Shown here piece by piece: positions 1 through 64,000 of a stretch of 64,000 nucleotides of DNA. The stretch lies in contig JAKVBU010000014.1 in NCBI GenBank assembly GCA_022446885.1, positions 1 to 64,000 on the forward strand. The letters are read 5' to 3'. How positions within the stretch are numbered: position 1 is the stretch's first letter; each line of letters begins with the position of its first letter. A model generated the notes under the pieces. The model did not search any database. It had not been told where the DNA came from and saw only the letters and a list, made by a program, of their open reading frames with translations. The position numbers were made by a program, and so were the translations under genes. This stretch comes from Phycisphaerales bacterium (GTDB lineage Bacteria; Planctomycetota; Phycisphaerae; Phycisphaerales; SM1A02).

Positions 1-1
1 G

Positions 2-265
2 GACATCTATCACCAGCAGGCATCGGAAGGGAATCTGATCGAGAACATCGATCGGATCTGGCAATGGATGCCCTATGTGCAGGTGGGCGACAACCCTGGC
101 CGTAAGGAACCCGGCACCGGCGAAATCAACTACGCCAATGTCTTCGAGCATTTGCACAAGCGTGGCTACGACGGCATCGTCGGCATGGAACACGGCAAAA
201 GCCGCGGTGGAAGAGAAGGGGAGATTGCATTGATCGCGGCGTACAGAGCCGTGGATCCGTCATGA
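2..265 (+). CDS. hyi: Hydroxypyruvate isomerase-like TIM-barrel protein (3' end only)
   Basis: Only the C-terminal 87 or so residues lie in the window; the start is upstream of base 1. The visible part contains VQVGDNPGRKEPGTGEINY and GIVGMEH, which match the C-terminal end of the Hyi/IolE-type xylose-isomerase-like TIM barrel: a substrate-binding GRxEPGTGEINY segment and a late metal-ligand glutamate (the E of MEH). Members interconvert hydroxypyruvate and tartronate semialdehyde in glyoxylate metabolism, but close relatives act on other small sugars, so the substrate is inferred. The stop codon overlaps the next start (ATGA at 262-265), so the two genes are probably translated together. Confidence 0.75.
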   Translation, partial: DIYHQQASEGNLIENIDRIWQWMPYVQVGDNPGRKEPGTGEINYANVFEHLHKRGYDGIVGMEHGKSRGGREGEIALIAAYRAVDPS

Positions 266-1299
266 TCGCCCTGCTGCTCGCTGCGTCGGGCCCACTCACG
301 CACAACCTCACATTGCCAGGGCCACGCGACTGGACATACGACGCCCGACTGGTGGAGCCACTCGACGAACCGTCGGGGCTGACGGTACTCATGATCGGGG
401 GTGGACTGGGCAATGATCTGGAGTGGACCGTTCCGGGAAGCATCCAGTGGAATGGGGAACATCTGCAGATGACCATCGACGGCACGACGCATGCCGATGC
501 GCCACGGATCGCAGATTCACTGGCCCGTAGCGGCCACGCCGTCATGTACTACTCGACGATCGCACGCGAGGATCCCAAGCGAGATCGCTGGCCCGTCGAG
601 ATGACGATGCTTTCGCCGGCTGACCTGCTGCAGATGGCCCGGAATGCGGCCGAGGCGGTTCGAGCACATCCCGCCACCGACGACAATGCCCTGATACTGC
701 TGGGACACAGCATGGGTGCACAGCGGGCCTGTGCCCAGGCGGCTGAAGATCCCGGAGTCAAGGGACTCGTGCTTCTGGGGGGAGCCCAGATGACACGGAC
801 CGGCCCAGGAGACTCCGGCCGCAACCTGCACAAGGAAGCAGCCGTCGATCGTCTGGAGTCGCTCGATATCGACGGCGACGGCGCAGTCACCGGTTCGGAG
901 ATCCCCGCTGGACTGGACTTCGATCAGGATGGCCAGCTGCGAGTGTGGGAGTTGTCGGCGTCGCTGGCGGCCGGCGCACGAGCCGACATCACCGATCGAT
1001 CGAACGACAATAGCGGCATGCCCTTTGGCGAAGACTCACTTGGCCATCGAGCCATTCCCACTCTGGCGCTGTACGGCAGCCTCGACGAAGCACAAGCCCA
1101 CCACGCACCGATTCTGGCAGCGCTCAAGACCGACGGCACTCTGGAGCATGTGCAGGTCCGGATGCTGCCTGACATCGGACATCAGCTCGGGCCTGAACAA
1201 GACGGTCGCTTGGGCCCCATCAGCGATGCGGCGGTCGATGCGATCGTGGCATTCGTGGAATCTCTGCGATCTGCACGCCCTACAGAGGACCCGGCCTGA
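262..1299 (+). CDS. Exported alpha/beta hydrolase with EF-hand-like insert
   Basis: This 345-residue protein begins with a short hydrophobic stretch (MIALLLAASG) that could be a signal peptide. GHSMG near residue 149 is the nucleophile elbow of an alpha/beta hydrolase. DIGHQ near residue 302 supplies the likely catalytic histidine. Between these, DIDGDGAVTGSEI and DFDQDGQLRVWEL (about 202-232) look like a pair of calcium-binding EF-hand loops inserted in the cap region, which is unusual for the fold. The substrate cannot be told; an esterase or acyl hydrolase is possible. It overlaps the upstream isomerase stop by 4 bases. Its 3' end overlaps the convergent GNAT gene by 118 bases. Confidence 0.75.
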   Translation: MIALLLAASGPLTHNLTLPGPRDWTYDARLVEPLDEPSGLTVLMIGGGLGNDLEWTVPGSIQWNGEHLQMTIDGTTHADAPRIADSLARSGHAVMYYSTIAREDPKRDRWPVEMTMLSPADLLQMARNAAEAVRAHPATDDNALILLGHSMGAQRACAQAAEDPGVKGLVLLGGAQMTRTGPGDSGRNLHKEAAVDRLESLDIDGDGAVTGSEIPAGLDFDQDGQLRVWELSASLAAGARADITDRSNDNSGMPFGEDSLGHRAIPTLALYGSLDEAQAHHAPILAALKTDGTLEHVQVRMLPDIGHQLGPEQDGRLGPISDAAVDAIVAFVESLRSARPTEDPA

Positions 1300-2270
1300 C
1301 AATCGGCCAGATCACGCTGCATGATCACGTGTCCACTCTGGACTTCAAATCCCAGGCGCTTGTTGAGTTCCAGCATGGGTCGATTCGACTCGTGTTGATG
1401 CGTCTGCAGTCGAGTCACGCCCTTGGCCTTGCAGAAGGCGAATGTCGCCTGCTTGAGGGCTCGAACCAGTCCTTTGCGACGAAACGAGCGACCAGATCCC
1501 GTCAGCGGCACATGACAGACTCCATCGCGGGGCTGCGTCACCCAGGTAGTCGCCGCACATGTACCGTCCACCAGGGCAACGCTCGAACCCTCGCCATCCA
1601 GTCGCATTGCATTCATGCGGGCTGCCAACTGGTCCGGCGATTGCCCGATCCAGGCTGATGATTCCATCTCCATCTGCGCCGGGATGTCGCCGAAGATCTC
1701 CATCGCCAATGCGTGGAGTTGCACGTGCCAGTCGCTGTATCTAGCTGCCAGGGCGTTGATTGAGAGGAACTCCACACCGCCGTCGATGGCCGCCTGCAGC
1801 ACCCGTGTCCCTTCTTCCGAGTTCCATCGGGTCGGGTCGAAGACGAGTTTATAGCCGCGATCGACCTCATGGAAGCCCACCGACCGGGCGAACTCGATCG
1901 ACCCTGCCTCCCCCAGCGCGATGACTGTCATCTGCCGTGTGAGGCCCAGTCCGACGCAGGCATCCACATCAGCATTGGCGAGCCGCCGTCCGATGCCGCT
2001 TCGACGATGCGCTGGATCAACGACCACCCAGATGCCAATGGCGGTCTCAATGACATCTGCAGGCGGCTTGATCAGAGAGACGGCGCCCACAGGTGCCCCA
2101 TCACAAATGGCGATGGTCCCTACCGACGTGGCTCCCTCCGCCTGCCGGTCTTCCAGCCGCTGCTGGGGCGGCCGCATGGGCTCATGTTCCTTGCGATCGA
2201 ACTCGAGGAGATTGCACAGGATTCGCATGTCTGCGAGATCCATGCGCATCGGCCGCAGAACGACACTCAT
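1182..2270 (-). CDS. Tandem GNAT-domain N-acetyltransferase-like protein
   Basis: This 362-residue protein contains two GNAT-like halves. The first has the acetyl-CoA pyrophosphate loop RRSGIGRRLA near residue 85, followed by FARSVGFHEV. The second has RRKGLVRALK and ESNRPMLELNKRLGFEV near residues 265-305, a typical motif A plus motif B arrangement. The substrate is unknown. I chose ATG at 2270 because it overlaps the stop of the upstream transporter gene as ATGA (2267-2270), which implies translational coupling. The last 40 or so residues, after MQRDLADC, extend beyond the second domain, are low in recognisable structure, and overlap the convergent hydrolase gene tail to tail. Confidence 0.75.
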   Translation of the reverse strand: MSVVLRPMRMDLADMRILCNLLEFDRKEHEPMRPPQQRLEDRQAEGATSVGTIAICDGAPVGAVSLIKPPADVIETAIGIWVVVDPAHRRSGIGRRLANADVDACVGLGLTRQMTVIALGEAGSIEFARSVGFHEVDRGYKLVFDPTRWNSEEGTRVLQAAIDGGVEFLSINALAARYSDWHVQLHALAMEIFGDIPAQMEMESSAWIGQSPDQLAARMNAMRLDGEGSSVALVDGTCAATTWVTQPRDGVCHVPLTGSGRSFRRKGLVRALKQATFAFCKAKGVTRLQTHQHESNRPMLELNKRLGFEVQSGHVIMQRDLADCQAGSSVGRADRRDSTNATIASTAASLMGPKRPSCSGPS

Positions 2271-3655
2271 GCCGAAGCCTTGCGGCCCGGATAGAAGATG
2301 AGCATCAGGACCAGGCAGGCCAGCGCCGCATACATGGGCACTGAGAAGAGGTCTATCCAATTCGTCACGGTTATAGGCTTGCCATCATCACCGACCAGCG
2401 CAATGCCGCCCTCGATGACCGGATCCTGCGACCAGGCGTGAATCCAGCCGGAGACTATGGATCCAACCACAACGCCAATGCCCACGATGACGAGGTTGAA
2501 TAGGTTTTGCGCCGTAGCTTTAACGTCGTTGGAGGTCTCTTCGTCGACCACCATGAATGCGACGAAGATGAAGCACCCGAAACACAGCCCGTGCAGGCTG
2601 ACACCGGTGATGAGCGTCGCAAGTGGCGGAATCCCGACTTGAGCATGCAACCACTCAACCTGGGAAAAGAGGAACATGCGCGCAGCGTAGGCGCAGAGCC
2701 CAATCACCAGCAGCGACTTCCGAGACCACTTCGCAGCGACAAAGGGGATCAGGAAGAGCACGAGAATCTCGGCCATTTGCCCGATGGTCATCAAACCGCC
2801 GCCGCCGACGCCGAAGACGGTGTTGATCGCGTCCGCGGTCTCTCCGGCCTGATTCTGAAATGCCCCCAGGAACGGCGCTGTGAACATGAAGTAGAACTGA
2901 TGGATCATGCTCACCGGGACGGCGATGAGGAAGAGGGTGAGCAACGGATTCACCCGCACCTCCTTCAGCGTCTCAGCAAATGCAAACTTCTCCTGACCCT
3001 TCTGCGGTGGAGTTCTGGGCAGTGTGAAGCAGTACAGGCCCATGATCACGCCCAGAATCGCGCTGAGCCTGAAGGCATCCTGCATGCCCATGGCCTGCTT
3101 AGCAGTCTTCGCGACCGCGTCAGCGTACTCCGGTGTGTAGTGGTACAGCAGCCACTGGCCGATGCCGATGCCCACCGCGATCCATCCGACCGTGCCCCAG
3201 AGTCGCACCCAGCCGAAGTCGCGATCGCGATTGGGCATGTGGTGGAAGGACAGCGAATTGGTCAGCGCGATAGTGGGCGAGTAGATCAGGGAGTACACGA
3301 TGGCCATGCTGAGGAATCCCCAGAAACTGGAGACGTCCGCCATGTACCAGACCACCACCGCACCGGCTATGTGGCTGATGCCCAGATACCGTTCGGTATT
3401 GAACCAGCGATCAGCGATCTGCCCGGCGATGAATGGACCGAAGATCGCCCCCACGCCGCCAGCCGTGAACATCCAGCCGATTTCAGTTCCCGTGAACCCA
3501 CGGTAGTCCTGAAGAAAGGACCAGAGCAGCGGCAGCCAGGCACCCCAGATGGCGTACTGCAGGAACATCATCAGGGAGAGCCGCCACCCCATGCCGATGC
3601 TCCAATCGAGCTTCGGCCCCGAGGTTCCAGTCGCCATGTCGGTTGTCATTGTCAT
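2267..3655 (-). CDS. MFS transporter, nucleoside:H+ symporter-like
   Basis: A 462-residue polytopic membrane protein with about 12 hydrophobic segments. The N-terminal pattern LQYAIWGAWLPLLWSFL followed by a GPFIAGQIADRWF loop matches the NupG/XapB-type nucleoside:H+ symporter branch of the major facilitator superfamily, which is common in planctomycetes. The substrate is inferred only. Two close ATGs exist (3655 and 3649); the GAGAGG Shine-Dalgarno-like run lies only one base before the first but about seven before the second, so the true start may be 3649. The gene is divergent from threonine aldolase across an 82-bp spacer and overlaps the GNAT gene as ATGA, so both are likely in one transcript. 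Confidence 0.8.
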   Translation of the reverse strand: MTMTTDMATGTSGPKLDWSIGMGWRLSLMMFLQYAIWGAWLPLLWSFLQDYRGFTGTEIGWMFTAGGVGAIFGPFIAGQIADRWFNTERYLGISHIAGAVVVWYMADVSSFWGFLSMAIVYSLIYSPTIALTNSLSFHHMPNRDRDFGWVRLWGTVGWIAVGIGIGQWLLYHYTPEYADAVAKTAKQAMGMQDAFRLSAILGVIMGLYCFTLPRTPPQKGQEKFAFAETLKEVRVNPLLTLFLIAVPVSMIHQFYFMFTAPFLGAFQNQAGETADAINTVFGVGGGGLMTIGQMAEILVLFLIPFVAAKWSRKSLLVIGLCAYAARMFLFSQVEWLHAQVGIPPLATLITGVSLHGLCFGCFIFVAFMVVDEETSNDVKATAQNLFNLVIVGIGVVVGSIVSGWIHAWSQDPVIEGGIALVGDDGKPITVTNWIDLFSVPMYAALACLVLMLIFYPGRKASA

Positions 3656-3725
3656 GCCTCTCTCGTCCGCCTCCAGCGGATAGCGAGCGACAATAGCGAT
3701 CTGCGCCGCCGCTCGCAGGGCTGGA

Positions 3726-3731
3726 TACCAT
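3726..3731 (+). promoter_or_regulatory. Putative -10 hexamer TACCAT of the threonine aldolase gene
   Basis: TACCAT ends six bases before the ATG at 3738. Similar TAnnnT hexamers stand 6-10 bases before starts elsewhere in the window. I saw no clear -35 element. If real, the transcript would be leaderless. Confidence 0.4.
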
Positions 3732-3737
3732 CGAATC

Positions 3738-4769
3738 ATGATCGTAGACCTCCGTAGTGACACTGTGACTCGACCCACGCCTGCAATGAAGCAGGCCATG
3801 ATGGATGCCCCCCTGGGTGATGACGTACTGGGCGATGAACCCACCGTCATCGCATTGCAGGATCGCTGCGCAGCCCTGCTGGGCAAGGAGGCCGCCGTCT
3901 TCGTGCCTTCCGGCTCGATGGCCAATCAGGCTGCGATCCGGGCCCAGACCCGCCCTGGTGATGAGATCATCGCCCACGAAGACAGTCACATCTATCGATA
4001 TGAAGCAGCTGGCCCAGCGGCCATCTCAGGCTGTTCGTTCGCCTTCCTCCGCGGTGAGCGAGGCATGTTTGACGCCGACGACGTTGAGTCAGCCATTCGC
4101 CCTGCTGACCACCACTTCCCCGAGTCCACCCTGCTGGAAGTTGAGAACACCCAGAACGTCGGAGGCGGAGCGATCTGGCCCATGGAGCGCATCACTGCCG
4201 TGACGGCGGCAGCTCGCCGACATGGACTCCGCTGCCACCTCGATGGAGCCCGGTTGTGGCACGCCTGCATCTCGACAAGTACCGCACCCGCAGACTGGGC
4301 CCGGCACTTCGACACGGTCAGCTGCTGCTTCTCGAAGGGGCTGGGCTGCCCGGTGGGATCGATCCTCGCCGGTGACGCGGAAACAATGCACCGGGCCCAC
4401 CGTATTCGCAAACTGCTCGGGGGGGCGATGCGCCAATCAGGCATGCTGGCCGCGGCGGCACTGCATGCGCTTGATCACCACATGGAGCGACTCTCTGATG
4501 ACCACGCTCGAGCCCGGCGGCTCGCAGAGGCGCTGTACCCGGTTCCGGGCGTAGGCATCGACCCGGATCAGGTCGAGACGAACATGCTCTACTTCGACGT
4601 GCCCGAAGGACGGGCCCCGGCTTTGCAGGATCTGCTCGACGAGAGAGGTGTGCGAATGCTGGCTATCGGCGAGTCACGCATGCGAGCCGTGACGCATCTG
4701 GATGTCACCGATGAGGGCATCGACCATGCCATCGCCGGCATTGGCGAGGTGCTGGGCGCCGTCGCCTGA
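3738..4769 (+). CDS. ltaE: Low-specificity L-threonine aldolase
   Basis: A 343-residue fold-type I PLP enzyme. It opens with DLRSDTVTRPTPAM, the family hallmark. It carries GDDVLGDEPTV and the PLP-contacting FVPSGSMANQ segment. The PLP lysine is in SCCFSKGLGCPVGS near residue 200. HLDGARLWHA provides the PLP-nitrogen aspartate. It cleaves L-threonine or L-allo-threonine to glycine and acetaldehyde and feeds the glycine pool; it is cytosolic. Length is normal for the family. It is divergent from the MFS gene, and pyrophosphatase follows 37 bases downstream on the same strand. Confidence 0.93.
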   Translation: MIVDLRSDTVTRPTPAMKQAMMDAPLGDDVLGDEPTVIALQDRCAALLGKEAAVFVPSGSMANQAAIRAQTRPGDEIIAHEDSHIYRYEAAGPAAISGCSFAFLRGERGMFDADDVESAIRPADHHFPESTLLEVENTQNVGGGAIWPMERITAVTAAARRHGLRCHLDGARLWHACISTSTAPADWARHFDTVSCCFSKGLGCPVGSILAGDAETMHRAHRIRKLLGGAMRQSGMLAAAALHALDHHMERLSDDHARARRLAEALYPVPGVGIDPDQVETNMLYFDVPEGRAPALQDLLDERGVRMLAIGESRMRAVTHLDVTDEGIDHAIAGIGEVLGAVA

Positions 4770-4806
4770 CCGGGGGGCCTTTCGATCGGCTAGCATCGGC
4801 CCACCC

Positions 4807-5340
4807 ATGGCCCATCTGCTCGATGACATTCCGATCGGCCCCGAGCCTCCTCGCATCCTCAACGCGATCATCGAGATCCCGCCACACAGCGGGAACAAGT
4901 ACGAGTACGACAAGGCGATGAACGTCTTCAAGCTCGACCGGGCACTGTTCAGCCCGGTGCACTACCCGGGCGCCTACGGGTTCATCCCACGCACGCACGC
5001 CGAAGACGACGATCCACTCGACGTCTTGGTACTCCTGGATGGCCACTGCTTTACAGGTGCGCTCATCGAGGTGCGGCCGATCGGTGTTCTGGAGATGAAG
5101 GACGACAAGGGGCTTGACCACAAGATTCTGGCCGTGCCCACCGGCGATCCACGCCGCGACGAGATGCAGGGCTTGCAGCATGTACCCCGCCATGTTCTTC
5201 GCGAGATCGACTACTTCTTCCACATCTACAAGGACCTAGAAGGAAAGTTCGCGGACACCTACGGCTGGTCCGACCGTGTGGACGCCTTTCGGATCATCGA
5301 AGAGGCCGCGAGGCGGTACGAGGAGATGGAGACTGCCTGA
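4807..5340 (+). CDS. ppa: Inorganic pyrophosphatase, family I
   Basis: A 177-residue soluble enzyme that hydrolyses pyrophosphate to phosphate and so drives biosynthetic reactions. It shows the family I features: IEIPPHSGNKYEYDK at the N-terminus (active-site E and K), HYPGAYGFIPRT, and the metal-binding signature DDDPLDVLVL near residues 70-80. A later DDKGLDHKILAVP segment supplies further metal ligands. ATG at 4807 gives the usual length and starts just before the conserved domain. TAGCAT at 4791-4796 lies ten bases upstream and is a candidate -10 box, giving a very short leader. Confidence 0.95.
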   Translation: MAHLLDDIPIGPEPPRILNAIIEIPPHSGNKYEYDKAMNVFKLDRALFSPVHYPGAYGFIPRTHAEDDDPLDVLVLLDGHCFTGALIEVRPIGVLEMKDDKGLDHKILAVPTGDPRRDEMQGLQHVPRHVLREIDYFFHIYKDLEGKFADTYGWSDRVDAFRIIEEAARRYEEMETA

Positions 5341-5346
5341 GTCCGG

Positions 5347-6069
5347 TCAGGGCGCCTGAAGCGACAGGGTGCGCATGCGCATGTTTCGCAGGTTCATGAA
5401 CAACATGCGGTTGAAGAGCGGCTCACCGAGCCCCGTGATGCACTTGATCGCTTCCATCGCCCCAAGGCAACCCACAGCCCCGCTGACCGCCCCGAACACT
5501 GGGAATCGGCGCTGCCAGGGGTCTGGAGGCTCGGGCACCAGATCACGCAGGCTCGAGGTCCGCCCCGCCTGTTGGGTGGTAATCGTGGCTTCCAGGTCGT
5601 ACATGGCGCACTCAACAATGGGAATCCCCTTTGCGAACGCCGCGTCGTTCATCGCCAGCCGCTCCTGAAAGAGTGGTGCCGCATCTACCACGACGTCGGC
5701 CATGGCCACCAACTCGGCAGCGTTGCGCTCATTGATGTTGGCGTCGATGGCAACCACGTCCAGACGGGGATTGAGTTCCTTCAATCGCCTTGAGGCACAC
5801 TCCACGCGACTCGATCCCAGATTCGCATGGGTCATGAGTAGCTGCCGATTGAGGTCCGAGTGCTTGGTCACACCAGCATGGGCCAGCACCAACCTCCCCA
5901 CACCGGCGGCCGCCAGTTCATACGCAACCGGCGATCCGAGCCCGCCGACCCGTGACACAAGGACTGTCGCACCGGCCAACTTCTCCTGCCCGGGCACTCC
6001 ATGGCCAGGCACGTCCAGTTGCCACTCATAAATGGCGAGCTCTTCCTCGCTCATTGATCGAGGATTCAC
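5347..6069 (-). CDS. ThiF/MoeB/HesA-family E1-like protein with degenerate ATP site
   Basis: A 240-residue Rossmann-fold protein related to the adenylyltransferases that activate ubiquitin-like sulfur carriers. It keeps the SDLNRQ motif and the general E1 layout. However, the usual GxGGxG loop reads SRVGGLGS, the acidic residues normally before SxLNRQ are replaced (LAHAG), and the CxxC zinc pairs are absent. It may bind the partner without adenylating it, or act as a scaffold. It is the last gene of the long minus-strand operon and follows the MoaD-like carrier by two bases, using GTG at 6069; an ATG at 6054 is an alternative. Confidence 0.75.
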   Translation of the reverse strand: MNPRSMSEEELAIYEWQLDVPGHGVPGQEKLAGATVLVSRVGGLGSPVAYELAAAGVGRLVLAHAGVTKHSDLNRQLLMTHANLGSSRVECASRRLKELNPRLDVVAIDANINERNAAELVAMADVVVDAAPLFQERLAMNDAAFAKGIPIVECAMYDLEATITTQQAGRTSSLRDLVPEPPDPWQRRFPVFGAVSGAVGCLGAMEAIKCITGLGEPLFNRMLFMNLRNMRMRTLSLQAP

Positions 6070-6071
6070 GG

Positions 6072-6350
6072 TCAGCCTCCAGACACCGGCGTACCCAGCA
6101 CCACTGTGCTCCCGGGAGCGATGGGTGGATCACTGCCTCGGGCGACCATGGCGTCATTGACACCGATCATCAGCCAACCGTGTCGGCTACCGGCCTCATC
6201 AACCAGCAGTGCTCTCAACACTGGATGCGCTTCGATGACCTGTACGATGACGGTCGAGACTGTCATGGCCTCGGTGGAGTCAAGACGCATTCCATCACAC
6301 CCCGCCGCGGCCCGAAGTTGGGTCAGAAACTCGATCTCAATGGACGTCAT
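6072..6350 (-). CDS. MoaD/ThiS-type ubiquitin-like sulfur carrier
   Basis: A 92-residue protein with IEIEFLTQLRAAAG at the N-terminus and ending in GTPVSGG. The terminal GG is the hallmark of MoaD and ThiS carriers, whose C-terminus is adenylated and thiocarboxylated by an E1-like partner. Its position between ModC-like ATPase and the ThiF/MoeB-like gene fits a role in molybdopterin or a related sulfur transfer. I chose ATG at 6350, which overlaps the end of the ATPase gene by 14 bases; a longer reading would run far into that gene. It could equally be a specialised carrier for another pathway. Confidence 0.75.
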   Translation of the reverse strand: MTSIEIEFLTQLRAAAGCDGMRLDSTEAMTVSTVIVQVIEAHPVLRALLVDEAGSRHGWLMIGVNDAMVARGSDPPIAPGSTVVLGTPVSGG

Positions 6351-6990
6351 CACTCGATCGGGCCAGCCGGCCCGCCTCCATGTGCCAAATGGTATGGGCC
6401 AGTGCCCTCGCTTCGGCTTCATCATGCGTCACGTGTACAACCGTCACCTGACCAGCGTCTCGAACCTCACGCAGCAACGACGACACGGATGCGTGTGTCT
6501 CTCCATCGAGTGCTGAGAGCGGTTCATCAAGGCACAGCACTCGCGGACTGTGAATGAGCGCCCGGCCCAAAGCGATGCGCTGCCGCTCACCACCACTGAG
6601 CCCCTTGGCAGACCGAGACAACAAATCACTGATGCCCAATGAAGACGCCATGTCCTGCACCTGGCGGCGGCGCTGCTGACGCCGAACGCCTCTGGCGCGA
6701 AGCGGCAGGGCCAGCATGGATTCCACCCGCATGCCCGCAAACAGAGCCCCGTCTTGAGGCACGAGCCCGATGCCACGATGGCGAGGCGGCAGATGTGTCA
6801 CCGGTTTCCCGTCGATCCAGATGCTCCCCGCTGTCACCGCCCGCAGACCACAGATTGCCTCCAGCACCGTGGTTTTGCCACAGCCGGTGCGGCCCATGAT
6901 GGTCGCCCACGTGCCAGCTTCCACTGCACAATCGACGCCCTCCAGAAGGAAGCCATCCGCGTCAATCGTGATGGAACGCAGTTCGATCAT
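6337..6990 (-). CDS. ABC transporter ATPase, ModC-like
   Basis: A 217-residue ATP-binding subunit. Walker A is GRTGCGKT near residue 34, the Q-loop is LVPQDG, the signature is LSGGERQRIALGRAL, and Walker B is RVLCLDEP followed by the D-loop SALDGE and the switch histidine in HVTHD. It lacks the C-terminal TOBE/Mop extension found in many ModC proteins, so it is a minimal form. With the adjacent ModB-like permease and ModA-like binding protein it forms an importer, probably for molybdate, tungstate or a similar oxyanion. ATG at 6990 overlaps the permease stop as TGATG; a GTG one codon earlier is possible. Confidence 0.85.
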   Translation of the reverse strand: MIELRSITIDADGFLLEGVDCAVEAGTWATIMGRTGCGKTTVLEAICGLRAVTAGSIWIDGKPVTHLPPRHRGIGLVPQDGALFAGMRVESMLALPLRARGVRRQQRRRQVQDMASSLGISDLLSRSAKGLSGGERQRIALGRALIHSPRVLCLDEPLSALDGETHASVSSLLREVRDAGQVTVVHVTHDEAEARALAHTIWHMEAGRLARSSDDVH

Positions 6991-7883
6991 CACACGCCGA
7001 CCCTCGCGCCCGCTGCCCGAGCCCCCAGCAACACCACCATCGCCGCAGCCACCATGAGCAACGAAACGGTTGCAGCCGCCTCGATGTTTCCCACACTCAT
7101 CTCGAGGAAGACCGTTGTCGGGAGCACTTCAGTCTTCATCCGGGTCGATCCAGCGAAGACCAGAATCGGGCCGAACTCCCCCATGGCCCGAGCCCACGCC
7201 AACGTGCCAGCGGCCAACGTACCCCGCCGCACTTCGGGCAGGACCACCCATTGGAACGCCTGCCGACGCGTGCACCCCAACACCAATGCAACGCGTTCAC
7301 GCCGATCATCAACCTGCTCAAATGCGACGCGCATCGTTCGAATGGCGAACGCAGACGACACGGCAAACTGCGCCAGAATCACGCCGGGCACATCATGTGT
7401 CAGGCCACGCCGAGCGGGCCCGCCAAGGCCAAGCCAGTCCATGACGGCCGGCATGAGGCGATCCAGCCAGGCCAGCACGGCTGAGATGACGCTCTCAAAC
7501 CACCGGCCGATATCGGTCTGGTTGAACAGCAGCAGAAGCGCCAACCCCACGACGATGGGCGGCAGCACGATGGGCACATCAACCAGCGCATCAACGATCA
7601 CACGCCCACGAAAGGGCACACGAGCGAGCACATAGCCGGCGGGAATTGCCACGAGTACGGAGAGCAACGCGGTGATCGTGCATGTCACCAGCGACAACTT
7701 GACCGCCGCCATGATCTCTTCGCTTTCGAAGACAGCCCGCACATGCCGCCCCTCCACGAACATGAGATTCGCAACCAGCAGAGAAACGATGAGCAGCACA
7801 AAGATGCCAGTCATGCCAAAGAGCGCCGACGCAAAGGGCAGATTCTCTCGCCCGGTCAGGCGTAGGGGCGATGGCAGGCTCAC
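6990..7883 (-). CDS. ABC transporter permease, ModB-like
   Basis: A 297-residue inner-membrane permease with about five to six transmembrane segments. The cytoplasmic coupling loop reads ALVLGCTRRQAFQWVVLPE, the EAA-type motif of binding-protein-dependent importers, and is followed by ARAMGEFGPILVFAG, typical of ModB, CysT and CysW. It begins with GTG at 7883, overlapping the upstream binding-protein stop as GTGA. The set ModA-ModB-ModC is contiguous and translationally coupled. The oxyanion substrate is inferred from family resemblance. Confidence 0.87.
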   Translation of the reverse strand: MSLPSPLRLTGRENLPFASALFGMTGIFVLLIVSLLVANLMFVEGRHVRAVFESEEIMAAVKLSLVTCTITALLSVLVAIPAGYVLARVPFRGRVIVDALVDVPIVLPPIVVGLALLLLFNQTDIGRWFESVISAVLAWLDRLMPAVMDWLGLGGPARRGLTHDVPGVILAQFAVSSAFAIRTMRVAFEQVDDRRERVALVLGCTRRQAFQWVVLPEVRRGTLAAGTLAWARAMGEFGPILVFAGSTRMKTEVLPTTVFLEMSVGNIEAAATVSLLMVAAAMVVLLGARAAGARVGV

Positions 7884-9325
7884 GGCGAGGCGGGCCCCAC
7901 GGGAAGGAAACCCAGCGAAGCAAAGGCCCCATTGGCCCTGGCCGCGACGATTCGATCAAGCAATCGGCCCAGCGTGTTGGCGTGATCTCCATTGCGTCGC
8001 ACCGTCCACGGCTGACGCGCGGGATCGCCGGGCAGGTCGATCTCCACGATGTCGGTGTGCTCCCGGACGGCTTCGGTTGCGCTGGCATTGCTGCGATACA
8101 CGATTGCGCCGTCGAGCGCCCCGGCTCGCACCTGATTCACCAGAAAGTCACCTGTGGGTGATTCGACAACCACATTGCCTGAGTCCTGAAGCGCATCCAT
8201 CACGCCTGCTGCACGAAGCGCATCCACCGACAACTTGCCCAGGGCACTTCGCTGGGGGCTGGCAAGACCGAGCCGCAACCCCGGCTTGAGCAGGTCCTCC
8301 GTTCGATTGAGACCGGCTCGGTTGCCGGCAGGCACCAGCAGTACAAGGTCATTTCGGCTGAGCATCGTGCCGTCCTCGAAGTGCTGCTGCACCATGTCGA
8401 GGAACTCCTGATCACAGGCGGCATAGGCATCGGGTATGTCGCCGCTACGCATCTGGGCAACCAGAATGCCGCACCCGTTGTACGAGCGATCGATCTGCAC
8501 ACCCTCACGCTGACAGAAGGCCTTGATGATTGGCTCGATGGCCGGACGCAGCATGCCTCCGGCAAACAGTTTCAGCCTCGGCTCGATCGCCCATACGTCT
8601 CCCTTGACCGTCGTGAAGCCGGCGTCTGCAAAGGTCAGCAGCCCCTTGTCTCGAGCGGCCAGGTAGCGAGCAAATCGCAGTGCCTGGGTGGGTTGCCTGG
8701 TCGCACTTGTCACGGCGATGCCGACGGACTCTCGTGAGGGCGCAAGGCGAGGATCACTGATCGCATCGACACCATCCATGAGGCGAGTCGTCGTATCCCA
8801 GCAGATCGCCGCATCAGCGGCTCGCAACCGTACGTCAAGGGCTACCTCGTTCACCGTCGGCTTGGTCACCGAGACCGATGACTGCAGGCGATCCCAGATG
8901 CCCGCTGCCTCGAGCACCCGCTGCGCCGTGCGGCCCGCCGCAGCCGCCTTGGGATCGGGCAGCGACACGCGCAGGCGACCATCGAGCAGATCATCCAGCG
9001 ACTGCACATCATTCGGGTTCCCCTCTGGAACTGCGATCACAAGCCGCTGCGATGCGAGTGGAATGCGCTCCTGAATCAGGCCACGATCAGCTGCCTGATC
9101 GAGATAGTCGTTTGACGCAGCCAAATACAAGTCAACGTCGGGTGTGATGCGCAAACTACTCAGGAGCGTGCCTGATCCCCCGTACTGCAGCTGCACCCGC
9201 TGGCCCGTCTCCTGCATCCACTGCTCGGCAACCGCCTCGACCGGGCCGCGCACGCCCGCAGCGCAGAACATCGTCAGCGGATCAGCGGCCGTGGCTGCGG
9301 CCAATGCAACTGCTGGCAACAGCAT
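7880..9325 (-). CDS. Tandem-duplicated ModA-like substrate-binding protein
   Basis: A 481-residue exported protein made of two consecutive type II periplasmic binding folds. The first begins LTMFCAAGVRGPVEAVAEQW after a signal peptide (MLLPAVALAAATAA). The second begins LKLFAGGMLRPAIEPIIKAF near residue 250. Each half repeats the same order: a loop after the first strand, a GG/NG-containing turn (YGGSGTLL; YNGCGILV), a D-x-Y/A-x-A segment (DLYLAAS; DAYAACD), and a V-x-E/A binding segment. A single ModA is about 250 residues, so this is a fused duplicate. ATG at 9325 shares one base with the upstream stop (TGATG). Substrate is probably an oxyanion such as molybdate. Confidence 0.82.
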   Translation of the reverse strand: MLLPAVALAAATAADPLTMFCAAGVRGPVEAVAEQWMQETGQRVQLQYGGSGTLLSSLRITPDVDLYLAASNDYLDQAADRGLIQERIPLASQRLVIAVPEGNPNDVQSLDDLLDGRLRVSLPDPKAAAAGRTAQRVLEAAGIWDRLQSSVSVTKPTVNEVALDVRLRAADAAICWDTTTRLMDGVDAISDPRLAPSRESVGIAVTSATRQPTQALRFARYLAARDKGLLTFADAGFTTVKGDVWAIEPRLKLFAGGMLRPAIEPIIKAFCQREGVQIDRSYNGCGILVAQMRSGDIPDAYAACDQEFLDMVQQHFEDGTMLSRNDLVLLVPAGNRAGLNRTEDLLKPGLRLGLASPQRSALGKLSVDALRAAGVMDALQDSGNVVVESPTGDFLVNQVRAGALDGAIVYRSNASATEAVREHTDIVEIDLPGDPARQPWTVRRNGDHANTLGRLLDRIVAARANGAFASLGFLPVGPASP

Positions 9326-12300
9326 CAGTCATCACCCTCGACAGTGTGGTCCAGATGGGAGGGAATCCAGGCCATGCTCGTCTGAATGGCGTGGGTGCAC
9401 GAGCAGCCACTGCTCGTCTCGGGCGCAAGCAACATGCCCCCGGCGGGCAACAAGCCCAACCAGCAACCACCTCGCGTGCCGGTCCACTGCGTCCACTCAT
9501 TGCTCTGGGGATCCCAGAACGAGTGGAAGTGATGGCGGAACGCCATCAGGTGATTGCTCGCTGTCTTGGTGCCGCAGCCGCGACCCTGTGGGATGTCACG
9601 CCTCAATAGTTCGCCTGTGTGGACGTCGTAGGCGCACGTCTCCACGTAGACGATGTCATCGATCACCACCGGATGCTGCAATGGACCGCCATGATGATCT
9701 CGGCCCCATGCATGATCTCGGGCCCATCCAGGATCGCCGGTGTGAGCATCGAATGTCAGTGTGTGGAACTTGTCACTTGATCCACACACCAGAACCGTGT
9801 CGTCAGCGAGCATGACATACGTCATGCGGTCGAAGTGCCCGACATCGAGCGGTTGGCGCCACTGCTCCTCACCAGTCTCAAGATTCACACAGACCAGATC
9901 CTGCTTTGCCAGTACAGACTGAGGAAGCAGCCCGGCTGTTGCGAGTTCTACCTCGGGCACCTCGACGAAATAGACCAACTGGTCGTCGCGAGCAATGGTC
10001 GAGTGCAGAATCCAACCCTCAGGTCTCAGGGACCACGCCTCATCACCCCATGGACTGATCCGCACCAGCGCATCGCCAGCGACACGCCAAGACTCCGCAC
10101 CACCTGCGTCATACCACTCACCTTCGGCGCCCCGGTAGACGGCATCTGGGGGAACAAGTGTCATCAACCAACCGCCACCCGGAATCGGATCCACGAGGCC
10201 CCACTCGCGATCGTCCACGTTCGTTGATCTGGTCTCAAACAGCGTCCCGTGGCGGCCAAACTTGAGCAGATCGTCTCCGACAGCTACATGCAGGTAGCCA
10301 TGCTCGTCCACGGCCATGTTGGAAGTATCGCGCGGCACGTTGGTGCGACGGAGGTCTGGTATTGAGAGCACCCACTGGGGCGCTCCGTTGTAGGCATCCA
10401 GACAGAAGATGCTCCTATTGCCCTGCACGTACAACTGACCATGTGAAGCTAGCGGTGAAGGCGCTCGAGCGCCGCGGTCAAGCATGGGCCGCGGGCCGGG
10501 CCTGCCCCACCAGAGCACGTGCAGGTCGCCCTTGACCAGATCATCCTCACTGCAAGACGTGTGCCCTGGTCCTGCATACTGCCGGGACCACCAACGGGCG
10601 CCGGGCACAACGCCGCGTTCCCATGTGTCGCGCTGATCGGAGTCGGATGCTGCACTCGTCAATTCGAAGCCCTCTGGCGGCGATCCTGTCACGCCAGAGA
10701 TTCGACCACCCTCCGGCCGCACCAACTCGAGCAGTGACGCAAGTTCGCCGCCAGTCAACCGCTCATGATCCACGTGGATCTGATTGAAGAGCCAGGGGGC
10801 GTAGGGCAGCCCGTCCTCAGTGCGCCGGTGCACGACGAGACGGCCTTGGCCCAACTCGGCCTCTTTGGCATGCCGCCGTATCGCCTGCACCAACTCAGCG
10901 TCATCGGTACTCACCGTGATCTGACGGCCATCGGTGTTCAGCACGCTCAGCACGTCGTCGAGCCCTGCAGGTTGATACACAAGCACGTAGCCGGGCTTGG
11001 GGCCACTCACGATGTCGGTCGAGATCGCCACCCGATGCATCGGTCCCCGAGTCGTTTCTCCCGTCTCCAGACGTGACACGATCTGGTACTGGAGGAATCC
11101 GTCATCAGAGGCACGTTGCCGGGGCGCCTCCAAATAGACCGTATGCCACCCGTCAAAAGCATCAGCAGGCGAAGTCTGCACAGGGCCGTCATCGATCGAC
11201 CACTGCAATACCTGCTCCGTGCCATCGGGCGTGTGCCAGTGGAACATCCAGTCGTTGGTGCCCATTCGCACAATGGGCCCCACATCAACGCTTGGTGGCG
11301 GCGGCAAAGTGGCCAGCGCCGCTTGAGATGAGTTGCCTACCTGCTCGGGCGATCGACGCCCCTCGTACATGTTGAATGCCCGAACGTCGAGCCCCAGCGT
11401 GCCCCCGGCCGTGTCGGCCCGGCGGCCACCAAGTACGACGTGCCGGTGCGATGCCCCTGCAAGTGGCCCCTTGAGCGAACGGGACATGGTGGCCACGCCA
11501 TCCACAATCAGAGTTGCGCTGGTGGCATCCGCCTGCACCTGCACCAAGTGCCACACGCCGCGATCCAATGGCACCGAACCCGGGAGCAGTTGTTCTCCAT
11601 CGGCCCGAGACACGTGCAACACCGGTACGCCACGTTCTAGTTCTATCGACCAGCCATCACCTGCGCCACTCTTGGCGCCCGCCAGAGCCCCACTGCCTGA
11701 CGCCGAGTCGAGACGAAGGAGCAGATCGACTTCCAGGGTGTCCTGTTTCATGGTGGACTTTGGCAGTCGGACAACTCGGCTGGAGTCCTCTCCAGGAATC
11801 CGACCACCTTCGAAGGAGCGCATTTGCCTCCCCGGCAATGCCAATTCCACCAGCGGTCGCGACGTGGCCTCCGAAGGCCCGGAAGTCAGCAGACGAAAGT
11901 CAACTTCACCCGGCGAACTGCCCACCGCGCCGTCTTGAATCGACACTGGGCCGAGCAGCCCACGCATCGGGTATCGCTCATTCGAATCGTGGTACGCCCC
12001 CATCGTGAACGGAGCCTCACTGGGCCACCTCACCGGGCCTTCCTGATGCTCATCCTCCGCCACAAGAACGCCATCGACAAACAGACGCTGCGTGTGACCA
12101 TCCCACGTGCCGGCGACATGATGCCAGTGACCAGGCTTGAATGGAGTGGGCCCTGTCAGATACGTCATGGAGCCGTCGGCATCGCCATACTGCTCGCTCG
12201 CAAGCGCGAAGGTGAATCGGTCCTTTCGCGTCCCCAGCACCCATCCCTTCTCAAAACTGCCGTTGTCTTGCAGAGCCGAAACGATGCCGCCCCACTCCTG

Positions 12301-12558
12301 CGGGTCGTCAATCTGCACCCATGCCTCCACTGTGAAGGCCTCCGAGGGCAGTGTGTGGATCGTCTTCTGGTCGCCGATGCGAACCATCGATCCCCCATCG
12401 AGCACCAGCACCGGAAGGCCGTCTACTTCAAGCATGCGGGCGGCGCCTTCCACACGCCCGACCATCGCCGGATTTTCGTGGTTCAAAACAGGCCCGCCAT
12501 CCAACTGGGCAGGCGTCCATTGGCCCGAAGTCGACAAGAGCAGGGCGATCCACTTCAA
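9325..12558 (-). CDS. Secreted LamG plus PQQ-like beta-propeller protein
   Basis: A 1077-residue exported protein. After a short signal-like N-terminus it has two LamG/concanavalin-type domains (about 70-215 and 250-410), recognisable by FTVEAWVQI and HHVAGTWDGHTQRLFVDG, and by HLVQVQADATSATLIVDG in the second. A beta-sandwich and a mixed segment follow (about 430-640). The C-terminal 400 residues are PQQ-like propeller repeats (for example LVCVNLETGEEQWRQPLD and IFCLDAYNGAPQWVL). Such propellers often serve as binding scaffolds and need not carry PQQ. It starts with TTG at 12558, with GGAGG nine or so bases upstream, and overlaps the preceding propeller gene as TTGA. Confidence 0.8.
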   Translation of the reverse strand: MKWIALLLSTSGQWTPAQLDGGPVLNHENPAMVGRVEGAARMLEVDGLPVLVLDGGSMVRIGDQKTIHTLPSEAFTVEAWVQIDDPQEWGGIVSALQDNGSFEKGWVLGTRKDRFTFALASEQYGDADGSMTYLTGPTPFKPGHWHHVAGTWDGHTQRLFVDGVLVAEDEHQEGPVRWPSEAPFTMGAYHDSNERYPMRGLLGPVSIQDGAVGSSPGEVDFRLLTSGPSEATSRPLVELALPGRQMRSFEGGRIPGEDSSRVVRLPKSTMKQDTLEVDLLLRLDSASGSGALAGAKSGAGDGWSIELERGVPVLHVSRADGEQLLPGSVPLDRGVWHLVQVQADATSATLIVDGVATMSRSLKGPLAGASHRHVVLGGRRADTAGGTLGLDVRAFNMYEGRRSPEQVGNSSQAALATLPPPPSVDVGPIVRMGTNDWMFHWHTPDGTEQVLQWSIDDGPVQTSPADAFDGWHTVYLEAPRQRASDDGFLQYQIVSRLETGETTRGPMHRVAISTDIVSGPKPGYVLVYQPAGLDDVLSVLNTDGRQITVSTDDAELVQAIRRHAKEAELGQGRLVVHRRTEDGLPYAPWLFNQIHVDHERLTGGELASLLELVRPEGGRISGVTGSPPEGFELTSAASDSDQRDTWERGVVPGARWWSRQYAGPGHTSCSEDDLVKGDLHVLWWGRPGPRPMLDRGARAPSPLASHGQLYVQGNRSIFCLDAYNGAPQWVLSIPDLRRTNVPRDTSNMAVDEHGYLHVAVGDDLLKFGRHGTLFETRSTNVDDREWGLVDPIPGGGWLMTLVPPDAVYRGAEGEWYDAGGAESWRVAGDALVRISPWGDEAWSLRPEGWILHSTIARDDQLVYFVEVPEVELATAGLLPQSVLAKQDLVCVNLETGEEQWRQPLDVGHFDRMTYVMLADDTVLVCGSSDKFHTLTFDAHTGDPGWARDHAWGRDHHGGPLQHPVVIDDIVYVETCAYDVHTGELLRRDIPQGRGCGTKTASNHLMAFRHHFHSFWDPQSNEWTQWTGTRGGCWLGLLPAGGMLLAPETSSGCSCTHAIQTSMAWIPSHLDHTVEGDD

Positions 12559-13892
12559 TGCAGTTGCCCTCCATCGCGGAAGCAGTGCACCTGCCCTCGG
12601 TCGGTGCTTACCACGAGCGCCCCATCAACAACAGCGAGGCCCTTGGCTGCACCATCAACTGGACGGGTCCAGAGCCTGCTGCCGTCGGTCATGGAGAAGG
12701 CCGCGATTTCGTCGTCTCCACCGGCGACGAGCACACCGCCTGCCAAGAGGAGCGCGTGAGGGTGAGCAGCGTCAACGCGCCAGAGCAGACACTCACGCAT
12801 GCCTTGCGCGATCGCATCGAGCTCTATTGCGATCTCCTCGGCTCGGGCATTCGCTTCTGGATCTCCCTGCTTGATCGGGGCATCGAGCGATTTGCGTTCA
12901 ACCCGAAGGTCTCGACGACGAACAGCCAATGCCCGATACCGATCGCGATCGAGCGCCGAGAGCGAGTCGGCATCGAGGAGATAGGAGCGGCCATCGGCAA
13001 CGACCATTCGCAGCCCTTGAAACGTGGCAAGTTCGTCGCCGTCACGCTCATGGTCACCCAGCCGCCCCTGTTTGCCCGGCCCGTAGACCACACCGTCGCC
13101 CGTCAGCAGCACCCACGTTCCACCTTGGCCATCCAACTGACCCACCCGCGTGCCGTCGGCCCGATTCAGGATCACCGGGCGGTCTCGACTGGCGGGCACA
13201 TACAGCCGCTCGGGGCTGCCCACCAGATACCCCTGCGCCGGAAGGTCTGTGTGCCGCACAGCCCAACGCTGCTCACCAGAGGCGGCGTCATACGCGCACA
13301 CCCAGACACCCTCGGGTGGAAAGATGCCCGCAGTTACGTGCACAACCCCATCGATGACAACCGGGCCGGTTCGAATTGGCCAGGTGGACACGATGCGGCC
13401 ATTCCCCGCGACCCGTCGGTCTACCGGGCCGGGCCGAACACGCCAACGCTCTTGGCCTGTGCCGCGATCCAGCGCATAGAGGTGACCGTCGTCAGACCCT
13501 GCCAGCACGGCATCTCCGTAGATGGTCGGTGAGAAGCGAACAGGCCCCTCGGTCCAGAAGGTCCAGACGCTCTCGCCCGACTCCAGGTCTATCGCCTCGA
13601 TTGTGTCGTCGCGACTCGACCCGACGATGACGATCCCATCTACGATCGCCGTCTGCGGTGCGTCATCAAATCGCAGGCGAGACTTGAGATCTTCAACCTT
13701 GTTGTAGGCGTCGCGCCGAGCAGGCCCAGGCCACGCAGGAGCGGCACCAACATCTCGCTGCCATGCCTCAACAGGGTTGTCGGGAGGCGGCACATCAGAG
13801 ACATGCGATCGAGCCGCATCGCCACCCCAGGTGGGCCACGTAGATGAGTCGCCTGCAGCGGACATGCCCCCCACCAGCAGTGTCAGTGACAT
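12555..13892 (-). CDS. Exported PQQ-like beta-propeller protein
   Basis: A 445-residue protein built of PQQ/WD-like repeats with the A-x-D-x-x-S/T-G-x-x-x-W pattern: IEAIDLESGESVWTFW, LYALDRGTGQERWRV and VCAYDAASGEQRWAV. The opening WPTWGGDAARS is typical of planctomycete secreted propellers. A helical insert (about 320-370) interrupts the propeller. ATG at 13892 shares one base with the stop of the ABC ATPase (TGATG), but gives a hydrophobic N-terminus with no positive n-region. A TTG at 13958 would add 22 residues rich in arginine and make a better signal peptide, at the cost of a 67-base overlap. Either start is possible. Confidence 0.78.
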   Translation of the reverse strand: MSLTLLVGGMSAAGDSSTWPTWGGDAARSHVSDVPPPDNPVEAWQRDVGAAPAWPGPARRDAYNKVEDLKSRLRFDDAPQTAIVDGIVIVGSSRDDTIEAIDLESGESVWTFWTEGPVRFSPTIYGDAVLAGSDDGHLYALDRGTGQERWRVRPGPVDRRVAGNGRIVSTWPIRTGPVVIDGVVHVTAGIFPPEGVWVCAYDAASGEQRWAVRHTDLPAQGYLVGSPERLYVPASRDRPVILNRADGTRVGQLDGQGGTWVLLTGDGVVYGPGKQGRLGDHERDGDELATFQGLRMVVADGRSYLLDADSLSALDRDRYRALAVRRRDLRVERKSLDAPIKQGDPEANARAEEIAIELDAIAQGMRECLLWRVDAAHPHALLLAGGVLVAGGDDEIAAFSMTDGSRLWTRPVDGAAKGLAVVDGALVVSTDRGQVHCFRDGGQLH

Positions 13893-14554
13893 CAGGAGCA
13901 AACCGGGTCCTCCGAACCGCCCACGATACGGCCTTCTTCCAACTCGATGGTGCGCCAATTCGGGCCCGGTTCCGCCTTGCCATGGGTGGCCAGCACCACA
14001 AGTGTTCCAGCGGCCCGGGCCTGCTCCAGCAGGCCCAAGACGCCTTCAGCCGCGGTGTCATCGAGCGTGCCAGTGGGCTCGTCAGCAAGCAGCACATCGG
14101 GCGACCCGGCCAATGCACGAGCGACTGCTGCCCGCTGCCGCTCACCACCGCTCACCTGCCCGGGGTGATGGGCCGCCCGGTGCGAGATACCAACCTGTTC
14201 GAGCAGTGCATCAGCTGTGGCCCCATCTGCGCCGGCCACCATCACGTTTCCATGCAACGAAAGCCACGGCAGCAGATGACCACTCTGAAAGACGAATCCA
14301 ATGCGGCGCCTCCGCAGAGATGCGCGGAACGAAGGGCTCCCCCGCCATGGATCAACACCGTCCAGAACAACCTCCCCGCTAGTGGGCTTGAGCATCAGAC
14401 CGAGCATGTGCAGCAGCGTTGACTTGCCACTTCCGCTTGCACCACGCACGACGTATCCAGCCCCCTGTTCGAGCCGCAGCGACAGTGCATCGACTGCTCG
14501 GATCGGACCGGCTCCAATGTTGAAGACTCGGCAGACATTGTGCAGTTCGATCAC
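13892..14554 (-). CDS. ABC transporter ATPase, LolD/MacB-type
   Basis: A 220-residue ATP-binding protein of the family that pairs with FtsX-like permeases. Walker A is GASGSGKST, the signature is VSGGERQRAAVARAL, and Walker B is DVLLADEPTGTLDD; the ADEPTGxLD string is characteristic of LolD/MacB/FtsE. Instead of a canonical switch histidine context it has VLATHGK, so the histidine is kept. GTG at 14554 overlaps the permease stop (GTGA). Together with the permease it may energise lipoprotein release, export or a mechanotransmission step for the surface proteins encoded next to it. Confidence 0.85.
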   Translation of the reverse strand: MIELHNVCRVFNIGAGPIRAVDALSLRLEQGAGYVVRGASGSGKSTLLHMLGLMLKPTSGEVVLDGVDPWRGSPSFRASLRRRRIGFVFQSGHLLPWLSLHGNVMVAGADGATADALLEQVGISHRAAHHPGQVSGGERQRAAVARALAGSPDVLLADEPTGTLDDTAAEGVLGLLEQARAAGTLVVLATHGKAEPGPNWRTIELEEGRIVGGSEDPVCS

Positions 14555-15636
14555 TCTCGCAACGCCTCCACCGGGTCGGCCGATGCCCCGATCAGTGCAG
14601 GCAGCGCCCCTACGACAATTGCTGCTGCCGGAGCTCCCGCCAGAACCCACCACCACTGATCAGTCCAACCATCGATGAGCGATGCCGACACCAGCAGGGC
14701 GACAACCCCTGACACAATCCCAATGATGCACCAACGCCCCAAGAGAAGTCCAAGCACCTCGACTCGACGATGCCCCAACGCCCGCAGAACCCCACACTCA
14801 CTGCGGCGCTCCCGTACGTTGAGCCAGGCCAGACCAGCAACGATGCACATTGCTACTAGCGCTGCAGAAGGACCAGCCACGCGAGCGATCGCCTCGGTCA
14901 GGGCCCGCTGCTTGCGGCGTGCCTCAGCGGGCGCGTGACGGCGAACCACTTGAGCGTCTGGAATCACGCTGTGAACCCGCGATTGCAGCCAAGCCAATGG
15001 GTCTTCGATTTGGGGACCACAGCGACACTCAAGGGCGTCGATCTGCGTCAGTCGGCCTGCCAGCCCCAATCGCTGCTGCACATCGGGAAGCGGCAGGTGA
15101 ATACTGATGTCCTCGATTGAACCTTGCGGCTGCATGATGGCATGTATCTCTACGGCGCCGCCGGGAATCTCGAGTGGCTCACCAACTTGCAAGGCCAGCG
15201 TGTTTGCCACATGGGCACCGATGATGGCCCCGGCGTCACTGGTGTCGGGTGCAAGGGCTGGCCGCTTGCCGCCTGTTCGCTCTCGCCCTACGCCTGTGAG
15301 CAAGAACCGATGCTCGTCAATCTCCAGGGGAGCCTGCACAAGTGGGATGAGCCTCCCTGCGAGACCTTCGGCTTCGAGTGCATCCACCATTGCCTCAGCG
15401 ATCGTGCCGTGGGTCGAACGATCAAGCGTCCAGGCGGCCACATCCGTGTCACATGGCAGAATGACCAGATTGGGGCCGATGTCCCTCTGGATCTTCCTTG
15501 TGGCGTTGGCCGCCCCACTGGCGAGTGCGTCCGTGAACAACACCGCAACACATGCGAACACCACCAGCACACCAGCCACGAAGGCAGTCGCCCATCGCCA
15601 GCGAAGTTCACTCAGAATCAGACTCAAGAGGCGCAT
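14551..15636 (-). CDS. FtsX-like permease
   Basis: A 361-residue membrane protein with one N-terminal transmembrane helix (about 16-37), a periplasmic domain of roughly 200 residues, and three C-terminal helices from about residue 255. This is the MacB/LolC FtsX topology. The segment RRSECGVLRALGHRRVEVLGLLL between TM2 and TM3 matches the conserved cytoplasmic loop (Rxx-E-GxLRAxG) of the family. The C-terminus DPVEALRE is also typical. It lies three bases after the preceding membrane-protein gene and overlaps its ATPase by four. No MacA-like adaptor gene is present nearby. Confidence 0.85.
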   Translation of the reverse strand: MRLLSLILSELRWRWATAFVAGVLVVFACVAVLFTDALASGAANATRKIQRDIGPNLVILPCDTDVAAWTLDRSTHGTIAEAMVDALEAEGLAGRLIPLVQAPLEIDEHRFLLTGVGRERTGGKRPALAPDTSDAGAIIGAHVANTLALQVGEPLEIPGGAVEIHAIMQPQGSIEDISIHLPLPDVQQRLGLAGRLTQIDALECRCGPQIEDPLAWLQSRVHSVIPDAQVVRRHAPAEARRKQRALTEAIARVAGPSAALVAMCIVAGLAWLNVRERRSECGVLRALGHRRVEVLGLLLGRWCIIGIVSGVVALLVSASLIDGWTDQWWWVLAGAPAAAIVVGALPALIGASADPVEALRE

Positions 15637-15639
15637 AGG

Positions 15640-16605
15640 TCAGGGGGAGGACGGGTCCATCCGGTGCATACCGACGGCCACTAGCGTGACAACCCCCAGC
15701 ACGATGATGAACCAGAAGAGCCCCGTGCTGAAGCCGGGTTCATCGTGGCCGGACTTCTCGACGTTTGCTTCCAACTGAGCGGGTCGCTCCTCGCCGATGG
15801 CAGAAGGCTCTGTGCTTTGTTCAGGTGCCGGCAGGAACAACACCTCGTCATATCCATGCAACGGATCTGGGCTTGCCGCCAATGCGGGCTGCTCAGTGGA
15901 TCGACCGGGACCACGGGCCAGAATTCGGTCCATTTCCGCCCGCACTCTCGGGCTGGCGGGATCGAATCCAAGATGGTCAGTCGCCCGCATGCGAAGGTCT
16001 TCATCCCATGGCAATGGGAGATGACGCTGGTGCATCCAATCTCGCGCCCGATCACACTCACAACTCTCCGCGACGAGAGAGAGTTGGTCGAACATGGACG
16101 TGCGATGCGCATCCGGCCCTTTGAGCAAACCTCCTGCTGTGCGTCCACGTCCGAACAACACGATAGCGCTGGGACCATCTCCAGGCGACCATCCCAGCGC
16201 GAATGCGCCTGCGGGATCTTTGTCAACGTCCAGCGCCTGCACCTGCAGCGGGCCATCGAGTGGCCTGGCCAATCGAAGGGCATCACTCATGTCCTGCAGA
16301 TCACGGCAAGCACCCTGAGCCGCCTCATGCAGCCGTCCAGTTGGTGCCTCGTCGATGATCAAGATCACAGCCACTGACTCGATCAGTTGCTGGGCAAGTG
16401 CGCGTCGTGTTGCGCCGCCATCGACATCGACTCCGACGGCTGACATGGTCTCACCATCAATCGCCCGGTGCAGTTCGTCGCCCGCTGAGGTAACGAGCGG
16501 ATCGCCGATGAAGACAAAGCCGACGTCCCTGATGGTGTAGCGGCACAGCAACGATCCGGCCATGGCCAGAGACAGCAGCAGAGCACTGAGGGACATGGGA
16601 GGCAT
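15640..16605 (-). CDS. Unknown protein with N- and C-terminal membrane segments
   Basis: I do not recognise this 321-residue protein. It has an N-terminal hydrophobic helix (SLSALLLSLAMAGSLLC), a large soluble region of about 260 residues with few motifs, and one C-terminal helix (GLFWFIIVLGVVTLVAVGM) followed by ten residues. IESVAVILIIDEAP could be a strand-type core segment. Start choice is uncertain: ATG at 16605 or 16596, or TTG at 16623 directly after the upstream stop. It is the first gene of the tightly coupled set that continues with the FtsX-like permease, so it may be a membrane partner or chaperone for that system. Confidence 0.65.
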   Translation of the reverse strand: MPPMSLSALLLSLAMAGSLLCRYTIRDVGFVFIGDPLVTSAGDELHRAIDGETMSAVGVDVDGGATRRALAQQLIESVAVILIIDEAPTGRLHEAAQGACRDLQDMSDALRLARPLDGPLQVQALDVDKDPAGAFALGWSPGDGPSAIVLFGRGRTAGGLLKGPDAHRTSMFDQLSLVAESCECDRARDWMHQRHLPLPWDEDLRMRATDHLGFDPASPRVRAEMDRILARGPGRSTEQPALAASPDPLHGYDEVLFLPAPEQSTEPSAIGEERPAQLEANVEKSGHDEPGFSTGLFWFIIVLGVVTLVAVGMHRMDPSSP

Positions 16606-16623
16606 GCCCCCGATGATAGACAA

Positions 16624-19600
16624 TCAGTCGCAGGGGGTTCCCAGTTGCTCAATCAGCAACAGGACATCTGCAGGCCCCACTGTGCCGTCTTCATTCATGT
16701 CTGACCGATAGCAGGCACCCTGCGTGCTGCCCCAACACTGGAGCATGCCGATGAGGTCCACGATGTCGATCGACCGGCTGCCATCACTGTCGCCAGCGCA
16801 GGGGAATGGGTCCCAACTGCCGTTGTACCCAAAGCACTCGTCGGGCACGCCATCCTGATCTTGGTCCACAGTGCAGCCAAGCATGATCTCGACCGAGTCA
16901 AAGATCCCGTTGGCATTGCAGTCTTCCTGTGACGGGTGCAACTCGCAGCCATGGGCCAATGAGTAGTCCGTCTCGAGGAAGTTCGATGGCACTCCGCCTC
17001 CGGTGGAAACACCCACAATCGCATGAGGCGTCTGCACACCCAGCCAGACGATCGTGATGGCGTCGTTGGGGTGCAATTGAATCTGAACGGTACTGAGCCG
17101 CGATGGGTCCCCAAAGCTCGGCACCTGATTCCAGGTCACCACGAAGGAGCCTGCCGGCCCCGCCCCCACGTGGACATAGCCGCCGCTGACTGGGTTCAAG
17201 TCATGCAGGAGCCCACTGATCCGGGGCTGGGCGAAGTGGGTTGCCAGCGTCTCGTCATAACTGGAGTCACCTCGATCAAACGTGACGTAGCCATTAGGCG
17301 AGACCCAACAACGATCAGTCGCAACCCCGTCGTAATTGAACACAAAGCCGGAAAGGGCCGGGTCAGCACTGGCGTAGATGACTTCCTGAGGGGCATCATC
17401 TGAAGGCGGGAGTGTGACTCCGCCTGACGGTGGAATGAACGCCGCTGGACCGGATCCATCCGTACAGAGCGTGTAATAGGGCTCGTTGCTGTTCCCCGTC
17501 GGATTGAGTTGAGCAACATGCCCGACCAAATCGAAGGACGTCATGAACTGCTCGGTCAGATAGATGGGGTCGCCATTGAGAGGGACCTGGCAATTGTCGG
17601 GGGTGCCATCGCCGTCACAGTCGCCGTAGCCATCTGGCACCCGGAAGACACAGTCGAATGCGTTGGACAAGTCCGTCTCTGCAAATGCCGGTGGCCGTCC
17701 CAAGCCAGCCGACAGCCCCACGAGCGCCGAGTTGGCCTCGCTGGAAACCCAGCACAGATCGATCAGGCCGTCAGCCCCAAGCACAATCTGAAAACTGCTC
17801 TTGCGCAGCGGATCACTCGGGTCATACCGATAGTGGGCAACGTCGATCCAACTGAAGACCATGTGCTGGCCGTCGCTTGAGGGTCCGACGCGAATGGTGC
17901 CCGTGTCACTGGGGTCGAGATCGTCGAACAGGCCGCTGATGCGCATCATCGCAAAGTGTGCCTCGAGCGTCTCAGAGTAGGCGTGATCGGCAGTGGTAAA
18001 CGTCAGATAGCCGTTGCTACCGACGTACACGCTGTCGAAAAACTGCCCCATGAAGTTGAAGGTGAAGGGCAGGGTCAGGTCGATGGCCTGATCGTCACCT
18101 AGCGGCAGATCTGTTCCAATGGCGGGATCGAACAGCCACTGGCCTCCCGTGTCGATCGTGCACGTGTCCCAGGTGAGGGGATTGGCCGTGGGCGTCAGTG
18201 TGACCCCAAGCCCATTCAGATCCCAGTCTCCAAAGAACCGCTCGGTGGACCAACTGGGATCACCGACATCGCCGATGGTCTGACAACTGTCGAGTATGCC
18301 GTCTTGATTGCAGTCAAGCGATGGGTCATGCATGATTTGGCAGAGGTCTGCCACGCCGTCGCTGTCGCAGTCTTCCCAGCCGGGTTCACACTCATCGAGA
18401 ATGTCATTCCCGTTGCAGTCGGTCTGCCCATTGAGCTGACACACATCCGGAACACTGTCCATATTGCAGTCGTCACCCGGCCCCCCCTGGCACTCGTCCA
18501 GCACGCCGTTGTCGTCGCAGTCCGTCGCCGGATCAATCTGACATGCATCGAGCACACCGTCTTGATTGCAGTCTGTCACTGCATCCAGTTGGCACAGGTC
18601 CAGCAGGCCGTCGCCATTGCAGTCCGAGACACTGTTCATCTCACAGGCGTCGAGCACCTGATTGCCATCGCAATCGGTCATCGGATTCAGCTGACAGAGA
18701 TCGAGCACGCCGTCTGCATTGCAGTCGGTTGTGGAATCCACTTCACAACTGTCGATCATGCCGTTGCCGTCACAGTCGCTCGCTGGATCAAAGTCTGCAT
18801 CGCAATGATCCGGAATGCCGTCGTTGTCGTCATCTGGATCGGCGTTGTCGCCAATGCCGTCGCCGTCCAGATCAGCCCACTCGGAGGGATCCATGGGAAA
18901 GGCATCGACGCCATTTGCATGGCCATCACCGTCAATGTCGGGATCGCTGTTGTCGCCGACACCGTCACCGTCGAGGTCTGACCATTCGGTGGAATCGTCG
19001 GGGAATTGATCCTGGCCGTTGGGATGGCCGTCGCCGTCACGATCATCGTCGCAGGCGTCGGTAATGCCGTCACCATCGAGATCGGGCTCACACTCGTCAA
19101 GCAGGCCGTTGTTGTCGCAGTCGGTGTCGGGGTTCAGTTCGCAGACATCAACGACGCCGTTGAGATTGCAGTCTGAGTCCAAATCTTCCTTCACCTGACA
19201 AGCGTCATAGACGCCGTCGCCGTCACAATCGCCCAGCCCCTGATGCAGGGCGAGGAAGTCCCAGACTTCATCGCCGTCACAATCTCCCCCATCAATCGCC
19301 AGAATCACCTCATGAACCGTCATGCCGCCGACTGAACTGTCGGGATCGCCCGGCGCTGAGGCGAGTAACGTCAGCAATGGCTGACCCCACTCGGGCATGA
19401 TGTGCACAGAGCCCTCGAGGGCATGGCCGTATCTGCCGTGGGACTCGACAGTATCCGGCGGGCCAAGCGAGAACTCCTCATACAGGACATCCTGTGTGAT
19501 AGTAAATGCCGTAAACCGCCCGGCATTGTTGGATGCATTGGGTGACCCCACCAGCAAGACGGCGCCTTCTGAGTTTGCATCGGGGGCATTCAGATCGATC

Positions 19601-20676
19601 ACCTCTACGGAGGCGCCAGCGCCATCCCACGGTTGAACGTCAGACGGGGTGACGTCGTAGTCTGGCAGGACACTGAAGTGGCCTGACTGCTGTCGATTGA
19701 ACCCCCACGCGGCGCCGGCCTGAGGGCCTGCTCCAGAGTCACCGGGGGCACCGATCATCACCCCACCATCAACTCCGCCTGAGTTGCCAGGGGCCAAAGC
19801 CAGATGAACGGCGGAACCGAATCTCGCGCCGACCGTGCCGGGATTGTCGATGGTCTGCTGCCATGCCCAACTTCCGCCAGAGCGCACGTAGACATGCACT
19901 CGCCCGTCAAAATTGCCAAAGTACGGGGCACTGACAATGGCGACATCACCGTTGATGTCCACTGCAACGCCACTACGCTCGCCCGCCTGAGGCGCCGGTG
20001 GCATCAGGGTCGAGACGAGTGCCCATTGGCCGCTCTGTTGACGCTCAAACACGAAGGCTGCGCCGCAATTGTCTTGTTCGTCGGGGCTGCTGTCGCGGCC
20101 CCATGCGCCAACGATGGCTCTGTCCCCATCAACTGCAACTGCGCAGCCGAAGTGATCACCAGGCTTGTGCTGTGACAACATCAATGGTGCCTGTGGCAGT
20201 GCGGCACCTTGTGCATTGGCGACAACCTGAGCGTCGAAAACCCATGCCGCCCCACAATCCGCATTGGGCGGAGGCGGACTGTTACCACCGCTCTCATCCC
20301 AACGGGGCGCCCCCACCACAATTGTGTCCGCTGCAATGTCCAGCGCCGCCCCAAACCAACTGTCTGCCCAATCGCCTTGCGTCGGGACCATCACACCCAC
20401 AGGCACCCAGCCCCAGGGGCGAGTTGGATCGCCCCCCTGTTGCACTCGACGCAGCAATGTAGCTCGCCCCGCCGAAGCCCCATCTTGGTCATCATCATGC
20501 CATTGATGGCCTACAACGATCTGGTCGCCATCAATAGCGGAGGCTGCACCGAAACCGACTGCCTCACCTGGGATCGCGAGGGTCTGATTGTGATAAACGC
20601 CATCTTGAGCTGCTGCACTTGAAGCGAGCAGACCAATCAAGGAAGCCGAGATGACAGTGGTGCTGTATTGAGTCAC
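16624..20676 (-). CDS. Giant secreted FG-GAP / TSP3-like / dockerin protein
   Basis: A 1350-residue exported protein with signal peptide MTQYSTTVISASLIGLLASS ending near AAAQ. Residues about 30-450 are FG-GAP/integrin-type repeats (DGDQIVVGHQWHDDD, DGDRAIVGAWGRD, INGDVAIVSAPYFG). Residues 465-800 are calcium-binding thrombospondin-3-like repeats. Two related domains of about 220 residues follow (800-1030 and 1038-1265); both contain VGSNGYLTF / VSPNGYVTF and FAxxRISGLxxDL. The end is a dockerin-like pair (SIDIVDLIGMLQCWGS; VGPADVLLLIEQLGTPCD). It starts with GTG behind a run of G. Probably an adhesive or scaffold protein at the cell surface. Confidence 0.83.
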   Translation of the reverse strand: MTQYSTTVISASLIGLLASSAAAQDGVYHNQTLAIPGEAVGFGAASAIDGDQIVVGHQWHDDDQDGASAGRATLLRRVQQGGDPTRPWGWVPVGVMVPTQGDWADSWFGAALDIAADTIVVGAPRWDESGGNSPPPPNADCGAAWVFDAQVVANAQGAALPQAPLMLSQHKPGDHFGCAVAVDGDRAIVGAWGRDSSPDEQDNCGAAFVFERQQSGQWALVSTLMPPAPQAGERSGVAVDINGDVAIVSAPYFGNFDGRVHVYVRSGGSWAWQQTIDNPGTVGARFGSAVHLALAPGNSGGVDGGVMIGAPGDSGAGPQAGAAWGFNRQQSGHFSVLPDYDVTPSDVQPWDGAGASVEVIDLNAPDANSEGAVLLVGSPNASNNAGRFTAFTITQDVLYEEFSLGPPDTVESHGRYGHALEGSVHIMPEWGQPLLTLLASAPGDPDSSVGGMTVHEVILAIDGGDCDGDEVWDFLALHQGLGDCDGDGVYDACQVKEDLDSDCNLNGVVDVCELNPDTDCDNNGLLDECEPDLDGDGITDACDDDRDGDGHPNGQDQFPDDSTEWSDLDGDGVGDNSDPDIDGDGHANGVDAFPMDPSEWADLDGDGIGDNADPDDDNDGIPDHCDADFDPASDCDGNGMIDSCEVDSTTDCNADGVLDLCQLNPMTDCDGNQVLDACEMNSVSDCNGDGLLDLCQLDAVTDCNQDGVLDACQIDPATDCDDNGVLDECQGGPGDDCNMDSVPDVCQLNGQTDCNGNDILDECEPGWEDCDSDGVADLCQIMHDPSLDCNQDGILDSCQTIGDVGDPSWSTERFFGDWDLNGLGVTLTPTANPLTWDTCTIDTGGQWLFDPAIGTDLPLGDDQAIDLTLPFTFNFMGQFFDSVYVGSNGYLTFTTADHAYSETLEAHFAMMRISGLFDDLDPSDTGTIRVGPSSDGQHMVFSWIDVAHYRYDPSDPLRKSSFQIVLGADGLIDLCWVSSEANSALVGLSAGLGRPPAFAETDLSNAFDCVFRVPDGYGDCDGDGTPDNCQVPLNGDPIYLTEQFMTSFDLVGHVAQLNPTGNSNEPYYTLCTDGSGPAAFIPPSGGVTLPPSDDAPQEVIYASADPALSGFVFNYDGVATDRCWVSPNGYVTFDRGDSSYDETLATHFAQPRISGLLHDLNPVSGGYVHVGAGPAGSFVVTWNQVPSFGDPSRLSTVQIQLHPNDAITIVWLGVQTPHAIVGVSTGGGVPSNFLETDYSLAHGCELHPSQEDCNANGIFDSVEIMLGCTVDQDQDGVPDECFGYNGSWDPFPCAGDSDGSRSIDIVDLIGMLQCWGSTQGACYRSDMNEDGTVGPADVLLLIEQLGTPCD
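18275..19280 (-). repeat. 17-residue (51-nt) TSP3-like calcium-binding repeats
   Basis: Within the giant exoprotein, units such as DCNGDGLLDLCQLDAVT, DCNQDGVLDACQIDPAT and DCDGNQVLDACEMNSVS recur, each with an Asp-rich loop and two cysteines. They are interrupted by longer D-x-DGDGxxD units (DLDGDGIGDNADPDDDNDG). The DNA shows recurrent GCAGTC and GCCGTC blocks at 51-base spacing, so slippage or recombination between units is plausible. Confidence 0.85.
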
Positions 20677-20802
20677 GGTGGTCCCCCCATCATCTATGGC
20701 CCGATTCCGCCGTCATGTGTGAGTGAATCCGCATCTATTGCGACTCTTTTTTCTTGGCTGGCGGCCATGACCTCTGCCATGGCCCAATCGGGGCTCAGGC
20801 AC

Positions 20803-23800
20803 TCATCGGTAGTAACCCGGGAACACCACGTCCACCTCTCCGTCTGAATTGACGTCAAGCGTGAAGCAGTAGGAGTCCGAGAGCACCTCTTCGTCGCAGG
20901 CGCCCCAGGATCGAATCACTGTGATCAGATCGAGCACGTTGATCTCACCGTCGCCATCGAGCACAGACGGGCCAGCCCCCGGCCAGATGTCGCACCGGCG
21001 AGCGAGGCTGTCAGAGGCATCGGCACCCCAATACTCCAGCACTGCAAGGAGATCGTCTCGCCCGACGACACCATCGCCGTTGCGGGTATCCGCGGGGCAG
21101 GACCACTGACTGAAGCAAGCCTTGTCACAGGCATCGTCACGGCCGTTGCCGTTCACGTCAACAATGTCCTGCACCCAGTCAGGAATGCCGTCCTCATTGC
21201 AGTCGCCCCACGATCGATCTGCAGCAGCCATAGCGTTGCAGTCATCGGGAATGCCGTCGGGGCCAGCGGCGCCTCCATCGCCCATGATGTCATCCACGAT
21301 GCCCTGAGCGATTGCCAACTGATCATGGATACCGTCGACGTCGCAATCGACAAACTCACTGTCCCAAACCAACACTGCACCCGAGTCTTCGAGGCTACCA
21401 ACTGCCCCAGGTGCGCCAGCAAGTACCTGGGTCGATCCGTCGGCCGTGACCCCGATCGCAACAGAGGCTCCTACTCGATCGCCATTGCCGGGGAACCGGC
21501 TCTGCAAGCGGACGATCTCTCGCCAATCAGATGAACTGCCAACCGTACGCCAGTGCCATGCCCAGCAGAAGCCGGTGTCTTGTCCTTCTTCCGTCTGGCC
21601 GCGATCGGTGCCGCCCGTGAGCAGCAGGCCATCAGCGTCGAGGTCTACTGAGCTGCCGAAACGATCCCCGGCACCGAGCGTAGTGGGCAGAACCGGATCC
21701 ATCTGGGTGATAGACATCGTGGTTGGATCAATGTCGTACACCTCGATGCACCCCTGGCGCACCGAGTCCATCTGAATGCCGGGGAAGCCAACGGCGACAC
21801 GAATCGTGCCATCTGCCATTTCAGCTGCATCTATGGCCTCACCGAAATAGCCCAGCTGTACCGGAGTGTGTGGCATCAACTGATCAGGTGCCCCATCGCC
21901 ATCTTCGTCCACTGGCGAGAGGGAGAACCCGTCGAGGTTGTCCCCATTGAGCCGATACATGTAGACGGCACCCACGTCCAAGTAATCATCTTCAGGCATG
22001 CCGTGCTGCGGTGCCCCCACGAACACAAGATCCCCTGCCATGGCAATTGCATCACCGAAGCGCGAGGATACGATCTGCGGCCCGGGATAAGCCACCATGT
22101 CCGACTCGCTCCACACCCGAAGTGGGCTTCGGGTGAAAATGTGAACCTGCCGTCCTGCTGAATATTCAACGTCGCCGGGCAAATTCTCGGCGGTCCAGCC
22201 ACAATCGCCAACTAATGCCAGGCTGTCACCGAGTTCCACTGCCGTCCCGAAGAGGCCGCTTGGGTCACCCAAGTCGGGAAAGAGGGCCGCCTCCGACTCC
22301 CAAACACCGTTGGTCAGCCTGCGATAAACGGTGGCCGTACCGGTCCGGTCGCCCTCGGAGTTCAACTCCAAGATCGAGCCAACGCCCGCGAGCAGCGTGT
22401 CTGCCCCATCGCGATGGATCGAAATCGATGTGTCGCCTGTTGAGCCGGGCAATTGCGAGTCCAACTCCCAACCATTGACTGGATGCTGGGCATAGATCAA
22501 CCGCATGGGATTAGGCGGTATACGCAGGAACGACGGCGCCAAAACTGCGGCGTAATCTCCAGCATCAGTCATCTTGATTGCGGACCCGATCTGGTCGTTG
22601 TCTGCAGCGCCGGGGTAGATCAGGCGAATGAACTCACCGCTGTTGCCACAGTGATCGGCGCACACTGTTCCGGCGCCTCGCCAGGCACCTCCGACCAGCC
22701 AGCAGTTGTCTGCGAGATCAACATCAACGAGCATGCATGTGTTGTCGTCCATGCAGCAGGCGCCGTACTGGGGGCCCACATCGCCATCGAGTACAGCAGT
22801 CGCGCCGGCATATGCGTCCGGGAAGGGAGGTGACGTGGCCCAAGCGGGTGCATCTTCGCCAAGCCATCCGGCTCCGGCGTCCCGGCCTGTATTGACCAGA
22901 AGGTCACGCATCTCTTCGCTGCTGTAAGGCGCCTCGTCGTCGATCTCCAGGCGCAGCCCCTGCAGCATTGCCGCAACGCCGGCCACGATCGGCGTGGCAG
23001 AGCTCGTACCACTAAAACTCGTCGTGTAGAACTGCCGGTCGTCTACCAGACCGTCTACCGGGAGCAAGTCGCCATACCCCAGTGTCGCGACATTCTCGCC
23101 CCACCCCTGCATGTCGATGCGTGAACCGAACGTACTGAAACCAAGGCGGTCATGGTCTGCGTTCGATGAACCACCGCCCACCATGATGGCGCCGCTGTCG
23201 CCCCAGCCCAGATAGAAGCCGTAGTACTGGAAGAACGTCGGGCTGTCGTCGGGACCAACCCACTCGCCACCATCGAGATCCTGCGTGCCATTGCCGGCGG
23301 CAGCCACCACGACGATACCCGCGTCACAGGCCAGCCGCGTTGCAAGCCAAACGTCAAATGACGTCTCCGCCGGAACGAAGGGAATGACAAACGGATCGCC
23401 AAAGGGATCCTGTGGGTAGGCCGTTCGCTGCTGTTCGATGAGCAGGATTGACCCTGAGGGCATCATCATAGTTGCAGACATGATCGCAGCGGCGATCCGG
23501 ACATTCTCCTCAAGGCTGATCGCCGGGAAGAACCAATAGTCGCTCATGGGTGCAAGACCACCCATGCCGATGTTGGGCTCAGAGGCATCGGTGTCTTCAA
23601 TCGCGCCCATGACACCCAAAACTGCCGTGCCATGATCCGGGCCCGTCGGACAAGCAGGCGTCTGACCAGGCTCCAACATGATGAAGCACAGATCTTCGTG
23701 GTCGGTCAAGTAGCACTGTTCGACATCACCAATGGCGACACCCTCGCCGAAAATGCCCTCGGCACCATCTTCATCGACATCGATGAACTGGGTCACCCGG

Positions 23801-24387
23801 GCCTCAGCCAGTCGCACGCCACCCTCTGCGGCGGTACCGCGATACGTCTGATGCATGCGGAAGTCGGGGGTCGGAGGGGGGAAGTCCGTCTGATTGCAGG
23901 GCATGTCCGTGTTCACGGGAGGTGCGACGATCTGAACGATCTCCACCTCGTGGCGGGCGTTGAGGGCCTGCGCCAATGCGACCATCTTGTCGGGCGCAAC
24001 CTGCACCGTAAGAATGCCAGCCATGTCCGGCTGAGGTCGGCCTGATCGCAGACGTGCACGCTGCGTGGCCTCTTGCATCGCTGACTCCGACATCTTGATG
24101 CGTGGCTTGACTGTCGCATCGGATGCATCCAGCAACGTCTGGATAGGTGCCAGATCTGCAGCGGTCAGACTCAGGAGACGACCATTGAACGCCCGCACTC
24201 GACTGGCGTCCTTGAACTTCACGATCAGATCACAGGTAGCCAGATCATGCGACGGGGCCTGCACCTTCATCGGCGTCAATCCAGCCCGAAGGCCCGACGC
24301 CTGTGCATCGAGCCCGAGGCTCAGCATCGAACCCGTGAATACCGCGGCCATCGTCCAAGTCAATTGCATGCCGGTGCTGGGTCGCAT
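20803..24387 (-). CDS. Secreted subtilisin-family (S8) protease with FG-GAP repeats and dockerin-like end
   Basis: A 1194-residue exported protein. ATG at 24387 is preceded by GAGGAG at good spacing and gives a signal peptide. The S8 catalytic residues are visible: Asp in GVAIGDVEQCYLTDHED (about 215), His in DHGTAVLGVMG (about 252) and Ser in SGTSSATPIVAGVAAMLQG (about 459). A cysteine-rich segment PQYGACCMDDNTCML (about 540) follows, then FG-GAP-like repeats to about 1000 and dockerin-like pairs (VVGRDDLLAVLEYWGA; EINVLDLITVIRSWGAC). The final 20 residues add a third, truncated loop. A 126-bp gap separates it from the next exoprotein gene. Confidence 0.88.
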   Translation of the reverse strand: MRPSTGMQLTWTMAAVFTGSMLSLGLDAQASGLRAGLTPMKVQAPSHDLATCDLIVKFKDASRVRAFNGRLLSLTAADLAPIQTLLDASDATVKPRIKMSESAMQEATQRARLRSGRPQPDMAGILTVQVAPDKMVALAQALNARHEVEIVQIVAPPVNTDMPCNQTDFPPPTPDFRMHQTYRGTAAEGGVRLAEARVTQFIDVDEDGAEGIFGEGVAIGDVEQCYLTDHEDLCFIMLEPGQTPACPTGPDHGTAVLGVMGAIEDTDASEPNIGMGGLAPMSDYWFFPAISLEENVRIAAAIMSATMMMPSGSILLIEQQRTAYPQDPFGDPFVIPFVPAETSFDVWLATRLACDAGIVVVAAAGNGTQDLDGGEWVGPDDSPTFFQYYGFYLGWGDSGAIMVGGGSSNADHDRLGFSTFGSRIDMQGWGENVATLGYGDLLPVDGLVDDRQFYTTSFSGTSSATPIVAGVAAMLQGLRLEIDDEAPYSSEEMRDLLVNTGRDAGAGWLGEDAPAWATSPPFPDAYAGATAVLDGDVGPQYGACCMDDNTCMLVDVDLADNCWLVGGAWRGAGTVCADHCGNSGEFIRLIYPGAADNDQIGSAIKMTDAGDYAAVLAPSFLRIPPNPMRLIYAQHPVNGWELDSQLPGSTGDTSISIHRDGADTLLAGVGSILELNSEGDRTGTATVYRRLTNGVWESEAALFPDLGDPSGLFGTAVELGDSLALVGDCGWTAENLPGDVEYSAGRQVHIFTRSPLRVWSESDMVAYPGPQIVSSRFGDAIAMAGDLVFVGAPQHGMPEDDYLDVGAVYMYRLNGDNLDGFSLSPVDEDGDGAPDQLMPHTPVQLGYFGEAIDAAEMADGTIRVAVGFPGIQMDSVRQGCIEVYDIDPTTMSITQMDPVLPTTLGAGDRFGSSVDLDADGLLLTGGTDRGQTEEGQDTGFCWAWHWRTVGSSSDWREIVRLQSRFPGNGDRVGASVAIGVTADGSTQVLAGAPGAVGSLEDSGAVLVWDSEFVDCDVDGIHDQLAIAQGIVDDIMGDGGAAGPDGIPDDCNAMAAADRSWGDCNEDGIPDWVQDIVDVNGNGRDDACDKACFSQWSCPADTRNGDGVVGRDDLLAVLEYWGADASDSLARRCDIWPGAGPSVLDGDGEINVLDLITVIRSWGACDEEVLSDSYCFTLDVNSDGEVDVVFPGYYR

Positions 24388-24528
24388 CCGTATCTCCTCA
24401 CCCCCCGTCAGGGGCATTCCTGACGAGGTGCTGTATTCAAATGCCGTCTCCGCAGGGCAAGTAAACCCCCAATTGATCCCAGCGGAGCCGACGATCCAAG
24501 ATACCACAGCCCCTCCTCCTGAGCGGGC

Positions 24529-24948
24529 TTACCACCGCCATGATCGGTCCTGTTTCCGACGACTCTGACGCTGCTTGGCCTCCTTGCGGGCCCGCTTGGA
24601 GCCCGCCGTGGGCTTGGTCGCCTTGCGGGTTCGCTGCTGCTGCAAGGCCTCGGCCAGCAGGCTGGCCAGCCGACTGCGAACTTCAGCGAGGTTTCGAGTC
24701 TGCTCGCGATGTCTGCCGCAGGCCACCTGCACCACCGACCCACCAATCAGCCGAGGCGCCAGTCGGGCCAACAACAGCCCCCGCCGGTGCGGCCCCAAGG
24801 CCTCGCATGTCGCCAGATCGAGTCTCAGCACCACTCGAGTGCGGACTCGATTGCGCCGCTGCCCCCCGGGACCGGATCCGACGGTGGCCTCCACCTGTAG
24901 ATCGCCTCTAGGTATCGTGAGGCGGCGATTGATCTGCAGATCGTCCAC
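24529..24948 (-). CDS. arfB: ArfB/YaeJ-like peptidyl-tRNA hydrolase (release-factor GGQ domain)
   Basis: A 139-residue protein with the release-factor catalytic motif GSGPGGQRRNRVRTRV near residue 30 and a strongly basic C-terminal tail rich in K and R (KRARKEAKQRQSRRK). This is the layout of ArfB, which enters the empty mRNA channel with its tail and frees ribosomes stalled on non-stop mRNA by hydrolysing peptidyl-tRNA. I chose GTG at 24948 because AGGAG stands eight bases upstream and the length then matches ArfB; a longer frame would run into the divergent sigma-factor gene. Confidence 0.87.
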   Translation of the reverse strand: MDDLQINRRLTIPRGDLQVEATVGSGPGGQRRNRVRTRVVLRLDLATCEALGPHRRGLLLARLAPRLIGGSVVQVACGRHREQTRNLAEVRSRLASLLAEALQQQRTRKATKPTAGSKRARKEAKQRQSRRKQDRSWRW

Positions 24949-25017
24949 CCACTGAACTCCTGGCGTCCGACTCGGACGCACCTCAAGCCTACCGCTCCCA
25001 CCCAATCTGAGTGCACC

Positions 25018-25680
25018 GTGGCCCGCGACGCCTTCCCCCCCACCCTCCAGACCTGGATCAATGAACGGCTCGATGCCGGTCCAAGTGGCCGTCTTGACGT
25101 GAATGCCCACGTCATGACCACCTACGCCCTACCGCTGCAGATCTACCTGCAGGGCTCCTCGTGGCGTCGATTCGGCGAGGTGGACGACATCCTCAACGGG
25201 TTTTTCGCCAGCAGACTGGACAAGCCCGAGTTTTTTCAGCAGTGGCGAGACAGTGGCAAACGGCTTCGATATTGGCTCATCAACGCCCTTCGATTTCACC
25301 TGCAGGAGCTGTACCGCCGCTCCCGGCGCGATGAAGCCCAGCCGCTGCCGGAATTCGATGCGCCTGAGGTTGACCACCGCGCCGTTGATCGCGCGTGGGC
25401 CCGCGCCCTTGTTGCCACCGCCTGCAAAGAGGCTCAAGCGCGATGCAATGACGAAGGCTTGTCAGAACACTGGTCCGTGTTCAGAAGACACCATCTTGAC
25501 GCGCAGCCCTATCGAACCATCGCGGAGGACATGGGCATCACGCCGGGCCGATGCGCGGTGATGGTTCGCACCGCCACGGCCAGATTCAAAGCCGCTGTGG
25601 CCGATCGACTGGTGGCCGATGGCGCCCCGAGCGATGATCTCGACGGCGAAATCGACACGCTGCTGGAGGCTATGCAATGA
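25018..25680 (+). CDS. Sigma-70 family (ECF-like) sigma factor
   Basis: A 220-residue protein with a region-2-like block (EVDDILNGFFASRLDK...WRDSGKRLRYWLINALRFHL, about 58-97) and a region-4-like helix-turn-helix (YRTIAEDMGITPGRCAVMVR, about 162-182). The -10 recognition part LRYWLINALRFHLQELYRR matches the ECF pattern of xxWLxxxARNxxxDxxRR in diverged form. It starts with GTG at 25018 and overlaps the next gene as ATGA. No classical anti-sigma gene is adjacent; the following small protein could take that role. Confidence 0.75.
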   Translation: MARDAFPPTLQTWINERLDAGPSGRLDVNAHVMTTYALPLQIYLQGSSWRRFGEVDDILNGFFASRLDKPEFFQQWRDSGKRLRYWLINALRFHLQELYRRSRRDEAQPLPEFDAPEVDHRAVDRAWARALVATACKEAQARCNDEGLSEHWSVFRRHHLDAQPYRTIAEDMGITPGRCAVMVRTATARFKAAVADRLVADGAPSDDLDGEIDTLLEAMQ

Positions 25681-26132
25681 CTGATCCTTGGGAGTCCATC
25701 CCCCTGCCGGGGCTCTCTCGCCTGCTCGATACCTCCAAAGGCAGGCCCGGCACCCCAATTGCCGCGTTGCTGGCAAGATTGCAGCGTGATGATGGAGCTT
25801 GGGCCAGCGCTGCCCTCTCCCAACCGCCGGTCGGTGAAGGTGTAGCCGAGGCGGTGCTCCTTGGGCCTGATGTGGAAGGAACTGACCGGGCCCGGGTGCA
25901 TCAGGCCGCCAAAGCACTCGTGGCCTCGGCATCGACTCAAGACGAGGCCGATCGAGGCCGCCTCTGGTACGTGCTCGCCATCGCCGGGGGCATTCTCAAG
26001 GACCGCGTGTGCCTGACAAGCCAGCAGCCGCAGGCCGTCATGATGGCGCTCATGGATCTAGCCCCCGACATGCCCGAGCCTTGGAATGAGCATCTTGCTC
26101 AGGCCGCACTGGAGATTGACTTGTGCGATTGA
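25677..26132 (+). CDS. Unknown 151-residue protein in a sigma-factor operon
   Basis: I do not recognise this soluble protein. It has no signal peptide or membrane segment. It is rich in alanine, acidic, and likely helical, with LWYVLAIAGGILKDRVCL as the most hydrophobic stretch. It is tightly coupled to the sigma factor (ATGA at 25677-25680) and to the following SGNH hydrolase gene, whose start lies inside it. A cytoplasmic anti-sigma or co-regulator role is possible by position alone. Confidence 0.6.
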   Translation: MTDPWESIPLPGLSRLLDTSKGRPGTPIAALLARLQRDDGAWASAALSQPPVGEGVAEAVLLGPDVEGTDRARVHQAAKALVASASTQDEADRGRLWYVLAIAGGILKDRVCLTSQQPQAVMMALMDLAPDMPEPWNEHLAQAALEIDLCD

Positions 26133-26995
26133 CTGCCCACTTGATCATGTTGCTGGTCGCGATCGCACTGGCGCCAGCAACAGCCATCTCCTCTGATGAG
26201 ACGCAAACGCCACCAGCAGGCATCGGCCTGATCGGCGCCAGCGCCACAGCGGGCTGGGGCGTCATCGTGCCGCTGGATAAGCCATCAGAAGGCCGTCGAT
26301 TTCGGCACGTGACGCTTGCAAGGGCGCTTGAGGCGATCGATCAAGACCTTCCTGGGGTGGTGACGAAATCGGGCGACCCCTTCTTTTTCCGCAAGCGCAA
26401 CGCCACCCGTGCACTTCAGATGGACGCCGTCATCGAAGCACGCCCCGAGGCGGTGATCGGCGTGGACGTGCTGTTCTGGTATGCCTACGGAAACGTCGCA
26501 GGTGTGGACAAGACAACGCGCGGCGCCGCTCGCGCCGCACGGCTCGAGGAAGGGCTCACGCAATTGGACCGCATCGTCGCACTTGGCATTCCGCTCATCG
26601 TGGGAGATCTGCCCGACATGTCCGGTGCGCTTGAAGCCAAGCCCTTTGCATTCTTGCGAGCCAATCAAGTGCCCGCAAAAGACACGCTCAAGGCGCTCAA
26701 TGAACGCATTCATGCTTGGGCCGCCGAGCGACCTGATGTGCATCTGCTTCCATTGGCCGAGTTGATCGCCACCATGCAGGAAGGCAAGGGTGTGACTGCA
26801 GGCGGCGTCTCTTGGGGGCCCGATCCCAGACTCCTGCAGCACGATCGACTGCACCCAACCGACGAGGGCCTGCTGGCCCTGGCAGCAGTGGTTTCGCAGC
26901 AGCTTGAGCAGATACGGGCACCCGGCGCCGAGCTCGAACCTGTCGACAAGGCGGCCGCCCGGGCCCACCTCAGATCAGGAGCGGCCGCGCCGTGA
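26123..26995 (+). CDS. Exported SGNH/GDSL-type hydrolase
   Basis: A 290-residue protein with an N-terminal signal peptide (LTAHLIMLLVAIALAPATAIS). Block I reads GLIGASATAGWG, with the serine in a GxSxTxG context, and block V reads DRLHPTDEG, with the D-x-x-H catalytic pair. The middle contains VIGVDVLFWYAYG and IPLIVGDLPDMS, consistent with the flavodoxin-like SGNH core. These enzymes act as esterases, lipases or carbohydrate deacetylases; the substrate is not shown. It starts with GTG at 26123 inside the previous gene and overlaps the next as GTGA, so the four genes 25018-27741 form one transcript. Confidence 0.75.
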   Translation: MRLTAHLIMLLVAIALAPATAISSDETQTPPAGIGLIGASATAGWGVIVPLDKPSEGRRFRHVTLARALEAIDQDLPGVVTKSGDPFFFRKRNATRALQMDAVIEARPEAVIGVDVLFWYAYGNVAGVDKTTRGAARAARLEEGLTQLDRIVALGIPLIVGDLPDMSGALEAKPFAFLRANQVPAKDTLKALNERIHAWAAERPDVHLLPLAELIATMQEGKGVTAGGVSWGPDPRLLQHDRLHPTDEGLLALAAVVSQQLEQIRAPGAELEPVDKAAARAHLRSGAAAP

Positions 26996-27741
26996 GTAAC
27001 GAGGCAGGTCTTCCCGAATGGCGCAAGGCCCCACGCACACTTACCCTCGGCGGGGCGTGGGTGGTGCTGCCGATGGCGCTGGGCTTTCTTCTGTTGGCTC
27101 GGCTCGATCTGGCAGCCCAATGGTTGCAGTCGCTGGGAGGCTGGAGTCTGGTTGTCTACATACTCGTCTTCGCCTGCACGTCAGGCTTGGGGTTGCTGCC
27201 CACCTACGCGCAGGCGCTGGCAGGCGGGTGGATATTCGGCACGCTCGCCGGGGCCCTCGGTGCCCTCGGCGGCTTTGTGGGCGGCGCATGCATCGGCCGA
27301 CTGGTGGCTGGGCGTCTCACAGGCAATGAACTGCAACGTGTGCTGGATGGGTCGCCCAAGGCCGCCACGGTCCGAGACGCTCTGCTTCGCCGTGGCCCAT
27401 GGGGCACGACCGGCATCATCACCCTGCTGCGCTTGCCACCCAACTCACCATTCGCCTTGAGCAATCTGGCGCTCACCGCCTGCGGGGCTCGTTGGATGCC
27501 CTATCTGGCAGGTACGGCATTGGGCATGTTGCCCAGAACGACAATCATCGTGGCACTTGGCGCTGCCGGGTCAGCGACCGGCGCCCAGAGCCTGCTCGGC
27601 CTCATGGAGACGTCGGAGCGCCGGTGGATGATGTTCGCCGGGATCGCTGTGGCCGTGATTGTGCTCGTCGTGCTCGCAGCGATCGCACGGCGGGCGCTCG
27701 ATCGCGCAACTGCCACCCACAGCAAAACGAATCATCACTGA
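26992..27741 (+). CDS. TVP38/TMEM64-family (VTT domain) membrane protein
   Basis: A 249-residue inner-membrane protein with about six hydrophobic segments. The conserved re-entrant region reads LPTYAQALAGGWIFGTLAGALGA (split here: LPTYAQALAGGWIFG near residue 66) with the following GGACIGRLVAGR, matching the VTT/SNARE-associated family also found in DedA-like proteins. LRLPPNSPFALSNLALTACG is the second hallmark. Such proteins are linked to lipid scrambling or polyprenyl-phosphate recycling. GTG at 26992 overlaps the upstream stop (GTGA). Confidence 0.82.
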   Translation: MSNEAGLPEWRKAPRTLTLGGAWVVLPMALGFLLLARLDLAAQWLQSLGGWSLVVYILVFACTSGLGLLPTYAQALAGGWIFGTLAGALGALGGFVGGACIGRLVAGRLTGNELQRVLDGSPKAATVRDALLRRGPWGTTGIITLLRLPPNSPFALSNLALTACGARWMPYLAGTALGMLPRTTIIVALGAAGSATGAQSLLGLMETSERRWMMFAGIAVAVIVLVVLAAIARRALDRATATHSKTNHH

Positions 27742-27773
27742 CCTCTCGATTGAGCGCAGACCTGATACGTACC

Positions 27774-29867
27774 TCAGCAGTCGTCGCCGAACACGGAGAG
27801 GATCGCGAGAATCTCATCGACACCGACCTGACCGTCGCCGTCCATATCTTCTGCGCATCCACTGCAGGGGCCCCAAGAACTGATCACAGCCAACAAGTCG
27901 TCCACGTCGATCGTGCCGGATCCGTTGACATCCTCGACGCAATCCGTGGCACCCACATCGTGAGCCCACTGTGCCGCGGGAATGATCTGCTTGGAAATGC
28001 CAGGCCCCGACCAACGAACGATGAGCCCGGCCCCACCTGTCGCCTCAAAGAAGGTCACTCGCACACGGTGCCGGCCCTCGGCCAAACCGATCAGGCCCGA
28101 CTCCTCGATCATGCTGTGCACGCCGTCGTTCGACACAACCTCAAGGTCACCCACGTACAACTTCGAACCGTCATTTGACTCGGTGTAGAAGGTGTACAGG
28201 CCATCCAGGGGAACCTCGATCAACGCTTCGAACACGGCGCCAACTTCATCACTGCGGCCACTGCTGGCAAATGCGCCGTCAGTGCTGGGGAAGTTCACTT
28301 GCGGCACCGTGGAGTTCAGGTAGGGATCCAAATCGTCGAAGGCAGGAAGCATTGTCGGCGCCGTCAGTGCGTAGTAGGCGCATGCCAATCCCGGCTCAAG
28401 TGCGCCATGGCTGTCGGGGTCGCGCAGATCAAGCACCTCGATCTCCACCTGCCCCACGTCACCGCTGGGAATGGTGTAGGTGAAGGCATCCAGCCCGATG
28501 AAGTCCATGGGCGGTGTGTACACGAGAACGTCGCGGCCACCGGGGCCATCTGGTTCGAGCACGACTGTGCCACCGGCCTCGGACACGTCGTCCCACGAGT
28601 CGATGGCGATCTCCGTGTCGTCACAGGTTGCGGCCCCATCGTTGGCCAGCACATCGACGGAGATCGGCGTGTTGATGATCGTCCAGTCGTCATCGTCAAC
28701 CGCCGTTGCAGCGCCAGCGTCGAGATTGCATCCGCCTTCGATGGCCTCGAGGTATCCAAAGATGACTTCTCGCACCTCTTCCCGGAAACCCAACTCGATA
28801 TTGGAAACCCCGCCCGGACAGATGTGGCAGTACGACATGATCGTGCCGTTCTCTGCACCGGTGCAGTCTCCATTACCGCAGTTGTCCAGCGGCGGATTGA
28901 AGCCGTCATGCGTATGCAGTGTTCCGAAGTTGTGCCCCAATTCGTGGGCCATCACCAGCAGGTCCCAATTGTCGCCACTGTTGTGCTCCAACGGCTGGGG
29001 GAACCAGCCCTGCAGATAGCCCGACACGGCATACCCGAAGCTCTCATTGCACAGCACAGACAACCATGCCACGCCGCCATAGGGCAGATTGGTTCGCCCA
29101 GTGAGCACGTGGGCCACTGTTCGCTCGACATGCGTCATCTCGGCATTCCAGTGACTGCGGAACTGATCGAGCATGTCCACATCGCTGTCTGGGTCATACG
29201 GATCACTGTCGTCAGCCCAGGTGCGTAGGAACCCAACGGCGAATCGCACATTGAGTTCGGTCGTGTAGATCTCGGTCATGGCCCCGGCCAGCACGATGGC
29301 GTAGGTGGCGCCAGCATCTGGATCACCCTCAAAGATTCGCTCGGTGTACTCCCAGTCGGTCTCGATGGCCAAGGTCGCAACACGGCAGGGCGCATCCTCA
29401 CCACCACCGCGCCGGGGAATCGGCGGGGTCCACCCAGGGGGCGTACGAACTTCACACTCAGGCACTTCAAAGGTCGAAGGTGGAAGTGATGAAGCATCTA
29501 CGCTCGTCACCTCACCTCGCGACCGGGCGAACAGACCGGAACTGATGATGTGCACGTCATTCTCGTGCTGCAGGAAGCCTGCAACACCCCACTTGCTCAC
29601 ACCGATGAAACAACGGGCCCCATCTGCCCCTTTGCCCCGCCACATACGCAGGTCGCCCAGATCCGCCGGGCGCTCGCCTGACGCTGAGGCCACCATGGGA
29701 ACGACGCCCGGTGCCAGCACCCGAACTCGCTCAAACTGCATTTCAATCGAGTCGCTTGGGAGACTCAATTGAATGACCTGCCCTCGTGAGTCGCCTTCGA
29801 GCAGTTGTGGCAGCATCTCGGGAGTCCCGCCAGACGCCATGATCGACAGCACCAGATGACTCAGCAT
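27774..29867 (-). CDS. Secreted reprolysin-like zinc metalloprotease with PA14 and dockerin-like domains
   Basis: A 697-residue exported protein. HELGHNFGTLHTHD near residue 307 is an extended HExxHxxGxxH zinc motif of the metzincin type (M12B-like), with a downstream methionine (SYCHICPGG context preceded by GTIMSY) for the Met-turn. An Ig-like cadherin/VCBS segment (ISVDVLANDG) follows near 405. A PA14-like domain spans about 490-630 (LYTFYTESNDGSKLYVGD; GLIVRWSGPG). It ends in two dockerin-like loops (TIDVDDLLAVISSWGPC; QVGVDEILAILSVFGDDC). GGAGAGGAAA directly precedes the ATG. Probably degrades extracellular protein or matures surface proteins. Confidence 0.87.
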   Translation of the reverse strand: MLSHLVLSIMASGGTPEMLPQLLEGDSRGQVIQLSLPSDSIEMQFERVRVLAPGVVPMVASASGERPADLGDLRMWRGKGADGARCFIGVSKWGVAGFLQHENDVHIISSGLFARSRGEVTSVDASSLPPSTFEVPECEVRTPPGWTPPIPRRGGGEDAPCRVATLAIETDWEYTERIFEGDPDAGATYAIVLAGAMTEIYTTELNVRFAVGFLRTWADDSDPYDPDSDVDMLDQFRSHWNAEMTHVERTVAHVLTGRTNLPYGGVAWLSVLCNESFGYAVSGYLQGWFPQPLEHNSGDNWDLLVMAHELGHNFGTLHTHDGFNPPLDNCGNGDCTGAENGTIMSYCHICPGGVSNIELGFREEVREVIFGYLEAIEGGCNLDAGAATAVDDDDWTIINTPISVDVLANDGAATCDDTEIAIDSWDDVSEAGGTVVLEPDGPGGRDVLVYTPPMDFIGLDAFTYTIPSGDVGQVEIEVLDLRDPDSHGALEPGLACAYYALTAPTMLPAFDDLDPYLNSTVPQVNFPSTDGAFASSGRSDEVGAVFEALIEVPLDGLYTFYTESNDGSKLYVGDLEVVSNDGVHSMIEESGLIGLAEGRHRVRVTFFEATGGAGLIVRWSGPGISKQIIPAAQWAHDVGATDCVEDVNGSGTIDVDDLLAVISSWGPCSGCAEDMDGDGQVGVDEILAILSVFGDDC

Positions 29868-29917
29868 TTTCCTCTCCGTTCCCCACGGGTTGGCCGACTC
29901 GTCACCTTACCACCTGA

Positions 29918-32389
29918 TCAGTGCGAGTCGAGCCCCGTTCTAGAACGTGGCTGCAATGCCGCCGGAACCACGACAAGGGCCGAAATCAGGCAAGCCAGGC
30001 ACCCCAGCGCCATCAGCGCCCCCAGACTGGCCAGACCCCGATGAGAAGCCATGATCAGGCTGCCGAAGCCCACCATGGTAGTCAGCGAGGTCAACAGCAC
30101 CGCACGACGTGTGGCCCAGTCGGTCTCACCCTCTCGCAGTCGGTGGGCCATGTGAATCGCGCCGTCCACCCCCAACCCGAGCAGCACGGGTACTGCGAAG
30201 AAATTGGCCAGATTCAGATGGAGGCCCACGAGTGTCGCGATGCCCAGCGTCCACCCGCCGGCAATCACCAGCACGCCCATGCAGAGAAGCGGCTCAAACA
30301 AACGCCGAGACTCGGCAAACATGATGATCGCGACGGCCAAGGCAGCCCAGATGGTCATTCGATAGAAGCCTTGCCGCATGTCCCGCAGAGACTCAAGATG
30401 CGTGATGGGCACGCCCGTCACGTCCGGGTCAACTCTGCGAGCCGCTGCCACGAATTCACTCATTGCAGCTTCATCCCACACATCTGCTGCAGGATGCACG
30501 ACAACGAGCATTGTTCCGTCAGGCGCCATCGACTCACGTGCAACGGCCTCCGGCAGCACCTGACGCAATGTGCTTCTCGCGCCATCCTGCACATGGGCGA
30601 AGAAGGAGGCCAACTGATCATCTGCCTCCCGCAGCGTGGCATCGCTCATTGACTCGATTGCCTTGGCCAACGCCTTGAGCTGCTCGGCCTCCTCAACAGA
30701 GCGGCCCACTGCGAGTCGAGACAGCGTGTTCAACGACGCGATCACCCGCTCCTTCCCACCCGGCTTGGTGTCAGCCTCAGCAGCGTGTGTGCAGTTGCTG
30801 ATGACTCGCCGCGCCGCGTCGCGACCTTCGTCGGGTGGCTCGATGACCGACAAGATCCCACCGACCCGCCCGATAGCTGGCTCCTTCCCAGCTCGATCGA
30901 CAAGTTTCTTGGCAGCTTCCAGCGAGGGCGCTTGCATCGCGGCAAACCAGGTAGGTGCACCAGAGTCATCAGCAATCCGCCGCTCCCAGCGGGCCGCGTC
31001 AAGATCGGCTGACTGCAACGCAAGCAGATTGGTCTCAAAGCGAAGGTCACTTGCAGCGACCCAACCGAGCGCCCCGGTGACCACCGCCAACACCAGAACC
31101 ACGCCTCGGGCCGGCATTCGAGGCGGCACGCCTGTTCTTGCCTTCCAAGGCTTGAGGTGGCGATCGAAGCAGACCAGTAGCGCGGGGAGCACCGTGGTCA
31201 TGGCCACCACGCTCAAGGCAATTCCGACCGCCGCAATGATGCCCAGTTCCTGCAGCCCGCGAAAGTCCGTAACCAAGGAGGCGAGGAACACAACGATCGA
31301 GGTTGCTGCGGCAACGAGATTTGTACGGGCCGTCTTGGCGAGCAGTGTCCGAATGGTCTGCTCAAGCGACAGGTTCACCCTCAACTGCCGGTGACGCGAA
31401 ACAACGTGCACACCAAAGTCGAGGCTCACACCGATCATGATCAGCAGGAATACGATGCTCAGGAGCGTCAGTCGCCCCATCGCCAAAGCGACAAAGCCCC
31501 ATGTCCACCCCACCGCGATGGCGAATGCCACCAGCACCAACAGCGGCCGCTTGACTTCACGGAGTATCAGGATCACCAGCACTGATACGAGCACCAACGC
31601 AACGACAGCCGCCTTGCGGTTGTCTTCCTGGGTGGTGCGCATCTCATCGGCCTGCAGTACAGGCTTCCCGGTCAGCCCGATCTCGACACCCTGAAACCGC
31701 TTTTGGGCTGACTCAAGCACGGCCCGTATCCGAGCCAGTGGTGCCTCAACTACGGAGAGCGTTCCGTAGTCCTTGTGAGGCAGGATGCCGATGAAGTGCA
31801 GTTCCCCAGAAGGCGACGTCAGCAACTGGTCGGTCGGAACCAGTTCGGCATCGGTGAGCATCGACAGCGCGGAGACTGCTGCGCGAACCTCGGTCTCTCG
31901 CTGATCCAGATCGCCGCCCGCTGGCGACGTCGCCGACTCCAGCGACGATGCGGCTGCATTCAAGAACGCGTCAGGCCCATCCTTGGCAAGCGACAGGATG
32001 GCACATGCGCTCGCGATCGCCTCAACTGACTCAGGCGGCGCTGTCCAAGTGGTCAAGCGAGCCTGTTCCTGCGAATCGATGCGAGCCACGATCTGCGGAA
32101 GATCGAGCGTGCGCAATTGGGGCTCGATCCAATCGATGGCCGAACGAGCTTGTGACTCGTTCCCGTGGGCATCGACTACGACCCAGATGCGCTCCAGATC
32201 GCCGAATCGATCTTTGAACGCCTGATAGTCCTGCATGAACGGTCGATCTGGGGAGATCAGACTGTCTGTGTCGGCATCTAGCCTCACCCCCGTGAGCCCA
32301 GCCACAGCCCCGGCAACGGCCACAACCACCCCGATCAAGATGATCCACACAGCGCGGCGCACCAGCATGTCTGCGAGGGACCTGCTCAT
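29918..32389 (-). CDS. RND-superfamily (MMPL/HAE3-like) exporter
   Basis: An 823-residue membrane protein with the RND layout of one helix, a large extracytoplasmic loop, five helices, then the same again. After the first helix comes LDADTDSLISPDRPFMQDYQ, a hallmark of the MMPL/HpnN-type exporters. The two helical bundles include VFLLIMIGVSLDFGVHVVSR and FAVPVLLGLGVDGAIHMAHR, each with the conserved G-x-x-x-D-F/Y-G/A motif that carries the proton-relay aspartate. Substrates of this group are lipids such as hopanoids or glycolipids; the cargo here is unknown. The gene is preceded by TAGAAT about 65 bases upstream. Confidence 0.85.
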   Translation of the reverse strand: MSRSLADMLVRRAVWIILIGVVVAVAGAVAGLTGVRLDADTDSLISPDRPFMQDYQAFKDRFGDLERIWVVVDAHGNESQARSAIDWIEPQLRTLDLPQIVARIDSQEQARLTTWTAPPESVEAIASACAILSLAKDGPDAFLNAAASSLESATSPAGGDLDQRETEVRAAVSALSMLTDAELVPTDQLLTSPSGELHFIGILPHKDYGTLSVVEAPLARIRAVLESAQKRFQGVEIGLTGKPVLQADEMRTTQEDNRKAAVVALVLVSVLVILILREVKRPLLVLVAFAIAVGWTWGFVALAMGRLTLLSIVFLLIMIGVSLDFGVHVVSRHRQLRVNLSLEQTIRTLLAKTARTNLVAAATSIVVFLASLVTDFRGLQELGIIAAVGIALSVVAMTTVLPALLVCFDRHLKPWKARTGVPPRMPARGVVLVLAVVTGALGWVAASDLRFETNLLALQSADLDAARWERRIADDSGAPTWFAAMQAPSLEAAKKLVDRAGKEPAIGRVGGILSVIEPPDEGRDAARRVISNCTHAAEADTKPGGKERVIASLNTLSRLAVGRSVEEAEQLKALAKAIESMSDATLREADDQLASFFAHVQDGARSTLRQVLPEAVARESMAPDGTMLVVVHPAADVWDEAAMSEFVAAARRVDPDVTGVPITHLESLRDMRQGFYRMTIWAALAVAIIMFAESRRLFEPLLCMGVLVIAGGWTLGIATLVGLHLNLANFFAVPVLLGLGVDGAIHMAHRLREGETDWATRRAVLLTSLTTMVGFGSLIMASHRGLASLGALMALGCLACLISALVVVPAALQPRSRTGLDSH

Positions 32390-32600
32390 CGTGGCGGGTG
32401 CACCCGAGCTCCGGAGGGCTCACCTATGTCCTGCTGCTCCATGGGGGCGGAGATTCTAGGCCAACGCCCTGAATTCTCCACCGGATGAGGCTCGGGTAGA
32501 TGCCACAACACCGCAACGCCACCGGAGCGCGTCCCGATGGCGTTGCGAAGCTGCAGAGGTGCAGCGGAGAAGAATCTCGGTTGTCAGGTGGCCTACCTGC

Positions 32601-34436
32601 TCAGACAGGCTCACCCCCACCGCGGCGAGGGTTGTCTCCACGGCGGGGTCGCTCACCCTCACCCCCTCGACCACCACGGTTCTGGAATGCCTCGCGGATT
32701 GCCTCACGCTCCTGTTCATCGATCTCGCCGTCGCCATTGGCGTCGAAGCGTTCCATGAACTGCTGGCGCATGGCCTCGCGGTCGCCGCCACCGCGGCCCA
32801 TACCGCCATTGCGGTCACGGTTACCCCGTGTACGCATGCCCGGCAGTGACTGAGCTCGCTCCTCGCCGAGCAGGTCGGTCAGCGCATCGATGTACTCCTG
32901 GTCCACCTCGGCCCGGCGGCTGGTGGCCTCGTCCAGCGGAGTTTCCTCTCGCTCAGCGGAGGGGCCGTCGGCAGCCATACGGCGAATGAACCCCAACTCT
33001 CGAGGCTCCTCCCACTGGCGGACAGCGGAAAGCACTCGGGCATCCTGCTCGGCCATCGCAACGGTGCACTCCGACTGCAACTCGCTGATTGCCTGACGCA
33101 GGTCCTCTTCCAAGTCTTCCAGTTGGAGCGCTGCCTCGATTGCTCTAGATGAGCGGGACGGACGCAACCACCGGCCATAGGCGTCACTGAGCGCCTGTTG
33201 CTCCCATTGGCCCCTCTCACCTTCCGGCAGCGTCTGAGCGAAGGCGTCGATGGCCTCGTCATTGACACGCCGCACGGCCCGCTGCAATTGGAGGCGGTCC
33301 ATGACCAGCTTCTCCAGGGCTTCGCTATCGCGGCTGGCCAGCAACTCCATCGCCTTGACGCGGGCGCTGGCGTCGTGACTGTCTCGACGGACCAGCGCCT
33401 CATCGAGATCGATGGCCCAGAGCTTGAGCACCTTCTGCGCTTCAGCTTGAGAGGCTTCATCCAGACCGCCCACCATCGCCTCGTTTGCATGTCGCTCGAT
33501 GTTGAACGACTCACCTGAGATTCGGCCCTCGGGCAACATGCGTTCTCGCCGAATGCGACGCATGACGTCGCCCCAAAACGACTGCTGCTCCTCATCGAGC
33601 ACGGCCACGATGGCATCCTCGGTCTGTGAGTTCATGCTCCGCCGCAGGGCATCAAACTTGGCGTAGATCGCTCGCTGTTCACCCCACGAGGCCTGCACTT
33701 CTTCGGAATCGGCGCGGGTCTCCATCTCATCTCGGAAGGCCGATCTCATCTCCTCCATGCGAGCCCGGAACGAATCGCGCATCGCTTGGCGGTCTTCTTC
33801 CGTCATTGACTCGCCAGCCTCTTGGGCATCGCGAATCTGTTCTCGGGCGGCCCGCATCTCAGTGCGAATCTCTTCCATACGGCCACGGAGCTCTTCGAAT
33901 CGCTCCTGTGTGGCTTCATCGCTTCTGAGGGTCTCGTTCATGGCGTCGATCTGATCACGGGTCTCTTCGCTCGCCATTCGGAATGCTGCGTCGTAGTCCT
34001 CGAGCACGAGCGACACGATCTCCTGCTGACCATCTTGCAGGTCGAGCATCTCAACAAACACCGGCAGATCGCGGGTCATGAACAGCGGTCGGAACATCGA
34101 CCGAGCCACCATGGCCATCGGATTGCCGCCGGGGCCGCCGCCGGGGCCGAATCCACCAGGCCCTCGCTCACCGCCGGGGCGACCGCCCCTGGCACCATCA
34201 CCTCGACCACCGCGATCACCTCGGGCTCGATCCCCGCGGTCGCCGCGGTCGCCTCTGGCTCGATCGCCGCCGCCTCGCTCGCCACGGCCTTCCGAGCCGG
34301 TTCGATCTCCGGGATCACGCTGAGGACGATCTTGGGCCCAAGTTGCTTCTGTGAGGCTCAGTGCCCCAGCCAATGCGCCTGTCAGGGCCAACACGCCCAA
34401 TGATCGGAGGCTTCTAAACGAGATTCGGTACTTCAT
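32601..34436 (-). CDS. Exported RG-rich, coiled-coil EF-hand protein
   Basis: A 611-residue protein with a signal peptide (SLGVLALTGALAGALSLTEA). Residues about 35-90 are an RGD/RGG-type low-complexity run (repeats of GDRGDRARGDRGG). The middle is long, charged and helical, with LQDGQQEIVSLVLEDYD and VLDEEQQSFW resembling LTxxQ/Spy-like helical repeats. Near the end DANGDGEIDEQEREAI is one clear EF-hand loop. I do not recognise a catalytic domain. ATG at 34436 is supported by the signal peptide. It is divergent, across 180 bp, from the ECF sigma module whose sensor has the same EF-hand type, so it may be part of that regulon. Confidence 0.75.
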   Translation of the reverse strand: MKYRISFRSLRSLGVLALTGALAGALSLTEATWAQDRPQRDPGDRTGSEGRGERGGGDRARGDRGDRGDRARGDRGGRGDGARGGRPGGERGPGGFGPGGGPGGNPMAMVARSMFRPLFMTRDLPVFVEMLDLQDGQQEIVSLVLEDYDAAFRMASEETRDQIDAMNETLRSDEATQERFEELRGRMEEIRTEMRAAREQIRDAQEAGESMTEEDRQAMRDSFRARMEEMRSAFRDEMETRADSEEVQASWGEQRAIYAKFDALRRSMNSQTEDAIVAVLDEEQQSFWGDVMRRIRRERMLPEGRISGESFNIERHANEAMVGGLDEASQAEAQKVLKLWAIDLDEALVRRDSHDASARVKAMELLASRDSEALEKLVMDRLQLQRAVRRVNDEAIDAFAQTLPEGERGQWEQQALSDAYGRWLRPSRSSRAIEAALQLEDLEEDLRQAISELQSECTVAMAEQDARVLSAVRQWEEPRELGFIRRMAADGPSAEREETPLDEATSRRAEVDQEYIDALTDLLGEERAQSLPGMRTRGNRDRNGGMGRGGGDREAMRQQFMERFDANGDGEIDEQEREAIREAFQNRGGRGGEGERPRRGDNPRRGGGEPV

Positions 34437-34615
34437 GGCGGTGTGTACTCCAAACACGCAACTCATCTTCTTGGGCCCTGAAGCCCGACTGGCCTGTCCA
34501 TGCAGGCCGGGGCAGAGGCTACCGGGTGCTACGGCCTCGATCGCCCGGACATCCCCCGAGGAAGGTGCGATGGTGGGTATGGTCCTCAGGCCAGCCATCG
34601 TAGAGCCATTGCCGC

Positions 34616-35206
34616 GTGCCAGAGCCCTCCCACCAATCTGTCGATCTTCAAGCGTGCCTCTCGGGCGATTCGAGGGCCTGGTCGGCATTCGTCAGCGGCA
34701 CAGCGGGGCTGGTCATCGCTGCCGTTAGACGAACACTGGGCCCATCCGGGCCCCCGTCCCTCGACGTGGATGATCTGGTTCAACAGGTCTATCTCAAGCT
34801 CCTGCAAAATGACATGCGGCTGATGCGGCAGTACGACCCCGCTCGCAGCGGGGTTTCGACTTGGATCACGCTCATTTCCCGCTCAACCACAATCGACGCC
34901 CTACGCCGCAAGCGCCTCCCAGTGGTGCCTGCCGAGGCGGCCCTGTCAGTGCCCATCGAGGACCAAGCCCCTGAACACCGTGAATCGGTCATCGAGGCCC
35001 TCCCTGCCGATCTGCTCACAGATCGCCAGATCGTGGTGCTGAGGCTGATCTACGACGATGGTCTAGACGTAGCAGAGGTTGCTCAGGTGCTCGGCGTCGA
35101 GGCCCAAACCATCCGAAGCACGAGGCACAAGGCCATGTTGCGGCTGCGAGCCCACTTTTCAGAAACGACCGACCCCCAAGGCAATCCCACAGGAGGGATG
35201 GCATGA
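34616..35206 (+). CDS. ECF RNA polymerase sigma factor
   Basis: A 196-residue sigma-70 family protein. Region 2 includes DVDDLVQQVYLKLLQ and YDPARSGVSTWITLISRSTT followed by IDALRRKR, the typical ECF region 2.4 pattern. Region 4 is LTDRQIVVLRLIYDDGLD followed by VAEVAQVLGVEAQTIRSTRH, a helix-turn-helix. It starts with GTG at 34616. The next two genes encode a single-helix membrane protein and a periplasmic EF-hand protein, an order typical of sigma / anti-sigma / sensor modules. Confidence 0.88.
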   Translation: MPEPSHQSVDLQACLSGDSRAWSAFVSGTAGLVIAAVRRTLGPSGPPSLDVDDLVQQVYLKLLQNDMRLMRQYDPARSGVSTWITLISRSTTIDALRRKRLPVVPAEAALSVPIEDQAPEHRESVIEALPADLLTDRQIVVLRLIYDDGLDVAEVAQVLGVEAQTIRSTRHKAMLRLRAHFSETTDPQGNPTGGMA

Positions 35207-35239
35207 CCCACCCCCCCCGTACAACCTCATGGAGACGAA

Positions 35240-35722
35240 ATGCACCAGCAGCCGTCACATGTTGATTCCGATCGGATCGAGCCTGATCCAACGCTGCCAG
35301 CACTGCCAGCACTGATTGAGTGGATCGATGATCCCGCCGCCCCCTGCCCGGACCGGGTACTGGAGGCCATGGCTGCTGACAGCGGCCTGCGTGCGCTGGT
35401 GAGAGATCTGCGACTGGACCGGCTACCTGGATCAGAAGATGTGGCCAGCGAAAGCCTGCAAGCTCGGCTGGTAGCGTTGCAGCCCCCACGGCTGCTTCCG
35501 GGATCGGTACTGGGGCGTATTGGCGGTTGGTCGATCGCCGCGGCGGCGGCCGTGGCAGTCGCCTTTGTCGGCCTCCACATCGGCAGTTCCATGGCTCAAT
35601 CTCGCAGTGTGGCCCACAACTGGGATGCCGGCGCCGATCTGGCCGCCGTCGGCCTGACCGGCCAAACTGATGACGACGATCTGCTGGCCTTGTTGCTTCC
35701 CGGTGAGGAGTCTCCCTCATGA
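35240..35722 (+). CDS. Single-pass membrane protein, putative anti-sigma factor
   Basis: A 160-residue protein with an N-terminal cytoplasmic region of about 95 residues, one transmembrane helix (GWSIAAAAAVAVAFVGLHIG) and a short C-terminal periplasmic tail. No zinc-binding HxxxCxxC is visible, so it is not a standard ZAS anti-sigma. It lies 33 bases downstream of the ECF gene, with GGAG just before its ATG, and overlaps the EF-hand sensor as ATGA. Its position and topology support an anti-sigma role; the sequence alone does not. Confidence 0.6.
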   Translation: MHQQPSHVDSDRIEPDPTLPALPALIEWIDDPAAPCPDRVLEAMAADSGLRALVRDLRLDRLPGSEDVASESLQARLVALQPPRLLPGSVLGRIGGWSIAAAAAVAVAFVGLHIGSSMAQSRSVAHNWDAGADLAAVGLTGQTDDDDLLALLLPGEESPS

Positions 35723-36486
35723 GCCGCTCCATGTTGCTCATCGTGCTGGGACTCTCGTTGATCTTCAACGTGTTCTTTCTGCTGGGTCGATTTGGGCCCG
35801 GCACTGTCGCCACTGCAGACCCGGCTGAGCGACTCGCTCAATCGCTCGACCTGACGCAGTTGCAACGCACTCGATTTGATGAGTTGCGCACCGAGTTGCA
35901 GGTGGAGACCGCCGCGCCTCGAGCACGCATTGCTCAGTTGCAACAGGCACTGGCAGACGAACTCGAAACTGAGAGCCCGGACATCGATCGTGTTCGAGAC
36001 CTCACTGACCAGATTGCAGGCGAGCGAAGATCCGCCCGGGCGCTGGCCGCCGACCATCTGGGCTCATTTATTGACATGCTCGATCCCGATCAACGGCGGC
36101 GACTGGGACGTCGACTGGGCGAGGCCTCCCGCCGTCATCACCCGCCTCTGCCCGACCTGACCGAGTTCGATGTCAATGGTGATGGCGAAATTGACCAGTC
36201 CGAGCACGAAGCGGCCCGCAAACTGGTCCATCAGCGCCATGAGGAACTGCGTCAGCGGCGGCAGGCCATGGCCGAGGAGTTCGATGCAGACGGCGATGGA
36301 ACGCTGAGTCCTGATGAACGCCGGGCATTCCGCGAGGCGCTGCTCGAACGCGGGCTGCACCACCCTCGCCGCGGCCCCCGTGGCGAACGTCGAGGCCCCG
36401 GCGGCAAGCAACCGCATGAGCACCCGCCGCATGATCATCCGCCCCATGGGGGCCCCGGAAGTGACGGCCCCCCGCCGCCGGCCTGA
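35719..36486 (+). CDS. Periplasmic sensor-like protein with two EF-hands and His-rich tail
   Basis: A 255-residue protein anchored by an N-terminal helix (MLLIVLGLSLIFNVFFLLG). Residues 35-125 form a helical CnrX/ZraP/Spy-like region (LAQSLDLTQLQRTRFDELRT; IDMLDPDQRRRLGRRLG). Two EF-hand loops follow: DVNGDGEIDQSEHE (about 150) and DADGDGTLSPDERRA (about 195). The C-terminus is rich in His and Pro (HEHPPHDHPPHGG), a likely metal-binding tail. CnrX-like proteins sense metals and release a sigma factor through their anti-sigma partner. Here the EF-hands point to calcium or another metal. It overlaps the putative anti-sigma gene as ATGA. Confidence 0.78.
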   Translation: MSRSMLLIVLGLSLIFNVFFLLGRFGPGTVATADPAERLAQSLDLTQLQRTRFDELRTELQVETAAPRARIAQLQQALADELETESPDIDRVRDLTDQIAGERRSARALAADHLGSFIDMLDPDQRRRLGRRLGEASRRHHPPLPDLTEFDVNGDGEIDQSEHEAARKLVHQRHEELRQRRQAMAEEFDADGDGTLSPDERRAFREALLERGLHHPRRGPRGERRGPGGKQPHEHPPHDHPPHGGPGSDGPPPPA

Positions 36487-36593
36487 CGCGCCGCGGGCTC
36501 ATTGGCCTGGCCAACTGAACTACCCGCCTTCTGAGCGGCGCATCCACCTCCCGCTGGAAGGCAGGCCCACTCAACTGAGGATCCGCGGGCAGG

Positions 36594-36599
36594 TACACT
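36594..36599 (+). promoter_or_regulatory. Putative -10 hexamer TACACT of the SMR transporter gene
   Basis: TACACT sits 23 bases before the TTG start. The surrounding GGTACACTCGG is identical to the block ahead of the double amidohydrolase gene (56345-56355). Confidence 0.45.
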
Positions 36600-36622
36600 C
36601 GGCTACCCGCGGAGGGATCCTC

Positions 36623-37009
36623 TTGATTGGTTGGTTCTATCTGGCGATGGCGATCTGTCTGGAGGTGGCTGCGGCCACCTGCTTGAAGTTGTCAAACGGC
36701 ATCCCGGGCTGGGACGACGACGCACGCGTGCTGCCCTTTGTGCTCATGCTGGTCTTCTACATCGTCTGCTTCCTGTTCATGTCCAAGTCGCTTGAGTACA
36801 TCCAGTTGGGTGTCATGTACGCACTTTGGGCGGGGCTGGGCACGATTCTCGTGGCCTGCGTCGGCGTCTATCTGTTCAATGACACCATGCCGGTAATCAA
36901 GATCACGGGCATCGGCCTGATCATCATTGGGGTCGCCATGGTGAATCTAGGCGGAACCCAAGCAAAGAGCGACAAGCCCGCCGAAGGTGCTGTCTCGGAG
37001 CAGACCTGA
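36623..37009 (+). CDS. Small multidrug resistance (SMR)-family transporter
   Basis: A 128-residue membrane protein with four hydrophobic helices. The first contains LAMAICLEVAAATCLKLS, with the essential membrane glutamate of SMR proteins (Glu14 of EmrE). The second and third include MSKSLEYIQLGVMYALWAGLG, matching the family's AYAxWxGxG segment. SMR proteins are proton-coupled exporters of cationic compounds or guanidinium. I chose TTG at 36623 because GGAGGG stands six bases before it and the protein then begins at the first helix. The last 15 residues are a hydrophilic extension. Confidence 0.88.
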   Translation: MIGWFYLAMAICLEVAAATCLKLSNGIPGWDDDARVLPFVLMLVFYIVCFLFMSKSLEYIQLGVMYALWAGLGTILVACVGVYLFNDTMPVIKITGIGLIIIGVAMVNLGGTQAKSDKPAEGAVSEQT

Positions 37010-37035
37010 CTGAGCCGATCCGTTGCTGAGCGTGC

Positions 37036-37836
37036 CTATCGCTGAACGGGTGCCCCGCGACGAATCGCCCGAGCCTGCGGGATCAGCACTTTCAACTGTT
37101 CGATGCGGGTGTCCGAGTGTGGATGGGTTGACAGGAACTCGAAGGAGTCCGAGGGTGCGTCTTCACCCATTCGTCGCCACAAGCCGATCGCTTCCCCGGG
37201 GTCGTATCCGGCCTCAGCAGCAATGAACAGACCCAGTTCATCGGCCTCAGACTCGTGCAGCCTGCTGTAGGGCAGGGTGACGCCGATCTGCGCCCCGACA
37301 CCCAGCGCCGCCATCGCCAGTTCGCGATCTTCCTCATCATCGAAGTCGAGCAGTGCCGCGCCCAAGGCCGTCCCCCCGACAATGAGCAGATGCTGTGACA
37401 ATCGCTCCGAGGCATGCCGCGCAAGCACATGGGCTACCTCGTGACCGAGCACGATGGCAAGGGCATCGTCGGTGCCAGTCACCCTCAGCAGGCCGGTATG
37501 CACACCGATGCGACCACCGGGCAAGGCAAAGGCGTTGGCCGTGTCATCCTCGATGAGCACCACTTCCCAGTCGTGATCCTCCAACCCCATGCCCGGATGC
37601 CGACGGATCGCTGCGTCGATGACGTGCCTAGACACTGATCTCACCTTGTCGAACTGGTCTCCATGCTCGACAAGATCTCCCTCTGATCTGATCGACTCAA
37701 ACGCCTCCTGCCCCATGGCATCGACAGTCGCATCTGGCATGAGCGACAACTGACTCCGACCAGTACCTGGCACCGAGACACATCCCGCAATTGCCGCCAC
37801 TACCGCCCACAAACACAGTCGCCCGGGTGATCTCAT
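37036..37836 (-). CDS. M48-family metallopeptidase lipoprotein
   Basis: A 266-residue protein with a lipoprotein signal peptide ending AAIAGC. HEVAHVLARH (about residue 131) is the HExxH zinc motif and ESEADELGL (about 199) supplies the third ligand, together defining the M48 family. NAFALPGGRIGVHTGLL is a conserved strand block of the same family. Similar lipoproteins (YcaL, LoiP, BepA) take part in quality control of outer-membrane proteins. AGCCTA at 37843-37848, read on the minus strand as TAGGCT, is a candidate -10 box six bases before the ATG and overlaps the stop of the neighbouring gene. Confidence 0.87.
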   Translation of the reverse strand: MRSPGRLCLWAVVAAIAGCVSVPGTGRSQLSLMPDATVDAMGQEAFESIRSEGDLVEHGDQFDKVRSVSRHVIDAAIRRHPGMGLEDHDWEVVLIEDDTANAFALPGGRIGVHTGLLRVTGTDDALAIVLGHEVAHVLARHASERLSQHLLIVGGTALGAALLDFDDEEDRELAMAALGVGAQIGVTLPYSRLHESEADELGLFIAAEAGYDPGEAIGLWRRMGEDAPSDSFEFLSTHPHSDTRIEQLKVLIPQARAIRRGAPVQR

Positions 37837-37845
37837 GCCCCGAGC

Positions 37846-40758
37846 CTACCGCCTCGTTCGTTTCAGGGCGCCGTGTACGAGTGCGACGGGATGGTGTGCC
37901 TCCACACCAAAGGCATCGGATAGTTGATGCCGGCAGGACGTACCTGATGCCGCCAGAATCGCACCGCTCCGGCCGCGAATCGCCTCCCCGAGGCTGTGAT
38001 CTGCGATCTGCATGGAGAGGTCGAATGTCGATCGGTCGTAACCGAACGACCCCGCCATGCCGCAGCAGCCGCTGTCCAGCCGTTGCACATCGGTGAACCC
38101 ACAACGCCTCAGAAGTCGCTCTGTCACATCGGCCCGATGCTTCTGATGGCAATGGACATGCAACATCACCGGGAAGGTTGTCGGAGTGAACTTGGGCGTG
38201 TAGGGGTGGTCATCCCAGTGCTCCAACAGGAATCCTTCAACGGAGTCAGCAACATCGGACACTTGCCTGGCCATGCGGTCGGCATCACCCAGTCGAAGTT
38301 CCCGCCACTCCTGTTCGATCGCGGTCGTGCACGTGGGCTCGACGGTGACGACGCCAATCGCGTTGTGCTTGAGCATTGCCTCACGAATCGTTGTCGCCGA
38401 CGATGACACCTGCCCCGCGGCCCTTTCCAGCAAGCCGGCGGAGCAACTGGTGCGGCCACAGCAATCTGCATTTGGGATGAGCACCCTGTAGCCGAATGCT
38501 TCGAGCAGTTGCACCGCCGATCGCCCGACCTGGGGCTCGCTCCACATTGTGAAACAGTCGGGGTACAGCAAGACGACCGGAGACTCGGAGAGGTAATAGC
38601 GCCCCTTGGCCCATCCCTGCAACCCAGGACCGAACCTTGGCAGCGACCGCTTGGGATGTATGCCCAACACTCGACGTGCAGCCCACCGAGTCGGCCCAAA
38701 CCCGATCACGGCGTTGGCGATGCGATGAAAGGTCGATCCCAACTTGTTGATATGCCGCACTGCTGCGCGGGCTCGAACTCTGAATGGTGCGCCCCCGCGC
38801 CGCCGCCATCGCATGGCATCGAGTTCGGACTTCAGCTTGGTGACGTCCACCTGCGAAGGACACTCGTATCGGCATGCCTTGCACCCGAGGCACAGCGACA
38901 TCGTCTCGTGAACGTCTTCGTTTGCCGGGCCATCGACAACTTGGCCAGTCACGGCCAGCCGAAGGGCATTGCCCCGCCCGCGGGTTGAATGGCGTTCGTC
39001 GCGGGTCACCCGGTAGGACGGGCACATCGCACCGGCACCATCCCGACGGCAATGCCCCTGCCCATTGCACCCCTTGGCCGCTTGCTCAAACGACCCTTCG
39101 TCGCGCCAGTGATATCCCGTCGGCCCTGAAGGTGGATCACATGCACCCTCACAGTCGATGCGAAGTGCCTCGAGCAGATCGGGGGCCTCGACAATCACTC
39201 CAGGATTGAGTCGGCCCTCGGGATCGAACAGCTGTTTGACGGCCCGCATTGCATCAATCACCCTCGGGCCGTAGAGCGTGTGCATCAAGGCCGAGCGAAT
39301 CCTGCCGTCTCCGTGTTCTCCACTGATGGTGCCGCCGTTGAGTTCGACCAGATCAAGGGCCTCACGCGTGATGCTTCGGAATGTCTCTCGTTGATCGAGT
39401 TCCCGCAGATTCAGACGCGGCCGAACATGCAAGAGACCGACACTGGCATGGGCGTACCAAGTGGCCCGAACGCCATGCCGCTCCAGCATGGCATCGAAAG
39501 TCTGCTGAAAGACTGCCAGCCGCTCCACGGGCACCGCGCAATCTTCGACGCCGGGCACGGGCTGTAGATCCGATCCCGTGTTGGCAAGCAGGCCGAGGCC
39601 GATCTTGCGAAGCGACCAGAACCGATCTTGCGACTCGGGCGTGAAGGCCTCCATTGCCTTGGCTTCGGGAACAGCCTCACGTAGCGCCGTGGCTCGTTCT
39701 GCCAGCATGTCTGCATGATCAGCGAAGTAGTCGACGTAGAGCACTGCTGGCGAGGGCGCGGACAAAGGCACCGGAAGTTCTGCCGCGGTTTGCGCCCAAG
39801 ATGGATGCGCCTCCGCTGCATCCAGAACATCCTGATCGAGCAACTCCACGGCGGAAGGCTCGGTATCGAGCACACGCTGCATGGCACCCAATGCTTGTGG
39901 AACCGTGTCGAATCCCAACACGATGAGACCGCGGGCTGCCGGCAATTCCACAAGCCGCAACTCGATCGAAGTGACAAGCGCAAGTGTTCCTTCCGACCCA
40001 CAGATGAGCCGCGCCAGATTGACGGCATCGAGCGTGCCTCTGGTGGACTCATCGAACTGATCGAGCAACAAGTCGATGCGATACCCGCCGTTGTTGCGGC
40101 TGACCTTGGGAAAGCGATCGCGAATCTCTCGATCTTCGTCGTGCAGCAGCACTCGCAGATCTCGAGCAAGATCTCCTGCGATCGGGTCCCAGGCTGAGGC
40201 CCCCTCGCCCAGATGCGCCACTCGTCCGTCGGCAAGGACCACTTCCATCGCTTCGACGTGGTCACCCGTCATGCCCCACCAGAGCGAGTGCAGCCCGGCT
40301 GAGTTGTTCGCGACCATGCCGCCAATGGTCGCCTGCGCTGAGGTGGATACTTCGGGCCCGAAGGTGAGACCGTACTGGGCCGCTGCTCGACGCAGATCAT
40401 CGAGCACAACGCCGGGGCCCACGTATGCGATCTTCTGCTCCGGGTCGATCCGGCAGTCACGCATGTGTACTGAGCAATCGATGACCACAGACCGGTTGAC
40501 CGTCTGTCCGGCCAGTGAACTGCCACCGCCTCTGGCCAACATGCTCAAGCCGTGGGCATTGCACCAGCGCACGATCTCGACGACGTCGCGGTGGTGACGT
40601 GGTTGCACCACTCCCAGCGGCTCCACCTGATATGGCGAGGCGTCTGTGGCATAGAGCATGCGTACGTGGTCGCCGAAGCGAACCTCACCGTCAATTCGCC
40701 GCGCCAATTCGGCAACGGCTTCAGCGGGGACAGGTGACTCCAGTACCGGCAGTTGCAT
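37846..40758 (-). CDS. Fused FAD-linked oxidase and Fe-S protein, YdiJ-like D-2-hydroxyacid dehydrogenase
   Basis: A 970-residue protein. Residues 40-470 are a PCMH-type FAD domain with ARGGGSSLAGQTVN and GGMVANNSAG, plus a GlcD-like C-terminal cap. Residues 570-670 carry two iron-sulfur motifs: a diverged CNGQGHC...CPSY and a clear CLGCKACRYECP. Residues 740-960 contain cysteine-rich CCG-type motifs (NADCCGRTSCSAGLL; LDSGCCGMAGSFG; LHVHCHQKH). This GlcD-GlcF fusion matches YdiJ-type dehydrogenases that oxidise D-2-hydroxyglutarate or D-lactate and pass electrons to the chain. I chose ATG at 40758, eight bases after a TAGAAT hexamer on the minus strand. Confidence 0.88.
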   Translation of the reverse strand: MQLPVLESPVPAEAVAELARRIDGEVRFGDHVRMLYATDASPYQVEPLGVVQPRHHRDVVEIVRWCNAHGLSMLARGGGSSLAGQTVNRSVVIDCSVHMRDCRIDPEQKIAYVGPGVVLDDLRRAAAQYGLTFGPEVSTSAQATIGGMVANNSAGLHSLWWGMTGDHVEAMEVVLADGRVAHLGEGASAWDPIAGDLARDLRVLLHDEDREIRDRFPKVSRNNGGYRIDLLLDQFDESTRGTLDAVNLARLICGSEGTLALVTSIELRLVELPAARGLIVLGFDTVPQALGAMQRVLDTEPSAVELLDQDVLDAAEAHPSWAQTAAELPVPLSAPSPAVLYVDYFADHADMLAERATALREAVPEAKAMEAFTPESQDRFWSLRKIGLGLLANTGSDLQPVPGVEDCAVPVERLAVFQQTFDAMLERHGVRATWYAHASVGLLHVRPRLNLRELDQRETFRSITREALDLVELNGGTISGEHGDGRIRSALMHTLYGPRVIDAMRAVKQLFDPEGRLNPGVIVEAPDLLEALRIDCEGACDPPSGPTGYHWRDEGSFEQAAKGCNGQGHCRRDGAGAMCPSYRVTRDERHSTRGRGNALRLAVTGQVVDGPANEDVHETMSLCLGCKACRYECPSQVDVTKLKSELDAMRWRRRGGAPFRVRARAAVRHINKLGSTFHRIANAVIGFGPTRWAARRVLGIHPKRSLPRFGPGLQGWAKGRYYLSESPVVLLYPDCFTMWSEPQVGRSAVQLLEAFGYRVLIPNADCCGRTSCSAGLLERAAGQVSSSATTIREAMLKHNAIGVVTVEPTCTTAIEQEWRELRLGDADRMARQVSDVADSVEGFLLEHWDDHPYTPKFTPTTFPVMLHVHCHQKHRADVTERLLRRCGFTDVQRLDSGCCGMAGSFGYDRSTFDLSMQIADHSLGEAIRGRSGAILAASGTSCRHQLSDAFGVEAHHPVALVHGALKRTRR

Positions 40759-40769
40759 CGGGACAGATT

Positions 40770-42143
40770 CTACGCAGGTGGCGCGAGCCACATGTCTACT
40801 CGCCAAACCAGATAGAACAGGGCGAATGCACCCATCAACAGAATGCTCGCCCAGGACCAGACGAGCATCCCCCTGCGCAGACGGTGCGGCTGGGGCATGT
40901 CCGGACCTGTCACGACCCGATGATTCAGCCAGGCGAGCACCGGAGCTGTCAGGAAGGAGGCGATCGTCGCCAGATCCACCATCGGCAGCAGCGCGTTGCC
41001 GAGGAACTGAAGCAGGGCGAACGCCCCCACCGCCATGACGATCATGCTGTAGAGATACGCCCGTCGCCCACCATCTGCATCCGACCCGGCCGGGGACACC
41101 TCGAATCCCGATGCTGTCTCCTCAGTTCGAAAGCGGCGCAAGAGCACTGCGATCACGCGAGGGAATCCGTCCAACACGGCGATCGTTGTCGAGATCATGA
41201 CGGCCAGCGCCGACACGCCAACGATGCCACCAGCCCACGGCCCCACGGTGGTGCCATAGAGCCCGATGAAGAACGCGGGAAACTCGGTGCCCTTTGAAGG
41301 AAAGGCCACTCCCTGTTGCATCATGCCTGCGCCGAGAATGAGGAAACAGAAGGCCAACAGCCCGGTGCAGATGTACCCGATGTCAAAATCGAGCAGTGCA
41401 CCGCGAACACTGGGCCTCTGTCCCACCAGTCTTCCTCGCTCCAACACCCAGAGTGACTGCCATGCAGCCAGATCAACCGCTGTAGGCATCCAGCCAATGA
41501 GCATGGCCACGAATGCGATGGTGCCAGCAGTCTGCCAAGCAGAGCCTGTGGGCCAGAATGACAGCGACTCGCCGCCCAGATGAGGCACCATCATTGCGGC
41601 CGCCACGATGGTCAAGACTGTGAACAAGGGCACGAGGACCTTTGTCAGTCGATCCAGCCAGCGATAGCCCCCGGTGACGAGCAGGCCACCGCACCCGAGC
41701 AGCAGGACTGCATTGAGCCAGGCAATTCCAGGCGAGCCGATGCCCCAGTTGATCAGACGATCGTGCAACAACGCCGCCGTCACCACCGTGACCGCGGCCT
41801 GCACAGCGAACATGGTCGCCAGCGTCAGCAGAGCGAACAGCACCAGTGACCAACGCCCCAGACGCCGATAGCCCTCCAGAAGTGAGTGGCCGGTCGCCGC
41901 TGTCCACAGGGGGGCGAATCTGAACGGGGGGTACTTAAAGACGAGCGCTGCCAGAATCACCAGCCACATCGACAGCCCCCAGCCGGTACCGGCTCGGGTG
42001 GACTGCACCAGATGAGACACGCCTACCGAGGCGCCTGCGAAGATCAGGCCCGGACCCAGCGCCGCCAGAAAGGCGCGGCCCGGTCGCTTGGAGGCGTCGG
42101 GCTCAGCAGCCTTCGAAACTGGCGATGATTGCGAGGATCTCAT
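40770..42143 (-). CDS. Divergent NRAMP-family transporter
   Basis: A 457-residue polytopic membrane protein with about 11 helices. ALGPGLIFAGASVGVSHLVQ aligns with NRAMP TM1, but the metal-binding DPGN is absent. In the region of TM6 the sequence is GWMPTAVDLAAWQ, where canonical NRAMPs have a MPH motif. So it belongs to the NRAMP/LeuT-fold superfamily but probably does not bind Mn or Fe in the standard way. The only fitting start is ATG at 42143, which overlaps the upstream subtilisin gene by 41 bases in another frame. It may transport Mg, another divalent ion or an organic solute. Confidence 0.78.
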   Translation of the reverse strand: MRSSQSSPVSKAAEPDASKRPGRAFLAALGPGLIFAGASVGVSHLVQSTRAGTGWGLSMWLVILAALVFKYPPFRFAPLWTAATGHSLLEGYRRLGRWSLVLFALLTLATMFAVQAAVTVVTAALLHDRLINWGIGSPGIAWLNAVLLLGCGGLLVTGGYRWLDRLTKVLVPLFTVLTIVAAAMMVPHLGGESLSFWPTGSAWQTAGTIAFVAMLIGWMPTAVDLAAWQSLWVLERGRLVGQRPSVRGALLDFDIGYICTGLLAFCFLILGAGMMQQGVAFPSKGTEFPAFFIGLYGTTVGPWAGGIVGVSALAVMISTTIAVLDGFPRVIAVLLRRFRTEETASGFEVSPAGSDADGGRRAYLYSMIVMAVGAFALLQFLGNALLPMVDLATIASFLTAPVLAWLNHRVVTGPDMPQPHRLRRGMLVWSWASILLMGAFALFYLVWRVDMWLAPPA

Positions 42144-43803
42144 CGACGTCGACCATACCGTTTCCGTCGATGTCGCTGTCACAGCCCTCGCACGGGCCCC
42201 AGTCGGAGAGCACCTGCAGGATGTCGTGTGTGTCCACGACACCGTCGCCTGTCACATCCGCAGGGCAGTCTGTGCCAGGATCAGCCGCCTCGACAGCGGC
42301 AGCCACATTCACGAACCCATGGCCATATTGCGTATCCCATCCGTCGGCCCCATAGTCCTCCGCGGTCGCCGCAACCAGATCAGCTGCAGCCTCCGGGGAA
42401 AGTGACGCATCCATGGACAGCACCATCGCCATCACACCAGCGACATAGGGCGATGAAAACGACGTGCCATCGATCGTGGTGGTGTCCCCGCCGTCATAGC
42501 CCGCCGATCCACTGCGGTCGGTCGTGCGGATACCCGCACCCGGTGCCGCGGTGAATAGGCCATTCCCGTAGGTGCTGAAACTCGCCAGCGTGCCGTTGGA
42601 CTGCATGGCGGACACAGCAAGCACATTGGCAAGATTCGCCGGCCAGCCGATGTTGGCAGACCCATCGTTTCCAGCGGCTGCTACATGCACCACGCCCGCC
42701 TCATGTGTCTGATTGAATGCGGCCGAGATCGATCCAGAAGCCGAGCCACCTCCCCAGGATGAGTTGGTCACGCGGGCCCCTTGATCGGCGGCCCAGCCGA
42801 TGCCCTCAACCACCCAGGCGTCCTGGAATTCGAGGAAGCCCAGGCAGAAGCCGAAGATGCTGATCTCATTGAACACCTTGCCGGCCCGCACGATGCACTC
42901 CGGCGCCACACCTACCACGCCGATTGCGTTGTTGATGGTCGCCGCAACGCACCCGGCCACCGCAGTGCCGTGGTTGTCGCAGTCATTTCCCGGATGCCCG
43001 TCGCTGCTGGAGCCGGTGAATGTCGCTCCGGGCAGCTGATTGATGTCGGCGTGATTCTGATCGATGCCGCTATCCAATACGACCACCTGAATGTCGCCGC
43101 TGCCCTTCGTGATATCCCAGGCTTCGGGTGCATCCATGTCGTGATCTGAACTCTGGTGCAGCCCCCACTGCGATCCGAATTCAGGATCATTGGGAATCTC
43201 GCACGTCTGAGTCCATCGCATGGCGTTGGAGTGAGCGAATGAGACCTGTGGGTGTCGCTCCAGATCGCCGCACAAGGAGAACATGTCGACTGCACTCGTG
43301 CGTGTCGAGCCCAGCCGAACAATGCGTTGCCCACCAACATCCGGGTCTATCAAGTGCAGATTGTGCGATTCGATCAGCGTCTCAAGAACAGCGGGGTCGG
43401 CCCCGGTCTCAAGTTGGAGAAGCACCTCGTTTGTCGGCGCCCAGGGCAGCATGCGTGTGCCACCAAGAAACAGCGGTGAGGCAAACGTGACTGCGCCCGA
43501 TCGAGCAAGCCTGTCCACCAGAGACAGCACCTGCAGGCCAGTCATCGGGCGATGCAGAGGCGCGTAGATCAGCCGCCCAACGCTGGAGTCTTCGAACGCT
43601 TGGCCATCGAGCCCCCATCGATCAGCAATCGCCATCAGAGCCTGCGTTGATGTGTCGCCCGGATCAATCATGATCCAGTTGCAATCGACATGCAGCACAT
43701 CTGGGCCTGTGCTCAAGTTGTTCATTGCAAGCGAGTCATAGGCGGCGCCCGGCAACTGGGCAGGGGTAGTCATCACGGATGTCAACAGCAAGGTGTGCAA
43801 CAT
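42103..43803 (-). CDS. Secreted subtilisin-family (S8) protease with dockerin-like C-terminus
   Basis: A 566-residue exported protease. ATG at 43803 has GGAGG nine bases upstream and gives a signal peptide (LHTLLLTSVMTTPAQ). An N-terminal propeptide-like region precedes the catalytic domain. The triad is Asp in VVVLDSGIDQNHAD (about 243), His in DCDNHGTAVAGCV (about 276) and Ser in DGTSFSSPYVAGVMAM (about 446). The C-terminus has two dockerin-like loops (DVTGDGVVDTHDILQVLSDW; DIDGNGMVDVDEILAII). It is followed in the same direction by the overlapping NRAMP-like gene. Confidence 0.9.
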   Translation of the reverse strand: MLHTLLLTSVMTTPAQLPGAAYDSLAMNNLSTGPDVLHVDCNWIMIDPGDTSTQALMAIADRWGLDGQAFEDSSVGRLIYAPLHRPMTGLQVLSLVDRLARSGAVTFASPLFLGGTRMLPWAPTNEVLLQLETGADPAVLETLIESHNLHLIDPDVGGQRIVRLGSTRTSAVDMFSLCGDLERHPQVSFAHSNAMRWTQTCEIPNDPEFGSQWGLHQSSDHDMDAPEAWDITKGSGDIQVVVLDSGIDQNHADINQLPGATFTGSSSDGHPGNDCDNHGTAVAGCVAATINNAIGVVGVAPECIVRAGKVFNEISIFGFCLGFLEFQDAWVVEGIGWAADQGARVTNSSWGGGSASGSISAAFNQTHEAGVVHVAAAGNDGSANIGWPANLANVLAVSAMQSNGTLASFSTYGNGLFTAAPGAGIRTTDRSGSAGYDGGDTTTIDGTSFSSPYVAGVMAMVLSMDASLSPEAAADLVAATAEDYGADGWDTQYGHGFVNVAAAVEAADPGTDCPADVTGDGVVDTHDILQVLSDWGPCEGCDSDIDGNGMVDVDEILAIIASFEGC

Positions 43804-43825
43804 GAACTCGATCCTCCAAGCCCCG

Positions 43826-43853
43826 AGTCTAACGATCAGTGCCACTCACTCAA
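43826..43853 (-). promoter_or_regulatory. Putative sigma-70-type promoter of the subtilisin gene
   Basis: On the minus strand TTGAGT (43853-43848) and TAGACT (43831-43826) are separated by 16 bases, with the GGAGG ribosome site and ATG following at a normal distance. This is the best -35/-10 pair I found in the window. Confidence 0.5.
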
Positions 43854-43905
43854 CCAACGGATGCCCGAATGCCGCGTTTTCCCGGCTCGTCGCTTCGGAT
43901 CTACT

Positions 43906-44811
43906 TCAAACGGCCTCCGCAATGTCGCTGATGGAATGGGCATTGTGCGTTTGCCAGTAGAGCATTGGTTCATCTGATTCGTCCGCCAAGGCCGCAGCAA
44001 GCGCCTTTCCGGTGTAGGTCGTTTCAAGACGGCAGCCGCACGAATCCAGCCGCGCCGCAGCCTCCACCGCACTTTCCGCGGCCTCGGTCGGCATGCCGTA
44101 TCCCTCACCCAGTTGGTCTTCGACGCACACGGGCATCGCCGGGTCGAGCCCAGCAAGCGCCGCAGCCTCTTGCGACAAAGCCTCGACATCGGCGAGGCTG
44201 AGCCAGTCTTCAGGCACAACGCGCACCCCGATCACCTCAGTCGAAAACCCCGCCTCCTCCAGCGCAATGGCCAGACCAACGACTGTTCCGGCTGTTCCCA
44301 TGGCGGCATACACCCGACGCGGCTGGGGCAGCACCCCGTCGCGAATCTGTGACACCAGTTCCCGCCCGGCCCGGATGAATCCCTGTGCCCCTACCGGACT
44401 TGAGCCGCCGGCGGGGATTGCCAGTGCGTCTTGGGCAAGTGAAGAGAGCAGTTCACAGGCGGCATCTTGATCAGACGCCATGTGCACGGTTGCCAATGCT
44501 GCTGTTGCCTCGAACACGGCCCCGACATGCTCATTTTCCGGACGGGGAAAGGCGATGACGTGCACATCATGGCCGAGCCTCGAACCGTGCACGGCTGTTG
44601 CCAGCGCATGATGAGACCCCTGCGCTCCCATGGTCACAATGCGCCGAGGCGCCTCATACAGCAAGTACTCGAGTTTCCTGGGCTTGTTGCCGCCGTAGCC
44701 CGGCGCCGAACAACCGTCATCCTTGATCCACAGGTTGGGCTTGAGATCGAACGCCTTGAACACAGGCGTGCTTCGGACGCCAAGATCAACTCGGCCAGGT
44801 AGACCGCTCAT
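43906..44811 (-). CDS. PLP enzyme of the D-cysteine desulfhydrase / ACC deaminase family
   Basis: A 301-residue fold-type II PLP enzyme. The PLP lysine is in YGGNKPRKLEYLL near residue 43, matching the GNKxRKLE motif of D-cysteine desulfhydrase and 1-aminocyclopropane-1-carboxylate deaminase. GAQGSHHALATA is the substrate-binding segment and AMGTAGTVVGLAIAL the phosphate-binding loop. Reactions in the family are beta-elimination of D-cysteine or ring opening of ACC; I cannot separate the two. ATG at 44811 overlaps the stop of xylose isomerase by four bases (ATGA), so both are co-translated. Confidence 0.8.
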   Translation of the reverse strand: MSGLPGRVDLGVRSTPVFKAFDLKPNLWIKDDGCSAPGYGGNKPRKLEYLLYEAPRRIVTMGAQGSHHALATAVHGSRLGHDVHVIAFPRPENEHVGAVFEATAALATVHMASDQDAACELLSSLAQDALAIPAGGSSPVGAQGFIRAGRELVSQIRDGVLPQPRRVYAAMGTAGTVVGLAIALEEAGFSTEVIGVRVVPEDWLSLADVEALSQEAAALAGLDPAMPVCVEDQLGEGYGMPTEAAESAVEAAARLDSCGCRLETTYTGKALAAALADESDEPMLYWQTHNAHSISDIAEAV

Positions 44812-46139
44812 GTGGCCGACAGCAGGATGTCGTTCACGATCGCCTCGAGCATCTCTTGGCGACCTGATCGAGGTGTGGGTTCAGATTGAGCAGCCTGTGA
44901 TTCCAGATCACGCAAAGACACGGTACCGGCCATGATGCCTTGGCCCAGATCACTCTCCCAAGAGGCATACCGATCGTGCATGAAGTCAGAGAGCCGCCCG
45001 TCTTCACGAATGGCCGCCGCGACGAGCAAACCTCGCGCAAAAGTGTCCATGCCGGCGATGTGAGCATGCAGCAGGTCGATGGGCTCCATTGACTCACGCC
45101 GTCGCTTGGCATCGAAATTCAAGCCACCTGTTTCAAGTCCGCCATGTTCCAGCAGAACCAACATGATGTCAGTCGTCAGGTACAGGTCGGTCGGGAATCT
45201 GTCCGTGTCCCAGCCAGCGTGCGCATCGCCCATGTTGGCATCGATCGACCCGAGCATGCCCGCGGCTGCTGCCATGCGCAACTCGTGCCCCATCGATTTG
45301 CCCGCAAGCGTGGCGTGATTGGTTTCTATGTTCAGGGAGATGCGATCTTCAAGGCCGAACTCACGCAGGAAATTCAACGTCGCCTCAACATCGCTGTCGT
45401 ACTGGTGCAGACTTGGCTCTCTTGGCTTGGGCTCGATGTAAAAGGTACCTTCGAAGCCGGTGGTATCAGCGTGTTCGATCGCCAGATGCAGCAAGCGGGC
45501 ATATTGCGCCCGCTCCCGGGCCACATCGGTGTTGAGTAGCGTTGAGTACCCCTCTCGCCCGCCCCAGAACACGTACCCACGCCCACCCAACGCTTGGGTG
45601 GCGTCGATTGCCCTACGCACCTGCCCGGCACCATGGGCAAACACCTGCACATCTGGGCTGGTTGCTGCTCCGTGGGCGTACCGGGGATGAGCAAACAGAC
45701 AGGCTGTGCCCCAGAGCAAGCCGATGCCGGTTTGCGTTTGCAGGTCATCTAGCACGCCGGTCATGTGCTCCATGGCAGCCCGCTGTGAGGCCACGGAGTC
45801 GCCTTCGGGCGCGACGTCGTGGTCGTGAAAGCAGTACCAGCGAATGCCGAGTCGTTGCAGCAGCGCAAAGAAGACTCGTGCCCGTCGCTCGGCATTGTCG
45901 AGTGAGTCCGTGCCGTCGTCCCACGGGACAAGAGCTGTGCCTCGACCGAAGGGATCCCCAAGCGTGTTTCGCATCACGTGCCAGAAGCACGCAGCAAACG
46001 GCAGGTGCTCGTGCATTGGACGCCCTTCGACGAGTCGATCTGGGTCGTACCAACGAAATGACAGGGGGTCCTTGGACGCAGGGCCTGCGTATTCGACCTT
46101 GGGGAGATCGGCGATGGCGTCATCGTGCAGAAGATCCAT
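44808..46139 (-). CDS. xylA: Xylose isomerase
   Basis: A 443-residue TIM-barrel enzyme converting D-xylose to D-xylulose in the cytosol. Family features are YCFHDHDVAPEGDS (catalytic His and the carboxylate-rich strand), WGGREGYSTLLNTD, IEPKPREPSLHQYD (metal-site Glu and the substrate-contacting KP), and IETNHATLAGKSMGHE followed by ANMGDAHAGWDTD (metal ligands). Length is normal. ATG at 46139 is six bases downstream of a TAGACT hexamer on the minus strand. A 30-bp palindrome lies just upstream, suggesting repressor control. No xylulokinase is visible nearby. Confidence 0.94.
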   Translation of the reverse strand: MDLLHDDAIADLPKVEYAGPASKDPLSFRWYDPDRLVEGRPMHEHLPFAACFWHVMRNTLGDPFGRGTALVPWDDGTDSLDNAERRARVFFALLQRLGIRWYCFHDHDVAPEGDSVASQRAAMEHMTGVLDDLQTQTGIGLLWGTACLFAHPRYAHGAATSPDVQVFAHGAGQVRRAIDATQALGGRGYVFWGGREGYSTLLNTDVARERAQYARLLHLAIEHADTTGFEGTFYIEPKPREPSLHQYDSDVEATLNFLREFGLEDRISLNIETNHATLAGKSMGHELRMAAAAGMLGSIDANMGDAHAGWDTDRFPTDLYLTTDIMLVLLEHGGLETGGLNFDAKRRRESMEPIDLLHAHIAGMDTFARGLLVAAAIREDGRLSDFMHDRYASWESDLGQGIMAGTVSLRDLESQAAQSEPTPRSGRQEMLEAIVNDILLSAT

Positions 46140-46145
46140 GCTGCG

Positions 46146-46198
46146 AGTCTAGGCGCACCTGCCCCCGCCATGCACGGCCACCGAGGTGGCCGGGCATG
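46146..46198 (-). promoter_or_regulatory. xylA promoter -10 box and adjacent 30-bp palindrome (putative operator)
   Basis: On the minus strand TAGACT occupies 46151-46146, six bases before the ATG of xylA. At 46169-46198 is an inverted repeat with 14-base arms, one mismatch and a GA centre (CATGCACGGCCACC and its near-perfect complement). It covers the expected -35 position. The short centre suits a dimeric repressor site better than an RNA hairpin. Confidence 0.5.
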
Positions 46199-46623
46199 TC
46201 CTTGCGGATCGTTGACCCATCAAGTGGAAAGCCAACGAGCGTCCCCGGAGGGATCCGGCAGAGGCCGTTGTCCGTGATCGCAAACACGCAAACAAAGGCC
46301 CTGGAAGAGGGCCGGAATTGGATGACCTGGATGACCATGCGAGATCCAGCCGAAAGCCATGCGGATTAGGGATATGGCGGGGGCAAAGGTGAGCGATGGC
46401 ACCAACAACAGTGCCCCGGTCGGGCTCGGCGTAGGGAGAGCGTTGGGTGCCATCGTGCTGGCAGTGGAGCGGGCCCGAAGACGGGCGCTGTTGCCATCAC
46501 CAGAGACGGGCCCACTCGCAAAAAGAGAGGCCCAGCGTGTTTGGACTGGAAATCCACCGCCAGAATCGCCCCCCACAAGTCAGTACAAGGCCCGACGTGA
46601 TCTGTGACATGAGTTTTGGTTTT
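46199..46623 (-). other. Spacer upstream of the xylA promoter, no supported gene
   Basis: I see no convincing gene here. Short open frames exist on both strands (for example about 72 codons ending inside xylA on the minus strand and about 82 codons on the plus strand at 46359), but none has a ribosome site, a recognisable motif or coupling to neighbours. A GGCCCTCTTCCAGGGCC inverted repeat near 46302-46318 and a T-rich run at 46614-46625 are the only structural features. Confidence 0.5.
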
Positions 46624-46908
46624 TTAGGCGGCTTGTTGGGCCCGCTCCATGTGTGCGAATGTCGCCCGTCGCAACAGGCCCTGGTTAGCAATGGCAAGCG
46701 TGTCCAGTGCATGGGCTGCTGAAGTGACTCTGGCCAGCGACTGCTCGGCTTGCACTCGCAATTGACGAGCGACCGTCGCCCAAGCCAGATCCACTTCCGC
46801 CATCCAACGCCGAACGTCGGGCCGCTCGGCGTCGAGTTGCTCCAACACTTCTCTCGCCGCGTCGTAAGCCTCCAGCGCAGTTTCGTAGCGGCCTCGAGAT
46901 CGATCCAA
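46624..46908 (-). CDS. Helical, TPR/coiled-coil-like protein, possible tail of the FHA protein
   Basis: A 94-residue charged, helical sequence (RYETALEAYDAAREVLEQL) with no recognised domain. Its likely TTG start at 46908 lies one base after the stop of the FHA gene (TGA-A-TTG). The same frame stays open upstream but its translation there is nonsense-like, whereas the FHA protein ends abruptly at EIGPW. So this is either a translationally coupled small gene or the C-terminal part of a single FHA protein split by a one-base frameshift. Confidence in the coding frame is moderate; confidence in the start is low. Confidence 0.5.
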   Translation of the reverse strand: MDRSRGRYETALEAYDAAREVLEQLDAERPDVRRWMAEVDLAWATVARQLRVQAEQSLARVTSAAHALDTLAIANQGLLRRATFAHMERAQQAA

Positions 46909-46909
46909 T

Positions 46910-47215
46910 TCACCACGGCCCGATCTCGATGACCATGCCGTCGTGCATCGGCATTTGTTCACCCTGCTCAATCCGCATGGAGTCAACTCGTGTTCCAGTA
47001 GTCGAGTTGGCGTCCTCGATATGCCAGTTGCCCTCCTCACCGCGAATGACTGCGTGCACTCGAGACACCCACTGGTGATCAAGCTGAATGTCGGCGGCAT
47101 CGCCTCGACCGATCGTCGTTTCGGCCCGGTCGAAACCGGCCGACAAGTCGGGCGTGACAGGCCCGTCGGCCATCACCAATTGCAAGCCGCCAGACAATTG
47201 TGTCATCCCGGACAT
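46910..47215 (-). CDS. FHA-domain protein
   Basis: A 101-residue protein consisting of almost nothing but a forkhead-associated domain. The phosphothreonine-binding hallmarks are TIGRGDAADIQLDHQWVSR, HAVIRGEEGNWHIEDANST and TGTRVDSMRI, that is GR, SxxH and N residues in the usual order. FHA domains recognise phosphothreonine peptides and tie proteins to serine/threonine kinase signalling. The protein stops right after the last strand, and a helical open frame follows immediately in another frame. Confidence 0.8.
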   Translation of the reverse strand: MSGMTQLSGGLQLVMADGPVTPDLSAGFDRAETTIGRGDAADIQLDHQWVSRVHAVIRGEEGNWHIEDANSTTGTRVDSMRIEQGEQMPMHDGMVIEIGPW

Positions 47216-47263
47216 GCGTGAAGCAGATCACTCAAACCGATGGCATCGAATACCATCAGTTTC

Positions 47264-48688
47264 ATGATGCACCCGCTCCTCATGTCTGTCGCCTTGATCT
47301 CCTCTGTTGCTGCCGATGCAACCCCCATCGTCATTGACGGCCGATTCGACGATTGGCCAGGCGTGGCTGCCAACGAACTTGCGGTGGCCGAGGACGGCCG
47401 GTTTGTCTACGTGCATCTGCCTGCGCCCGGCAGCCCATCCAATCTGCAGGGGCTCGCCTCTCCTGATGTCCTGCGTATCGATCTGGATCACGACGAAGGC
47501 ACCGGAGCAAGATCCGGGCCGTATCGGGGGACCGATCTGGAGTTGCACTTCAGCCCCAAGACGGGGCGTCGCAGCGGCGGGGTCCAGATACAGCTTCCTG
47601 GCCTGGAGGATGGTTGGCTCGACCCAGACGCTGTCGATCTGGTCTTCGCCCCGACCGCCGCATCCAATCGATTCGAGATCCGAATTCCCCGCTCGATCGA
47701 GACGCCACGGGGCCCAGTCACCGTAGGCGGTCGAGTGAGGCTCCATCGATCAGGCCCCTTCGGCACCCAAGGGCAGCTACTTCAAGCGGTTCAGCCGCGA
47801 CCTCAGGTTGAACCGGCATTCCAGACGCTGCCGACCTGCCCCGACAGCGGCATCCGAGTGGTCAGTTGGAATGTGGAGTTCGGCGGGCTACTGGAACACC
47901 CGGCGCCCTTTCAACGCATCTTGGCTGCGCTCAAGCCGCATGTGATCTTGATCCAGGAGTTGGAGCCCGACCAGCGCGCTGGCGACATCGAGGCCCTGCT
48001 GAAGGCCGCTGTTCCCGGAAACTGGACGGTTGATCTGGGCCCCGTAGGCGGCCGCCTCCGCAGCGCCGTCGCCACTCGACTCTCAGCGACCGATCTTCCT
48101 GAACTCGACACGCTCAAGCGGCGCGACAGCGATGATCGGGGCGTTCGCGGCGCCGGTCTCACCGTAAAGAACGCACTGTCACCAGACATCGGCGTGGTCT
48201 CACTGCACCTGAAGTGTTGCGGCGCAGCAGAGGGCCCCGAGGACATGACCCGCATCGCCGAGGTGCTGGCTGTTCGTCGAGCAATCACCGAAGCTGATCA
48301 CCGCGCCCCACTGGGCGGCCTGATCATTGGCGGTGATCTGAATCTGGTGGGATCCTCACTTCCGCTTGAGTTGCTGGTTGACAACGGCGAGTCGATGCTC
48401 GGGGGCAGCGGCGACCTCATCATCGCTGAGGCCATGCGGCCCGCGGGCGGCGGCATGCAGACCTGGGAGAAAGACGGTCAGCGATACACCCCAGGCCGCC
48501 TCGATTGGATCGCGGCTACAGGATCGAGCCTTGAGATCGCCAATGCCTTTGTTCTGGCCACCGACGAGTGTTCAGCTTCGGTCTTGAGCGATCTGGGCAT
48601 GCAGCCGGGCGATTCCGCCGCGGCCTCTGATCATCTACCCGTCGTGGCGGACTTCATCGTGCGTTCCCCCATGCGTCTGGGGCGATGA
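47264..48688 (+). CDS. Exported endonuclease/exonuclease/phosphatase-family protein
   Basis: A 474-residue protein. A signal peptide (MMHPLLMSVALISSVAADA) is followed by a domain of about 150 residues that opens PIVIDGRFDDWPGV, a pattern typical of carbohydrate-binding DOMON/CBM9-like modules. The C-terminal 280 residues show the EEP fold: VVSWNVEFGG, VILIQELEPD, GGDLNLVGS and SDHLPVVADF give the Asn, Glu, Asp and His-containing catalytic motifs. Substrate may be DNA, a phospholipid or a sugar phosphate. I prefer ATG at 47264, seven bases after TACCAT, over the ATG at 47240, which would spoil the signal peptide. Confidence 0.8.
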   Translation: MMHPLLMSVALISSVAADATPIVIDGRFDDWPGVAANELAVAEDGRFVYVHLPAPGSPSNLQGLASPDVLRIDLDHDEGTGARSGPYRGTDLELHFSPKTGRRSGGVQIQLPGLEDGWLDPDAVDLVFAPTAASNRFEIRIPRSIETPRGPVTVGGRVRLHRSGPFGTQGQLLQAVQPRPQVEPAFQTLPTCPDSGIRVVSWNVEFGGLLEHPAPFQRILAALKPHVILIQELEPDQRAGDIEALLKAAVPGNWTVDLGPVGGRLRSAVATRLSATDLPELDTLKRRDSDDRGVRGAGLTVKNALSPDIGVVSLHLKCCGAAEGPEDMTRIAEVLAVRRAITEADHRAPLGGLIIGGDLNLVGSSLPLELLVDNGESMLGGSGDLIIAEAMRPAGGGMQTWEKDGQRYTPGRLDWIAATGSSLEIANAFVLATDECSASVLSDLGMQPGDSAAASDHLPVVADFIVRSPMRLGR

Positions 48689-49534
48689 CCGCAGTTCGCT
48701 TGCCGCGCCCCACAGCAGCTTGATCGAAGCAGCCACCACGAGCACGACGAATGCCCCGCGGATTGCCCGCAGCGGCATCTTGTGGGACAGGCGGGCTCCA
48801 CACCAAGAACTCAGAAGGCACGCTGGCACGAGCCACGCAGCAATCTCCAGTGGATCCCACCACTTGACGGACTCCGCCAGACCCGGCGTGTCGAGCAGCG
48901 TGACGTCTTTGTAGATGGCCCCCACAATCGACGTGCACACCATGATCGCGCTTGAGGTGGCGATCGCCTGCCGCAGTGGGAGGAAGCAGACGAATCCCAA
49001 TAGAGGAACCGTAATGAGGCCACCGCCAATGCCCAGGATGCCGGCCCCGAACCCTAGACACAACCCCACGACGACACATCTTGACCATGTGGGAACATAG
49101 GAGGGGGCCTTCCAAGTGTCTTCACCCCCTCTGGGCCGCATCAGCCGACTGAGATTGGTCCACGCCACGTAGATCAAGAAGGTGCCGAAGGTGATCTGCA
49201 ACCAGAGATTGGGAATCCAGATACTCAACGTAACGCCACAGATGATCGCCACGCATGCCACCGGCGCAATGCGTTTGACCGCTCCGACACACACGGCTCG
49301 TTCACGACGATGACCGAGCGCCGCAGCGATCGCGACAAAGGGGGTCGTTGTCATCGACGCTGCCTGAGCGAGGTGAATCTCGTGGCCCAAGATGAGGGTG
49401 ATCATGGGGATGATCACCACGCCACCTCCGATGCCCAGCATGCCACCCAGGGCGCCGGCCATCATCCCTATGCCCAACAGCCCGAGGATGTGCCCCAAGG
49501 GCAGTGTCCCAACCAGAATGTCGAGCCACTCCAT
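48635..49534 (-). CDS. TauE/SafE-family sulfite or organosulfonate exporter
   Basis: A 299-residue membrane protein with about eight helices in two homologous halves. Each half carries the hallmark glycine-rich turn: GALGGMLGIGGGVVIIPM near residue 27 and GFGAGILGIGGGLITVPLL near residue 163. TauE/SafE proteins move sulfite, sulfoacetate or related anions. The hydrophilic tail (QTHGGTHDEVRHDG) overlaps the convergent EEP gene by 54 bases. TAGGGT (minus strand, 49548-49543) stands eight bases before the ATG. Confidence 0.87.
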   Translation of the reverse strand: MEWLDILVGTLPLGHILGLLGIGMMAGALGGMLGIGGGVVIIPMITLILGHEIHLAQAASMTTTPFVAIAAALGHRRERAVCVGAVKRIAPVACVAIICGVTLSIWIPNLWLQITFGTFLIYVAWTNLSRLMRPRGGEDTWKAPSYVPTWSRCVVVGLCLGFGAGILGIGGGLITVPLLGFVCFLPLRQAIATSSAIMVCTSIVGAIYKDVTLLDTPGLAESVKWWDPLEIAAWLVPACLLSSWCGARLSHKMPLRAIRGAFVVLVVAASIKLLWGAASELRSSPQTHGGTHDEVRHDG

Positions 49535-49575
49535 GCTCAGGCACCCTAGCAGGCGACCTGCGAAGATCCCGATTC

Positions 49576-50499
49576 ATGACTTCCGCACGAGTCCTTCGCG
49601 CTGATGCCCTGCTGCTGTTGGTCGCCCTGATCTGGGGCGTGGGGTTTGTCGTGCAGAAGGTCGCGATGGAAGGAGAGGGAGCCATCGGCCCCGTCACCTT
49701 CGCGGCGCTGCGGCTGTTCATCGGGGGATTGGTGCTTGTGCCACTGCTCGCGGTACGCAATCGTTCACACGCAAAGGCGACGACGCCCCCCATCTCAAGA
49801 CGAGCGGCCTGGTGTGCCATGGGTGGTGCAGGCATGCTGCTGGCGGCAGGTGGCATCCTGCAACAGTGGGGGTTGGTCTATACCGAGGCAGGCGTTGCTG
49901 GCTTTGTGACCGGGCTCTACGTGGTGATCGTTCCATTGCTTGGCTTGTGCATCGGTTATCGCGTGCGCTGGACGACCTGGGTGTCGGTGGTGCTCGCAGC
50001 CCTCGGCATGTACTTGCTCAGCGTCGCCGGGCGGCCAGTCTTCAATCCGGGCGACTTGCTGGTGCTTGGAGGCGCCGTTTGCTGGGCCGGACAAGTGCTG
50101 GTGATTGGTTGGGTGGCCTCACGCATGAATCCGATCATGTTGGCAACGGGCCAGAACCTCATCGGTGGCGCCATTGCACTGCTCATTGCCGCGCTCACGG
50201 AGCAGACGTCGTGGAGTCAGATCGAAGCGTGCCTGTGGCCGCTGGCCTACTCAGGCCCGTTGGCCATTGGGCTGGGCTTTCTGCTTCAAGTTGTGGCTCA
50301 ACGGGACGCACCACCAGCACACACCGCCATCATGCTGTCGATGGAGGCCGTGTTTGGCGCACTGGCCGGCTGGCTCCTCTTGAGTGAGGTGTTCACGCCG
50401 ACCATGCTTGGCGGCTGCGTCATCGTGTTGGTGGCGATGGGCGTGGCCCAACTCAAGCCACCCGTTGCATTCAAAGTCGACAGCACGGATCCGAGTTGA
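49576..50499 (+). CDS. EamA/DMT-superfamily transporter
   Basis: A 307-residue membrane protein with ten predicted helices in two EamA repeats. The first starts LLLLVALIWGVGFVVQK and includes AALRLFIGGLVLVPLL; the second includes LVLGGAVCWAGQVLVIGW and ends SMEAVFGALAGWLLLSEV, typical of the drug/metabolite transporter superfamily. Substrates of EamA proteins are mostly amino acids or metabolites to be exported; none can be assigned here. It converges with the FHA-sigma gene with one base between stops. Confidence 0.87.
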   Translation: MTSARVLRADALLLLVALIWGVGFVVQKVAMEGEGAIGPVTFAALRLFIGGLVLVPLLAVRNRSHAKATTPPISRRAAWCAMGGAGMLLAAGGILQQWGLVYTEAGVAGFVTGLYVVIVPLLGLCIGYRVRWTTWVSVVLAALGMYLLSVAGRPVFNPGDLLVLGGAVCWAGQVLVIGWVASRMNPIMLATGQNLIGGAIALLIAALTEQTSWSQIEACLWPLAYSGPLAIGLGFLLQVVAQRDAPPAHTAIMLSMEAVFGALAGWLLLSEVFTPTMLGGCVIVLVAMGVAQLKPPVAFKVDSTDPS

Positions 50500-50500
50500 C

Positions 50501-51508
50501 TCAGCCTTCTTCAGCCCGCATGCGATCGACCACCTCTCGAAGACGTTTGGTGAGCCTCATCTTCGCGTGCCGAATGGCAGCTTCACTCATGCCGGTCTCG
50601 GCGGCAACGGCTGTGGCGGGCGTGCCTCTAACCCCATAGAGCTCGAATGCACGCCATGTTTTCTCTTCAACTTCGTCCCGAACCTGGGCCATGGCACGGG
50701 AGAGCATCTGCTCGGTCCACTGGCGGTCCCACTGTTCGTCCATGTCGTCAGGCAGTGCCGGCTCGGCGTGATCCTCGATGCCCACATCGGGGCGCCGTCG
50801 CCTGAACCGGGCTCGGATCGCATTGAGCGTCACCCGCTTTAGGTATCCACGAAAGCGTCCCTTCTCAGGGTCATACTCGAACGCATCCGAGACTCTGAAG
50901 AAGCCCAGCAGCACATCCTGCAGCACATCGTCAGCTTCCTGCGGCGGCAAGCCGGCATTGCGTGCAAACCCGGCAATCACACGCGAGTACTTCTGTGCGA
51001 ACTCCTGCCACCCCAGTTCGCGATCAACGGTGCCGTCGGCCTTTAGACGGAGAAAGATGCTCGCTCGCGTGGCATAGAGCGGATCAGATCGCCCCTTTAC
51101 CGAGTGGCTGGTTGTGTGCTCGTCCTCCTTCTCCCGCCGCGGCTGCATGGCCATGTCGGAGTTGCTCTCTGGCGTGGCTTCGGGCTGGCTATCTCCCGTA
51201 ACCCGAGCCAGCAGACGCCAAGGACCGATGCCGACCAGATCTCGATCGGTCAGACGCACGACCTCGTCGGCATCCACCCGAACAAGATTCACGGTAGTGC
51301 CGGCTCGCGACCCCAAATCGCGGACCCCCAGAGTGCCATCCTCCTGCAACACAAGCGCAGCGTGCTTACGAGACACAGCTGGATCAGGCAGCACGATTTC
51401 GCAGTCGCTGCTTCGCCCCAACGACACCTCTGAACGCCCAATCTGGGTGGACGCCCGAACCATGCCGTCTGGGCCTGATACCGCAACCAGTTCTACCTCT
51501 ACTGTCAT
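50501..51508 (-). CDS. FHA-domain / ECF sigma factor fusion protein
   Basis: A 335-residue protein joining two modules. Residues 18-100 are a forkhead-associated domain: EVSLGRSSDCEIVLPD, VSRKHAALVLQEDG and DLGSRAGTTVNLVRV carry the GR, SRKH and (normally N) positions that read a phosphothreonine; the last reads AGT rather than NGT. After a charged linker, residues 160-335 are an ECF sigma factor: ADDVLQDVLLGFFRV and YDPEKGRFRGYLKRVTLNAI for region 2, and TPATAVAAETGMSEAAIRHA for the region 4 helix-turn-helix. A phosphorylation-gated sigma factor is the obvious inference. It overlaps the symporter stop as ATGA. Confidence 0.87.
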   Translation of the reverse strand: MTVEVELVAVSGPDGMVRASTQIGRSEVSLGRSSDCEIVLPDPAVSRKHAALVLQEDGTLGVRDLGSRAGTTVNLVRVDADEVVRLTDRDLVGIGPWRLLARVTGDSQPEATPESNSDMAMQPRREKEDEHTTSHSVKGRSDPLYATRASIFLRLKADGTVDRELGWQEFAQKYSRVIAGFARNAGLPPQEADDVLQDVLLGFFRVSDAFEYDPEKGRFRGYLKRVTLNAIRARFRRRRPDVGIEDHAEPALPDDMDEQWDRQWTEQMLSRAMAQVRDEVEEKTWRAFELYGVRGTPATAVAAETGMSEAAIRHAKMRLTKRLREVVDRMRAEEG

Positions 51509-53001
51509 GTTCGCATCTGGTCCTCAAGACTCATCGGCACAATCCTACTGACGAGCACATTTACCACGGTGGCCGCCACAAATGCTACGGGGAGGTTGTA
51601 GATCTCCACATCGCCGGTGTAGAGCAACTTCCAACCGATAGCGACGACAAACCCTGTTGCCATGCCCGCGATGCACCCGGCACCGGTGGCCCGACGCCAA
51701 AACAGCGCCAGCAGCACTTGCGGTCCGAAGGAAGCGCCCAGAATCGCCCAGCCATAGGTGAGAACGAAACTGAAGATCTGTACTTGCTCGTCGAGTACCA
51801 AGGCCACTGCGACCAGCCCGACACCAAGCACACAGAGCCGGTGAATCACTGGCGAGCCGCCTCTGGGACCTCGGCCCAATACTCGATCTATGAAGTCTGA
51901 TGCGACGGCAGAGGCCCCCACGACCAGTTGACTGTCTGCCGTGGAGGCAATGGCCGCGAGGATCGCGGCAAGCGTCAAGCCTCCCAGCGCTGGTGGGAGC
52001 ATCGCCTCGGCGGCGAGAATCAGGGCGTACTCGCCATCGATGGTGCCGCCGGGCCCGGCAGTGAGCATGGGCTCGGCCCACCACACACCCTGCTCGGCGA
52101 ACGCTCTGGCGATCAATCCCATGGTGATGGCGCCCGAGATCACCAACACAGCCCAGACGATCGAGACAAAACCACACATCACTGCGTCGCGGCGATCCTG
52201 CATCGCCATGAATCGCACCAGCACGTGTGGCTGTCCCATGTACCCGAAGCCCACGCCCAAAGCCCCAGACCCCAACAGGAATCCGATGAACGCGCTGCCG
52301 GTGAGCGCCGGCCAGAATGCGATGAGTGAGTTGCTCTCGACGGACGCGCTCAGCCCAGCGCGAATGAAGTGCGGGCCGTGCCCTGTCAGCATCAACCAGA
52401 AGGGAAACAGCACCAGCACCGCGACCATCAACAGGCCCTGTAAGAGGTCAGTCCAGCACGCCGCCCGGAAGCCGCCCATCGAAACGTAGGTCAACACGAG
52501 ACCGGCGCCGATGACAACGCCCCAGAGGTAGTCGAGCCCCTCAAAGGCTGCGCTGAAGGCCTTCCCTGCAGCGGCAAACTGGGCCGCCACGTAGAGCGTC
52601 ATGGCGATGAGGATCACGATCACCGCGAACACTCGAATGGCCTGCCGGGTCGTACCAAACCGCTTTGCCAGAAAGTCCGGAATGGTGAGCGCCCCCAACG
52701 ACTGGGAGTACCCCCGAAGCCGCCCGGCAATGACGAACCAGTTGACAGCGAAACCCACGATCACGGCCGGCACGATCCAGAAGGCCCGAACGCCAGCAGA
52801 AAACGCCCAACCAACGAGCCCCAACGTCACCCAGCCGCTCTCAGAAGAGGCCGACGAAGAGAGCGCCGCCACCCAGGGGCCCAGCCGGCGACCAGCAAGG
52901 AAGTACTCCTCCTCACCAGCATTTGCCCGGTTGTTCGCCCACACGCCCACCCCGAGCACAAGCAGCGTGTAGATGGCGAAGGCAAAGATGAAGGTGAGCA
53001 T
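51505..53001 (-). CDS. Sodium:solute symporter, PutP-like
   Basis: A 498-residue membrane protein with about 13 helices. N-terminal EEYFLAGRRLGPWVAALSSS followed by SESGWVTLGLVG is the SSS-family signature and closely resembles the proline permease PutP, as do GYMGQPHVLVRFMA and AAILAAIASTADSQLVVGAS (sodium-site helix 8, with the S/T residues). It probably imports proline or a similar compatible solute with sodium. It is coupled to the FHA-sigma fusion downstream. It is divergent from the deaminase gene with 37 bases between the starts. Confidence 0.9.
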   Translation of the reverse strand: MLTFIFAFAIYTLLVLGVGVWANNRANAGEEEYFLAGRRLGPWVAALSSSASSESGWVTLGLVGWAFSAGVRAFWIVPAVIVGFAVNWFVIAGRLRGYSQSLGALTIPDFLAKRFGTTRQAIRVFAVIVILIAMTLYVAAQFAAAGKAFSAAFEGLDYLWGVVIGAGLVLTYVSMGGFRAACWTDLLQGLLMVAVLVLFPFWLMLTGHGPHFIRAGLSASVESNSLIAFWPALTGSAFIGFLLGSGALGVGFGYMGQPHVLVRFMAMQDRRDAVMCGFVSIVWAVLVISGAITMGLIARAFAEQGVWWAEPMLTAGPGGTIDGEYALILAAEAMLPPALGGLTLAAILAAIASTADSQLVVGASAVASDFIDRVLGRGPRGGSPVIHRLCVLGVGLVAVALVLDEQVQIFSFVLTYGWAILGASFGPQVLLALFWRRATGAGCIAGMATGFVVAIGWKLLYTGDVEIYNLPVAFVAATVVNVLVSRIVPMSLEDQMRT

Positions 53002-53038
53002 GTGGGGGCCTGCGACTGACCTTACCATCCCCGGGCAT

Positions 53039-53530
53039 ATGAGCACCGCACGCTGGGATCTGAGATTTCTTGAGTTGGCCGACCACATCGCCGCCTGGTC
53101 CAAGGATCCATCACGCGGTGTAGGCGCGGTCATCGTCGCGGCCGATCGGCGAGTCTGCGCAACGGGCTACAACGGCCTGCCCGAGGGGGTTGAGGATCGG
53201 CCTGAGCGGCTGGAGCGGCCCGCCAAGTACGACCTCATCTGTCATGCAGAGATCAATGCGATCGTGCAATGCGCCCGTCACGGTGCCTCGACCGTAGGCA
53301 CGACGATCTACACCACGTTCTTCCCCTGCAACACCTGCACGTTGGCGATCATCCAGGCCGGCATCGAACGCGTCGTGTCATGGGCGCCTGGCCCAGGCGA
53401 TGAACACTGGGCCGATGCCATCACGACCAGCGTGAAACTGCTCGACGAAGCTGGCGTGCAGTGGGTGCAGATCGAGCGATCTGCCAGCGGCGATCAACCC
53501 ACCGACGCAAGCACCGGGTCGGGGTCGTAA
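53039..53530 (+). CDS. dCMP deaminase-like cytidine deaminase family protein
   Basis: A 163-residue zinc enzyme of the ComEB/dCMP deaminase type. CHAEINAIVQCARHG supplies the first zinc ligand and the proton-shuttle glutamate (HAE), and FFPCNTCTLAIIQAGI the PCxxC pair. GVGAVIVAADRRVCATGYNG is the N-terminal substrate region, typical of dCMP deaminases. The likely reaction is dCMP to dUMP in pyrimidine nucleotide synthesis. I chose ATG at 53039. TACCAT at 53023-53028 ends ten bases earlier. Its 3' end overlaps panD by 37 bases. Confidence 0.85.
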   Translation: MSTARWDLRFLELADHIAAWSKDPSRGVGAVIVAADRRVCATGYNGLPEGVEDRPERLERPAKYDLICHAEINAIVQCARHGASTVGTTIYTTFFPCNTCTLAIIQAGIERVVSWAPGPGDEHWADAITTSVKLLDEAGVQWVQIERSASGDQPTDASTGSGS

Positions 53531-53886
53531 TTCCACGACTCGGCGATCGTGTTGTCGGCGTTCATCACGAGCACCCTGGGGTGATGCTCGGCATACTCGG
53601 CGTCGGACATCTGGGCGAAGTGCAGAATGATGACTCGATCACCCGGCTGAGCCAACAGCGCGGCCGCGCCATTGATCCCGATGATGCCGCTACCGGGCTC
53701 GCCCCGGAACACATAGGTCTCGAATCGCTCGCCATTTCGGCAGTTGGCGATGAGCACCTTGTCGTTCACCCGCAGACCTGAGGCCTTCAGCAGGTCGGCG
53801 TCGATGGTGATCGAGCCAACGTACTCGGGATCAGCCTGCGTCACGGCAGCGTGGTGCAACTTGCAGTAGAGGACGGGTCGGAGCAT
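53494..53886 (-). CDS. panD: Aspartate 1-decarboxylase
   Basis: A 130-residue pro-enzyme that makes beta-alanine from aspartate for pantothenate and CoA. LYCKLHHAAVTQADPEYVGS includes the conserved N-terminal Lys and the Gly-Ser self-cleavage site (YVGSIT near residues 23-26), where serine becomes the pyruvoyl cofactor. INGAAALLAQPGDRVIILHF is also typical. Length matches the family. ATG at 53886 lies ten bases after TAGAAT on the minus strand. The gene overlaps the deaminase tail to tail and is divergent from astB. Confidence 0.95.
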   Translation of the reverse strand: MLRPVLYCKLHHAAVTQADPEYVGSITIDADLLKASGLRVNDKVLIANCRNGERFETYVFRGEPGSGIIGINGAAALLAQPGDRVIILHFAQMSDAEYAEHHPRVLVMNADNTIAESWNYDPDPVLASVG

Positions 53887-53947
53887 GAGACCGGCCATTC
53901 TATCGCGGTCTGGCCTCCACGAGAAGGCCTCGGATAGGCTTCGCCCC

Positions 53948-55258
53948 ATGCTGCTCGATGTCCAGTTTGATGGTCTGGTGGGCCCGACCCACAATTACGC
54001 GGGCCTCTCCAGAGGGAATGTTGCATCCACCACCCATGGTGGCGCGACCAGCCATCCACATGCCGCTGCCCGGCAGGGCCTGGCCAAAATGCGGATGGTG
54101 CACGATCTTGGTGTGCCTCAGGCATTCCTCCCCCCCATGGAGCGACCAGACCTGGCCACGCTCCGTGCCGAGGGGCTTTGCGGCGATGACGCAGCGGTGC
54201 TGGCTGCAGCCGCTCGGGAGCACCCTGCCTTGCTCGCGCGAGCGTGCAGCGCTTCAAGCATGTGGACCGCCAACGCCGCAACCGTCACCCCGTCGTGCGA
54301 CTCGACCGACGGCAAGGTGCACGTCACGGGCGCCAACCTGGTCTCGAAGGCCCATCGGGCAATCGAAGGGCCCATGACTGCGAAGTTGCTGCGAACCGCT
54401 CTGCCTTTTGCGGTGCATCACCCTCCCCTGCCCGCTGATGGAGCCCATGGGGACGAAGGCGCCGCCAATCACACCCGGCTCCAGACCGAAGAAGGGGTGG
54501 TACATCTCTTCGCATGGGGCGTGGACAACGATGATCCCGATGCCCTCAAGCCCGCTCGATTCGAGGCTCGCCAGACACGGCTGGCCAGCGCGACCATCGC
54601 CCAAGCCCACCAGTTGAGAGCGCAATGCGTGGTGCTCGTGCAGCAGCACCCAGCCGCCATCGATGCGGGCGTCTTTCACAACGATGTCATCAGCGTCGGA
54701 CAGGGCGCACTGCTACTGGTGCATGAGCGGGCGTTCGTCGATACACCCGGCGTTCTTGAGGCTCTGGCGGACCGATTGGGCAAAGCGTTCCGCCCGCTTG
54801 TCGTCACAGAAGCGGCGCTCGCCGTAGACGAAGCTGTCTCCACGTATCTGTTCAACAGCCAGTTGCTTCACACCGCCGAGGGATATGTCTTGATCTGCCC
54901 CGCGCAGGTAGCGGCCCATGCGAGCACCGCCGCCCTCGTGCAGCAGTGGCAGGCGCAAGGTGATCTGGCCCGAGTTGAGATGCTTGACCTGCAGGAGTCC
55001 ATGCGCAATGGCGGCGGCCCTGCCTGCCTTCGACTGCGAGTACCGCTCAGTGCAGATGAGCTCAAGCAGGTGCACCCCGGGTTCAGGATCGACGGCCCCA
55101 CCCTCGATCGCCTCGAAGCGTGGGTCGATCGCTGGTACCCGCGTGCACTGGATCCGGCTGATTTGGCCGACCCAACCCTGCTTGAGACCTCCAGAGAGGC
55201 CCTGGACGCGCTCACCTCCATGCAGGACATGGGAAATCTGTACCCGTTCCAGCATTGA
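53948..55258 (+). CDS. astB: N-succinylarginine dihydrolase
   Basis: A 436-residue cytosolic enzyme of the arginine succinyltransferase (AST) pathway; it removes the guanidinium group of N2-succinylarginine, giving N2-succinylornithine, ammonia and CO2. DGLVGPTHNYAGLSRGN at the N-terminus, SSMWTANAATVTPSCDS, VFHNDVISVGQG and the cysteine-containing NGGGPACLRLRVPL near residue 360 all match AstB, with the catalytic Glu/His/Cys residues in place. Length is close to the E. coli enzyme. No other ast gene is visible in the window. TAGGCT at 53935-53940 is seven bases before the ATG, so transcription may be leaderless. Confidence 0.93.
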   Translation: MLLDVQFDGLVGPTHNYAGLSRGNVASTTHGGATSHPHAAARQGLAKMRMVHDLGVPQAFLPPMERPDLATLRAEGLCGDDAAVLAAAAREHPALLARACSASSMWTANAATVTPSCDSTDGKVHVTGANLVSKAHRAIEGPMTAKLLRTALPFAVHHPPLPADGAHGDEGAANHTRLQTEEGVVHLFAWGVDNDDPDALKPARFEARQTRLASATIAQAHQLRAQCVVLVQQHPAAIDAGVFHNDVISVGQGALLLVHERAFVDTPGVLEALADRLGKAFRPLVVTEAALAVDEAVSTYLFNSQLLHTAEGYVLICPAQVAAHASTAALVQQWQAQGDLARVEMLDLQESMRNGGGPACLRLRVPLSADELKQVHPGFRIDGPTLDRLEAWVDRWYPRALDPADLADPTLLETSREALDALTSMQDMGNLYPFQH

Positions 55259-55306
55259 TGGTGCAGATGGTCGAAAGAACGGCCGATGCCGGTGCATCGT
55301 CATTCC

Positions 55307-55495
55307 ATGGACCGGAGCACAGCCATCAGATCGGACACGCTCATCCTGACCCTCTGGGACGGCCGCCTTGCGACCTGGAGAGGCAAGCACCGTGACGGGT
55401 GCCTCTACATCAAGGTGCTGGGCGATCGGTTTCGAATCTGGATCCCCAAGGGCCTGGTCCGCAAGGCCGGCCGCCTGCACGCCGAGGCTGCCTGA
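55307..55495 (+). CDS. Small 62-residue basic protein of unknown function
   Basis: I do not recognise this short protein. It is basic and likely a small beta-rich fold (LILTLWDGRLATWRGKHRDG, LYIKVLGDRFRIWIPKG). Its stop shares one base with the methyltransferase start (TGATG at 55493-55497), the same junction used by certain operon genes here, which argues that it is real. ATG at 55307 is the likeliest start; an ATG at 55286 would add seven residues. Confidence 0.55.
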   Translation: MDRSTAIRSDTLILTLWDGRLATWRGKHRDGCLYIKVLGDRFRIWIPKGLVRKAGRLHAEAA

Positions 55496-56316
55496 TGTCT
55501 ACCATGGGGACCGGTGCTGACAAGTTCACGCCGCTTGATCCACCTCCTTGCTCCCTCGTGTCAGAACCGCAGTCCAAACCGCTGGTGACCCGCGTCTACC
55601 CCGAACACGCATTCGGCGGGTACACCTCATGCGACACCACCGTCGCCTTCTACGGCAGGCTCAATGCGCTTGTTACGCCCGAGCATCGCGTGCTCGACGT
55701 GGGCTGTGGCCGTGGTTCCTACCTGCACACCCCCACCGACTCCCCTTGGCGTGTGGGGCTGCGCAACTTCAAGGGCAAGGCCCGCGAAGTCGTAGGCATC
55801 GACGTGGACGACGCCGGCGAGCGCAATACATCGCTGGATGCCTTCCACAAGATCAGCGACGTAGACCACTGGCCAGTCGAGGATGAGGGGTTTGATGTGG
55901 TCTTCAGCGACTTCGTGATGGAGCATGTCGATCGCCCCACGGCATTCCTGTCGGAAGCGGCTCGAGTGCTCAAGCCCGGCGGGCTGTTGGCACTGCGCAC
56001 CCCCAATCGTTGGTCCTACGTGAGCCTTGCCGCCTGCATCATTCCCAACAAGATGCATGGCAAGGTGACCGGCGCCGTTCAGGCCGGGCGTGAGGAAGAA
56101 GATGTCTTTCCGGTGCGATACCGCTGCAACTCCAAGAGAGCCCTCCGCAAGGGTCTCAAGCGAGCCGGATTCGGCGAGGCCGCCGTCTGGCGGTTGGAAG
56201 GTGAGCCCGCCTACCTGACCTTCTCTCCACTGGTCTACCGATTGGGTGCCTTCGTGCATCGGATTCTGCCAGGGCCCTTCAAGACAACGCTGATCGCCTT
56301 CGCCCGCAAGTCCTGA
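55495..56316 (+). CDS. Class I SAM-dependent methyltransferase
   Basis: A 273-residue methyltransferase of the Methyltransf_11/UbiE-like type. Motif I is HRVLDVGCGRGSYL, motif II is VVGIDVDDAGE, and FDVVFSDFVMEHVDRPTAFL with RVLKPGGLLALRTPN form the post-motifs. The C-terminal region (ACIIPNKMHG, YRCNSKRALRKGLKRAGF) is typical of methyltransferases that act on lipids, quinones or glycans, but the acceptor is unknown. ATG at 55495 is fixed by its overlap with the small upstream gene. Confidence 0.88.
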   Translation: MSTMGTGADKFTPLDPPPCSLVSEPQSKPLVTRVYPEHAFGGYTSCDTTVAFYGRLNALVTPEHRVLDVGCGRGSYLHTPTDSPWRVGLRNFKGKAREVVGIDVDDAGERNTSLDAFHKISDVDHWPVEDEGFDVVFSDFVMEHVDRPTAFLSEAARVLKPGGLLALRTPNRWSYVSLAACIIPNKMHGKVTGAVQAGREEEDVFPVRYRCNSKRALRKGLKRAGFGEAAVWRLEGEPAYLTFSPLVYRLGAFVHRILPGPFKTTLIAFARKS

Positions 56317-56346
56317 CGGAGGCCTGCCGCCGACCTTTCATGGCGG

Positions 56347-56352
56347 TACACT
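56347..56352 (+). promoter_or_regulatory. Putative -10 hexamer TACACT of the amidohydrolase operon
   Basis: TACACT within GGTACACTCGG, the same 11 bases as ahead of the SMR gene (36592-36602). The ATG follows 36 bases later, behind a GGAAGGAA ribosome site. Confidence 0.45.
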
Positions 56353-56388
56353 CGGTTCCCCCTTGCCCCCACACGGAAGGAACCCAGA

Positions 56389-59300
56389 ATGCTGCGCGCC
56401 ATGCTTCCCGCCGCCCTGACAGCGGTGATCTGTTTGCCGACCATTGCAGATGATCCGGCCCCGAGGCCCAATGGGCCGTTTCAACGGGCCCATCGCTGCC
56501 ACGCGCTGACCGGCGCCGATGTCATTGTCCGCCCCGGCGAGGTGATCGAGGATGCCACCATCGTCGTTCGCGACGGCGTGATCGAGGCCGTAGGAACGGA
56601 CGTGACGATTCCACCAGACGCAAGGCTCTGGCCCTGCGACGACCTCGTCGTGCATGCAGGGTTTATCGAACCGGCTCGATTGATCGACGTCGATCACGAA
56701 GCCGGCGCTGGCACACATTGGAACGGCATGATCCACCCGCAGACGGATCTGGCCACGGCGCATGGCGGCTCTCTAGGTGAGAGCGACATCAAGGCGCTGC
56801 GGGAGGCGGGATGGTGCGTGGTCGCCGTCCATCCGGGCAATGGCATTCTGCGGGGCACTGGCACCATCACGACGACCGACGAGGCTGCCAGGCACCGCCT
56901 GCAGTACGAAGGTCTGCTTCCCCAATGCGCCGGCACTGATCGGGGCGGCTGGGGCGGTGGCTCCGGGCCGGGGTCTCTCATGGGCGCCTTGGCGCTCATG
57001 CGACAGGTGCTCATGGATGCGCGTTGGCAGGCGGCCGCCGAGTCTGCAGCTCAACGCAACAGACTTGAGCCACCGGCGCGGCGAGATGATCTGGCGGCGC
57101 TGTTGTCCGCCTCACTGGGTGAGCATCCGATGCTCTTTGAGACCGACGATGTGAAGGATGCCATGCGAGCAGGCGCCCTTGCGGATGAACTCGGGCTCGA
57201 CATCTGGATTCGAGGCAACGGAACCGAGTACCGCGACCTCGACGGAATCGCCTCGCTGAACGCGCCTGTGATCGTGCCGGTGAAGTACCCCGATCGCCCC
57301 AAACTCGACACGATCGATGCCGCCCAGCGAACATCCCTGCGCACGCTGCAGGCTTGGGAGCAGGCACCGACCAATTTACGACGACTGCGTGATGCAGGCA
57401 TCCGAACTGTCGTGACAAGCGATGGCCTCGCCCCCGACAAGGTTGTCGGAGCGTTGCGAGGGGCCATCTCTGCAGGACTGACACCAGATCAGGCACTGGC
57501 GGCCGTAACAACCCAGCCGGCCAGCCTGCTGGGAATCGACGGACGATGCGGCACCATCGAACCGGGCAAAGCGGCCCATCTGGTTGTGCGCAGCGATGCA
57601 CCCTTTGAGAAGGATGCCAAGATCAAGAGCGTCTGGGTTGGTGGACGGCCTACGGAATTGAATCCCGATCCACTCGTCTCGATGAAGAGCCAAGGTGTCC
57701 TGCACATCGGCGACCACAGGGCCCCAGCAGAGGTAGACACCGACAAGAAGTCAATCTCGCTCACGCTCGCGGACGAGACCAAGGTGAAGGCCAAGGCCTT
57801 CAACCGCACGGGCCATCGAATCAGCGCAGCGGTAGATGGCCGGCTGCTGGGCGAGACCAATTGGGTTCGACTGGCGGGGGTCATCACGGACAAGGGCATT
57901 ACAGGCCGCGCTGTGCGGCCCGACGGCACCAGCCTGCCGATGTCCTTCGCACTCACGGACGAGGTCGAAAGCGAGGATGCCACTCCCGATGAGCAGCCGG
58001 TTGAGGTTGCGGAGCGTGAAGATGCTGATCCCGTCGCCGGCATCTGGATTGGCCAGTTGGAGATCCCCGGCGCCGAGTTCGCGCCCCCATTCCGACTCGA
58101 ACTTCAGCGAGATGGGGCGCAGGTAACAGGCACGATCGACATCATGGACTCTCAGATGCCGGTGGAAGATGCCCGTTGGAACGAAGCTGACGGCACGCTG
58201 CGAATCTCCCGCGGCCTCCCGGGTGGCGGCGAGGCCAGCTTCAATGCAACGATCACCGGCAATGCCATGGTCGGCACCGCGATCGGGCCCATGGGCGAAG
58301 CGCCGCTCTCGGCATCACGAGAGGACGCTCCTGAAGCCGGTGACGAGACTTCAGAAGACGAACCAGAAGCAGATGTCCGCTATGCCGGCATCCCCGAAGC
58401 AGTCCCTTTTCCACTTGGTGCTCGCGGTCGCTTCTCACCAGTAGAGCCCCAAGACGTACGCATCGAGAACGCCACGCTCTGGACCTGCGGCCCTCATGGC
58501 CTGATCGAGGATGGATGCATCGTGGTCCGAGATGGTCTGCTCGATTACGTGGGGCCGATTCACACGGCCCCAAAGTCAAATGGGGAGCGTGTCATCGACG
58601 CCGAGGGCATGCATGTCACGCCTGGCCTCATCGACTGTCATAGTCACACTGGTATCAGCGGCGGCGTGAACGAATTCAGCAACGCCTGCACAGCGCACGT
58701 AGGCATCGGCGATGTGGTCGCTGGCGACGACATGAACTGGTATCGGCAATTGGCCGGTGGCCTTACAGCGGCGAACCAGTTGCACGGTAGTGCCAACCCC
58801 ATTGGTGGTCGCAACAGTGTGGTGAAGTTGCGATGGGGGCGTCCGGCTCGGGCCTTCCCTGTAGAAGGTGCGCCTACCGGCATCAAGTTTGCGCTGGGTG
58901 AGAATGTCAAGCGATCAAGCGGCCGCTATCCGGACACCCGCATGGGTGTCGAGTCGTTCATCCGCGATCGATTCGCGGCCGCCTCGCACTACGCCGACAC
59001 ATGGGATCGATGGAATGGGCTGAGTGAAGAAGAGCAACTCAAGGAAATGCCTCCACGCTGGGACGCCAGACTGGAGACGCTGGCCGAGATCCTTGCTGGA
59101 GAGCGGCTGATTCACTGCCATTCCTATCGACAAGACGAGATTCTCGCTTTGCTGCGGACCTGCGAAGCGTACGGCGTGCGCATCGGCACGCTCCAGCACA
59201 TTCTCGAGGGCTACAAGGTGGCTGACGCGATCGCCGACCACGGCGCGGGCGCCAGTTCCTTCAGCGACTGGTGGGCGTACAAGGTTGAAGTGATGGATGC

Positions 59301-59844
59301 GATCCCCCACAACGGGTCGATCATGCATGACGTGGGTGTGGTCGTTTCGTTCAATTCCGACGACAGTGAACTGGCCACACGCATGAATGACGAAGCGGCC
59401 AAGGCTGTTCGATATGGCGGCGTCGCGCCCATGGAAGCGCTGAAGTTTGTCTGCCTGAACCCAGCACGGCAACTGGGCATTGATCATCTGACGGGATCGC
59501 TGGAGAAGGGGAAGGCCGCCGATCTGGCAATTTGGAACCACCCACCGCTGAGCTCATATGCCCGGTGCGAGCAGACATGGATTGATGGTGCGCCCGTCTT
59601 CACACGGGCCGACGATGAAGCGATGAAGCAGCGTGACCGCGCCGAGCGAGCACGCCTTGTCGAGTTGATCCTGGCGCAGAGCCTGGGGAAGCCACCGTCG
59701 CCTCCCGATCCGGGTGAGTCTGAAACGACGACTGCATGGGTCAACCCCTATCACCAAGTCGAAGATCACCGGGGTGTTTGCGGCGGCCACGCCCCCGCTG
59801 ATGACCAGGCCACTGCCGTGCACACGCACGAGGAGGTGCACTGA
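56389..59844 (+). CDS. Exported double-domain amidohydrolase
   Basis: A 1151-residue protein with a signal peptide (LRAMLPAALTAVICLPTIA). It has two amidohydrolase-type halves. In the first (about 40-430) the metal HxH is absent; the strand reads VVHAGFIEPARLIDVD. In the second (about 680-1110) HVTPGLIDCHSHTGISGG carries the HxH, RLIHCHSYRQDEIL and TLQHILEG give further histidines, and SFNSDDSELATRM the final aspartate. A beta-domain (WIGQLEIPGAEFAPPFRLEL, about 545-640) separates them. Imidazolonepropionase-like and peptide-degrading amidohydrolases share this core. It overlaps the next gene as TGATG. Confidence 0.85.
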   Translation: MLRAMLPAALTAVICLPTIADDPAPRPNGPFQRAHRCHALTGADVIVRPGEVIEDATIVVRDGVIEAVGTDVTIPPDARLWPCDDLVVHAGFIEPARLIDVDHEAGAGTHWNGMIHPQTDLATAHGGSLGESDIKALREAGWCVVAVHPGNGILRGTGTITTTDEAARHRLQYEGLLPQCAGTDRGGWGGGSGPGSLMGALALMRQVLMDARWQAAAESAAQRNRLEPPARRDDLAALLSASLGEHPMLFETDDVKDAMRAGALADELGLDIWIRGNGTEYRDLDGIASLNAPVIVPVKYPDRPKLDTIDAAQRTSLRTLQAWEQAPTNLRRLRDAGIRTVVTSDGLAPDKVVGALRGAISAGLTPDQALAAVTTQPASLLGIDGRCGTIEPGKAAHLVVRSDAPFEKDAKIKSVWVGGRPTELNPDPLVSMKSQGVLHIGDHRAPAEVDTDKKSISLTLADETKVKAKAFNRTGHRISAAVDGRLLGETNWVRLAGVITDKGITGRAVRPDGTSLPMSFALTDEVESEDATPDEQPVEVAEREDADPVAGIWIGQLEIPGAEFAPPFRLELQRDGAQVTGTIDIMDSQMPVEDARWNEADGTLRISRGLPGGGEASFNATITGNAMVGTAIGPMGEAPLSASREDAPEAGDETSEDEPEADVRYAGIPEAVPFPLGARGRFSPVEPQDVRIENATLWTCGPHGLIEDGCIVVRDGLLDYVGPIHTAPKSNGERVIDAEGMHVTPGLIDCHSHTGISGGVNEFSNACTAHVGIGDVVAGDDMNWYRQLAGGLTAANQLHGSANPIGGRNSVVKLRWGRPARAFPVEGAPTGIKFALGENVKRSSGRYPDTRMGVESFIRDRFAAASHYADTWDRWNGLSEEEQLKEMPPRWDARLETLAEILAGERLIHCHSYRQDEILALLRTCEAYGVRIGTLQHILEGYKVADAIADHGAGASSFSDWWAYKVEVMDAIPHNGSIMHDVGVVVSFNSDDSELATRMNDEAAKAVRYGGVAPMEALKFVCLNPARQLGIDHLTGSLEKGKAADLAIWNHPPLSSYARCEQTWIDGAPVFTRADDEAMKQRDRAERARLVELILAQSLGKPPSPPDPGESETTTAWVNPYHQVEDHRGVCGGHAPADDQATAVHTHEEVH

Positions 59845-61172
59845 TGCGAGTAGCCACAAGAACCGCACTGATCGTCGCCATGTCGCTGGCGTCCCTTGCA
59901 TCGGTCGCTCAGGCTCAGTCGCGCCAGGTGCCCGGCGCCGACCAGGATGGCCCACTGCTCTTCAAGGATGCGGTGATCCACCCGGTCAGTAGCCCGATGA
60001 TTGAGCAGGGTTGGATGCTTGTTGAAGACGGCCGTATCAGCGCCATCGGCGGTGGCGAGTTGCCCCGTGGCACTCGCTCACGTGTGATCAACCTGAATGG
60101 ACGCCATGTCTATCCGGGGCTTGTCGCTGCTGATTCGCTGCTGGGCCTGTCAGAGACGGGCGCTGTCGATGTCACCCACGACTACGACGAGCAAGGCTCC
60201 ATTACGCCCGAAGCGCGGGCGGTCGTTGCGATCAACCCCGACAGCGACATCATTCCCGTCACACGGCAGGCGGGCATTCTCACGGCCCTTGTCGTGCCCA
60301 GTGGAGGCCGACTGCCCGGCAAGGCTGCAGCCATTCGGCTCGATGGCTGGACGTGGGAGGACCTCGCCATCGAGGGTGACGCCGGGCTCGTCATCGAATG
60401 GCCGGGCACTGAACGCAGCGGCTGGGGGCGGCGAGGCGGCGGAGGCGGTGCAACCAACAGCGGCGCCGATCGGAACATCGAGGAATTGAACCGGACCTTC
60501 GACGAAGCGCAAGCTTGGCTCAACGCCCGCCAGGCCGATCCAGCCTTGCCGCTCGACAGCCGGTGGGCTGCGATGGCCCCTGCCATCGAGGGCACTCAGC
60601 CGGTGTTCATCAAGGCCTCGACAGCTGGGCAGATTGCGACGGCTGTGGCGTGGGCAAAGGGCCGCAATCTCGATGCTGTGATCGTGGGCGGCGAGGAAGC
60701 AGACCGCGTGGCCAACATTCTGATTGAGGCGGATGTACCAGTAGTCGTGCGAGGCACGCACCGCTATCCGGTGGCCCGCCACGAGGCTGTTGACGAGCCA
60801 CACACTCTGCCTCGGCGGCTGCGCGATCTGGGCGTTCGATTCTGCATCGCCCCACGCGACCGCCCCGCTCACCTGCGGAATCTGCCTCACCATGCCGCCA
60901 CCGCCGTGGCCAATGGACTGACGCCGGATGAAGGGCTCCGCAGCATCACCATCGACGCTGCCGAGATCATCGGCGTGGGCGATCGTCTGGGCTCATTGGA
61001 ACCGGGCAAGGCGGCCACCTTCATCGTGACCAACGGCGACCCGCTGGAGATGACCACTCAGGTGGAACAGGCCTACATCGACGGTCGAGCCGTCGAATTG
61101 GAGAGCCGCCAGAGCGAGTTGCGTGACAAGTATCGCGAGAAGTACACGCGACAGGGCCGCATCGCGTCCTGA
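59844..61172 (+). CDS. Exported amidohydrolase-like protein lacking metal ligands
   Basis: A 442-residue protein with signal peptide (VATRTALIVAMSLASLASV) and cleavage near AQAQ. Its beta-sandwich ends match amidohydrolases: LLFKDAVIHPVSSPMIEQ at the start and LGSLEPGKAATFIVTNGDPL at the end. But the first metal strand is VYPGLVAADSLLGL, without HxH, and no other metal histidines are in place. So it is probably inactive alone. It is co-translated with the double amidohydrolase, which suggests a heteromeric partner or a substrate-binding subunit. A glycine-rich stretch (WGRRGGGGGATN) lies near residue 200. Confidence 0.82.
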   Translation: MRVATRTALIVAMSLASLASVAQAQSRQVPGADQDGPLLFKDAVIHPVSSPMIEQGWMLVEDGRISAIGGGELPRGTRSRVINLNGRHVYPGLVAADSLLGLSETGAVDVTHDYDEQGSITPEARAVVAINPDSDIIPVTRQAGILTALVVPSGGRLPGKAAAIRLDGWTWEDLAIEGDAGLVIEWPGTERSGWGRRGGGGGATNSGADRNIEELNRTFDEAQAWLNARQADPALPLDSRWAAMAPAIEGTQPVFIKASTAGQIATAVAWAKGRNLDAVIVGGEEADRVANILIEADVPVVVRGTHRYPVARHEAVDEPHTLPRRLRDLGVRFCIAPRDRPAHLRNLPHHAATAVANGLTPDEGLRSITIDAAEIIGVGDRLGSLEPGKAATFIVTNGDPLEMTTQVEQAYIDGRAVELESRQSELRDKYREKYTRQGRIAS

Positions 61173-61189
61173 GTCGATATCTTGACCAC

Positions 61190-61385
61190 CGGAATGAGGT
61201 TCCGGAACATGAGCCAGCGGTTGGCCCATGCTCCGGCGAAGAGGAAAGTGCGGTTTCAGTCCGCCGCGGTGTCGCCGCCGTAGGGCCCCTCCCCAAGCAG
61301 GGGAGCAACCTGATCAGTGTCACTGCTCATGTGAGCGGGAAGACGATCAGGCCATGGGCCTCAGCCGGAAGACCTGCCCGTTCCC
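61190..61385 (+). promoter_or_regulatory. Cobalamin (B12) riboswitch
   Basis: The 3' end holds AGCCGGAAGACCTGCC (61363-61378), which matches the B12-box consensus closely. The core GAGGAAAGTGCGGTTTCAGT (from 61241), followed by the GTCCGCC and CGCGGTGTCGCC strings, matches the conserved GGGAA...CGGTG...AATCC region of cobalamin riboswitches. AGGT at 61197-61200 can pair with ACCT at 61372-61375 to close the P2-type helix. Order and spacing are right. It lies in the 250-base spacer before the PEP-CTERM-like gene and after the amidohydrolase pair. By precedent it would bind adenosyl- or another cobalamin and lower expression of the gene downstream. Confidence 0.8.
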
Positions 61386-61392
61386 CTGTCGC

Positions 61393-61417
61393 GCGCCGCG
61401 CACACGGCGCTCGGGAG
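61393..61417 (+). promoter_or_regulatory. GC hairpin and ribosome site between riboswitch and start
   Basis: GCGCCG (61393-61398) can pair with CGGCGC (61405-61410), leaving a six-base loop, immediately before CGGGAG (61412-61417), the ribosome site of the ATG at 61424. It could be the expression platform, acting on translation. There is no T-run for termination. Confidence 0.45.
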
Positions 61418-61423
61418 CACATC

Positions 61424-61984
61424 ATGTTGCGCATCTTCTGCATCGCGGCCACTGCGGCCATGTCCACGCCAGCAATCGCCGATTTGGTCATTGACGAATC
61501 GACGGGCGCAACGCTTGACCTCACGGCATCGGCCGGTAGTGGCGAGTTCACCGCATATGTCGTGATCGACTTCGAACACACCGGCGGTGGCTCCTTCGCC
61601 TTCTCCTACAGTTTCGACGGCGAGGCCACCGTGCACGATGCACTCTTTGCGTTGGTCGATCAAGGGCTCGACTACGCCTTTGACGACTTCGGCGAGTGGG
61701 GCATCTTCGCCGTCAACTTCGGTTGGGGAGGCGCAGTGGGCGACGCCCAGAACTACTGGGCTCACTCGCTGGTGACGCCCGATGGTTCAGGCACCGTCGA
61801 CTGGTCTGATGCCATGAGCAGTGTGGACACCACCTGGCTCTCCGATGGCCTGCTCAGCGGCTGGTACAACGGGTTCAACGACGACTACTCGGCGATCACC
61901 CCTTCGCTGCCGCTTACTGTTCCTACTCCAGGCGCGATCGGGCTGATCGGGTTGCTGGTGATTGGCAGCAGACGTCGCCGCTGA
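61424..61984 (+). CDS. Exported PEP-CTERM-like protein
   Basis: A 186-residue protein with a signal peptide (LRIFCIAATAAMSTPAIA), a beta-rich body of about 140 residues (SGEFTAYVVIDFEHTGGG; FSYSFDGEATVHDALFALVD) and the C-terminal sorting signal VPTPGAIGLIGLLVIGSRRRR read as VPTPG, a hydrophobic helix and an RRRR tail. This is the tripartite PEP-CTERM pattern recognised by exosortase, with P-T-P replacing P-E-P. The body has no domain I recognise; tryptophan- and aspartate-rich motifs suggest ligand binding. ATG at 61424 has GGGAG upstream. The cobalamin riboswitch upstream suggests a part in B12 acquisition. Confidence 0.8.
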   Translation: MLRIFCIAATAAMSTPAIADLVIDESTGATLDLTASAGSGEFTAYVVIDFEHTGGGSFAFSYSFDGEATVHDALFALVDQGLDYAFDDFGEWGIFAVNFGWGGAVGDAQNYWAHSLVTPDGSGTVDWSDAMSSVDTTWLSDGLLSGWYNGFNDDYSAITPSLPLTVPTPGAIGLIGLLVIGSRRRR

Positions 61985-61989
61985 TCAGA

Positions 61990-64000
61990 TCAGAACGTCC
62001 AGTTCGAGAGCAGCGTGATGAGATCGTGGATGTCCACGACGCCGTTGGTGTCGTAGTCATCCGGGCTGTACACCTGCCACTGTGACTGACCTGTGGTGTC
62101 ACCCCAGTGCTCGATGAGCTGAATCAGGTCATCTCGATCAACCAGGCCATCGAGATTGCCATCACCGGGCGTAGTCGCGAACACATGCAGCCACAAGCCG
62201 GTTTCATCGACGGACACCGATAGCTGGGCGCCATATTGCCACCCCCAGTCGTTGGCTATCTCAATACTGTCAAATGAGCCTGTGATGGCTCCAGTCATGA
62301 TCGGGCAGATCGTGCCCGCATGCAGGCCCTCGCTACTTTGGCCATTGGTGTGGTCCCCATCGCCGATGACGCTCAACTCAAGTGTTCCACCCAACTCAAT
62401 ATTGTCGGCTTGCACCATGCCCTGGCTGTGATACACGCCGCCAAACCTAATCGAGTGTTCTCCACCCTGAAAAGTGATCGAGTCACTGACAATCTTGACC
62501 TCGGGCTCGAGGGAGATCGTGCCTACAGAGATGGTCTGGGCCTGCAGGGTGGAGTCATCCTCAACAGTGACCCACCCGTTAGTTGCGGCCAGGGTGCTGG
62601 ACACGGCCAACTCGGCCCCATCAAACAGGTACAGTCCACCATCACACTGCAACCATGCCGTTGTCATCCGGGCTCCTGGCGCCGCGATCGAGAGATACCC
62701 GTCGGAAGCGACATCGGTGCCGCCGTTCACTGTCAGGTCAGCCTCTTCTTGCACAAAGACCACGTTGTCGGACACGGAGTCGCCTACGCCCTGACCCACC
62801 AACAGCCGCGATGACACAGTCACCGCTGCATCACCATAGAACCCCAGCGTGCCGTGATTGGAGTCGCTACCACCTCCAACTTGAATCTCACACTGCAGAT
62901 CAGATGCAGCACCGCTGTTCACATAAATGGCGGCCTCGCTGACTGCCTCAGCTGCTGGAATCTCCAGTGTGCCCGATGCAACCGAGATGTCGCCCTCCAC
63001 CCGCAAAGTGCCACCTCGCATGTCAAGCTGGCCAGCACGATCGATCCCCAATTCACCGCACGTAGCAGACGCGTTGTTGTTGATGATCAGCCCCCCATAC
63101 CCGGACAGGTCGATCTTGCCACCAACCTCGAGTCGCCCTTCATGGAGGCTGCAGTAGCCAAAGCTCTCATGGTCGCTCTCCCAATATCGACCGATGTTCA
63201 GATCTCCACTCACTGAGACCTTGCAGGCCCACCAGGAGGGATCGGCTGCACTGGGATCACCCACATCCATCCGCGAGATTGGAAGCGCGTTGGGACCAGC
63301 CCCAATCACAACATCGCCCAACACACTCAACTCGCCACGATGCACATCAGCCAGCATTGCGCCACCGGCAGATCCCAGCACCAGATCACCGCCGACGGTC
63401 ATGGTGGGATCGGCGACTGAGGTTGCATTCTCCGGCCGACGCATTGTGAGCCCCGTGATCACGCCGGCTGTCTGATGATGAAACTCGGCATTCGCCAGCA
63501 CGGTCATGTCGGCAGCCCCCTCGAGGACAAGCGATCCACCGTTCAGGGCTACAAGTGATCGCATCGTCGAGTAACTGCGATTGGTGTCATCTTCCACCCC
63601 ATCAAGATCGACGCTCGAAATCACAAGTTGAGCAGTGCTCTCCTCCCCTGCCCCGCCCAATGTGAGTGTGCCGTTGATGGCATTCATGGTCGCACCGTGC
63701 ACCAGTCGGATTGCCTCATCGGGTTCGGCGAACTCCCAACCAGATCGCAGATGCAGCCCCTCGTATGGGATTTTGAGAATCCCACCTCGCACTTCCGTTG
63801 TTCCCCTGAGGGTGAAGAAGTCAACATTGCCCGTCCACAAATCGAGGCCACTGCACACCAATGGGCCACTGACGTGCACCTGGGCGTAGTCACTGCCAGT
63901 CTCACAGCCAATGACGCCCTCGACACGAGTAGAGCCGTCGATCGCTGACATGAACGCGGCGGGTTCACTCTGCGATCCGCTCAAGAGAACGCTCCCATCA
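61990..64000 (-). CDS. Secreted beta-helix-like protein with dockerin-like C-terminus (5' end outside window)
   Basis: The frame runs off the right edge, so at least 669 residues are seen and the start is missing. Most of the protein is a series of short beta-strand repeats with VxGxLxIG/VGGDLVLG-type turns (TVGGDLVLGSAGGAML; LSVLGDVVIGAG; VSVSGDLNIGRY), as in autotransporter-like right-handed beta-helices. The C-terminus has two dockerin-like loops (DGNLDGLVDRDDLIQLIEHW; DTNGVVDIHDLITLLSNW). Likely an extracellular or surface protein. It converges with the PEP-CTERM-like gene, with five bases between the stops. Confidence 0.8.
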   Translation of the reverse strand, partial: DGSVLLSGSQSEPAAFMSAIDGSTRVEGVIGCETGSDYAQVHVSGPLVCSGLDLWTGNVDFFTLRGTTEVRGGILKIPYEGLHLRSGWEFAEPDEAIRLVHGATMNAINGTLTLGGAGEESTAQLVISSVDLDGVEDDTNRSYSTMRSLVALNGGSLVLEGAADMTVLANAEFHHQTAGVITGLTMRRPENATSVADPTMTVGGDLVLGSAGGAMLADVHRGELSVLGDVVIGAGPNALPISRMDVGDPSAADPSWWACKVSVSGDLNIGRYWESDHESFGYCSLHEGRLEVGGKIDLSGYGGLIINNNASATCGELGIDRAGQLDMRGGTLRVEGDISVASGTLEIPAAEAVSEAAIYVNSGAASDLQCEIQVGGGSDSNHGTLGFYGDAAVTVSSRLLVGQGVGDSVSDNVVFVQEEADLTVNGGTDVASDGYLSIAAPGARMTTAWLQCDGGLYLFDGAELAVSSTLAATNGWVTVEDDSTLQAQTISVGTISLEPEVKIVSDSITFQGGEHSIRFGGVYHSQGMVQADNIELGGTLELSVIGDGDHTNGQSSEGLHAGTICPIMTGAITGSFDSIEIANDWGWQYGAQLSVSVDETGLWLHVFATTPGDGNLDGLVDRDDLIQLIEHWGDTTGQSQWQVYSPDDYDTNGVVDIHDLITLLSNWTF

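Follow-up and report, generated by a model that had tools for sequence, protein, structure and literature searches.

The stretch of DNA analyzed here (64,000 nucleotides, hereafter the window) carries a cobalamin riboswitch directly ahead of a gene for a 186-residue exported protein. From its sequence and predicted structure, we consider it likely that this is a cobalamin-repressed, surface-anchored protein that captures corrinoid and is made under B12-responsive control. The initial annotation had raised the idea that the surface protein may help to capture or bind a corrinoid, and as a prediction this gains support from a conserved riboswitch linkage (57 of 80 loci), a transcobalamin-beta-like fold, and a profile match. 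The locus joins a cobalamin riboswitch, a PEP-CTERM-like surface anchor, and what is predicted to be the fold of the animal B12 carriers, a combination that we did not find in the literature searched; a full-text search for cobalamin riboswitch and PEP-CTERM jointly returned a single paper, which was unrelated. The protein would offer a concrete candidate for B12 acquisition by abundant marine planctomycetes, several of which have no detectable TonB receptor.

The aptamer was identified by a covariance-model search (cmscan), in which RF00174 (Cobalamin) matched at 56.6 bits (E = 2.2e-11) over model positions 1–189, its full length, where the gathering threshold is 31.5 bits. This significant match bears out the earlier placement of a cobalamin riboswitch before the gene, and it is the sole Rfam match above gathering threshold within the 64-kb window. 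The B12 box letters, AGCCGGAAGACCTGCC, are present where they had been read, and the genome as a whole (2.87 Mb assembly, 97% complete) contains exactly two RF00174 riboswitches.

Table 1. Features of the riboswitch and exported-protein locus, in window coordinates.
Feature	Position	Strand	Basis
Cobalamin riboswitch aptamer	61180-61394	+	RF00174 cmscan; one of just two RF00174 matches in the genome
B12 box, 3′ part of the aptamer core, AGCCGGAAGACCTGCC	61363-61378	+	Read from sequence and Rfam alignment
Stem-loop GCGCCG-CGCACA-CGGCGC, just upstream of the ribosome site; probable expression platform	61393-61410	+	Sequence and covariation
Shine-Dalgarno-like GGGAG, 6 nt ahead of ATG	61413-61417	+	Sequence
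186-aa exported protein with PEP-CTERM-like C-terminus; predicted transcobalamin-beta/SLBB-like domain at residues ≈30-150	61424-61984	+	ORF, AlphaFold2 model, Foldseek
PEP-CTERM-like sorting tail, VPTPG-hydrophobic helix-RRRR	61919-61981	+	Sequence; model helix 169-184; genome exosortase; PEP-CTERM matches of relatives

The hairpin that had been noted near the ribosome site was recovered between the aptamer and the start codon (ATG at 61424, 3′ of the GGGAG), and it covaries at every pair. Across 14 aligned homologous leaders, six of six pairs have two-sided changes in at least one sequence, and pairing is retained in 97.6% of cells for the stem versus 15–44% in slid controls. Covariation was used because MFE folding gave no useful signal for the leader as a whole (z = −1.5). 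A similar short stem, with a loop that often begins CGCG, lies between aptamer and start codon at many riboswitch-bearing family loci; a search of the leader for kissing of the hairpin loop with loop L5 gave nothing convincing. By analogy with characterized cobalamin riboswitches, a covarying hairpin ahead of the ribosome site would fit control of translation start. When cobalamin is scarce, the riboswitch would, as in other riboswitches of this kind, leave the ribosome site accessible, allowing the protein to be made; cobalamin on the aptamer would engage the hairpin beside that site, and translation would fall.

The linkage between riboswitch and gene extends well beyond the window. Of the 251 genomes examined in the order, 97 contain the window-protein family, nearly always as a single copy. 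Rfam scans of 80 more family loci, taken as four sets (19/20, 12/20, 11/20, and 15/20 with riboswitch, called at E ≤ 0.05 for the search), placed a same-strand riboswitch of the cobalamin clan directly ahead of the gene at 57, so that riboswitch and gene order are kept in relatives, including other members of the genus (G002b and G001b). Because each genome has just one or two riboswitches, this adjacency is not a matter of chance. Two results of the scan count against the capture reading: ≈30% of the loci had no detected riboswitch, and many of the riboswitches match the AdoCbl model RF01482 slightly under its gathering score. Contigs of named marine Phycisphaerales MAGs were scanned with the window clade as the query, since the wide alignment was too diverse, and there 11 of 16 loci lay above the RF00174 gathering score. 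Taken from the riboswitch side, the 44 riboswitches listed in 41 relatives (E ≤ 0.001, first downstream gene classed by eye) stand mostly ahead of exported proteins and seldom ahead of known B12 genes. The first gene belongs to a second exported family, termed family A here, in ≈24 cases, is a window-protein homolog in 11, a beta-propeller in 5, and a BtuB-like TonB receptor in 1, with 3 unclear.

The product of the open reading frame is hydrophobic at its N-terminus and ends in the tail VPTPGAIGLIGLLVIGSRRRR, in agreement with the original description of an exported protein with a PEP-CTERM-like tail, and the genome encodes an exosortase (PF09721, E = 4.6e-43). The window protein itself scores under the Pfam PEP-CTERM cut-off (11.4 versus 20.7 bits, E = 0.36), which weighs against capture at the surface, and 19 of 67 family members match the same Pfam model at E ≤ 0.1, the best at 1.3e-6. 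Once exported, the protein would have its tail processed by the exosortase and be held at the cell surface or in a surface matrix. Searches of Pfam, NCBIfam, and PDB sequences with the window protein alone gave nothing useful, and no Pfam domain covers the family core in the 67 members scanned. We regard a PDB sequence match to a nanobody (0.0016), made through a YW-rich stretch, as chance, along with Fibronectin-I and other Pfam matches that each appear in one family member. The SCO2322 family (NF040672) is weakly matched by 33 of the 67 members (≈18 bits against a cut-off of 85), over the core W-containing (WYW) region in the three members checked, which may point to a relation with a family from actinobacteria.

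A DUF4430/transcobalamin beta fold was suspected from the sequence pattern ahead of any fold search, and the Foldseek comparison is a test because the fold had been proposed before it was run. Two AlphaFold2 models were built, one of the window protein from a 67-sequence alignment (pLDDT 89.1, pTM 0.81, core ≈97) and one of a distant family member from sequences that excluded the window's clade; the underlying sequence sets differ, but they share sequences, so the models are partly dependent. Searched against 350,542 PDB chains, the first model had an unbroken run of 16 top matches to transcobalamin, haptocorrin, and 3u7z, a DUF4430 protein (best E = 4.3e-3), and the second had the transcobalamin/intrinsic factor/haptocorrin/3u7z group as its first 15 (best E = 1.7e-3), with probabilities of 0.98–1.00 for the two runs. 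Against the isolated transcobalamin beta domain, TM scores were 0.71–0.73, with 0.72 to 5no0 for the first model and 0.73 to 5np4 for the second. The E-values are modest, from 1.7e-3 to 4.3e-3 at best, and the transcobalamin-family matches have just 6–19% identity; both count against the capture reading. The transcobalamin-like SLBB clade is laid out as two strands, a helix, a hairpin, and the remaining strands (PMC1796856). Both models predict strand-strand-helix-(two strands)-strand-strand, a beta-grasp with a beta-hairpin insert after the helix, which is the layout that defines the clade. Conserved residues of the window protein include W112 and W127, and a hairpin lies at residues 82-101.

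Profile comparison points the same way. Using HHalign, we aligned the family with planctomycete DUF4430 proteins at 90.8% (alignment A5) and 80.6% (alignment A2) for full sequences and at 77.2% and 75.3% for cores without the signal peptide, whereas none of 60 column-shuffled profiles exceeded 4.8% and the reversed profile gave 0.2%. This sequence-level evidence for a relation to DUF4430/transcobalamin is moderate rather than decisive. The Pfam DUF4430 model (PF14478) matched none of the 67 family members and nothing in 41 related genomes, with controls detected, so that membership by sequence fell short of the cut-off. The window protein family is best read as a divergent member of the transcobalamin-like SLBB clade, as judged from predicted structure and profiles together.

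Planctomycetes are already listed among the holders of that clade (Pfam DUF4430, PMC1796856), and its bacterial proteins, planctomycete ones included, were proposed in 2007 to be surface B12 scavengers (Burroughs et al. 2007, PMC1796856), a proposal that gains direct regulatory evidence here. The window family differs from these relatives in being missed by Pfam DUF4430, in having a PEP-CTERM-like tail instead of a Gram-positive anchor, and in standing under direct cobalamin-riboswitch control; no CbiO/CbiQ neighbors were seen at the window locus. The window protein is predicted to share with animal transcobalamin, intrinsic factor, and haptocorrin (5np4, 2pmv, and 4kki) the beta-domain fold that binds B12 in those carriers (TM ≈0.72 to the isolated transcobalamin domain), although it has ≈14% identity and a bacterial surface anchor. 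The alpha/alpha toroid partner domain that encloses B12 in transcobalamin is absent from the window protein, which counts against capture. The isolated human transcobalamin beta domain binds cyanocobalamin without the alpha domain (PMC5599065), and therefore a stand-alone domain can be a binder. Because main-chain atoms make most of the B12 contacts in transcobalamin (PMC1796856), such contacts would not be revealed by conservation.

Capture of corrinoids by riboswitch-controlled surface proteins is well established in Bacteroides (PMC6143338, PMC8941943, PMC12751083). There, the surface lipoproteins BtuG and BtuH are likewise riboswitch-regulated and capture corrinoids at the surface, but they have other folds and lipid anchors and work with the TonB-dependent transporter BtuB (PMC6143338, PMC8941943). 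Membership of the window family in DUF4465 was rejected, with 0 of 67 members matching in Pfam. We take IPR013424 to be the PEP-CTERM signature. It is carried by 88 of 824 sequences of the B12-binding family DUF4465 (PMC12751083), and B12 binding is shown for a member of DUF4465 from Mucisphaera calidilacus, a phycisphaera (PMC13398666). The BtuJ/DUF4465 surface proteins are B12 binders that resemble the window protein in being riboswitch-linked and exported, some with PEP-CTERM tails; they have an augmented beta-jellyroll fold (PMC12751083, PMC13398666). The initial annotation knew of no described corrinoid-binding role for PEP-CTERM proteins; as a kind, such a protein is not entirely without precedent, given these DUF4465 sequences and binders (PMC12751083, PMC13398666).

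The second riboswitch of the window genome (contig C24, 18946-20650) heads a family-A exported protein followed by a pseudopilin-like gene, a gene pair repeated in most relatives. Family A is the PGxGxxxGYxxPxxALGxPxRFTG family with a dockerin-like tail, and within it the tail repeats alone were recognized as domains, with no toroid domain found. Riboswitch-linked families come together in some relatives. Genome G028 (C27) has a single-riboswitch operon running riboswitch, window-protein family, family A, and pseudopilin. Two cobalamin riboswitches stand in tandem ≈2 kb apart at G010:C2:19844-22280, the first before family A and a pseudopilin and the next before the window-protein family, and genomes G027 and G040 place a riboswitch, a beta-propeller, a family-A-like exported protein, and a pseudopilin in one operon.

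The main competitor to corrinoid capture is that the protein is a B12-regulated surface protein without corrinoid binding, for example a structural, adhesive, or other-ligand protein made when B12 is short, for instance to help cells attach to B12-producing algae or particles. The roles of beta-grasp domains are varied, the PEP-CTERM class takes in matrix proteins, no ligand residues were mapped in the window protein, and some family members come without a detected riboswitch. We nevertheless give this account a minor share of the probability, since the cobalamin-binding transcobalamin family comes out on top of all PDB beta-grasp structures in two Foldseek searches, in agreement with the separate riboswitch evidence, and the profile match is to DUF4430.

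It is improbable, in our judgment, that the protein is half of a two-protein clamp in which its beta-like domain would cap a corrinoid bound to another surface protein, perhaps the family-A protein under the other riboswitch. Such an arrangement would recall transcobalamin, whose alpha domain joins the beta domain only when B12 is present (PMC5599065), and it would suit both the G028 operon, which sets the two families and the pseudopilin behind one riboswitch, and the presence of the window protein and family A in the window genome. Against it, family A shows no toroid domain, and the genes of the two families usually lie apart, some genomes holding just one of them. Very improbable, too, is the account in which the riboswitch stands here incidentally, as a read-through or decayed element left from an older B12 gene. 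The leader is short and 56.6 bits is a middling score, but synteny persists across many genera for a single-copy family, and the covarying hairpin is tied to the ribosome site of that family, which largely refutes this explanation. Capture of corrinoid by a surface-anchored protein is the reading that we carry forward.

The window genome encodes methionine synthase (MetH), a methylmalonyl-CoA-mutase-type B12-binding protein, and two BtuF-type proteins. The TonB plug domain (PF07715) was sought in this genome (97% complete) and was absent, with controls detected; it is absent from all three genomes of the genus and present in 19 of 41 relatives. With B12-dependent enzymes present and no TonB plug domain found, B12 is needed here and the usual outer-membrane receptor is undetected. 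For a corrinoid-capturing surface protein in such a cell, we envisage that bound corrinoid would be passed to an outer-membrane route and then to the BtuF-like periplasmic carriers. More tentatively, and as a possibility that we regard as doubtful, the riboswitch-controlled exported proteins of planctomycetes without TonB receptors (the transcobalamin-beta-like family, family A with its pseudopilin-like neighbor, and the beta-propellers of relatives) could together form a BtuB-free route for B12 capture and uptake over the outer membrane.

Upstream of the riboswitch, 56389-61169 encodes a pair of neighboring amidohydrolase-family proteins (1151 and 442 aa), and this block is syntenic, since the nearer amidohydrolase is also upstream in genome G002. 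Downstream, a convergent gene (61990-63984, minus strand) encodes a large surface protein whose C-terminus weakly matches a GC-type dockerin domain.
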